This document shows, piece by piece, positions 1 through 29,709 of a DNA stretch of 29,709 nucleotides. The DNA is from a virus. Each line of letters begins with the position of its first letter. Position 1 is the first letter of the stretch. The DNA lies in the IMG/VR virus record IMGVR_UViG_3300037264_001851, positions 1-29,709 of that record, one strand, 5' to 3'. A model generated the notes under the pieces. The model saw only the letters and a program-made list of their open reading frames with translations, was not told where the DNA came from and ran no database searches. The position numbers and the translations under genes are program-made.

Positions 1-1339
1 CATCCACGGAAACGAGGCACAGCCTGAAGAACCCGCCCGACTCGAGGTAGAGCACATCGCGCGAGGCGAACGCGGCCTCTGCGATATAGAGTTTGTCGAT
101 GCCCTCTTTCGAGACGACGACCCGGTAACGTTCGGCCTCGACTGTGTATGGCCCGGCACCGCTCACCGCTAACCCCGTCGACCAGAGGAGCCGGAAGTAT
201 TTGGGTCCGGTAAATGCCGCGCCGAGGTATTGCCAGACGCGGTTCGTCCCGGCGCGCTGGACGTTGTAGTCCGTCCCGTCGACCATTGCTGTCCACGCGG
301 AGCCGTCGGCGGACGACCATGCGGCGAAGGCCGAGCCTGAGACCGAGTAGCAGTCTACTGCCGGGTAAAAGAAGTCCTGCTCGCCGGCGACGGCGTTATC
401 GCGCGCGAGCTTCACGACTATCTCGTTCGACGCCGCCGTAATAGCATATGCCCCCGCGGCCTGGATGAAGCCGTCTGCGTCGGTGTCGAGCGTCGCGTTC
501 GTCTTCAGCGTACCGGTTATGACCTCCCCGTCGTCGCCCGTCCCGTCGAGGTTGTCCGGATCCGCCCACGAGATGCGGCGGGCCTTCGCCTCGCCGACGT
601 CGAGGTCGGTGTCGACCGGCGCCAGAAAGTCTATCTGTAGGGCGCACTTATAGTCGGTCGCGCCCGACAGTGACGCCTGATTGATCCGATGGCCGACGAA
701 CACACCGGCCGAATAATAGTGCGCGAAGGTCAGCGTGCCGTATCCGGCCATTGCCTGGAGGATGACGGCCACGCTGTAGAAGTACGTTTCCGTGGCGTCG
801 TGGTTCCGCATGAAGAGGTTCCACGGCCCGGCGCCGGTCGTCACCGTGGTCCATGAGGCATTCACGGCCTCCGCATCGATGAAATCGGCCGTCAGTGTTT
901 TAGCGTACTTGTACGTGGCATAGGTGCGGTTGTCGTCCCACGCCACGTAGATCGGATTGGATGTATAGGCCGTGCCGCCGGTAAAATTAACGACCTGGTA
1001 GATGTCTATTCTGTCGGGATAGCAGGTGACATAGAACGTCCCGGTGCCCCTCGATGTCGCGCCGTTTCTCAAGTTTCCTGTAACCTTGACGACGACGCGG
1101 GTCCCGGTGTCTTCCTCGAGGGAATAGGTTCCGTTGACCGACAGATCATAATTGGCGGCGTCGACCGTGGTGTGACAGAGCCGGAAGAACCCGCCGGATC
1201 CGGTGTAGATGAGATCCAGCGTCGAGAAATCCGCCTTCAGGGCGTAGAGTGCGTCCAACCCCTCGCGCGAAATGACGACCTTGTACTCGTCGGCGGTGAC
1301 GGTGTAGGGGCCGGTCCCGGTGACTGATACCGTAGGCAA
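1..1339 (-). CDS. tail tip or fibre-like protein, 3' end outside window
   Basis: An open minus frame runs from a TTG at 1339 through the left edge (about 446 codons visible). An in-frame TGA lies upstream near 1393. GAGGAA lies 8 bases before the TTG, and this GAGGAA belongs to the end of a dispersed repeat. I do not recognise a family. The protein is rich in T, Y, D and G, with beta-like character and no membrane segment. A roughly 55-residue module occurs twice, at residues 3-60 and about 390-446: both read GPYTV, then (K/R)VV(I/V)S(R/K)EG(L/I)D, then GGFFRLC near the end. Lying last after the tape measure and two other tail genes, it is probably part of the tail tip or a fibre. The start is uncertain because the repeat may have replaced the original 5' end. 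Confidence 0.6.
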   Translation of the reverse strand, partial: MPTVSVTGTGPYTVTADEYKVVISREGLDALYALKADFSTLDLIYTGSGGFFRLCHTTVDAANYDLSVNGTYSLEEDTGTRVVVKVTGNLRNGATSRGTGTFYVTCYPDRIDIYQVVNFTGGTAYTSNPIYVAWDDNRTYATYKYAKTLTADFIDAEAVNASWTTVTTGAGPWNLFMRNHDATETYFYSVAVILQAMAGYGTLTFAHYYSAGVFVGHRINQASLSGATDYKCALQIDFLAPVDTDLDVGEAKARRISWADPDNLDGTGDDGEVITGTLKTNATLDTDADGFIQAAGAYAITAASNEIVVKLARDNAVAGEQDFFYPAVDCYSVSGSAFAAWSSADGSAWTAMVDGTDYNVQRAGTNRVWQYLGAAFTGPKYFRLLWSTGLAVSGAGPYTVEAERYRVVVSKEGIDKLYIAEAAFASRDVLYLESGGFFRLCLVSVD

Positions 1340-1444
1340 GGGTAGTTCCTCAGTTCGTAGGGGCGCACTGCCGTTCGACTGCGCTCACGGTCATGAGCCT
1401 GTCGAATGACGTGCGCCCTCGGTTCATCCGGCCACTGCCGGCCC
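1340..1444. repeat. GTAG hairpin with a 42-base insertion in its loop, plus CCGGC hairpin
   Basis: GTAG at 1357-1360 is followed by arms GGGCGCAC (1361-1368) and GTGCGCCC (1411-1418). In other copies these arms are separated by only 3 bases, but here 42 bases sit between them, beginning with a TTCGACTGCGCTCACGG-type repeat that also occurs near 17764. A small hairpin CCGGC/GCCGG (1428-1441) lies just after the stop of the gene that ends at 1445. Confidence 0.8.
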
Positions 1445-1789
1445 CTATTCTGAGCACGACTCGCTTGTTTGCCTCCACTCGGGCAGCATTGTCTCATGGT
1501 TGAAAAAGATACTCGCGTCCGCCGGGTCGCCCTCATCCCGTCCCGCCGTCAGGAAGTCGAGCGTGGGGGCCGCCAGTTTCACCAGCCCCGTCCCGTCGTT
1601 ATAGAGCATGTCCCCCTTGGCCGTATCGGGGACGCCGTCGATATGGAGGTTGCCCGTCGAGTCGAGCTGGGCTCCGGTGACGTTGCGTATGGCCCATTGC
1701 TCGAGCGCGGCGATGCGGCGGAGGATGTCGTCAAATGCGCCTGCGCCCCACTGCTCGCCACTCCCCACTGGGAACCGATCTTTACCCAT
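1445..1789 (-). CDS. putative tail fibre or baseplate-associated protein
   Basis: 114 residues from ATG 1789, preceded by GAGG at 7-base spacing. A GTG directly before the ATG is an alternative. The C-terminal half (YNDGTGLVKLAAPTLDFLTAG) resembles the short repetitive beta segments seen at the ends of phage tail fibres, where DGT and NHE-type turns are common. The N-terminal part (GAFDDILRRIAALEQWAIRN) should form an amphipathic helix, possibly an oligomerisation stem. No enzymatic motif is visible. It sits between two other distal tail genes, so a role in the tail tip is inferred from position and composition only. Confidence 0.55.
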   Translation of the reverse strand: MGKDRFPVGSGEQWGAGAFDDILRRIAALEQWAIRNVTGAQLDSTGNLHIDGVPDTAKGDMLYNDGTGLVKLAAPTLDFLTAGRDEGDPADASIFFNHETMLPEWRQTSESCSE

Positions 1790-2060
1790 CACAGGACCTC
1801 GACACCAATCAAGGAACTACCTGTCGTCCACAGATTACACAGATTACGCAGATTCAGGCTCGCCGCTGCCGGCCCCGTTCGTAGGGGTCCCGACCTTGTC
1901 GGGACATCCGCCCTCTCGTCCCGTAGGGGCGCACGCAAAGCGGCCACCGCCGCTGGCCCACGTGCGCCCGCCCGTGCCTCATCTCATCTCATTCCGTAGG
2001 GGCGCACGCAAAGCGGCCACCGCCGCTGGCCCACGTGCGCCCTTGAACTGGCGAACCGCT
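1790..2060. repeat. repeat-filled gap: ACACAGATT copy and three GTAG hairpins
   Basis: There is no gene here. It contains a forward ACACAGATT repeat (1826-1855), a GTAG hairpin with arms TCCCGAC/GTCGGGA (1881-1905), and two copies of a 47-base GTAG hairpin (1923-1969 and 1996-2042). The latter have outer arms GGGCGCAC/GTGCGCCC enclosing a second hairpin GGCCA/TGGCC. The same 47 bases occur again at 7126-7172. Confidence 0.85.
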
Positions 2061-2789
2061 CTACGGCACTGCCAGCAGCGGCGCAAACGGCGCCGCCGTG
2101 TACATCGGGCTGAGATCCGGCCGCCGCAGGAGCTCCCAAATCCCCGTCGTCTCGTTGAAGAAATAGTTCCACGGCGCGACGTACCGGCAGACGAGCGGTA
2201 TCTCGACGTCATAGACCATGACCCCGCTGTCCAATTGGCGGGGATTGCCCGAGGCCCCCTTCTGGTACATGACGTAGCCGGGAGGGGCGCCGCAGAAATA
2301 GTCTGAGTTGACCTTGTCCACGTATTCGGCAAATGTCTGGGAGTCGTAGACAGAGCGCGTCCCGTAGAGTACCACCTCGGTCAACCCGACGTTCATCAGA
2401 GGCTTGATGGCGGTATTGAGGACCGGCTCTCCCGACTCCCATGTCCACAGTTCGCTCTTCAGGGTAAAGGATTGCGAGGCGCTTCCGTAGCGCCACAGAA
2501 ACGGCTGGTCGGGGGTAAGGGCGTCGAGCTTCCACTTGGGGACGAATTTGGCCGTCCCCTTCATCGTCATCACGCCCGAGGCATCGACCGAGGTCATCTG
2601 GGAGGTCACGGTCGTGCATGTCAACGTCGGGTCGTTGCCGTCCCCAGCGTAGAGGAATATCGCCTCGACCGCGGCCAGGTCGGACTTGAGACACGTGAAC
2701 TCGTATGTCGACTCATTGCCACCGCGGATGTCTTTCGTCCGCGCGTAGCGGACAAGCTCGTATGACTCTGGAAATCCCACTACAGGCAT
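2061..2789 (-). CDS. tail protein of unknown family downstream of tape measure
   Basis: 242 residues from ATG 2789. The only Shine-Dalgarno-like sequence is GGGG about 12 bases upstream. No signal peptide, membrane segment or catalytic motif is visible. It is rich in aromatic residues (YFF, WNYFF, GYVMY) and has a long central beta-like stretch. In siphovirus tail clusters the gene directly after the tape measure is usually the distal tail protein, and this length fits, but I see no diagnostic motif. The gene is bracketed by an inverted pair of ACACAGATT repeats (1826 and 2953), and its TAG stop is part of a GTAG. Confidence 0.65.
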   Translation of the reverse strand: MPVVGFPESYELVRYARTKDIRGGNESTYEFTCLKSDLAAVEAIFLYAGDGNDPTLTCTTVTSQMTSVDASGVMTMKGTAKFVPKWKLDALTPDQPFLWRYGSASQSFTLKSELWTWESGEPVLNTAIKPLMNVGLTEVVLYGTRSVYDSQTFAEYVDKVNSDYFCGAPPGYVMYQKGASGNPRQLDSGVMVYDVEIPLVCRYVAPWNYFFNETTGIWELLRRPDLSPMYTAAPFAPLLAVP

Positions 2790-3077
2790 CGGTCACCAAC
2801 CCCTTCTCTCACGACACACGGCCCAGCAGAACCCTTTATCTCACGCCCGGCCGAGACGGCCCGCCTTGGCGGGTAAACCTCACGCTTGCCCGCCATCGGT
2901 CTGGCGGACCGCCACGACCGCAACGATTAGCCCGCTGTTCGGCCCGCGCCTTAATCTGTGAAATCTGTGTAATCTGTGGAAAGATAGTCTTGTTTTCACG
3001 TTGCGCCGTAAGTCCGGTCCGCTTCGTGGGCCGGTTCATCCGGCCTCCCGGACGGGCGAGAGAACAGACTGGCCGTC
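2790..3077. repeat. repeat-filled gap between tape measure and next tail gene
   Basis: It holds a compound element (about 2840-2935) that contains the 24-base CTTG hairpin (2885-2908) and recurs almost unchanged and inverted at 17340-17415. A reverse ACACAGATT repeat follows (2953-2981), then a GGGCGAGAGA-type element (3001-3063). No open frame here looks coding. Confidence 0.8.
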
Positions 3078-5372
3078 TCAGCCACCCAGCCTTACCCCAT
3101 CCCTCGTCAGCCTCGCGTTGAGGTCATCCATGATCCTGACGAGCTTCTGTATCTCCCCCAGGGTCTCGGCCGGCACGTCCGAGCCCCTCATCAATGCCGA
3201 CTGCGTGGCCTGCCAATGGCCTACGCCGCCCTGAAAAGCGCCGCCCGCGATGTCCGCGCCGCCGATGAGGCCCTTGATCTTGTCCCTGAGCGCGATAGTC
3301 GCGTCCGAGCGGGATAATCCGCCTTTGCCCATGACGTCCGTCATCTCGCGCTGGAACTCCGCGTACTGCTCCATCGGGTGGAGGCCGAGCCGGGTCTCGC
3401 GCGCTATCCCGGTGAGCCGGGCTCGCTCGGTAAGGTCGGCCTTCTCGACGAGTAGTCTATGCTCCTCGGGACTTGCCCCCGGGTGCTGGAGGAAGAGCGA
3501 TTGGCGGGCCATCCCGGCCGCCGTTATCTCCCCGCGGTTATACGCTATCTGCAAAGCGAGTTGCGCGGCCTCGTCCTTGAGTGGCCGCGTGGCCTCGGCC
3601 ATGAGTTTTTCGGCCTCGAGGGCCTGGCGTTTGATGATGTTGGTCTTGTCCGCGCCCGCCCGGTCGAGCGCGCGCAGTTCCGCCTGGTGCTCGACTTCCA
3701 TGAGGGCTATGGCCCGGGCCGTGCCCTGTTGCTTGATCTCTATCCGGAGCTTTTCGTTCGTCTCGAGCTCGTCTATGGCCTCGCGGTTGCGCCGCTTCCA
3801 TGCCTGGCTCTCGCGCTCGCCGGCCAAGGCATCCCTTGACTCGCGGTCGGCCGCGATGCGTGTCTTCTCGGCGGCATACGTCGCATCAATGGCAGGCCAA
3901 TCCGCCATGGCCTTGACCCCCTGGCCGGCCGCCTTGTATCGCCTGTCGGCATCCTCCATCTCTTCGTTGTATGCGCGGGCGGCCTCGGCCCTCCGCATGT
4001 CGAGTTCGGCGGCGTCGCGAAGGGGCCCGGCGGCCATCCCTTGAAGCCTTTCGGCCTCAAGGGCAGTGAGTCGGTCCTTCTCCCTTCTGGATTCGGCGAT
4101 GACGGCCTCCTCGGCGGCCATCGACTCATAGTACCGCAGTTGCGTCTCGTGAAGTGAGGCTTGGTCTTTCAGGGCCTGCCGCTGAAACTCGTAGTCGCCC
4201 ATCCGGACCCTGGGATACTTGCCCTGCTTGAACGACCCCCATAGTCCCGGTTGCGACTCCTCATATGCCTTGGCCCGATCTTTCCCCTCTGTCACCGCCT
4301 GACGTTCCGCCTCAGCACCCGCCCGATATACGTCGCCGACTCCCGTCGTCTCCGGTTTCCACGCAAACGCATCGCGTATGTTCTGCGCGCTCTTCTCTTC
4401 TTCTTTGGTCCACGCCGTGATCTGCTTACGGGTAGCGGCGATCTCGGCCAGGCTGCCCTTGATCGCGTATGCTCCGAGGGCCATGGCGCCGATGCCGAGG
4501 CCCATCCCCAAGGCCCCCGACTGGCCCGCCATCGACATGTAACTCATCATCCCAAATCCGGACGCCTGGGCGAGCTCGGGGGGGCCTACAGTAGACATGG
4601 CCTGGACGGCCGCCAGCCTGCCCGCCGCCTTGAACGTCCTGCCCCTGCCGGCGAGTGGCCCCCAGAAACCGCCGCCCACCCCGCGTTGCGCCAGCTCCTC
4701 GGCATACGTCTTATCTATCTGGGCGACCATCGAGGCGTTGCCCGAATACTGCCCCCGGAGCTTGCCGTAATAGTCCCGGAGCCTGACGAGCTCAATATCT
4801 CTCTGTGACGCGGTGAGCTCGTAGTATCTCTGCTCGAGGGCTACGCGCGTGTTATACTCGCCGAGGGCGAGTGAGGTCTTTTTGTCGGTGGCCAGCCGTG
4901 CCGCCTGGAGGGATTCCTGCTCGACCCGGGATATCTCGGCCATCGACGTCTTCACGTAGAGGGCCTCATCCTCCTTTGCCTTATACTGGAGGTCGGCCTC
5001 ACGCTGCATCCCCAGTATCCGTTCGCGGAGGAGCTCCTTTTCCGTGGCCTCGCGCTTGCGGGCGACCGCCTCGTCGAGTCCCCCTTCGGCCGCCGATCGC
5101 GCACCCTTCGCCTCAGCATATCGGCCGCGTAGCGCCTCGACGTCGGCAGGCAAGGGATTACGACCTACGGATTGGAGCTGCTGTTTGAGCTTGGCTGCCT
5201 CGGAGACGGACTTGGCATAGCGCGCGGACGCGCGTTCAAGTTCGGAGTCGACCTTGTGTATCTCAGCCGTGAATTCACTGAGCCGGGCGGCCCCCTGCTG
5301 CAAGCCCGGCCCCATGGGGCCAGCGTCAACCCCGAGGACGACGTTCAGGCGTCTCTGGACATTACCTGCCAT
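3078..5372 (-). CDS. tail tape measure protein
   Basis: 764 residues from ATG 5372. It is the longest tail gene and lies directly after the G/GT chaperone pair, the standard siphovirus position. Residues 30-230 and 310-720 are highly charged, alanine-rich heptad-like helices (many KLKQQL, EAEKL and RREKD-type stretches). Between them is a glycine-rich hydrophobic segment at about residues 270-310 (ALGMGLGIGAMALGAYAIK), typical of the membrane-interacting part of tape measures. No lysozyme or peptidase domain is recognisable. By the usual rule of about 0.15 nm per residue the tail would be short to medium, near 115 nm. The ribosome site is weak (GGGG, 7-base spacing), and an ACACAGATT repeat begins only 19 bases upstream of the ATG. 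Confidence 0.88.
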   Translation of the reverse strand: MAGNVQRRLNVVLGVDAGPMGPGLQQGAARLSEFTAEIHKVDSELERASARYAKSVSEAAKLKQQLQSVGRNPLPADVEALRGRYAEAKGARSAAEGGLDEAVARKREATEKELLRERILGMQREADLQYKAKEDEALYVKTSMAEISRVEQESLQAARLATDKKTSLALGEYNTRVALEQRYYELTASQRDIELVRLRDYYGKLRGQYSGNASMVAQIDKTYAEELAQRGVGGGFWGPLAGRGRTFKAAGRLAAVQAMSTVGPPELAQASGFGMMSYMSMAGQSGALGMGLGIGAMALGAYAIKGSLAEIAATRKQITAWTKEEEKSAQNIRDAFAWKPETTGVGDVYRAGAEAERQAVTEGKDRAKAYEESQPGLWGSFKQGKYPRVRMGDYEFQRQALKDQASLHETQLRYYESMAAEEAVIAESRREKDRLTALEAERLQGMAAGPLRDAAELDMRRAEAARAYNEEMEDADRRYKAAGQGVKAMADWPAIDATYAAEKTRIAADRESRDALAGERESQAWKRRNREAIDELETNEKLRIEIKQQGTARAIALMEVEHQAELRALDRAGADKTNIIKRQALEAEKLMAEATRPLKDEAAQLALQIAYNRGEITAAGMARQSLFLQHPGASPEEHRLLVEKADLTERARLTGIARETRLGLHPMEQYAEFQREMTDVMGKGGLSRSDATIALRDKIKGLIGGADIAGGAFQGGVGHWQATQSALMRGSDVPAETLGEIQKLVRIMDDLNARLTRDGVRLGG

Positions 5373-5686
5373 CTGAGAACCCCAAACCTTTTATCCACAG
5401 ATTACGCAGATTCCCGGTCGATTTCCGACCACGCCCACGCAGCCGGACCGTGACTCCGCGTACTCTGCGTCTCTAACGAGCCCTTGGCGAGTGGGCGGTG
5501 AACATCCTGTCCGGTCTCTCTTCACCCTTGCCACCTACTGGTGGCCCGTCAACGTGTTTATTTTCAACCCCTTGTTGTCCACAGATTACACAGATTCACT
5601 CGCGATTTCCGACCTGACAGACAAGGCCGGACAGTGACTCCGCGGGCTCTGCGCCTCTAACGAACCCCTGGTGCGTGAGCGGTAAA
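5373..5686. repeat. two direct copies of a roughly 115-base compound repeat
   Basis: Units at 5391-5510 and 5577-5686 share the same order: an ACACAGATT repeat, TCG(N)GATTTCCGACC, GTGACTCCGCG, CTCTGCG(T/C)CTCTAACGA, then GGGCGGTGAAC or GAGCGGTAAAT. A third unit is at 6394-6500. Unit 1 begins with TTATCCACAG. Between the units lie about 65 bases in which I recognise nothing. Confidence 0.8.
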
Positions 5687-6345
5687 TCACTTTGTCTTTT
5701 GAGTTGCCTTTCGGATTTCCTCTTCCGTGGGCCACTCGATATCCGCGCTCCTCGGCCGCTGCCGGAGCAGGTCCTCGTTTGTCTCCACTCCCAGGCCGCC
5801 TCGTATCGCACCGACCGCCCGGATCATCATCTCCTCGAGCCCCCGGAAGCCCATCGGCTCGACCCGGTCATAGGCCATCCACCGTCGTAACTCCGAGGTC
5901 GAGAGCCTTGAGGCGAGCGCCCCGACGTCCGACTCTCCCAGTGCCAGCGCCAGCCGATAGAGGAAGAGCGGGAGAGGGCGCCCTATGAGTTTTTTGCTTC
6001 GGCCTCGACGTCGTCAGTGCCGAGCCTGTTCAGTTCAGCGGCCTTCTCCGACACGGCCATCGCATCGCGTGCCGGCCAGAACTTGAGGGCGTCAACATCT
6101 TCATCCTTGAATATGCGGATGCCCGAGATGTCGCACGCGCACCAGGCGATCCATGCGGCGGCGTTCACCTCGCGGTTGAGGGCGAGCTTATCGCCCTCGA
6201 CCTTCCACCTGACGTCGTCCATCGCCGCGCGTTCGCCGGCGGTGAGTTCTCTGACCCTCACCGTCGCCCCGCTCGACGGCAGTGTAATGGGTTCGCTGAT
6301 CTGCAACTTCGGGGCCTTGAGGCCGTCTTCTCTGGTCAACTCCAC
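5687..6345 (-). CDS. tail assembly chaperone GT fusion made by -1 frameshift
   Basis: Product of 6345-5989 in frame 0 joined to 5989-5687 in frame -1, about 219 residues. The -1 frame is open from the slip site with no start codon until 5878. It encodes LPLFLYRLALALG and then TSELRRWMAYDRVEPMG, the signature of lambda gpT-like and DUF4035 chaperone C-termini (usually RxLAEWMAYYxLEPFG). The extension is 100 residues and ends at 5687. G and GT bind the tape measure during tail assembly and are absent from the finished virion in lambda. A separate protein starting at ATG 5878 would lack the conserved helix, so frameshifting is the better reading. Confidence 0.88.
5983..6345 (-). CDS. tail assembly chaperone G (frame-0 product)
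   Basis: 120 residues from GTG 6345, chosen because GGAGG stands 7 bases upstream. An upstream ATG at 6366 in the same frame has only a weak GGCGG. The sequence has the usual layout of siphovirus G proteins: an N-terminal beta part (APKLQISEPITLPSSGATVRVRE shape), the helical TAGERAAMDDVRWKVEGD, then AAWIAWCACDISG and a C-terminal acidic helix. It ends in AKNS and TAG, directly after the slippery heptamer. It lies between tail tube and tape measure, as expected. The call rests on position, shape and the overlapping T frame. Confidence 0.85.
   Translation of the reverse strand: MELTREDGLKAPKLQISEPITLPSSGATVRVRELTAGERAAMDDVRWKVEGDKLALNREVNAAAWIAWCACDISGIRIFKDEDVDALKFWPARDAMAVSEKAAELNRLGTDDVEAEAKNS
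5989..5995 (-). promoter_or_regulatory. -1 ribosomal frameshift site A AAA AAC
   Basis: On the minus strand the codons read GCA AAA AAC TCA TAG, which places the classic X XXY YYZ heptamer A AAA AAC in the correct register two codons before the stop of G. Slipping one base back gives CTC ATA GGG and opens the 100-codon T frame. A GAGG about 8 bases upstream could act as a stimulatory internal Shine-Dalgarno, as in dnaX. The GC-rich GGGCGCCC just downstream could contribute a stem. Confidence 0.88.
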
Positions 6346-6679
6346 TGCGACACCTCCGGCGGGCATACCGCCAAAAAAGACACCTGAATCTCTCTATCCA
6401 CAGATTGCACAAATTCCGCTGCGATTTCCGACTTCGCCCTCGCAGCCGATCACGACTCCGCGCCTCGAAGTCCCGATCCGGATCGGGACTGGGCGGTAAC
6501 ACTGGTTCCCGCGGTCGGACCGTGCGTTTGCCCATGTGCCCGACCTGCGCGTTGGACCCGATGCCCGCCCCGGTAAACCTTCACACAAGCAGGTCGGCCT
6601 GATGCGTTTGGCCACTCGCCCGACTTCGCCAGGCGAGTACCGTAGCCAAGCCGCATTCGGCCGGGGGTTGGACGATTGC
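6346..6679. repeat. compound repeat unit and two TTTGGCC-type elements
   Basis: It contains the third compound unit (6394-6500), in which the slot before GGGCGGTAAC is filled by the palindrome TCCCGATCCGGATCGGGA. A partial TTTG element follows (about 6515-6560), then a full TTTGGCC palindrome (6592-6664) with inner arms ACTCGCC/GGCGAGT. Confidence 0.8.
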
Positions 6680-6697
6680 TTAGGCAATCGTCCAACC
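6666..6697 (-). terminator. 14-bp perfect inverted repeat spanning a stop codon
   Basis: Arms 6666-6679 and 6684-6697 match perfectly (GGTTGGACGATTGC and its complement). The 4-base loop holds the TAA stop of the tail tube gene, so the last five codons form one arm. There is no U-tract, so it is not a standard intrinsic terminator, although it could end or protect the transcript. Confidence 0.7.
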
Positions 6698-7105
6698 GGC
6701 ATCCCACGTAAAGACGTATTCGGCGCGGCGCTGCTTGCCCGGATCGACCTCGGCGGAAGAGCAGCTCTTGAGGCGGCCCGCGCCGGTCGTGGTCTCGGTG
6801 CCTGCGGCGTCGGCGGCGACGGCCATTGACAGCGCGAGCGTCTTACCCTTCATCGCGTCTATCTCGCCGTAGTTGGTCTTCGTGTAGAGCACGTTGACCG
6901 TGATGTCGGCCGACACCTCGTTCGCGCACCGGACCTGTTCCTTGCCCGCCAGGGTGCCCGAAGCCGGGATGAATTTCTCCTGGCTGATCTCCCGGCGGGG
7001 CAACCCGGTCGTCAGGATCCCCAGTACCTCGACCGCCGCTTCACCATCCGGCGTAACGTTCAGCGTCACCGGAAACCCGAATGCTCCTGGATACGTATTT
7101 GGCAT
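6680..7105 (-). CDS. major tail tube protein
   Basis: 141 residues from ATG 7105 with AAGGAG at good spacing. A longer frame to 7150 only reads through a repeat. The sequence has the look of lambda gpV/HK97-type tail tube proteins: mostly beta, small, without signal peptide, with the pattern GKEQVRCANEVSADITVNVLYT, a loop containing MKGK, and a C-terminal strand with YVFTWDAGWT. It lies just before G/GT and the tape measure, the conserved position for this gene. The reading frame ends within a perfect inverted repeat. Confidence 0.72.
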   Translation of the reverse strand: MPNTYPGAFGFPVTLNVTPDGEAAVEVLGILTTGLPRREISQEKFIPASGTLAGKEQVRCANEVSADITVNVLYTKTNYGEIDAMKGKTLALSMAVAADAAGTETTTGAGRLKSCSSAEVDPGKQRRAEYVFTWDAGWTIA

Positions 7106-7334
7106 TGCTATCTCCTTCTTGATTCGTAGGGGCGCACGCAAAGCGGCCACCGCCGCTGGCCCACGTGCGCCCTGTCGTTCCTCAGTTCCTCAGTTCGTAG
7201 GGGCGGATTGCATCCGCCCTGTAGTTCCGCAGTTCCGCACTTCGCACGTGGCGTCCGTGGCGCCGTGAGTCCGGCTGCGCTTCGCGGGCCACTTCCGGCG
7301 GCCTCCCGGACGGGCGAGAGATAAAGCCTTTCTC
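7106..7334. repeat. two GTAG hairpins and a GGGCGAGAGA element
   Basis: There is a third copy of the 47-base GTAG hairpin (7126-7172), a GTAG hairpin with arms GGGCGGAT/ATCCGCCC (7197-7219), and a GGGCGAGAGA-type element (7243-7334) with AGTCCGG near one end and CCCGGAC near the other. Confidence 0.85.
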
Positions 7335-7658
7335 TCAGTTCGGTTTCGTGGCGGCCGGGGTGCGCGCGTATCGCCCGTCCCGTGCATCATGCTTTTCGAG
7401 CTGCATTGACAGTGCCCCAAGCAACACCTTGATTTCTCTGAGGTCCCCGCTCTGCGCCGCGATAGTCTCCGCCTGGAGTTTGATCGTGGCTTCCGCGGCG
7501 CTCAGTCGGTCCGTCGTAGCGATCTGCCGCTCGGTCATGGTGGCCATGTCCCGGTTCATGGAGACCCACGAGCCCCCGGAGATGCCCATGAGTGCCAGTG
7601 CCGTGACGACTGCGCCAATGATGCTGGCCACGCGCACTCTGCCGTTTCTCTCCGCCAT
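7335..7658 (-). CDS. small one-TM protein with coiled coil
   Basis: 107 residues from ATG 7658 with GAGGGG 6 bases upstream. Residues 9-30 (VASIIGAVVTALALMGISGG) form one membrane segment after a short basic N-terminus. Residues 35-90 form a heptad-like helix, and the tail is hydrophilic and basic. This resembles the holin-associated or haemolysin XhlA-like class in shape, and a lysis or membrane role is possible. Its place between gp10-like and tail tube genes is unusual for a lysis gene, so it may be an inserted moron. No family is assigned. Confidence 0.65.
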   Translation of the reverse strand: MAERNGRVRVASIIGAVVTALALMGISGGSWVSMNRDMATMTERQIATTDRLSAAEATIKLQAETIAAQSGDLREIKVLLGALSMQLEKHDARDGRYARTPAATKPN

Positions 7659-7775
7659 CAGTTTCCCCTCTTCTGTTTTCAGTTGTCGGGCCGCGCGTTT
7701 GGCCCGATGCCCGACTTCGCCGGGCATCCGTCGCGGCCAATCCGCGCTCTCCCGGGGCGTTTCGCCGCAGGGCGG
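7659..7775. repeat. TTTGGCC palindrome
   Basis: Copy at 7683-7757: outer arms GCGCG/CGCGC, then TTTGGCC/GGCCAAT, and variable inner arms GATGCCCG/CGGGCATC. It is followed by a GCCGC/GCGGC hairpin (7764-7776) that touches the TAG stop of the gp10-like gene, whose context is GTAG. Confidence 0.85.
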
Positions 7776-8291
7776 CTACAACGCCTCGTCAATTCCCTCA
7801 AAGAGCTTCTCTTCAATCGCATCCGCCGCGCTATCGACCGTCGCGTCAAAACCCGGTCCCGCAAATGGGTGCGCCTTCGCCGGATAGGGTCCGCCGTGGC
7901 CGCGTTCGACGAAGAGGCCATAGAAGACCGAATATGCGTCCGACTTCGCGTGCCGGGCGAGAACCGCCGATGCTTCAGCCGCCCTACCCGACTTGGCGCG
8001 CGCTTTGGCAAACGCCCCGGCCGTCGCCCACGCCGATATCAGGATGGCGAACCTGCCCGGCCTGTCGTGCTTCCCATATCTGAGCCTTGTCGACCGGGCA
8101 AGCAGCCCGGTCTTTCGCGGGATCCGCGCCTGGATGGCGGCCAGCATCGGCCCGCCGCCCTCGCGCAAGGCCGCGCGCGCTATCTTCCTTTCCATCGCCT
8201 TGGGCAGGTCAAGGAACCTGTCGGCAATGGCCGTGCCGCCCGTCACCGTCACGGTCATCCTCGTCCCCAACGCCGCCGCCTGTATGCTCAC
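7776..8291 (-). CDS. HK97 gp10-like minor tail protein
   Basis: 171 residues from GTG 8291. An internal ATG at 8258 preceded by GAGG is an alternative start. The layout matches the HK97 gp10 family (tail completion proteins): a helix with FLDLPKAMERKIARAALREGG, then IQARIPRKTGLLARSTRLR, a strand region, and YGLFVERGHGG with AHPFAGPGFDA near the end. In this family the conserved core is P-xxTGxLxxS, then Y(A/G)xxxExG and HPFxxPAxxA, all recognisable here. Its neighbour 8473-8958 has the size of a tail terminator, so the pair fits the neck-to-tail module. Confidence 0.82.
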   Translation of the reverse strand: MSIQAAALGTRMTVTVTGGTAIADRFLDLPKAMERKIARAALREGGGPMLAAIQARIPRKTGLLARSTRLRYGKHDRPGRFAILISAWATAGAFAKARAKSGRAAEASAVLARHAKSDAYSVFYGLFVERGHGGPYPAKAHPFAGPGFDATVDSAADAIEEKLFEGIDEAL

Positions 8292-8472
8292 CGCCTCACC
8301 CTGAACCTTCTTTTATCCACAGATTACACAGATTCTCAGTCGATTTCCGAGCTCACGTCCGATGCCAAACCTGGTCGCCGTGTCGTTCCTCAAGCTTCAG
8401 GCCTCAAGCCTCAGATGGGCCGTGTCTGCATCTGTGTAATCTGTGTAATCTGTGGATAACCCTTTTGGGTCG
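8292..8472. mobile_element. 147-bp MITE-like element with ACACAGATT terminal inverted repeats
   Basis: From 8313 (TTATCCACAG) to 8459 (CTGTGGATAA) the ends are perfect inverted repeats, continuing inward as ATTACACAGATT and its complement. The interior begins with TCGATTTCCGA and ends with CCGTGTCTGCATCTG. The shorter element at 28956-29070 has the same interior landmarks. There is no coding capacity, so it would be non-autonomous if mobile. Confidence 0.65.
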
Positions 8473-8958
8473 TCATACATTCACCGCAAACGTCAAGACC
8501 TGCGCCGCGCAGAAACAGTGCTTCTGTATCAAACTGTCCATCCCGTAGGCCGGCGTCGCCTCCGCCCGGTTCAGCCGCGCCTGGAAGGCTGAGAGCCCCT
8601 CGCAGGAGAGCACCAGTCCCTTCAGGCTGTCCCTGATGAGGTCCCGCAGGAGCATCAGCGCCTCGCACTTCAACTCAGCCGCCGATGATCCGGCCGCGCC
8701 CACGCGCGCATATATCACGGCCATGACCTCGTATTCGCCCTCGAACTGCGTCGGCCCGATCCGTTCCTCCTCATCGGTATGGGGAAAGAATAGAACGAGC
8801 GGCTGATCCCCGTCCTTGAGGCCGGACAGATCCGCGAGCTCCGCGAAGGCGCGGCGGGCCGTAAACGCCGTGGCCCATTCGGATCCGCCGGCGTTGTAGG
8901 CCGCGTTGACCGCGGTCACCACGGCGTCACAGAGGGCGATCAGGTTCGCTTTTGCCAT
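8473..8958 (-). CDS. tail terminator-like protein
   Basis: 161 residues from ATG 8958. A longer frame to 9021 reads through a repeat. The proteins of this slot (lambda gpU/HK97 gp11-like) are of similar length and have an N-terminal helix, a strand such as QPLVLFFP, a middle beta strand region (EYEVMAVIYARVG) and a long helix (ELKCEALMLLRDLIRDSL). That fits here. It lies between the head-completion genes and the gp10-like gene. The Shine-Dalgarno GAGGAA at 8-base spacing comes from the edge of a dispersed repeat. Family assignment is by position and shape. Confidence 0.6.
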   Translation of the reverse strand: MAKANLIALCDAVVTAVNAAYNAGGSEWATAFTARRAFAELADLSGLKDGDQPLVLFFPHTDEEERIGPTQFEGEYEVMAVIYARVGAAGSSAAELKCEALMLLRDLIRDSLKGLVLSCEGLSAFQARLNRAEATPAYGMDSLIQKHCFCAAQVLTFAVNV

Positions 8959-9227
8959 TGCGCGGTTCCTCAGTTCGTAGGGGTCCCGATCCGGATCGGG
9001 AGCGGCCGCCCTGTTCTTCACACCTTCACACTGGAGGACGGACCGCTACGTTCGGCAGCCCTGTTCCTCAGTTTCTCAGTTCGTAGGGGCGGACGGCGTC
9101 CGCCCTGCAGGGTCGGGCCTCTTCCTCAGTTTCGTAGGGGCGCACGGCGTGCGCCCTTCAGTTCCCCAGTCCGTAGGGGTCCCGATCCGGATCGGGAGCA
9201 GGTCGCCCGGGGCTGGCAGCCGCCAGC
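8959..9227. repeat. four GTAG hairpins in one gap
   Basis: GTAG hairpins start at 8977, 9083, 9133 and 9173, separated by CCTCAGTTTCTCAGTT-like spacers. Arms differ between copies: TCCCGATCC/GGATCGGGA (8977 and 9173), GGGCGGAC/GTCCGCCC (9083), GGGCGCAC/GTGCGCCC (9133). A GGCTGGC/GCCAGCC hairpin (9211-9228) touches the TAG stop of the next gene. Confidence 0.88.
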
Positions 9228-9704
9228 CTACCCAAGTCCCAACACTACTGTCAGCTCCTGCACAAGGGTGCCGACGAGGTCGAGATTTTTCTTCGTCCCC
9301 GAGATGTCGCTGCCGGCGTCGTTGGTGAAGATGAGCGCGTAGGCGCCCGGCGTCAGTATCAGGCTGAAGGCCGCGCCGAACCCGTCATAGCCGTTCGCCG
9401 CGCCCTCGGCTATCGCGATCTGATTGGCGTTCGTCGACGGGTTCTCGAAGTACGCCCACTTCACGCGGAGCCCCGTGCCGTTGACCGCCAGTCCGTTGAC
9501 GCCCGTCAACGCCGTCAGGTCCATCGTCGCGGCACCCGCCGCGAGGGCCTGCGTCACGACGGCGGCGGATGTAACCCCGGTCGTGACCGATACGGTCTTG
9601 TTCGCGCCGAACTGGACGGACTTGTCAACGAACAGATCCGCCTCCGACGCGATGTCCTGAGTGATGAGCAGTTTTGCAATTGCGCTTAGTGCCGTGATCG
9701 CCAT
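9228..9704 (-). CDS. head or tail structural protein of unknown family
   Basis: 158 residues from ATG 9704 with AAAGGA at 9-base spacing. It is rich in A, T, V and G, with a lysine-poor beta-like body (VSVTTGVTSAAVV, GTGLRVKWAYFENP, FSLILTPGAYALIFTNDAG). No signal peptide or catalytic motif is seen. The place between a head-completion gene and the tail terminator-like gene suggests a virion component. Composition resembles small beta-sandwich decoration or tail-tube-like proteins, but I do not recognise a family. Confidence 0.65.
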   Translation of the reverse strand: MAITALSAIAKLLITQDIASEADLFVDKSVQFGANKTVSVTTGVTSAAVVTQALAAGAATMDLTALTGVNGLAVNGTGLRVKWAYFENPSTNANQIAIAEGAANGYDGFGAAFSLILTPGAYALIFTNDAGSDISGTKKNLDLVGTLVQELTVVLGLG

Positions 9705-9792
9705 CGTTGTGATCCTTTCTTCTGTTCGTTGCGTCGTGGCGTCGTGAGTGAGCGCCGCGCGAACGGGCGAGAGATCGCCTTTGACTCGTCTT
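9705..9792. repeat. GGGCGAGAGA element, shortened
   Basis: At 9731-9780 the order is CGTCGTGGCGTCGTGAGTG, a GCGCCGCGCG core, then AACGGGCGAGAGATCGCC. The central CCGG-bearing stem present in other copies is missing. Confidence 0.7.
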
Positions 9793-10146
9793 CTATGCTC
9801 CCGTTTCTTTCGTATGAATCCTGAGACTCATAGAGAACCCATCCGTCCAGCGCCAGCAGTTCTCCGTCCCGAGGTTCATCACCTCGAATGTCCTCGCCCC
9901 GGAGATTATCTGGTCGCCCGCTACCGGCACGCCCAGCCCCGCGAGGTCCGCCGCGGTGACTATCCAGTCCTGCATTTCGGCTGCGACCCTCACTCCCTGT
10001 TCGTCGCCCGACTCGTATTCCGTCCGAGCCGCCGTCGCCGTGATCGACAGCGACGTGCCCCCGCGCGTGTAGGTCACGGCCGAGGCCATGTGGGCCTTGC
10101 GCTGGGCGTCGAGCCAGGCGACACCGGTTGCAAGTTGATCCGTCAC
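9793..10146 (-). CDS. head completion (head-tail joining) protein
   Basis: 117 residues from GTG 10146, with GGAGAGG about 8 bases upstream. It matches a recurrent phage family found after the capsid genes in lambda-portal phages: TGVAWLDAQRKAHMASAVTY at the N-terminus, a strand-rich middle with DWIVTAADL and GDQI, and a C-terminus reading WRWTDGFSMSLRIHTKETG. The family is generally unannotated, but its length and position fit the lambda FII slot at the head-tail joint. The family call is from memory of the pattern. Confidence 0.65.
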   Translation of the reverse strand: MTDQLATGVAWLDAQRKAHMASAVTYTRGGTSLSITATAARTEYESGDEQGVRVAAEMQDWIVTAADLAGLGVPVAGDQIISGARTFEVMNLGTENCWRWTDGFSMSLRIHTKETGA

Positions 10147-10394
10147 AGGCCATACCTCTCCGGCTGGCTACTGCCAGCCCCGCGTAGGGGCGCACGGCGT
10201 GCGCCCTCTTTGGTCGGCCTGATGCGTTTGGCCATTGCCCCGACTCGCGCCGGGGCACCACCTTAGCCAATCCGCATTCGGCCGGCGCCGGCAGTAGCCG
10301 GCGGAGGTCGGGCCGCGTGTTTGGTCACTCATCCGACAGTCGCCGGATGAGTAGCGAGACCAATCCACGCTTGCCCGGGCCCTTCCTGCCCGAA
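10147..10394. repeat. GTAG hairpin and two full TTTGGCC palindromes
   Basis: A GCTGGC/GCCAGC hairpin (about 10163-10178) leads into a GTAG hairpin (10184-10206). Palindromes follow at 10212-10290 (outer ATGCG/CGCAT, inner TGCCCC/GGGGCA) and 10306-10380 (outer GCGTG/CACGC, TTTGGTC paired with GACCAAT, inner ACTCATCCG/CGGATGAGT). The TTTGGTC/GACCAAT change is compensated on both arms. Confidence 0.88.
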
Positions 10395-11063
10395 CTAACT
10401 GGGCAGTAAGGGTACGCTATACCAGTCCGTCGCGTCGTAGGCGACGAACATCGCTATCGTCGAGGCCGCCATTGCCAACTGCCCGGTCGTGGCGGTCCCG
10501 CCGTTGATCTTGTCTCCCGTCGCCGGGAAGACGTTGAGCACGGCAGCGACTGAGTTCTTGATGACGCAGACCGCGCCCGCAACCGCCGTCGGCAGGGTCA
10601 CGGCCTTCGTAGCATCGGCGCCGGTGACCTTGCTGAACCCGATGGCTACCGGGCTGGCGCCCGAAGCCGCACCCGACGCGGCGACGAGCGCCGATGGCAT
10701 CGAGCCCCATCCGATGGCGCCCGAGGCATTCGCGGCCCCGGCCAGCGTGACCCTGACCGTGGTCCCGGTCGTGGCCGTCGACACGACCTTGCCGAGGTAT
10801 TCGTTGGAGCCTATGGTCGACGTCGCCACCTTCGCGGCGTCATCCCAGTAGGCGATTGCGCCCGCGGTGAGCCAGATATCCCCGGCCACCTTGGTGAAGT
10901 CGGCTACGCCCGTCACCTGGAGCGCGCCCTTGACTCCGGCCGCGATAGGCTCCGGCGCGACGCCGATTAAAGTGCCCTGCAGGATGACGTCGCCTGCGGC
11001 CACGGCCGCTACCGGCGTGTAGTCGATCATCACTCCGTCTTTTACCAAAAGCGCCTGTGTCAT
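10395..11063 (-). CDS. DUF2190-type capsid decoration protein, copy 3
   Basis: 222 residues from ATG 11063 with GGAGGA at 6-base spacing. The N-terminal half carries the DUF2190 pattern: DGVMIDYTPVAAVAAGDVI, LIGVAPEPIAAGVKG, VTGVADFTKVAG, IAYWDDAAKVAT and NEYLGKVVS. This family forms small beta-barrel caps on HK97-type capsids. The C-terminal half (about residues 120-222) adds a repeated-fold segment with CVIKNS, LNVFPATGDKINGG and MFVAYDATDWYSV. It is the last of three tandem paralogues. Its TAG stop lies in the loop of a CTGCCC/GGGCAG hairpin (10386-10406). Confidence 0.85.
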   Translation of the reverse strand: MTQALLVKDGVMIDYTPVAAVAAGDVILQGTLIGVAPEPIAAGVKGALQVTGVADFTKVAGDIWLTAGAIAYWDDAAKVATSTIGSNEYLGKVVSTATTGTTVRVTLAGAANASGAIGWGSMPSALVAASGAASGASPVAIGFSKVTGADATKAVTLPTAVAGAVCVIKNSVAAVLNVFPATGDKINGGTATTGQLAMAASTIAMFVAYDATDWYSVPLLPS

Positions 11064-11279
11064 ATCAAATCCTCCGTCTGCCGGCTACCGCCGGCCCCGC
11101 GCGAATGCGGATTGGCCAAGCTTATGCCGCCTTTGGGGCGACATGGCCAAACGCATCAGCGCGTCAACCTGTTCGTTTTTCAAAGCCGACCTCTGTCGGC
11201 GCCGTTTCATCTTTTGTCGGCCTGGTGCGTTTACCCGAGACGGGTAATCCGCACGCGGCCGGGTTGCGAGCTAACGCAG
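11064..11279. repeat. TTTGGCC palindrome and short TTTACCC variant
   Basis: A GCCGGC/GCCGGC-type hairpin lies near 11080-11096. A palindrome in reverse orientation follows (11098-11170) with inner arms pairing by one G-T wobble. A short variant (11215-11262) has TTTACCCGAGACGGGTAAT in place of the long core. Confidence 0.85.
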
Positions 11280-11291
11280 TTAGCTCGCAAC
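11263..11291 (-). terminator. 13-bp perfect inverted repeat containing a stop codon
   Basis: Arms 11263-11275 and 11279-11291 (GTTGCGAGCTAAC and its complement) have a 3-base loop. The TAA stop of the second decoration gene is inside the 5' arm. The equivalent repeat at 12154-12182 differs in two outer positions, and both are compensated in the opposite arm. Confidence 0.75.
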
Positions 11292-11945
11292 TAAGCCCAC
11301 CGAATACCAGTCGGTGCCGTCGTAGGCGACGAACATGACCGACGTCTGCGCGGCCAGGGCCAGAAACCCCGTCGTGTGGGTCTGGCCGTTGATCTTGTCC
11401 GCCGATGCGGGGAAGACATTGAGGATCGCCGCGGCCGAGTTTTTCACGATGCAGACGAGACCAGCCGCGGCCGCCGGCAGAGTGACCGCCTTCGTGTTGT
11501 CCGCGGCGGTGACCTTGGTGAATCCCACCGCTATCGGACTGTCGCCCGATCCGGTGCCCGAGGCGACGACCGTCGCCGAGTCGATCTTGGTCCACCCGAT
11601 GGCGCCGGCGGCGTTGGCTACGCCGGCCATGTCTATCCGCACCGTGGTCTCGGATGTCGTCCCGGTGACCACCTTGCCGAGAAAGACGTTGCCCGCGGCC
11701 GTCGTGGTGGCGATGCTCAGGCTCTCGTTCCAATAGGCGCGAACGCCAACGGCCATCGTGTCGCCGGTGAGCTTGGTGAAGTCCGCGACGCCCTCCACGA
11801 TAAGCGCGCCCTTCTCGCCGGCCGCGATAGGCGCCGGCGCGATGCCGATGACCGCTCCCTGCACGACGACGTCGCCGGCGGCCACAGCGCCCAGCGGCGC
11901 GTAGTCGAGGACCTTCCCGTCGCCTCGAAGTATTGCTTGCGTCAT
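11280..11945 (-). CDS. DUF2190-type capsid decoration protein, copy 2
   Basis: 221 residues from ATG 11945, with GGAGGAA 6 bases upstream. The longer frame to 11987 reads through a repeat. It has the same two-part layout as its neighbours: DGKVLDYAPLGAVAAGDVV, VIGIAPAPIAAGEKG, VEGVADFTKLTG, VFLGKVVTG, then CIVKNSAAAILNVFPASADK and MFVAYDGTDWYSVGLVAS. Among the three copies it is the most diverged in the first part, with a YWNESLS stretch where the others have YWDDAAK. It could occupy a different capsid site. Confidence 0.85.
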   Translation of the reverse strand: MTQAILRGDGKVLDYAPLGAVAAGDVVVQGAVIGIAPAPIAAGEKGALIVEGVADFTKLTGDTMAVGVRAYWNESLSIATTTAAGNVFLGKVVTGTTSETTVRIDMAGVANAAGAIGWTKIDSATVVASGTGSGDSPIAVGFTKVTAADNTKAVTLPAAAAGLVCIVKNSAAAILNVFPASADKINGQTHTTGFLALAAQTSVMFVAYDGTDWYSVGLVAS

Positions 11946-12170
11946 GTTTGGTTCCTCCATCTGCCGGCTACCGCCGGCACCGGACAAGCGCGGATAGGCC
12001 TCGATATCAGCCTGGCGTAGGTCAGGCTGATGGCCTAACGCGCGGTCCGTCCACTTGTTTGTTTTTCAAAGGCGGCTATCGCCGCCAGGTCCAACTTCTT
12101 TCAAGGTCGGCCTGGTGCGTTTACCCGAGGCGGGTAATCCGCACTCGGCCGATATCGCGAGCTAACACAG
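11946..12170. repeat. TTTGGCC palindrome in reverse orientation and short variant
   Basis: Hairpin GCCGGC-TACC-GCCGGC sits near 11963-11978. The palindrome at 11978-12053 has TAGGCC paired with GGCCTA and inner arms ATCAGCCTG/CAGGCTGAT. It is followed by the flank AACAAACAAGT, shared with 18598-18610. A short variant with TTTACCCGAGGCGGGTAAT is at 12108-12153. Confidence 0.85.
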
Positions 12171-12182
12171 TTAGCTCGCGAT
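12154..12182 (-). terminator. 13-bp perfect inverted repeat containing a stop codon
   Basis: Arms 12154-12166 and 12170-12182 (ATCGCGAGCTAAC and its complement) have an ACA/TGT loop. The TAA stop of the first decoration gene lies within one arm. Confidence 0.75.
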
Positions 12183-12839
12183 TAGGCTCACCGAATACCA
12201 CTCCGTGAAATCGAAGGCGACGAACATCGCCGCCGTGTAGTCCGCCATCAGGAGATAGCTCGTGGTGACGACCCCGCCGTTCATGCTGTCGCCGGTGGCC
12301 GGGAATACCTTGAGGTCCGCCGCCGCGTTGTTCTTGATGATGCAGGTGCGGCCCGGGGCCGCGGGCGGCAGCGTTACCGCCTTGACGTCATTGGCCGCCG
12401 TCGCCAGCGTGAACCCGAGGGCTACCGGGCTGGCGCCCGACGCCGTGCCAGAGGCGGCGACCGTCGCCGACGGGACCACGCCCGCGGTGACCACCGCGTT
12501 GACGACGGCCATGCTCCCCATCAGCACCTTGACGAGCACCTCAGTCGTCGTCCCGATGACGACCTTGCCCAAGTACTTGTTCGAGGCGGCCGTGGATGTC
12601 GCCACCTTCGCGGCATCGTCCCAATAGGCGATGGCCCCTACCGTCAGGCCGTTGTCGCCTGTGCCCTTGACGAACTCGGCGACCCCCGTCACCTGGAGCG
12701 AGCCCTTGACTCCGGCCGCGATAGGCTCCGGCGCGACGCCGATCATGAAACCCTGCAGGACGACGTCGCCGGCCGCTACGGCCGCCGAGGGCGTGTAGTC
12801 GATGCACCAACCGTCGCCTTTCACAAACGCCATTGCCAT
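12171..12839 (-). CDS. DUF2190-type capsid decoration protein, copy 1
   Basis: 222 residues from ATG 12839, with GGAGGA at 6-base spacing. A second ATG two codons on is possible. It shares with copies 2 and 3 the N-terminal decoration domain (YTPSAAVAAGDVVLQG, MIGVAPEPIAAGVKG, VTGVAEFVKGTG, KYLGKVVIG) and the C-terminal half (CIIKNNAAADLKVFPATGD, AMFVAFDFTEWYSVSLIAS). It is closer to copy 3 than to copy 2 in the first 90 residues. It directly follows the capsid gene, the usual position of a decoration gene. Confidence 0.85.
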   Translation of the reverse strand: MAMAFVKGDGWCIDYTPSAAVAAGDVVLQGFMIGVAPEPIAAGVKGSLQVTGVAEFVKGTGDNGLTVGAIAYWDDAAKVATSTAASNKYLGKVVIGTTTEVLVKVLMGSMAVVNAVVTAGVVPSATVAASGTASGASPVALGFTLATAANDVKAVTLPPAAPGRTCIIKNNAAADLKVFPATGDSMNGGVVTTSYLLMADYTAAMFVAFDFTEWYSVSLIAS

Positions 12840-13102
12840 AGTGGTTCCTCCGTAAAGATTACTGCTTCAGTAAACGCTTCTCGACCGCAGAGACGCGGAG
12901 TCGTCGTTTGGCTTCGAGCGTCTCGTTCTCTTTTGTTGCCTTCTCTGCGCACTCTGCGTCTCTAAGGCCAGCCTCTGGCCTGGGCGGTTAACCTCTTCTG
13001 TTTTCCTTTTCTTCCTTCTCGGACCGCGCGTTTGGCCTGCCATCCGCCTCACGACGGATGGCAGGCGTAGCCAATCCGCGCTTGTCCTAAGCGGCGTAGC
13101 CG
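12840..13102. repeat. GCAGAGACGCGGAG-type repeat and TTTGGCC palindrome
   Basis: At 12882-12990 an element related to the compound units contains ACTCTGCGTCTCTAAGG, an AGGCCAG/CTGGCCT hairpin and GGGCGGTTAACC. A palindrome follows at 13018-13090 with outer GCGCG/CGCGC and 9-bp inner arms TGCCATCCG/CGGATGGCA. An AGCGGC/GCCGCT hairpin (13090-13104) overlaps the capsid gene's stop. Confidence 0.85.
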
Positions 13103-15151
13103 CTAAGCATCACAGCTTACCGCGCCGCGGTAATCGACCTGGGCGACCCCGAAGTCGAAATAGCAGCGGATCTGCCAGCCGAGCATCGAGAACACGGCGT
13201 CGGCCGTCTCGACCGTCGGCTGCCTGCGGCCCTGCAGGAATGCGACCTGGACGGCGGGCAGGACGTTGGGGTCGGCGAGCATGTACCAGCCGGTCGCCGA
13301 GTAGCCGGTCATGGCCGAGAGCGCCATGTACGGCGAACTCACGACCTCGAAACGCCCCTTGTAGGGGTTGGCCGTGCCCTGTCCCGTGCTCGCTGACGTC
13401 ACGAGCTGGATGAACTCGGACACGTAGAGCGCGCGCGCCGTCGGCAGGAGCCCCGGCGGGACGAGGAGGTACTTCGGCATCGCGTACACCGGATCCCCGT
13501 CGCCGTCGACCATCTGGAGGAGACAGGCCTCGGCGGTGCCGAGCGTGGTGACCGAGAGCGCGCTCGACGTGAGCTTGTTCCCGCGGCCCGAGGTGTAGAA
13601 GACGTCGGACGCCTCCATCACCTTCCCGTAGAGGGCCTTCTCGACGGCGACTCTGGCCTTGCGCCCCTGCATGGCGTAGAGCTGCTGGAGCGCGTTCATG
13701 TCGTCGTTGATGATGGCCTGGCGGGTCAGCGTGAGCATGACGCCGCGGGTGGCCAACTTGTTCGTCGCCGTCGATTCGACGAGCTTGCCGGACTTGATCT
13801 CGCCCGTCGCCCCCACCTCTTCGAACCCGCCCGTCTGGTCGAGCTGATAGTTCGTGTAGGTGAGGAAGTTGTTGAAGTCCGCCTGCTGCGCGATCTTGTC
13901 GTAAGTGGCCTCGACCGCGGTGAAGGAATTGAGGAGCAGTTTGTTGCCTACCGTGCCGAGGATGCCCGGCAGGTCGACGGTCGACCATCCGGCCTTGAGT
14001 TGCTGGCCGACGACGGCTCGCCAGAGGTCCTCGCCGCCGTGCGGGGCGTGGACGCCCTCGGCCAAGAGGGCCGCGGCGAACATCGCGTGGAGCCCCATGT
14101 TCCGGCGTTTGTAGGCCGCCTGGGCGACGTCCGGCCCGAAATCGAGGTCCTTGGCGATGACCTCGTCCTTGACGTTGCAGGCCATGAGCATCGCCGCCGC
14201 CAGCACCTGGTCGGTCGGCTGGCTCCTGCGGTTCATGACCTCCGGCGCGCGCGCCCGCACGCGAAGGAGCGCGAGCTCGGTGTCGCGGATGGCCCAGTTG
14301 CCGGCGATGGCCTTCTCACCGACCGCCTTGATCTCCGGCAGGTTGGCGCCCGGGACCGTGGCGTACTTCGCGACGAGCTCGCGGATGCCGACGGTCCGAA
14401 GCTGCTCGGCCTCCGCCTGTGCGATGATCTCGTCGACCGAACCGGCTGTCGGAGGCTCAGGAGTCTCCTTCGTCCTCTTCTCGCTGTCGGCGGCCTTCTG
14501 CTCCGCGTCGTACTTGGCCTGGAGCATCGACTTTTGCTCCGGGCTCAAGGTCGCGGGGTCGAACCCGAGTCCTTTTACCCATGCTTCGAAATTCATGTCC
14601 ATATCTCCTTTGCTTGAGGTGGCGGCCCGGGCCGCGATCTTTGCCGATGCGGTCTCATCCGCGCCGACGCCGACAAATGAAACTTCGCCGAGCCGTCCGG
14701 CCCGGACTATCCCGATGGGCCCCTGAAAGGCGTGCCCGTTAACTCGTACCTTCCCCGCGGCCTCGACCCACTCGATGCGTTCGACCGTAACTCCGACGGA
14801 GGCGGGCCAGACGAAACCGTTTCTGGCGTGCATCACTACCTGGCAGGCCGGGTCGTTTTTGTCCTCGAGGTCGCCGGTGACCGTGCCGGTCACTGTGATA
14901 TTCGATCCGGTAATCGTCGCCTCGCCCTGGCCGACGATCTTTGCCGGGTCGTGGTCCTTCAGGATCGTGACCTTGCCCGCCCTGAGTCCCGCGAGATCGA
15001 CGACCATCGGCCGCATGAACCCGCCGACTCTGAGGAGCCCGCCGTTGTAGGCGTCTATCGTGAAGGTCGGCCGCTTCGCCGGTTCGCCCGCCGCGGCCTC
15101 GATGACGGATACGGCCGCTGACGCGGAGAGGATGAATTCGCTTGGCGGCAT
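13103..15151 (-). CDS. prohead protease / major capsid protein fusion
   Basis: 682 residues from ATG 15151, 19 bases after the portal stop. Residues 30-172 look like a capsid maturation protease: His67 in ILKDHDP, Ser118 in WPASVGV and a third element LGEVSFVGVGAD near 155-164, the H/S layout of prohead proteases. Residues 186-290 are charged and helical (scaffold-like delta region), with KYDAEQKAADSEKR. From about 300 to the end is a capsid domain of the Mu gpT-like kind seen in known protease-capsid fusions, with LYAMQGRKARVAVEKALYGK and YKGRFEVVSSPYM. The start has a poor ribosome site, whereas an internal ATG at 14596 has a strong one. Confidence 0.88.
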   Translation of the reverse strand: MPPSEFILSASAAVSVIEAAAGEPAKRPTFTIDAYNGGLLRVGGFMRPMVVDLAGLRAGKVTILKDHDPAKIVGQGEATITGSNITVTGTVTGDLEDKNDPACQVVMHARNGFVWPASVGVTVERIEWVEAAGKVRVNGHAFQGPIGIVRAGRLGEVSFVGVGADETASAKIAARAATSSKGDMDMNFEAWVKGLGFDPATLSPEQKSMLQAKYDAEQKAADSEKRTKETPEPPTAGSVDEIIAQAEAEQLRTVGIRELVAKYATVPGANLPEIKAVGEKAIAGNWAIRDTELALLRVRARAPEVMNRRSQPTDQVLAAAMLMACNVKDEVIAKDLDFGPDVAQAAYKRRNMGLHAMFAAALLAEGVHAPHGGEDLWRAVVGQQLKAGWSTVDLPGILGTVGNKLLLNSFTAVEATYDKIAQQADFNNFLTYTNYQLDQTGGFEEVGATGEIKSGKLVESTATNKLATRGVMLTLTRQAIINDDMNALQQLYAMQGRKARVAVEKALYGKVMEASDVFYTSGRGNKLTSSALSVTTLGTAEACLLQMVDGDGDPVYAMPKYLLVPPGLLPTARALYVSEFIQLVTSASTGQGTANPYKGRFEVVSSPYMALSAMTGYSATGWYMLADPNVLPAVQVAFLQGRRQPTVETADAVFSMLGWQIRCYFDFGVAQVDYRGAVSCDA
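14594..14609 (-). promoter_or_regulatory. strong internal ribosome site for capsid-only product
   Basis: Within the fusion gene the minus strand reads AAGGAG followed 8 bases later by ATG 14596 (an ATG 2 bases after the motif is too close). Translation from here would give a 497-residue protein beginning MNFEAWVKG, lacking the protease but with the whole helical and capsid parts. This is better than the ribosome site of the long form. Confidence 0.7.
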
Positions 15152-15170
15152 CGCGGCGGCGTTCAGTGTT

Positions 15171-16706
15171 CTATTCCTGGGCAACACGATTGACGCCCTC
15201 CTTTTTGGTGGCCTTGCCGTTGCCGTTATTGCCGGACTTGCGTCGGGACATGGGCTCTTCCTCGTCGTCGTCCTCGGCTGCGGGATCCGCCGGGGCCGGC
15301 GCGGGACGCTGGGGAGCGGCAAAGGGGTCGACGCCGTACTCCTTGGTGAATTCCTTTATGCGGCGCGCCTCCTCGAACAACTGGCGCGTCTCGTCCTCCC
15401 AGTCGAGTCCGAGCCTGCCGTACTCGCGCGACCTACTGGTCATCCCGTTCGTGAGCTTCGTGTCCTGCGCGGACGCCTCTTTGACGGGGTCCACGTGCTC
15501 GCGGCCGTCCCAGAACCACTGATGCGCGAGACCCGCCGCGGCGTCCCACCAGGCATACACGAGCGCGGCTTCGCGCGCCCATTCGGCGAACGTGGGATTC
15601 AGGTTGACGCGCTCGAGCGAGGACTGGTCAACGGAGATCGAGCGGAAGTAGCTTTGAAAGTCGAGGCGGCCCGAAGCGTAGTTGTAGTCCGAGGAATCGC
15701 CGGCGACGATGCAGTAGGGCATGTTGATGCAGCGGCCGATTTCCTTGAGAAATTCAGTTTTGCCCATGCCGTAGGTTGTGGACGGCTGCTCGGCCTTCAT
15801 CTGCGAGGGCACCCAGCCCTCGGGGGCGACGAGCATCATGTTCCGGGCAAACTCGATCTCGCTGAATGCCTCAACCTCGGCGGCGCTTCCAGCGCCCGGC
15901 ATGGTCGTCGACATGATGCCGGCGATATTGGCCCCGTTCTCGGCCGCGCCCAGCACGGCCAGGCCGTACCGCCTGAGCATCGCAAACAAGGGCATTGCCG
16001 GCATGATGTCGGGGAGTCCCCTGCGCTGCTCGGCGCGGTCGCGGCGGAACCAATGAATCATTCTGGAGGCGGGTACTTTGTCGTATTGCTGGCCGGGCTC
16101 AACGTAGTCGCCGCCCGGATGCGTTCGGAGCATGTGGTAGACCGTGGGGTTGCCGTAGGCGTCGAACTCGATACCGTCGACCGCGGCCTTCGAGGGCACG
16201 GTGGCGAGCTCGGGGCTCGTGATACGGTCCGCCTCGACGAGATTGGTATCGAGTTTCACAGGCGTGGGCAGTTCGGGATTGGTGACGAGTAGCGTGAAGT
16301 CCTCGCCGTCCTGGGCGCGGGCCTTGCGGCTGGTCCTCAGCTTCTCCGCCCACTGTATCGCATCGCACCAGATAGCATATTCTTTTTCGACCCGGCGGTT
16401 GAACTCCGTGTTGGCGGTGAGCATCTGTATGCGGGGCCCGGTGCCGATCGTGTCATTGGCGAGCGTCTCGACGACGCCGCGGGCATACGAGTTGTTGGCC
16501 ACCTCGTAGCGCGCGCGGTTTCTCAATATCTTGCGGACTGCGGGCGATGCGGAGGAATCAGCGGACAGTTGATCGGCGTTCGCCCAGTGCTTGCGGTTGT
16601 CGGCCGTCGTCTGCGCCGCGTCATAGCGCGCGCGAAGCGATATGGGCACGACCTGGCGGACAGGTGCAGCCTTTGCCTTTGTCGTAGTTATCCGCTTTTT
16701 CGCCAT
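15171..16706 (-). CDS. lambda-type portal protein
   Basis: 511 residues from ATG 16706. It matches the lambda gpB portal family (PF05136): a basic N-terminus, then YDAAQTTADNRKHWANAD, RNRARYEVANNSYARGVVETLANDTIGTG-like helices, VEADRI, GIEFDAYGNPTVYHM, RMIHWFRRDRAEQRRGLPDI and GDSSDYNYASGRLD, followed by an acidic tail. The length is normal. It forms the dodecameric DNA entry ring and is preceded by the gpW-like gene, as in lambda. The C-terminal stretch (EDDDEEEPMSRRKSG) is highly charged and probably disordered. Confidence 0.92.
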   Translation of the reverse strand: MAKKRITTTKAKAAPVRQVVPISLRARYDAAQTTADNRKHWANADQLSADSSASPAVRKILRNRARYEVANNSYARGVVETLANDTIGTGPRIQMLTANTEFNRRVEKEYAIWCDAIQWAEKLRTSRKARAQDGEDFTLLVTNPELPTPVKLDTNLVEADRITSPELATVPSKAAVDGIEFDAYGNPTVYHMLRTHPGGDYVEPGQQYDKVPASRMIHWFRRDRAEQRRGLPDIMPAMPLFAMLRRYGLAVLGAAENGANIAGIMSTTMPGAGSAAEVEAFSEIEFARNMMLVAPEGWVPSQMKAEQPSTTYGMGKTEFLKEIGRCINMPYCIVAGDSSDYNYASGRLDFQSYFRSISVDQSSLERVNLNPTFAEWAREAALVYAWWDAAAGLAHQWFWDGREHVDPVKEASAQDTKLTNGMTSRSREYGRLGLDWEDETRQLFEEARRIKEFTKEYGVDPFAAPQRPAPAPADPAAEDDDEEEPMSRRKSGNNGNGKATKKEGVNRVAQE

Positions 16707-16732
16707 TAAGTACCTCTCTGGCAGTAGCCAGC

Positions 16733-16930
16733 CTACTCACTCCCCGGCGATACGATTTTGAGCCTGATTAACGCCGCGACGGGATTCGTCCGCGCGGTCT
16801 TCGACGCGAGGTGCTTATCCGCGTCGATGAGATCCCGAAGGGACTGCTGCTCGACCGTGACGCCGTCTGAGGTGACGGAGCGCGGACTCGCAGCGGCCGT
16901 CTCGATTGCGTCGCCAAGGTCGTCGGTCAT
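16733..16930 (-). CDS. gpW-like head-tail connector protein
   Basis: 65 residues from ATG 16930 with GGAGG 6 bases upstream. The sequence has the pattern seen in the small gene upstream of lambda-type portals: a short helix, then SVTSDGVTVEQQSLRDLIDADKHLASKTA and a C-terminal IRLKIVSPGSE. Proteins of this kind are named gpW-like or left unnamed, and lambda gpW is 68 residues. It ends 27 bases before the portal start. The TAG stop (context GTAG) leads straight into a CTGGC/GCCAG hairpin at 16718-16731. Confidence 0.72.
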   Translation of the reverse strand: MTDDLGDAIETAAASPRSVTSDGVTVEQQSLRDLIDADKHLASKTARTNPVAALIRLKIVSPGSE

Positions 16931-16944
16931 CGTCTGCCTCCACC

Positions 16945-17002
16945 GCGAAAAGAAAAAGGCCGTTTGGGTGTTTGGCCCCAAACGGCCTTTTGGTCTTTTC
17001 GC
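16945..17002 (-). terminator. long stem, bidirectional terminator-like palindrome before the head genes
   Basis: Inner arms of 15 bp (AAAAGGCCGTTTGGG and complement, 16953-16968 and 16977-16991) are flanked by a second pair, GCGAAAAGA/TCTTTTCGC (16945-17002), with a small bulge. Read on the minus strand it ends CCTTTTTCTTTTC, so it should stop transcription or act as a strong RNA stem. It ends only about 7 bases before the GGAGG of the gpW-like gene, which leaves no room for a promoter between. Confidence 0.75.
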
Positions 17003-17384
17003 TACCTACTGCGCCGGTACTTACCGGCTTTCTCGTACCGCGCCCGCCGACAGTAGTCGGCTCTGCGCTGTCGCCGCCAGTTGGCGGCTTCGGGTGATCA
17101 GCCCGAGTTCAAAGTCTCACAATATGAGGTGAAAGAGAGAAGCGCAAGGATGAAATACCACGGGGAGTGTTCTATGATGAAATGTTCCTACTAATAGGAA
17201 CGCCGGCTGCCGCCGGCGTTCCTCAGTTCGTAGGGGTCCCGATCCGGATCGGGAGCGTGCGCCCTTCAGTTCCGAAGTTCGTAGGGGCGCACGGCGTGCG
17301 CCCTGTAGTTCCTCAGTTCCACAGTTAGGGCTTCCCGTTGCGCTCGTGGCGGCCCGCCAGACCGATGGCGGGCAAGCGTGAGGT
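17003..17384. repeat. repeat-filled gap, two GTAG hairpins and an 11-bp palindrome
   Basis: Small stems CCGAC/GTCGG and CCGCC/GGCGG lie at about 17048-17090. A more AT-rich stretch follows (17096-17190) in which I see no gene and no clear promoter. A hairpin with arms GGAACGCCGGC/GCCGGCGTTCC is at about 17197-17222, then GTAG hairpins at 17230-17255 and 17281-17304. The compound element holding the 24-base CTTG hairpin (17353-17376) overlaps the next gene's end. Confidence 0.75.
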
Positions 17385-17675
17385 TTACCCGCCAAGGCGG
17401 GCCGTCTCGGCCGGGCGAGAGATATTGTCTTTCTCTTTCTGTCCATCTACCGGCGCCGGTTCAGCGGCGGCCATATTCAGCGCCCGGACAATCTGTTCGG
17501 CCACCGTGCGCGGCAGCCGGATTATACCGCAGTGGCTACAGGCCCACATGACTCTTTTCCCATCCGGCCCGATGAGCGCCCGCGCCCTGACGGACTCGCC
17601 GCGCTCCACGCGCTTATCCCCCGGACAGGTCCACTCCTCTTCCCAGTACCATGCGCCTTTCTTCTCATCTGCCAT
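17385..17675 (-). CDS. small zinc-ribbon-like protein with repeat-encoded C-terminus
   Basis: 96 residues from ATG 17675 with GGGAGG 9 bases upstream. It has WTCPGDK near residue 16 and WACSHCG near residue 46, a loose C...CxxC pattern that could bind one metal. The middle is helical (RTVAEQIVRALNMAAAEP). The last residues, from about position 85 (ISRPAETARLGG), are the translation of the GGGCGAGAGA repeat, so the repeat appears to have replaced the original end. Function unknown. Confidence 0.6.
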   Translation of the reverse strand: MADEKKGAWYWEEEWTCPGDKRVERGESVRARALIGPDGKRVMWACSHCGIIRLPRTVAEQIVRALNMAAAEPAPVDGQKEKDNISRPAETARLGG

Positions 17676-17990
17676 TTCGACACCCTCCCGTAGGGGCGAC
17701 TGGCGGTCGCCCTCAGTTCCTCAGTTCCTCAGTTCTTCGGTTCTAACGTGGCGCTCGCGGCCGTTCGACGGGCTCACGGTGCTGAGCGTAGTCGAAGCAC
17801 GGCGTAAGTCCGGTGCGTTTCGCGGGCCGCTTCGGTCGGCCTCCCGGACGGGCGAGAGGCAATGGTTTCCTGTTCTGCTCTCTGCCCGCGCCCTCCCCAG
17901 AAGGTCGGACCGTGTGTTTGGCCCTGCGGCCGACTTCGCCCGCCGCAACGCTTGGCCAATCCACACTTGTCCGGGGCCGACGCAGTCGGC
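17676..17990. repeat. repeat-filled gap: GTAG hairpin, GGGCGAGAGA element, TTTGGCC palindrome
   Basis: GTAG hairpin with arms GGGCGAC/GTCGCCC (17690-17712), CCTCAGTT direct repeats (17713-17740), a TTCGACGGGCTCACGG element (17763-17800), a GGGCGAGAGA element (17803-17864) and a palindrome (17903-17976) with outer GTGTG/CACAC and inner TGCGGC/GCCGCA. A GGCCGAC/GTCGGCC hairpin (17975-17991) abuts the stop of the next gene. Confidence 0.85.
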
Positions 17991-18491
17991 CTATCGTTCT
18001 ATCGTCGGTTTTACCCGCCCGCACGTGACGCACGTCCTGTACCTCCTGATTGCCCCTTCCATGGGGTCGGTATCCCGCACATGCCATGAACTCCCACCGC
18101 AATACCCGCAGACTATGCCCCGCGCCGTCTCAGTCGACTTCCCGAGGTCGAGGCGCTCCGTCACCCGCGCCCCGCAGTTGTGGCACTCGAGGGACCGGGT
18201 CAGCGTAGAGCCGGTCTTCCGCGCCTCGATAAAGTCGAGGTGCCGGCAGCCGCACTTGCCGCATTCGAGGGCAGGGCGCCTGTCGGCCACAACGGTCGCC
18301 GCCGCCGAAGGCTCGACCGCGAGGGTTGCCGTCTTCTCCGGGCGGAGGACCGCCTCGGCGGGTGTCATCATCTTATCCCCCGCCTCAAAGGCGTCAACGA
18401 TAACGGCCGTCCCGTTCTCCCGGCCGTGGAGAGTCATCTCCGGCGCCGGCGGCGTCCGCGCCTTTCGCGGCTTGGCTTTCCCCTGCTTCAT
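17991..18491 (-). CDS. double zinc-ribbon protein
   Basis: 166 residues from ATG 18491 with AGGAG 6 bases upstream. The first 75 residues are basic then alanine-rich without recognisable motifs. The rest carries four CxxC knuckles: CGKCGC near 77, CHNCG near 103, CGYCGG near 127 and CVTCG near 153. Pairing 1 with 2 and 3 with 4 gives two zinc ribbons. Such proteins in phages usually bind DNA or RNA, possibly as late regulators or terminase partners, but no specific role is indicated. It lies directly after the large terminase. Confidence 0.7.
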   Translation of the reverse strand: MKQGKAKPRKARTPPAPEMTLHGRENGTAVIVDAFEAGDKMMTPAEAVLRPEKTATLAVEPSAAATVVADRRPALECGKCGCRHLDFIEARKTGSTLTRSLECHNCGARVTERLDLGKSTETARGIVCGYCGGSSWHVRDTDPMEGAIRRYRTCVTCGRVKPTIER

Positions 18492-18597
18492 GTTATCTCC
18501 TGTTCACGCAGGCTGGCCACTGCCAGCCCCGCGCAAGCGCGGATAGGCCGTGCTATTCGCCGGGCGCAGTCGGGCGAATGGCCTACCGCGCGGCGCG
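18492..18597. repeat. GCTGGC hairpin and TTTGGCC-type palindrome
   Basis: A GCTGGC/GCCAGC hairpin lies near 18509-18525. The palindrome at 18530-18602 (reverse orientation) has TAGGCC/GGCCTA and inner arms ATTCGCC/GGCGAAT. The flank that follows it, CAAACAAGTTGA, encodes the last residues and the stop of the large terminase. Confidence 0.85.
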
Positions 18598-20808
18598 TCA
18601 ACTTGTTTGTCTTCTCCGTATATCCGCCTGCGTGTATTTCTTCCTCGCCGGCTCGGTCTCGCCCTCGGCCTCCGCCGGGTGTCTTGCGCCCATCACCGAC
18701 GCGGCCGCGGCCGTCGATACGAGGCAGTCGAACCAGTGGTTGTCCTGCCTCTTCGGCATCTCCTTCCATACGTTGACGACCCGGCCGCGCCCCGCGGTCT
18801 CGACAAAATACTCCGAGCCCGCGACGTGCTCCGCCCAATGCGCGTGATCGTCCCGGGTCGCCGGCGATCCCCAGATAGTGAGCGCGCCGGGGTCGCCAAC
18901 CGAGGTCGCCAAGGCATTGTGGACGACCGTCTTCCACCAGTTCGTGTCTATCCGGAGGTGGGGGTATTCGCGCGTCCCCCTGACCGAGGGAATAAACCAG
19001 TTGTCGCCTATTACCCAGCCCGGACGCTTCTGGTATTCCGAGACCGGCTTTGCCATCGGCATTATCCCGATCCCGCGCGAGGCCTGGATGACGGGCGTCG
19101 CCAGCCGACGGCGCACCTGCTCGACGATCTTCGGCTTATACCCGGAGTCGACAAAGAGCTTCTCGACCTGAAAGGTCGCCGTCGAGCCCGAGAGCGTCCT
19201 CGGCCACTCGTGTTTCAGGAGCAGCGTCACGAGCCGTTCAAGCCCCTGGAGGATCACGCCCTCCTTACCCGCCCCCGGGAACTGGCGAGACATCGGACGC
19301 GGCGGGCTCGCCTGCTCAAACCACGCGCTCGGCTGCTCAGGGTACGTCCCGTAGTCGATGACCTGGCCGGTGAAATCCTCTTTCTTCCACGCGGCGACGA
19401 CCCAGTAGAGTATCTCGTCATGGACGTCGATTGCCCCGGTCACCATGTCGCATTCGGCGGGCACCCGGCCGCGCCCGAGCCCGCTCCACCGCTCGGCCAC
19501 CTGCGCCGGCGTCACCTTCGCCCCCCATTTCATCGACGGCAGAGGCGCCTGCTGCATCTCCGCCGCGAACGAGGTCGGGTTCTTTATCCACCGCCTCATC
19601 GCGTGTTCGATAGCCGACAGGTCGTCGGCGTATTTGCGGTGTAGCCAAGATACTATCGCCTCGGCGTCCATGCACCCGGGGCGCAGAGGGCACGTCCCGC
19701 ACGGGCGCCTCTCGTCGAGGATTGCGAGACATTCGGGCTTACACCTATGGGCCCCGTAGAGTGCCCGCGCCTCGTCGTCGCGGCGGTCCCGCATGAGTTC
19801 CGCGTATTTGTCCCACCAATCGCCGTGGGCGACGTCGGCCGGGGTCGCCGCGCGGTGTATTGGATAGGAGACGAGCATCGGCTGCCGCACGGCATTCCAC
19901 GCGGGGTCGCGGAGTATCTGATCAGCCATGTCGTTCTCGCGGATGACGGTCACGGCCATGAGCCCCGCTATCGGCTGTCCCGGCGGCCCCATCTCCATCA
20001 CCGCCCCTCCCGCCGCCAGGAGTGACACGCGCTCTGCCGTCTGGTATTCGCTCTTTGCCGATTCGTCCGTCTGCGGGTCGTCGATTAACGCGAGGTCCGG
20101 GCGGAGCTGCGTGCCGTCGGGCATCGCCCGCACCTGCCCGCGTATGCCCGCGCCGTCCAACCCCGTACAGGTCACGAGTGCCCCGGCCGCCGGCGACCCC
20201 GGGATGTCCGGGAGGGCGATCCGGTCCGCGTTCCAGACTATCCGGGTCGGCCGTCCGAGGCAGGTCTGTCCGCGCTGGCGGTTCGTTATTCGTTCGAGGC
20301 GTTGTATCGGGTAGACCGACTCGGGGAAATCTTGTGCGAGCAGCGGGTTCGTCTCGAGTATCATCTGGATATCGGCGATGATGGCCATCGCCTTGGGCAT
20401 TGTCGCGGCCAATACGCATACCCACCTGCGGTAGCCATAGAGGATGGCGTAGAGCGCCCCCGCTTTGATCAAGGAGCTCTTCGCGCCCGAGCGCGGCATG
20501 GCGACGGCAAATAGCCCGCCCTCGCGGACCGCCGCCCCGATTCTCTGCATCGTCGTCAACTGGTCCCGGGACCAGGGCCAGTGCTCGCCGGTCTTGGGCA
20601 CGGTGAAGAGTGGCGTGAGATACGTCTCGATAAAGCACCGGAGCGATTCGCCGGCACGCCGGCGCCGGTCGGGGTTGGCTATCGGGGGTATCCGTCCGAT
20701 GTCGCGGCCGAGGCTCGACTGCGAGGCCTCACGCGCCCGCGCGCGCTCCTTGCGCAGCTCGTACCCCGCGTCTCTCGCCGCCCTTCCCCGCGCAACCGCT
20801 ATGGCCAC
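18598..20808 (-). CDS. large terminase subunit
   Basis: 736 residues from GTG 20808 with GAGG close by. The ATPase half has an aromatic WPWSRDQL adenine-type motif (residues ~77-84), a variant Walker A at ~103-112 (MPRSGAKSSL, with Ala before the Lys) and Walker B LALIDDP at ~237-243 followed by QTDESAKS. The nuclease half has acidic residues in GAIDVHDE, FVDSGY (~550) and DNHWFDCL (~690). A Cys-rich insert at ~354-379 (CKPEC, CGTCPLRPGC) is unusual and could bind zinc. It packages DNA into proheads with the small subunit encoded upstream. The final QTS and stop are encoded by a dispersed repeat. Confidence 0.9.
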   Translation of the reverse strand: MAIAVARGRAARDAGYELRKERARAREASQSSLGRDIGRIPPIANPDRRRRAGESLRCFIETYLTPLFTVPKTGEHWPWSRDQLTTMQRIGAAVREGGLFAVAMPRSGAKSSLIKAGALYAILYGYRRWVCVLAATMPKAMAIIADIQMILETNPLLAQDFPESVYPIQRLERITNRQRGQTCLGRPTRIVWNADRIALPDIPGSPAAGALVTCTGLDGAGIRGQVRAMPDGTQLRPDLALIDDPQTDESAKSEYQTAERVSLLAAGGAVMEMGPPGQPIAGLMAVTVIRENDMADQILRDPAWNAVRQPMLVSYPIHRAATPADVAHGDWWDKYAELMRDRRDDEARALYGAHRCKPECLAILDERRPCGTCPLRPGCMDAEAIVSWLHRKYADDLSAIEHAMRRWIKNPTSFAAEMQQAPLPSMKWGAKVTPAQVAERWSGLGRGRVPAECDMVTGAIDVHDEILYWVVAAWKKEDFTGQVIDYGTYPEQPSAWFEQASPPRPMSRQFPGAGKEGVILQGLERLVTLLLKHEWPRTLSGSTATFQVEKLFVDSGYKPKIVEQVRRRLATPVIQASRGIGIMPMAKPVSEYQKRPGWVIGDNWFIPSVRGTREYPHLRIDTNWWKTVVHNALATSVGDPGALTIWGSPATRDDHAHWAEHVAGSEYFVETAGRGRVVNVWKEMPKRQDNHWFDCLVSTAAAASVMGARHPAEAEGETEPARKKYTQADIRRRQTS

Positions 20809-20901
20809 GTCACCCTCAAGCCTTCAACACAGAGACAAGAGTTATCCACAGATTACACAGATTTCACAGATTCCGTAGGGGCGCACGGCGTGCGCCCTGG
20901 T
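20809..20901. repeat. forward ACACAGATT repeat and GTAG hairpin
   Basis: TTATCCACAG starts the repeat at 20842-20874, followed immediately by a GTAG hairpin GGGCGCAC/GTGCGCCC (20875-20898). With the inverted copy at 21625-21655 it brackets the small terminase gene. Confidence 0.88.
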
Positions 20902-21519
20902 TCACGCCTTTGCTCCGGACTCCGGACTCCCCTGCTCCGGTCTACTTGGCGTGCCCGGCACTGCCAAGCGGGCGACCGCCAGCCTCGCCAGCTCCGACAC
21001 CGCTGTCCCCTCTGCCGCCAAGCCGAGCGGTTCGAGGTATCCCCTCACGGCCTCGAGCTCGGCCTCCGCGTTCTCGGACTTACCCGCCGAGTCGGTCTCC
21101 CCTGCGGTTTTGGCCAGACCGAGGACGCGGTTAAGCTCTTTCTGCGCGGCCAGCGCCTCCTTCAAGAACCCCCGCATCCTCGCCTCGTCGTAGATCTCAT
21201 TGAGGCGGATGAGCATCAACCCCGTCTGCTCGTCTCGCTCCCACTCGGAGGCGAGCCTCACCTTGAGGCACGCCTCGCCCATGAGGCGCGCCGCCTCCTC
21301 AGCGGCTATCCCCTTCTCCGCCAGCGCCTCGAGTATCTCCGCCTTGGGATAGCCCTTGATGATCAGGGAGAGGACAAGGGGTTCCGCAGTTCCACGGTTC
21401 CGTAGGGGCGCACGGCGTGCGCCCTGCTTATCGCGCTTCGCGGCCTTCCGCTTAGAGGCGCGGCCTGGCCGTTTCCCCTTGGGGGGCTTTGTTCTCTTCG
21501 CGCTCTTCTTGCCCTTCAC
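20902..21519 (-). CDS. small terminase subunit with in-frame repeat insertion
   Basis: 205 residues from GTG 21519, chosen for AAGGGG 9 bases upstream. A GTG at 21567 lies inside a repeat. The N-terminus is very basic (KKSAKRTKPPKGKRPG). Residues 32-46 (GARRAPLRNRGTAE) are the literal translation of a GTAG hairpin (21402-21424). Next come a putative helix-turn-helix (IIKGYPKAEILEALAEKG) and LNEIYDEARMRGFLKEALAAQKELNRVLGL, a helix pattern common in small terminases. It lies immediately before the large terminase. The repeat sits between the basic tail and the HTH and probably does not disturb the fold. Confidence 0.75.
   Translation of the reverse strand: MKGKKSAKRTKPPKGKRPGRASKRKAAKRDKQGARRAPLRNRGTAEPLVLSLIIKGYPKAEILEALAEKGIAAEEAARLMGEACLKVRLASEWERDEQTGLMLIRLNEIYDEARMRGFLKEALAAQKELNRVLGLAKTAGETDSAGKSENAEAELEAVRGYLEPLGLAAEGTAVSELARLAVARLAVPGTPSRPEQGSPESGAKA
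21402..21424. repeat. GTAG hairpin inside the small terminase coding sequence
   Basis: Arms GGGCGCAC/GTGCGCCC with a GGC loop, identical to intergenic copies at 9133 and 20875, but read in frame as protein here. Confidence 0.85.
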
Positions 21520-21672
21520 ACCCAACCCCTTTTTCTCTCGCCCGTCCCGATTCGGATCGGGACTCACGCCGGAATCCCGATCCGGATCGGGACCACGATT
21601 AGCCCGCCGTTCGGCGGGCGCTTCAATCTGTGTAATCTGTGTAATCTGTGGATAACGATTCTTGACCGCTTC
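21520..21672. repeat. two TCCCGATCC palindromes, CCCGCC hairpin, reverse ACACAGATT repeat
   Basis: Palindromes at 21545-21562 and 21574-21593, hairpin CCCGCC-GTTC-GGCGGG at 21603-21618, then a reverse ACACAGATT repeat ending in GTGGATAA (21625-21655). Confidence 0.85.
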
Positions 21673-22845
21673 CTATGGAGCTGATTTAACGATCTCCCCC
21701 AGCCGCCTCATGTACTCCTCCGCCGTGATATGCTGAGGGTGCCCGGCGTCGAACCAATACAGATACGTCTGCAGCAGTCTATCCCGCGGCCATTCGGCGG
21801 ACATGAGCGCCTCGAGCCCCGTCCACTCTCCGGGCATCGCCTCTGTCGTGAGCACGGGGCGCCTCCCCATGACGACCGCCGCATGGCAGAGCATCCGCTC
21901 GACCCTGCGGTCAGCGTCCTTCGCGTCAATGCCGTAGAGGATGTACTGCGGCGGGCCCGTCCTCCAATCGCCCGCCCCCGCGCCCACCGCCATGCCGCCG
22001 CCCGCCTGGGCGACGAGCGCCGCGACCCTGTCGGCGTTTGACGTATCGGTTGAATTGGCCACTCGCTCCGCCCCCCACCAGCAGAATCGCGTCGCCGTGT
22101 TATACGATAGCACCTGCGCGAGCACCTCCGCGCGAATAGGCACATTCCCCGACGTGCATAATTGCGGCGAGACCCACGCCCCCAACGGTTCGACCATCGC
22201 CCCGTACCACGCCCAGTCGATAGGTATTCTGTTGCCCCCGCCCCAGGGCCGCCAAAAGGTGATGAGCTCGTGTCTCACCGCGGGGAACGCGCCATCGTAG
22301 TCGGCCGCCAGTTTCCGCGTCATCCCTACGGGGCTGAACGCGATAGCGAGCGACGGGCACGCACTCTGAATCTGCATCAGCGCCGCCTCGAGCGCGTCAT
22401 GCTCCGGCCCCGGCGTGATGTACTGCGGCCTCGCCTCAAAGTCGACGATGAGGTACGTGAACGTGTCGTCGGCGCCGTACTCTTCGATGATCTCGCGCGC
22501 GTACTCCTCCGTAAACCGTTCGGGTTTCAGATTAAGGCCCGCCTCGAACGCCCGGCGTATCCATGCCATCTGGTCGATGCCGCCGTTAACGGCGATGCCT
22601 GATACCGCGGCCGCGGCGCACCATCGGCCCGCGTTGGTCGGCGTCGTCGCCCCCGAGAACGACCCGAGGCCAAAGAGGCAGCTCGCGGGCATTCGGGGCT
22701 CGACCGGCCGGGCGTTGCAGCGCCAGCAACGAATCGAATGCCTCACCGTCTCGGACTCCGCCTCGCGCGAGAGCGCGATAGCCAGCGCCAGTGCGACGAT
22801 CACCGCCGCCAACGTAATCAGGATTGCCCGTGATATGCGCGTCAT
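21673..22845 (-). CDS. signal-anchored protein of unknown function
   Basis: 390 residues from ATG 22845, preceded by GGAGGG at 7-base spacing. Residues 1-30 (MTRISRAILITLAAVIVALA...) form a signal anchor. CWRCNARP at about 43-50 gives a CxxC just outside the membrane. The rest alternates strands and helices in a manner that could be a TIM-barrel: YLIVDFEAR (~141), LAIAFSPVGM (~178), ELITFWRPWGGG (~204), TRFCWWGAERV (~258) and YLYWFDAGHP (~362). The DFE strand end is reminiscent of the acidic residues of glycosidase-like barrels. A lysis or envelope role is possible, since no other endolysin is visible, but this is not established. Confidence 0.65.
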   Translation of the reverse strand: MTRISRAILITLAAVIVALALAIALSREAESETVRHSIRCWRCNARPVEPRMPASCLFGLGSFSGATTPTNAGRWCAAAAVSGIAVNGGIDQMAWIRRAFEAGLNLKPERFTEEYAREIIEEYGADDTFTYLIVDFEARPQYITPGPEHDALEAALMQIQSACPSLAIAFSPVGMTRKLAADYDGAFPAVRHELITFWRPWGGGNRIPIDWAWYGAMVEPLGAWVSPQLCTSGNVPIRAEVLAQVLSYNTATRFCWWGAERVANSTDTSNADRVAALVAQAGGGMAVGAGAGDWRTGPPQYILYGIDAKDADRRVERMLCHAAVVMGRRPVLTTEAMPGEWTGLEALMSAEWPRDRLLQTYLYWFDAGHPQHITAEEYMRRLGEIVKSAP

Positions 22846-22903
22846 GGTTCTACCCTCCATCAATTCTTCTTTCCACAGATTACACAGATTGCACAGATTT
22901 CCC
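22846..22903. repeat. forward ACACAGATT repeat
   Basis: Three 9-10 base units (TTACACAGATT, then GCACAGATT) follow TTTCCACAG at 22870-22902. It begins directly after the stop of the 22904-23092 gene. Confidence 0.88.
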
Positions 22904-23092
22904 CTATGGCGTCGCGCCTCCTTCTCGTTGGTATTCACTAAGCAGCGGCGCCTCCGCCTCCCGTCTATCCCGTTCATCAGCCCAAAGCGCAGTGGCACCC
23001 CAACAGAGACGCTTCGCGCTAACGCACGTATCCCCAAACTTCTGGTGTATGTCCTGTAGGTCAGCCATCAGTTTCGTGATGCGCCACATCAT
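22904..23092 (-). CDS. small hypothetical phage protein
   Basis: 62 residues from ATG 23092, which overlaps the upstream stop as ATGA. A second ATG follows at once. Helical, with MMWRITKLMADLQDIHQKFGD then a short polar tail. No motif recognised. Last member of the overlapping accessory gene chain. Confidence 0.6.
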   Translation of the reverse strand: MMWRITKLMADLQDIHQKFGDTCVSAKRLCWGATALWADERDRREAEAPLLSEYQREGGATP

Positions 23093-23325
23093 GCCTGCTC
23101 CTTCTCTGCTTCGCCCTTGCAGCACGTTTCGTAGCCGTGCGAGTGGTGGTCGTGCATACAGTTTTCGCACCACGATACCTGCCCGCCGCATTCGCGCGGC
23201 CCGTCAAAAGGCGCGTAACACTCGTGCCGATTGGACTGCCCAGAATTGGCGATATCCACTTTGCCGGGCGTAAAGTTCTGGCACGGTTGCTTGCCTTCGG
23301 CGAACGCTGAGTCTGGTATGTACAT
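23089..23325 (-). CDS. small Cys/His-rich protein
   Basis: 78 residues from ATG 23325, with GGAGG about 10 bases upstream. The region from residue 38 to 71 has CYAPF, RECGG, WCENCMHDHHSHG and ETCC, that is six or more Cys plus several His, suggesting metal binding. The stop overlaps the next start as ATGA. No family recognised, though phage-encoded small Cys/His proteins are often DNA-binding or host-directed. Confidence 0.6.
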   Translation of the reverse strand: MYIPDSAFAEGKQPCQNFTPGKVDIANSGQSNRHECYAPFDGPRECGGQVSWCENCMHDHHSHGYETCCKGEAEKEQA

Positions 23326-23330
23326 CGCTC

Positions 23331-23984
23331 CTACGCCTCCTTCTCTGCCGTCGTCACCCACACCCACGGATTGTCGTCCCACGTGCTGCCGGACTTCGCG
23401 TTCGCGTCCCACGTGTCCGCGAACCACTCGTATGCCTGCGACGCATCCGCGTCAACCGAATGCGTCGCGGGAAAGCCCTCGGCAATCAGGTCGTCGATGC
23501 TGATGTTCTGCAACGGCTCCGCCCTGACCGCCGTCACGACGAGCCATATCCGCGCGGCCCACTTAGGCATCGTCGCGGGGGAACGCCACGGCCACTGGCA
23601 AGGACTCGTGATGATTGCCGCGTCGTGTTTGCCAGTAAACTGCCCATGTCGCACCTCGCGCATTTCCCCGTCGGCGCGATAGACGACCCAATCATCTGCG
23701 GTCTCATACCACGTCTCGCGCACGTAGATTCGGTCGCCGGGGGCGAAGGACTGCTTGATTAGCCCTCCATGTCGCGGGTCGGTTAGTACCATGTCCGGCA
23801 GATTGTCGTATGCTTTCTGCCCGTCAATCACGCCCTGCGTGATACTCTCTGCTATGGCGCAGGCTTGGCGACTCCGGTAACGCGGAACAGGCTGCGGCGT
23901 GATCGCCCGCCTGAACATGCTCTTCGTCCCGTCCTGTATCCGCCGCACGTCGTCTGCCCCGAAGATTACGCCCCGCTCGGTCAT
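23331..23984 (-). CDS. ASCH-like phage protein, paralogue A
   Basis: 217 residues from ATG 23984 with GGAGGAA 7 bases upstream. It has the layout of a widespread phage family I associate with ASCH-like folds: N-terminal TKSMFRRAITPQP, central GDRIYVRETWYE, then SPATMPKWAARIWLVVTAVRAEPLQNIS, DDLIAEGFP and terminal WDDNPWVWV. The family is thought to bind nucleic acid or a modified nucleotide, but its function is not established. It is a paralogue of 25914-26531, with very similar DNA in the C-terminal 100 codons and a different middle. Confidence 0.7.
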   Translation of the reverse strand: MTERGVIFGADDVRRIQDGTKSMFRRAITPQPVPRYRSRQACAIAESITQGVIDGQKAYDNLPDMVLTDPRHGGLIKQSFAPGDRIYVRETWYETADDWVVYRADGEMREVRHGQFTGKHDAAIITSPCQWPWRSPATMPKWAARIWLVVTAVRAEPLQNISIDDLIAEGFPATHSVDADASQAYEWFADTWDANAKSGSTWDDNPWVWVTTAEKEA

Positions 23985-24490
23985 CGGCACTTCCTCCATA
24001 CTTCCAGTGTCGCGTCGGCAGGAAGATATAGCGGGTGCTTTGGCGCTCCGCTTTTGTTCATGCCGAGGCACATAAACCCCTTCTCCTCAAACTCGCGCTG
24101 CCTGTCCCTGAACCGTCCGCCCTCGCCCCACGCGGCGACGATGGGGCATCCCAGTCTGACCGCCTCGGTCAGCCACATATCGTTGCACTGGCCGACCGGG
24201 TCGTCAGCCGCCATCATGTCGCGCGGGTTTGTCGCACGATAGGCGAAGAGGTTCAGCATCAGCACCGCGCCGAAATCCCACGCCCGCGAGAATCCGCAGA
24301 TGCGCCTGATAGTCGGGTCGTCCGCCGTCTCGTCAGCCGTCGAGGGATTGAGCCCTATCCAGACGATAGGCCGGAGCCGGGGTCCCACTTGCCGCGCCAC
24401 GACGTAGCGGTATCGCCTGTCCTGGTCAAATACCGCCCCTTGCGCCACGAGCGCAGGGATACTGGGCAAACTGATGCGTATCTCGCTCAC
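23981..24490 (-). CDS. DUF1643 family protein
   Basis: 169 residues from GTG 24490, whose GTGA overlaps the stop of the preceding gene. The hallmark WIGLNPSTADETADDPTI is at about 41-58, followed by FGAVLMLNLFAYRATNPRDM and PIVAAWGEGG, which together identify DUF1643 (PF07799). The biochemical role is unknown. Members are frequent in phages and plasmids near DNA modification or nucleotide metabolism genes. Length is typical. The next gene starts within its stop (ATGA). Confidence 0.87.
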   Translation of the reverse strand: MSEIRISLPSIPALVAQGAVFDQDRRYRYVVARQVGPRLRPIVWIGLNPSTADETADDPTIRRICGFSRAWDFGAVLMLNLFAYRATNPRDMMAADDPVGQCNDMWLTEAVRLGCPIVAAWGEGGRFRDRQREFEEKGFMCLGMNKSGAPKHPLYLPADATLEVWRKCR

Positions 24491-24639
24491 GCGCCACCGC
24501 CTTTCGCCGCACGAGATTCCTCGGAGCCGACCAGCGCGCGAAGGCATATCACCTCGTCCCGCCACTTCTTCAACAACTCGCCCGCCAGCCACGATACGCG
24601 CGCCTCTATCTCCGCCGGCGTGACATTGCGCTTGGTCAT
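24487..24639 (-). CDS. small hypothetical protein in overlap chain
   Basis: 50 residues from ATG 24639, preceded by AAGGAG at good spacing and overlapping the previous stop (ATGA). The sequence (NVTPAEIEARVSWLAGELLKK then WRDEVICLRALVGSEE) is a predicted helical hairpin. Its stop overlaps the DUF1643 start (GTGA). No family recognised. Confidence 0.6.
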   Translation of the reverse strand: MTKRNVTPAEIEARVSWLAGELLKKWRDEVICLRALVGSEESRAAKGGGA

Positions 24640-24938
24640 GACGCGCTCCTTTCAATCGCCTCATATGTTGCGGCGAAGATGTCCGGCTTGCACGGGTAGA
24701 GTTCTCCCTTGATGCCCTTGATAATCCAGTCGCCTTCGCGGGCGAACATCTCACCTTCAAGCGTTTGAATCTTTGCGCCGATGGTATCTTGCTCATCCGG
24801 CGTGTCGCGTGGAGTTCCATCGGACGCGACGTAGCAACCGCGTATCCTGTTCTGCCCGTCGAGTTCGCACACGTCGCTCCAGTTTTGCCATGTCAACTGA
24901 ACAGCCTCAATCGCAATCGGTTTCCTCCTGAACTTCAT
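24636..24938 (-). CDS. PGDYG-type phage protein
   Basis: 100 residues from ATG 24938 with AAGGAG 6 bases upstream. The N-terminus KFRRKPIAIEAVQLTWQNW, the centre TLEGEMFAREGDWIIKG and the C-terminus GELYPCKPDIFAATYE match a very common small phage protein whose core is GDWII-x-GxxGExYPCxPDIF. Function is not known. It overlaps both neighbours by ATGA. Confidence 0.75.
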   Translation of the reverse strand: MKFRRKPIAIEAVQLTWQNWSDVCELDGQNRIRGCYVASDGTPRDTPDEQDTIGAKIQTLEGEMFAREGDWIIKGIKGELYPCKPDIFAATYEAIERSAS

Positions 24939-25261
24939 CCCTTGCTCCTTTCCACGGCCTCGGCCAGCGCGAGGATGAAGGCCTCGGCCAATGTCTCTGC
25001 CTCGCATGACTTCCTACCGCCCACCGAGCAAATCCACAATGAACGCTTCGACATCCCTTCGGGCGTCTTCCAAAACGTCACTGTGTAGCGTGTGCCGGCC
25101 CACTCCAGCGCCCGGACGAAGTTCGCGGGGACGCGGTAGTCGGGATAAACAACAGTCCAGCAGTCATTGTCGCGATGAGTACAGCCATTGCGTTCGCAAA
25201 TGCGTGATGGCTCGTCCCCCATCGCCTCGGCGAGAATCCGGTTCGCGTCGTCAATGGTCAT
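24935..25261 (-). CDS. hypothetical phage protein
   Basis: 108 residues from ATG 25261 with GGAGG 7 bases upstream. The first 40 residues contain CERNGCTHRDNDC (three Cys and a His), and the C-terminus TLAEAFILALAEAVERSKG is an amphipathic helix of a type frequent in small phage proteins. No family is assigned. Its stop overlaps the next ATG. Confidence 0.6.
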   Translation of the reverse strand: MTIDDANRILAEAMGDEPSRICERNGCTHRDNDCWTVVYPDYRVPANFVRALEWAGTRYTVTFWKTPEGMSKRSLWICSVGGRKSCEAETLAEAFILALAEAVERSKG

Positions 25262-25313
25262 CGCGGGCCTCCTTCAACAGCGCCTTTATGGCCGGTGATT
25301 CCGTGTCCGTCAT
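25251..25313 (-). CDS. possible 20-residue peptide bridging two genes
   Basis: ATG 25313 overlaps the stop of the upstream gene (ATGA), has GGAGGGG just upstream and runs for 20 codons to a TGA inside the start region of the next gene. The peptide MTDTESPAIKALLKEARDDH is plausible for a helix. It may be a real micro-protein or simply a device that couples translation of its neighbours. Confidence 0.35.
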   Translation of the reverse strand: MTDTESPAIKALLKEARDDH

Positions 25314-25603
25314 TTCCCCTCCTCCTGTGAAACCGCCCGCACGTCGAGCGACGCCATTTCAAATACCGCTGTAACGGCGATATCCATCCACTCCCACTTC
25401 TGGTGGTCGTCCGTTCCGGAATGAATAGCCCCTTGAAGTTCAAACACTTCTCCGGCCAATACGCCAAATGCCTCCTGCGGAGTAATAAAACTCCCGTCAC
25501 CCTTCTCGTCCAGACGTTCGTTGATTCGGCGATGGAGAGCCTCGATGACCCGCGCGACGTGCTCGCGGGGAACCACGATGCGAGGATGCTCCGACTTTTT
25601 CAT
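25310..25603 (-). CDS. helical protein, weakly MazG-like
   Basis: 97 residues from ATG 25603, preceded by AGGAGGAG at 6-base spacing. The second half (EAFGVLAGEVFELQGAIHSG then KWEWMDIAVTAVFEMAS) has the ExxEL...E(x)xD spacing of all-alpha NTP pyrophosphatases such as MazG, but not all metal-binding acids are obvious, so the resemblance is weak. The first half is basic and helical (HVARVIEALHRRINERL). It could equally be an unrelated helical protein. Confidence 0.55.
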   Translation of the reverse strand: MKKSEHPRIVVPREHVARVIEALHRRINERLDEKGDGSFITPQEAFGVLAGEVFELQGAIHSGTDDHQKWEWMDIAVTAVFEMASLDVRAVSQEEGK

Positions 25604-25605
25604 GC

Positions 25606-25917
25606 CTACTCCTCCTCTCTCGTCATTTCGCTGCCCGCGGAGGCACCGTCCGGCTGCGCCCGTATCATTTCCATCGCCGCCGCCAGCGCCTGCTGCGCCG
25701 CCTCGAGGTGGCGCAGGGTCCGCTTGTCGACCCCGCGCAGCCGATCCTTGAGCTGCTCGACCGGCGCCGGCCAGAGATGGAGCCTGATGCCGAGGGAGGC
25801 CAGCAGTTCCTGCACGTCCTTGAGTTTTTCGATCTCGTCCGCGAGTCGCAGATTCTCGCAAGACACTTTGCCGCGCGGGGACGATACTGGGCGCAATTCT
25901 GCGGGGGTCGTCCTCAT
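25606..25917 (-). CDS. hypothetical coiled-coil protein
   Basis: 103 residues from ATG 25917, whose ATGA overlaps the upstream stop. Longer frames to 26013 are shadows of that gene. Residues 22-45 (CENLRLADEIEKLKDVQELL) and 65-95 (VDKRTLRHLEAAQQALAAAMEMI) are heptad-like helices. No family recognised. The next gene starts 3 bases after its stop. Confidence 0.6.
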   Translation of the reverse strand: MRTTPAELRPVSSPRGKVSCENLRLADEIEKLKDVQELLASLGIRLHLWPAPVEQLKDRLRGVDKRTLRHLEAAQQALAAAMEMIRAQPDGASAGSEMTREEE

Positions 25918-26531
25918 GCCAGCACCTTCCCGAACGTCGTCACCCACACCCACGGATTGTCGTCCCACTTCTGGCCGGGCTTCGCCGTCGCGTCCCACTT
26001 GTCCGCGAACCACTCGTATGCCTGCGAGGCATCCTCGTCAACCGAATGAGTCGCGGGCCAGCCCTCGGCAATCAGGTCGTCGATGCTGATGTTCTGCAAC
26101 GGCTCGGCCCTGACCGCCGTCACGACGAGCCATATCCGCGCGGCCCAACGAGGCATCGTCGCGGGCGAACGCCAGCCACGTCCCCATTCGTGCCAGTTCA
26201 TTTCGTCCGCCGGGTCGAATTGGCTGCCGGCTCGGTGTCTCACGTAATGTCGCGCCCGTTCCGGCTCAGCGTTCCCGTCTATGTCCATGCGTCCAGCCCA
26301 CGTCTCGCGCACGTAGATGCGGTCGCCAGGACGCGGGCACCTATAGCAGAAGTTCCAGGGCTGTTTGCACATGAATTCTTCTGAGCCGCTGGACAGCATC
26401 CCGTAGACGAAGCGCCCGCCTATGTCACGTATCTCTGGCTGCGGCCGCATCGCCCGCCTGAACATGGTCTTGGTCCCGGCCTCTATCGCCCGCACGTCGT
26501 CCGCCCCGAAGATGATGCCCCGCTCAGTCAT
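25914..26531 (-). CDS. ASCH-like phage protein, paralogue B
   Basis: 205 residues from ATG 26531 with GGAG at 5-base spacing, overlapping the upstream stop. The motifs of paralogue A recur (GADDVRAIEAGTKTMFRRAM, GDRIYVRETWAG, SPATMPRWAARIWLVV, WDDNPWVWV). The middle differs: it carries CKQPWNFCYRCPRP near residues 60-75 and a second acidic loop, which suggests a changed specificity. The two copies are separated by eight short genes. Function of the family unknown. Confidence 0.7.
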   Translation of the reverse strand: MTERGIIFGADDVRAIEAGTKTMFRRAMRPQPEIRDIGGRFVYGMLSSGSEEFMCKQPWNFCYRCPRPGDRIYVRETWAGRMDIDGNAEPERARHYVRHRAGSQFDPADEMNWHEWGRGWRSPATMPRWAARIWLVVTAVRAEPLQNISIDDLIAEGWPATHSVDEDASQAYEWFADKWDATAKPGQKWDDNPWVWVTTFGKVLA

Positions 26532-26833
26532 GCGTTCTCCTTCCGCTCGCAGAATGCGTACTGCCCGCCGCGCCGCGTCCATTCCCAATGCACCATCCAC
26601 GGTATCGCGTTTGCCTGCATCGCCTCGATGAGCGATTCATTGCCCGACCAGCCTCCGGTGGCCAGTATCCACCAGCGATTTCCGTTCGCGGGATCGGCGA
26701 ACTCCTGCCAGCCCCACCCCGGCATCCACCAGAGCGAATGGACGAACTCCATCATGCCCGGCCAGTCAGTGAGCGGCCATGCCGCGATACGCTTCAACTC
26801 GTCATCGCGCGGGTAATCGCCTGTTTCGCTCAT
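26528..26833 (-). CDS. recurrent phage protein with TGGWSGNE motif
   Basis: 101 residues from ATG 26833 with GGAGG 7 bases upstream. It resembles a small phage protein I have seen repeatedly: an N-terminal RIAAWPLTDWPGMMEFVHSLW, a central WILATGGWSGNESLIEAMQAN and a terminal WEWTRRGGQYAF. Tryptophan-rich. No known function. Overlaps the next gene by ATGA. Confidence 0.7.
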   Translation of the reverse strand: MSETGDYPRDDELKRIAAWPLTDWPGMMEFVHSLWWMPGWGWQEFADPANGNRWWILATGGWSGNESLIEAMQANAIPWMVHWEWTRRGGQYAFCERKENA

Positions 26834-27069
26834 CCTATGCCTCCTTCGCAGTCAACGCGAACTTTATGAACAACTCGCATCCTCCTTTTGGGGAGCCGCG
26901 ACGTAACCGTGATTGGCAACGGACAGGCCGACCCTTTCGGGCCTGGACAAGCCCAAGCCCCTGTCCCATACTGCACCAGATAACTACAGGCGAGTGCTTT
27001 GAGCCGTTCGGAGCTGAACGAGAACGGACAGCGTTTCGCCTCGTCAACGAAACTGAATCGCGTCGCCAT
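26830..27069 (-). CDS. small hypothetical protein
   Basis: 79 residues from ATG 27069, directly after the upstream TAA, with GGAGG 8 bases away. The N-terminal half (RFSFVDEAKRCPFSFSSERLKALACSY) is plausible protein, and the C-terminal half is basic. An alternative overlapping frame to 26835 ends LFIKFALTAKEA, which looks as natural, so a sequencing or real frameshift near 26960 cannot be excluded. Confidence 0.45.
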   Translation of the reverse strand: MATRFSFVDEAKRCPFSFSSERLKALACSYLVQYGTGAWACPGPKGSACPLPITVTSRLPKRRMRVVHKVRVDCEGGIG

Positions 27070-27576
27070 TTATAGCGCCTCCGCTCGACTGCATTTGAAG
27101 AGTTGGTTATCCAGACACCCCGTACATCCTATGCCCTCTGTCCGCGTCTCGCCCGTTATCGGATCACGGCACAGCCAGTACACCGCCACCGTCGCCCTGT
27201 CCACCTTTAGGCGACCGTGACAGATGGGGATCCCGTACCGGTGCTGGAGCCTGCACACCGCGGCGGCTATCGCCCTCACCGGCGGCACGCACTTCATTGA
27301 ACTCATGGTCAGACACCGCTCGTCGCTGCCCATGTACGAAATCTTGTGCCCGCGTTCGAGCGCCAGAAGCACCCCGAGATCACCGGGCGCGGTAGGACGC
27401 TTCGGCCCAGTTTCCGTAGGGGTCCCGATCCGGATCGGGAGCGTGCGCCCTGTAGTTCCGCAGTCTATCGGTTCCTCGGTTTGAACTGCTGAACTGACCG
27501 ACTGAGGAACTTCGGAACTATTGGCGCCTCGCCTTGCGAGCGCCTCTTCCCAATCAATTGTCCCCTGCTTAACCAC
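27070..27576 (-). CDS. winged-helix-like protein with repeat inserted near N-terminus
   Basis: 168 residues from GTG 27576, with GGAGGA about 11 bases upstream. A longer frame to 27807 only reads through repeats. After KQGTIDWEEALARR, residues about 19-55 are the translation of a CCTCAGTT stretch plus a GTAG hairpin (27416-27450). Ordinary protein then resumes at about LGVLLALERG. The C-terminal 85 residues (VRAIAAAVCRLQHRYGIPICHGRLKV then YWLCRD) look like a small winged-helix module of the type found near phage replication genes. Two Cys pairs follow (GCTGC and KC). Confidence 0.5.
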   Translation of the reverse strand: MVKQGTIDWEEALARRGANSSEVPQSVSSAVQTEEPIDCGTTGRTLPIRIGTPTETGPKRPTAPGDLGVLLALERGHKISYMGSDERCLTMSSMKCVPPVRAIAAAVCRLQHRYGIPICHGRLKVDRATVAVYWLCRDPITGETRTEGIGCTGCLDNQLFKCSRAEAL

Positions 27577-27589
27577 TTGAAACCTTGTC

Positions 27590-27624
27590 CTCCACAGATT
27601 ACACAGATTCCACAGATTCAGGCT
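27590..27624. repeat. forward ACACAGATT repeat at the end of the deleted methyltransferase
   Basis: CTCCACAGATTACACAGATT followed by CCACAGATT. It supplies the stop codon of the gene on the minus strand. Confidence 0.88.
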
Positions 27625-27928
27625 CAGGCAGTAACGGCTGGTCGTTGCCATTCCGCTTGAGCCACTGCATATCCAATCTCTTCCCACGCTCAGCCGCGCG
27701 GAGGCGGTCATTCGGAGTCCATCCGCCGTGATCGCAATCGCCGCCGGCGATATCGAAGCCGATGAATGCGCGGCCCAGGGCGATAGCCGCGCTGCCCCAC
27801 TGGCCATCGACCTTGTAGTCTCGCAGGCCCCAGTACGGCGGACTCGTCACGCAACAGTGGATGCTGCCGGGCGATAGCTGCCGCGTGAGGTCGCGCGCGT
27901 CGCCCTGCGATATTCGGTTGATGTCCAT
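27599..27928 (-). pseudogene. internally deleted DNA methyltransferase
   Basis: 109 residues from ATG 27928 (GTG 27931 is also possible). The N-terminus has the catalytic motif of N4/N6 amino methylases, TSPPYWGLRDY, preceded by GDARDLTRQL. After GQW the frame jumps directly to AAIALGRAFIGFDI, the SAM-binding end normally some 150-250 residues further on, without the DPFAGSGTT motif. The middle domain and target recognition part are missing. The last residues (ESVESV) and the TAA stop come from an ACACAGATT repeat (27590-27624), and another inverted copy lies just upstream. Probably non-functional. Confidence 0.75.
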
Positions 27929-27997
27929 CACTTCCCGCCTGAATCTGTGTAATCTGTGTAATCTGTGGATAAACTCTTTTGTGTCTCTGTGGTCATC
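27929..27997. repeat. reverse ACACAGATT repeat
   Basis: AATCTGTGT units at 27942-27972 ending GTGGATAA. They form an inward-facing inverted pair with the copy at 27590. Confidence 0.9.
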
Positions 27998-28528
27998 CTA
28001 CTCCAGCCCCAGCGCCGATAGCGCGATCTCGCGGGCCTTCTCATGGCTCACGGCAAACGCCCCGACGACCTCGCCGTTTGGCCCAGTGATCTCGATCCCG
28101 TACTGCCCGTCACCGGGTTTTGTCTCCTCACGTGGCGTCCCGCCCTGGCGGGTAAACGTGGCGTCGTGAGGGCCGCTCTTCCTGGCGGCGGAGCCGCTTC
28201 GGCCCGGGCGAGAGAGATGCCTTGCCGTGCTCTGCTCCTGTGGCTGAGGCGAGAGCTGCTCCGGCGTCAGGCCCGCCACCCGCTCCTTGAGTACCTGCGG
28301 CGGCACGTCGCCCTCGAGAAAATACCCCTTCTGTCCGCCGCCCCGGAGGCCCAGCTTCGCCAGCTCCGCCTGGTGCGCGGCCATGAACACCGTGATCGTC
28401 GGGCTGCTGATTCCCAAGGCTTCCCCGAAATCTCCCTGATGCGGATACCCACCTTTGGCCAGCATCGCCTTCGTGACATCGACGATGATCCGAATCCGCC
28501 TCGATACCTCAGCCTGTGACAGCGCCAT
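27998..28528 (-). CDS. HTH-like protein with in-frame GGGCGAGAGA repeat
   Basis: 176 residues from ATG 28528 with AAGGAG at 9-base spacing, an internal start within a longer frame. The first 65 residues (EVSRRIRIIVDVTKAMLAKGG then GDFGEALGISSPTITVFMAAH) resemble a helix-turn-helix. A short beta part follows. Residues about 101-133 (HLSRPGRSGSAARKSG...) are the translation of a repeat at about 28125-28220. The C-terminus (GIEITGPNGEVVGAFAVSHEKAREIALSAL) is a small alpha/beta domain. No family named. The repeat lies between two domains. Confidence 0.55.
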   Translation of the reverse strand: MALSQAEVSRRIRIIVDVTKAMLAKGGYPHQGDFGEALGISSPTITVFMAAHQAELAKLGLRGGGQKGYFLEGDVPPQVLKERVAGLTPEQLSPQPQEQSTARHLSRPGRSGSAARKSGPHDATFTRQGGTPREETKPGDGQYGIEITGPNGEVVGAFAVSHEKAREIALSALGLE

Positions 28529-28939
28529 TGAACCACGCTCCTTTCCTCGTTCGGTTTGGTTTGCGTGCGTTGCGCTCGTGGCGGCGTGAGTCCGGTGCGC
28601 CTCGCGGGCCGCCTCCAGCGGCCTCCCGGACGGGCGAGAGATACGCGGTATCTCCCGTTTCGCTCCGCCCCGATGAATCTCCGCATCCGGAAATTCCTTT
28701 TCCGCCTGGGCGGCGAGCGCCGCCTCAATACCCTCTTTGTCTCCCGGCCCATAGACATCGACGCCGCGTGTGCCGTCCGCGCGCTGCCACGAGAGCCGGC
28801 CGTAACTCTGCCCGCCCTCGGTGCCGATGACACCGACGCCCCTACCCGCCGTGTCCTTCCACCAGATAGCGGTCTCGACCGCCGCGCCCTCGCGGTCCGC
28901 ATCGACCTCCCGCCAGAATTCCGCCGCGCCAAGATTCAT
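27998..28939 (-). CDS. longer frame: unknown protein joined to the HTH-like protein through a repeat
   Basis: ATG 28939 has AAGGGG 9 bases upstream and opens a frame of 313 codons that runs without a stop into the HTH-like gene. Residues 1-92 (FWREVDADREGAAVETAIWW, YGPGDKEGIEAALAAQAEKEF) are an unknown acidic alpha/beta protein. Residues about 95-135 (PRISRPSGRPLEAAREAHRT) are translated from the GGGCGAGAGA element (about 28565-28650). Most likely two original genes lost the stop between them when the repeat arrived. Either a fused protein, or two proteins from two starts, would result. Confidence 0.5.
   Translation of the reverse strand: MNLGAAEFWREVDADREGAAVETAIWWKDTAGRGVGVIGTEGGQSYGRLSWQRADGTRGVDVYGPGDKEGIEAALAAQAEKEFPDAEIHRGGAKREIPRISRPSGRPLEAAREAHRTHAATSATHANQTERGKERGSMALSQAEVSRRIRIIVDVTKAMLAKGGYPHQGDFGEALGISSPTITVFMAAHQAELAKLGLRGGGQKGYFLEGDVPPQVLKERVAGLTPEQLSPQPQEQSTARHLSRPGRSGSAARKSGPHDATFTRQGGTPREETKPGDGQYGIEITGPNGEVVGAFAVSHEKAREIALSALGLE
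28565..28650. repeat. GGGCGAGAGA element read in frame
   Basis: Conserved order CTCGTGGCGGCGTGAGTCCGG, GCGGGCCGC, GCGGCCTCCCGGACGGGCG, AGAGATA. The same element is at 3001, 7243 and 17803. Confidence 0.85.
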
Positions 28940-29070
28940 GAACCATCCCCTTGTCTGTCCACAGATTACACAGATTCAGTCGGGATTTCCGACCTCTCCT
29001 GCGGAGGCCGTGTCTGCATCTGTGTAATCTGCGTAACTTGTCCGCCCTCGGTCTGGCGGATCTGTGGACA
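28940..29070. mobile_element. MITE-like element with a 24-base hairpin inserted
   Basis: Ends TGTCCACAG (28956) and CTGTGGACA (to 29070) are perfect inverted repeats. Interior landmarks GGATTTCCGACC and GCCGTGTCTGCATCTG match 8313-8459. The right end is interrupted at 29037-29060 by a 24-base CTTG hairpin. The element overlaps the 3' end of the methyltransferase gene and encodes its last residues. Confidence 0.65.
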
Positions 29071-29709
29071 ACTTTTCATTCCTCGATGCCTCGAACAGGC
29101 TGGCCTCGACCGCCGCGACCCTTGCCCTTGCAATCTCGCAATACTCCGCCTCGCGTTCGATGCCGAGGCACCGAACGCCTTCGAGCTTGGCGGCGATGAG
29201 TGTCGTGCCCGACCCGGCAAATGGGTCAAGGACGATGCCCCGCGGCGGGGTCACCAAGCGGACGAGCCAGCGCATGAGGGCGATAGGCTTCACCGTGGGG
29301 TGATAATTGGCCGCAGCCAGAGGGGCGGTGTGATTTGCTTTGCGCTCGCCCGGCTTCCGAAATCCGTCATCGTCATGCACTCCACAGGGCCGCACAGTCA
29401 TTCCCCCCAGCCCCGCATTTCTCTCCGCCCTGCTGGCCTTCGCGCAGTAGAAGAACCGGGACGCGCCGCCCGTCGTCGGCCCTATCGTGAACCTGCAGTC
29501 ATCCTCGCCCGCGAAATCGCCGTAGGCGTTCCGTGTCTTGTCCGCGAAGCGCCGATCCGGAGATCCGCCGCCAGACAACTCCCCGCTCTGTTCATCGAGC
29601 ATCGCCGCGGCCTCTTCGTCCAGGCAGACGTTGGCCGGCCAGCGGCCCTGTACGGTTTTAGCCGACACTTCCTGCCGGTCATCGCGGCCCTCTTGCTTGC
29701 GCCATCCAT
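28976..29709 (-). CDS. DNA methyltransferase, 5' end outside window
   Basis: The frame is open to the right edge (about 243 residues visible), and upstream residues GWRKQEGRDDRQE look native, so the GTG at 29668 is not the start. Visible parts are GRWPANVCLDEEAAAMLDEQSG, SRFFYCAKASRAERNAGL, HPTVKPIALMRWLVRLV and the SAM-binding LDPFAGSGTTLIAAKLEG, then CLGIEREAEYCEIA, the C-terminal half of a phage beta-class N4/N6 methylase. The catalytic TSPPY motif should lie beyond the edge. It would protect phage DNA from restriction. The last 30 or so residues (from STDPPDRGR) are encoded by a repeat, so the natural end has been extended. Confidence 0.88.
   Translation of the reverse strand, partial: GWRKQEGRDDRQEVSAKTVQGRWPANVCLDEEAAAMLDEQSGELSGGGSPDRRFADKTRNAYGDFAGEDDCRFTIGPTTGGASRFFYCAKASRAERNAGLGGMTVRPCGVHDDDGFRKPGERKANHTAPLAAANYHPTVKPIALMRWLVRLVTPPRGIVLDPFAGSGTTLIAAKLEGVRCLGIEREAEYCEIARARVAAVEASLFEASRNEKLSTDPPDRGRTSYADYTDADTASAGEVGNPD

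Follow-up and report, generated by a model that had tools for sequence, protein, structure and literature searches.

The closest described relatives of the proteins treated here are the cement proteins of the family PF09956 (DUF2190), among them gp48 of phiCD508, which is reported to form trimers and to be present in 420 copies per capsid (PMC11948020). gp48 has the fold of the N-terminal domain (base) of our proteins and its gene adjoins the capsid gene, as is the case here, whereas our locus holds three tandem paralogues rather than one, each with an additional C-terminal domain (tip); the phiCD508 chain is 125 residues long. The fold of the tip is that of the XD1 domain of CBA120 TSP4 and of T4 gp9; there it is joined to a tail baseplate protein and here to a capsid cement domain. 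XD1 is described as trimeric and apparently a spacer, its function not being fully understood, and T4 gp9, StcE and CpaA are named as its structural matches (PMC8825819); all three are also among the structural matches of our tip. Head fibres and capsid spikes, such as phi29 gp8.5 and the Pa223 spike, likewise have a cement-like base that bears another, exposed domain, but our proteins are without a long stalk, their structural matches to this group are weak and their layout is a predicted one. The locus also contains intergenic palindromes at gene ends, some of which supply stop codons. In this they are like the REP and REPIN-type repeats, palindromic repeats supplying stop codons that have also been reported from Planctomycetes (PMC3733652); they differ in being two-tiered elements of about 70 nt without a clear GTAG tag, counted as 11 copies in this virus record.

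The locus was found in an IMG/VR virus sequence of 29,709 bases, which was analysed at its full length and is called the window. Three related, intact cement genes lie on its minus strand in the order C, B, A, flanked by the gene for a protease-capsid fusion on one side and by a head-tail joining gene on the other (Table 1), and the array thereby has the head-module position next to the major capsid gene that is usual for PF09956 cement genes. The three proteins score 60.6-65.2 bits with PF09956 (Phage_cement_2; Pfam cut-off 24), match phrog_122 (head decoration) and are 55-64% identical to one another; each ATG is preceded by GGAGGA at 6-7 nt. The open reading frames and the two profile matches bear out what the first-pass annotation had read from the letters, namely three paralogues of 221-222 residues after the capsid gene, each with its own GGAGGA. 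It had also called the second copy the outlier, which is correct for the cement domain, where B has a branch length of 0.77 vs 0.22 and 0.19 for the other two copies, but not for the C-terminal domain, where C is the divergent one (identity A/B 68%, A/C 59%, B/C 55%).

Table 1. Cement genes, neighbouring head genes, stop hairpins and two-tier hairpin elements (E1-E11) of the window; R1, covariance model of the elements.
Feature	Position	Strand	Match or model
Cement gene copy C, first after capsid gene, 222 aa	12171..12839	-	PF09956 E 2.2e-16; two-domain model pLDDT 87.0
Cement gene copy B, 221 aa	11280..11945	-	PF09956 E 3.8e-17
Cement gene copy A, 222 aa	10395..11063	-	PF09956 E 7.8e-18; two-domain model pLDDT 87.6
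Protease-major capsid fusion gene, upstream	13103..15322	-	PF25209 E 1e-35; phrog_4523 E 4.9e-69
Head-tail joining gene, downstream	9793..10146	-	PF25138 E 2e-32
Hairpin over stop of C, 13-bp arms	12154..12182	-	
Hairpin over stop of B, 13-bp arms	11263..11291	-	
Hairpin over stop of A, 6-bp arms, loop 9	10386..10406	-	
E1, after another gene's stop	6594..6664	+	R1 84.5 bits
E2, after another gene's stop	7686..7755	+	R1 83.4 bits
E3, second after A	10214..10285	+	R1 78.2 bits
E4, after stop of A	10308..10378	+	R1 83.3 bits
E5, before start of A	11097..11164	-	R1 57.2 bits
E6, short form, after stop of B	11217..11262	+	R1 45.6 bits
E7, before start of B	11980..12050	-	R1 83.9 bits
E8, short form, after stop of C	12107..12152	+	R1 47.0 bits
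E9, after capsid stop	13019..13089	+	R1 76.2 bits
E10, after another gene's stop	17905..17974	+	R1 84.6 bits
E11, before another gene's start	18529..18598	-	R1 82.9 bits

That phages usually carry one such gene, as had been assumed from the outset, was confirmed by counting. From the best 80 viral loci by capsid protein, a count was made of the 61 in which the sequence extends 3 kb or more beyond the capsid match: 59 have one cement gene, two have two (L105 and L118) and none has three. Since this search was seeded with the capsid protein, cement copy number does not bias the sample. In a second sample, which was fetched by the cement protein (84 records, 83 loci and the window), one cement domain was present in 76 records, two in four (L004, L054, L078 and L082), none in three, and three in the window alone. 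The putative link of the window to the Planctomycetota rests on the Pirellulales genome L086, the only match of a genome scan, and on portal matches at 20 places in 17 of 199 genomes of the same phylum, to which the portal search was confined. Among the matches listed for 392 genomes of this phylum, the family profile found 64 places in 32 genomes, with one adjacent pair (G358). Prophage stretches were fetched for 19 of the 20 portal places; 12 of the 19 have exactly one cement gene in the position between capsid and head-tail joining genes, in no case with a C-terminal domain match, and the other seven break off at a contig end or show no cement gene. No description of tandem paralogous cement genes was recognised in the literature searched, at the level of search listings.

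A tree built from 14 full-length proteins joins A, B and C and the two copies of locus L004 in one group (support 100/100); the L004 copies pair together (98/98), and the branching order among A, B and C is not settled by this tree. The same five-row group was obtained (SH-aLRT 99) in a cement-domain tree of 109 rows, which has few columns for so many rows. A branching apart of the copies with other phages' genes, which the first-pass annotation had named as the sign of independent acquisition, was not observed. That this test can fail is evident from five other two-copy loci (L054, L078, L082, L105 and L118), in which each copy is closer in the cement-domain tree to other phages' genes than to its neighbour. 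The single clade, unlike these five loci, supports an origin of A, B and C by in-place multiplication of a cement gene, as judged from the sequences. A tree of the tips alone (21 rows) does not hold A, B and C together, their grouping not being rejected by an AU test (p 0.17), and it places the tips of L005/L011 in the set of the window tips (99/99). A one-to-one orthology of C with the first and of A with the second L004 copy was considered and dropped: in the tip DNA 15 sites speak for it, 7 for the reverse and 18 for pairing within each genome, and AU tests gave no decision.

All three copies have been maintained as proteins, as is indicated by dN/dS values of 0.35 for A/B, 0.43 for A/C and 0.51 for B/C at dS values of 0.74-0.84; for the tips within the window the ratio is 0.31-0.47, overall no faster than for the bases. 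Amino-acid sites uniting two of the three copies favour A/C over A/B in the base (24 vs 12) and A/B over A/C in the tip (22 vs 12), a contrast for which Fisher tests give p 0.016 (protein) and 0.026 (DNA) and a breakpoint permutation gives p about 0.001. A difference between base and tip is also found in L004, the two copies of which are 90% identical in base DNA and 68% in tip DNA. From both we infer that bases and tips have partly separate histories. Recent homogenisation in L004 blurs the timing of the duplication. In the same locus (L004, 5080-6663) a leader of about 100 nt is duplicated and lies ahead of both cement genes. Elsewhere in the window a paralogous pair of genes for unknown proteins (23331-24071 and 25914-26600, minus strand; protein identity 54%) is 91% identical in DNA over 250 nt of the 3' parts, a partial homogenisation that we liken to that of the L004 cement genes.

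Single chains of A and C were modelled with AlphaFold2, and structural matches were computed for A. Both models (pLDDT in Table 1) have two confident beta domains with a hinge near residues 111-118 and the same strand order, and domain matches give the same two-domain layout in A, B and C. The predicted base of A matches the phiCD508 decoration protein (9gay_C) with Z 12.3 and rmsd 2.2 over 100 residues and a head protein of HFTV1 with Z 11.2; the match to lambda gpD is weak (Z 4.7), and that to phi29 gp8.5 has Z 4.8. The predicted tip (model residues 120-222) matches residues 78-185 of CBA120 TSP4 (7rej_B; XD1) with Z 10.0 and rmsd 2.5 over 92 residues, a Solidus tailspike with Z 11.2, T4 gp9 with Z 7.9 and a Pa223 capsid spike with Z 7.1. 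These are matches of fold and do not establish a function. On these models each copy would be a short spike anchored by a cement domain. In L010 and L028 the same tip follows a cement domain and a Gly-rich stalk, it occurs twice after one cement domain in L006, and in L007, L008 and L009 it is part of proteins in which the search found no cement domain. The genes in L010 (4879-6285) and L028 (3142-4257), with their long Gly-rich stretch between cement domain and XD1-like tip, are predicted to encode head fibres.

The gap between C and B and that between B and A align end to end with 169 of 205 bases identical (82%; z 19 vs shuffles), whereas the other five gap pairs, which involve the outer stretches ahead of C and beyond A, give z values of 0.9-3.4. 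The equal structure that had been ascribed to the gaps is therefore a property of these two and does not extend to the outer stretches. The further proposal, that the gene and its trailing palindrome had been duplicated as a unit, was not upheld: palindromes occupy much of the intergenic DNA (see below), the stretch after A is not homologous to the other two, and the gaps are 82% identical when fourfold codon sites between the genes are 53-59% identical. The gaps are thus younger than the genes, homogenised or more constrained, and one duplication of a gene plus palindrome is by itself insufficient.

A hairpin over the stop of every copy, as claimed initially, was verified at all three stops, each a perfect hairpin; that of A is weaker, and those of B and C have a loop of 3 and arms that differ between the two through paired changes. 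Beside these, the window harbors one family of two-tier hairpins of about 70 nt with 11 copies, two of them 46-nt short forms. In the alignment of the 11 copies, 13 of the 22 predicted pairs are kept despite changes on both sides. The covariance model R1 was built on the 11 copies and, by construction, finds all of them at E < 1e-7; its next match in the window (E 0.018) is one of the copies read on the reverse strand. Seven elements lie 13-20 nt past a stop codon in one orientation and three lie 33-37 nt ahead of a start codon in the opposite orientation, the eleventh being the second copy after A. When elements were placed at random in the same gaps, seven such copies after stops were obtained in 0 of 200,000 trials, a figure that is descriptive because the bins (10-22 and 30-40 nt) were chosen after the positions had been seen and two gap borders (E2, E11) were set by hand. 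The minus-strand gene at 17991-18491, which lies between E11 on its start side and E10 on its stop side, encodes an NrdR-like zinc ribbon (PF22811 E 2.7e-8).

Perfect hairpins with arms of at least 7 number 31 in 4,186 intergenic bp vs a shuffle mean of 2.0 (sd 1.2), an about 15-fold excess, and 20 in 17,407 coding bp; of the 21 stops, 8 are overlapped by a hairpin with arms of at least 6 (P 0.0006 relative to background coverage). The hairpins around the cement genes are part of a repeat family in its own right, which is spread over the record and is not specific to the triplication. A role of the stop hairpins as T-tract terminators was rejected, 5 terminator-like sites being found vs 2.7 in shuffles and none at the three stop hairpins, and Rfam gave no match at gathering score in the window. 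Two further kinds of repeat were observed: TCCACAGATTACACAGATT, found in either orientation at numerous intergenic sites (e.g. 1822, 5388, 8310, 20840, 27586 and 28944), and the GTAG-preceded palindromes CGTAGGGGCGCACGGCGTGCGCCC and GTAGGGGTCCCGATCCGGATCGGGA at 7194, 9131, 10181, 17278, 20872, 21399 and other positions, which resemble GTAG-tagged REPs.

Outside the window R1 found no match in the L086 genome or, with stricter filters, in 294 genomes of its phylum, nothing below E 0.2 in 45 viral loci and nothing below E 0.9 in the 19 prophage stretches. The exact-arm pattern matched a single viral contig (L087), where it falls within a coding frame, an 18-mer matched two (R1 E 0.21) and GTAGGGGTCCCGATCCGGATCGGGA none. 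As a host marker TCCACAGATTACACAGATTNCACAGATT was discarded as not diagnostic, since it occurs in 5 of the 294 genomes, with 39 copies in one; the same counts stand for a longer form of TCCACAGATTACACAGATT. The family of RAYT transposases (PF01797, Y1_Tnp) had no match in the record.

The explanation that we favour, and hold to be fairly probable, is an in-place multiplication, within one phage lineage, of what had been a single gene encoding a capsid decoration protein of two domains, giving three working copies and probably mixed spikes, with the hairpins as a separate family. By analogy with phiCD508 gp48, the N-terminal cement domain would most likely bind the capsid as a trimer and would present the XD1-like domain on the outside, as a short spike. 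Since all three copies have been kept as working proteins, the particle would probably carry a mixture of spikes, with base and tip domains partly reshuffled between the copies.

It is possible, though rather unlikely, that the three copies are interchangeable and raise the supply of decoration protein with no division of labour. The similarly strong ribosome-binding sites and the common two-domain layout are in line with such a dosage effect, but identities of just 55-64% and the dS values indicate a long time to keep three genes for supply alone, and base and tip diverge differently. That the genes came separately from other phages is hardly credible. The five two-copy loci named above are of this kind, and the L005/L011 tip falls into the set of the window tips, but the two cement trees join A, B and C with the L004 copies to the exclusion of all other rows. 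Equally, we find it very doubtful that the array is kept for reshuffling the exposed tips as a form of surface variation; the signs of mosaicism seen in both the window and L004 would fit, but the tips are under purifying selection and evolve overall no faster than the bases.

The hairpin elements could also have caused the multiplication, inverted elements bracketing genes as cassettes that were copied through them. Inverted elements flank A, B and the gene at 17991-18491, in each case one before the start and one after the stop, and the C-B and B-A gaps share element order and orientation. We nevertheless judge this improbable, as C lacks an element before its start, R1 found no element at E < 0.2 in L004 with its two tandem copies, and the record has no match to the Y1 transposase family. 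A more elaborate scheme appears no less improbable: the elements, compensatorily paired and with the palindromic side facing the gene, would punctuate genes, and as cassettes would have multiplied a capsid gene, the copies of which were then tuned separately to give a coat with three types of spike.

In-place multiplication into three working copies, our preferred explanation, is a departure from the rule, cement genes being almost always single in the sampled phages and the three copies being diverged and maintained. The hairpin family in fixed codon register is a separate lead, either to a repeat of the host or to an operon punctuation of the phage. A lineage with three cement genes that carry a domain of the tail-fibre type would allow a test of whether capsid spikes are mixed or site-specific.
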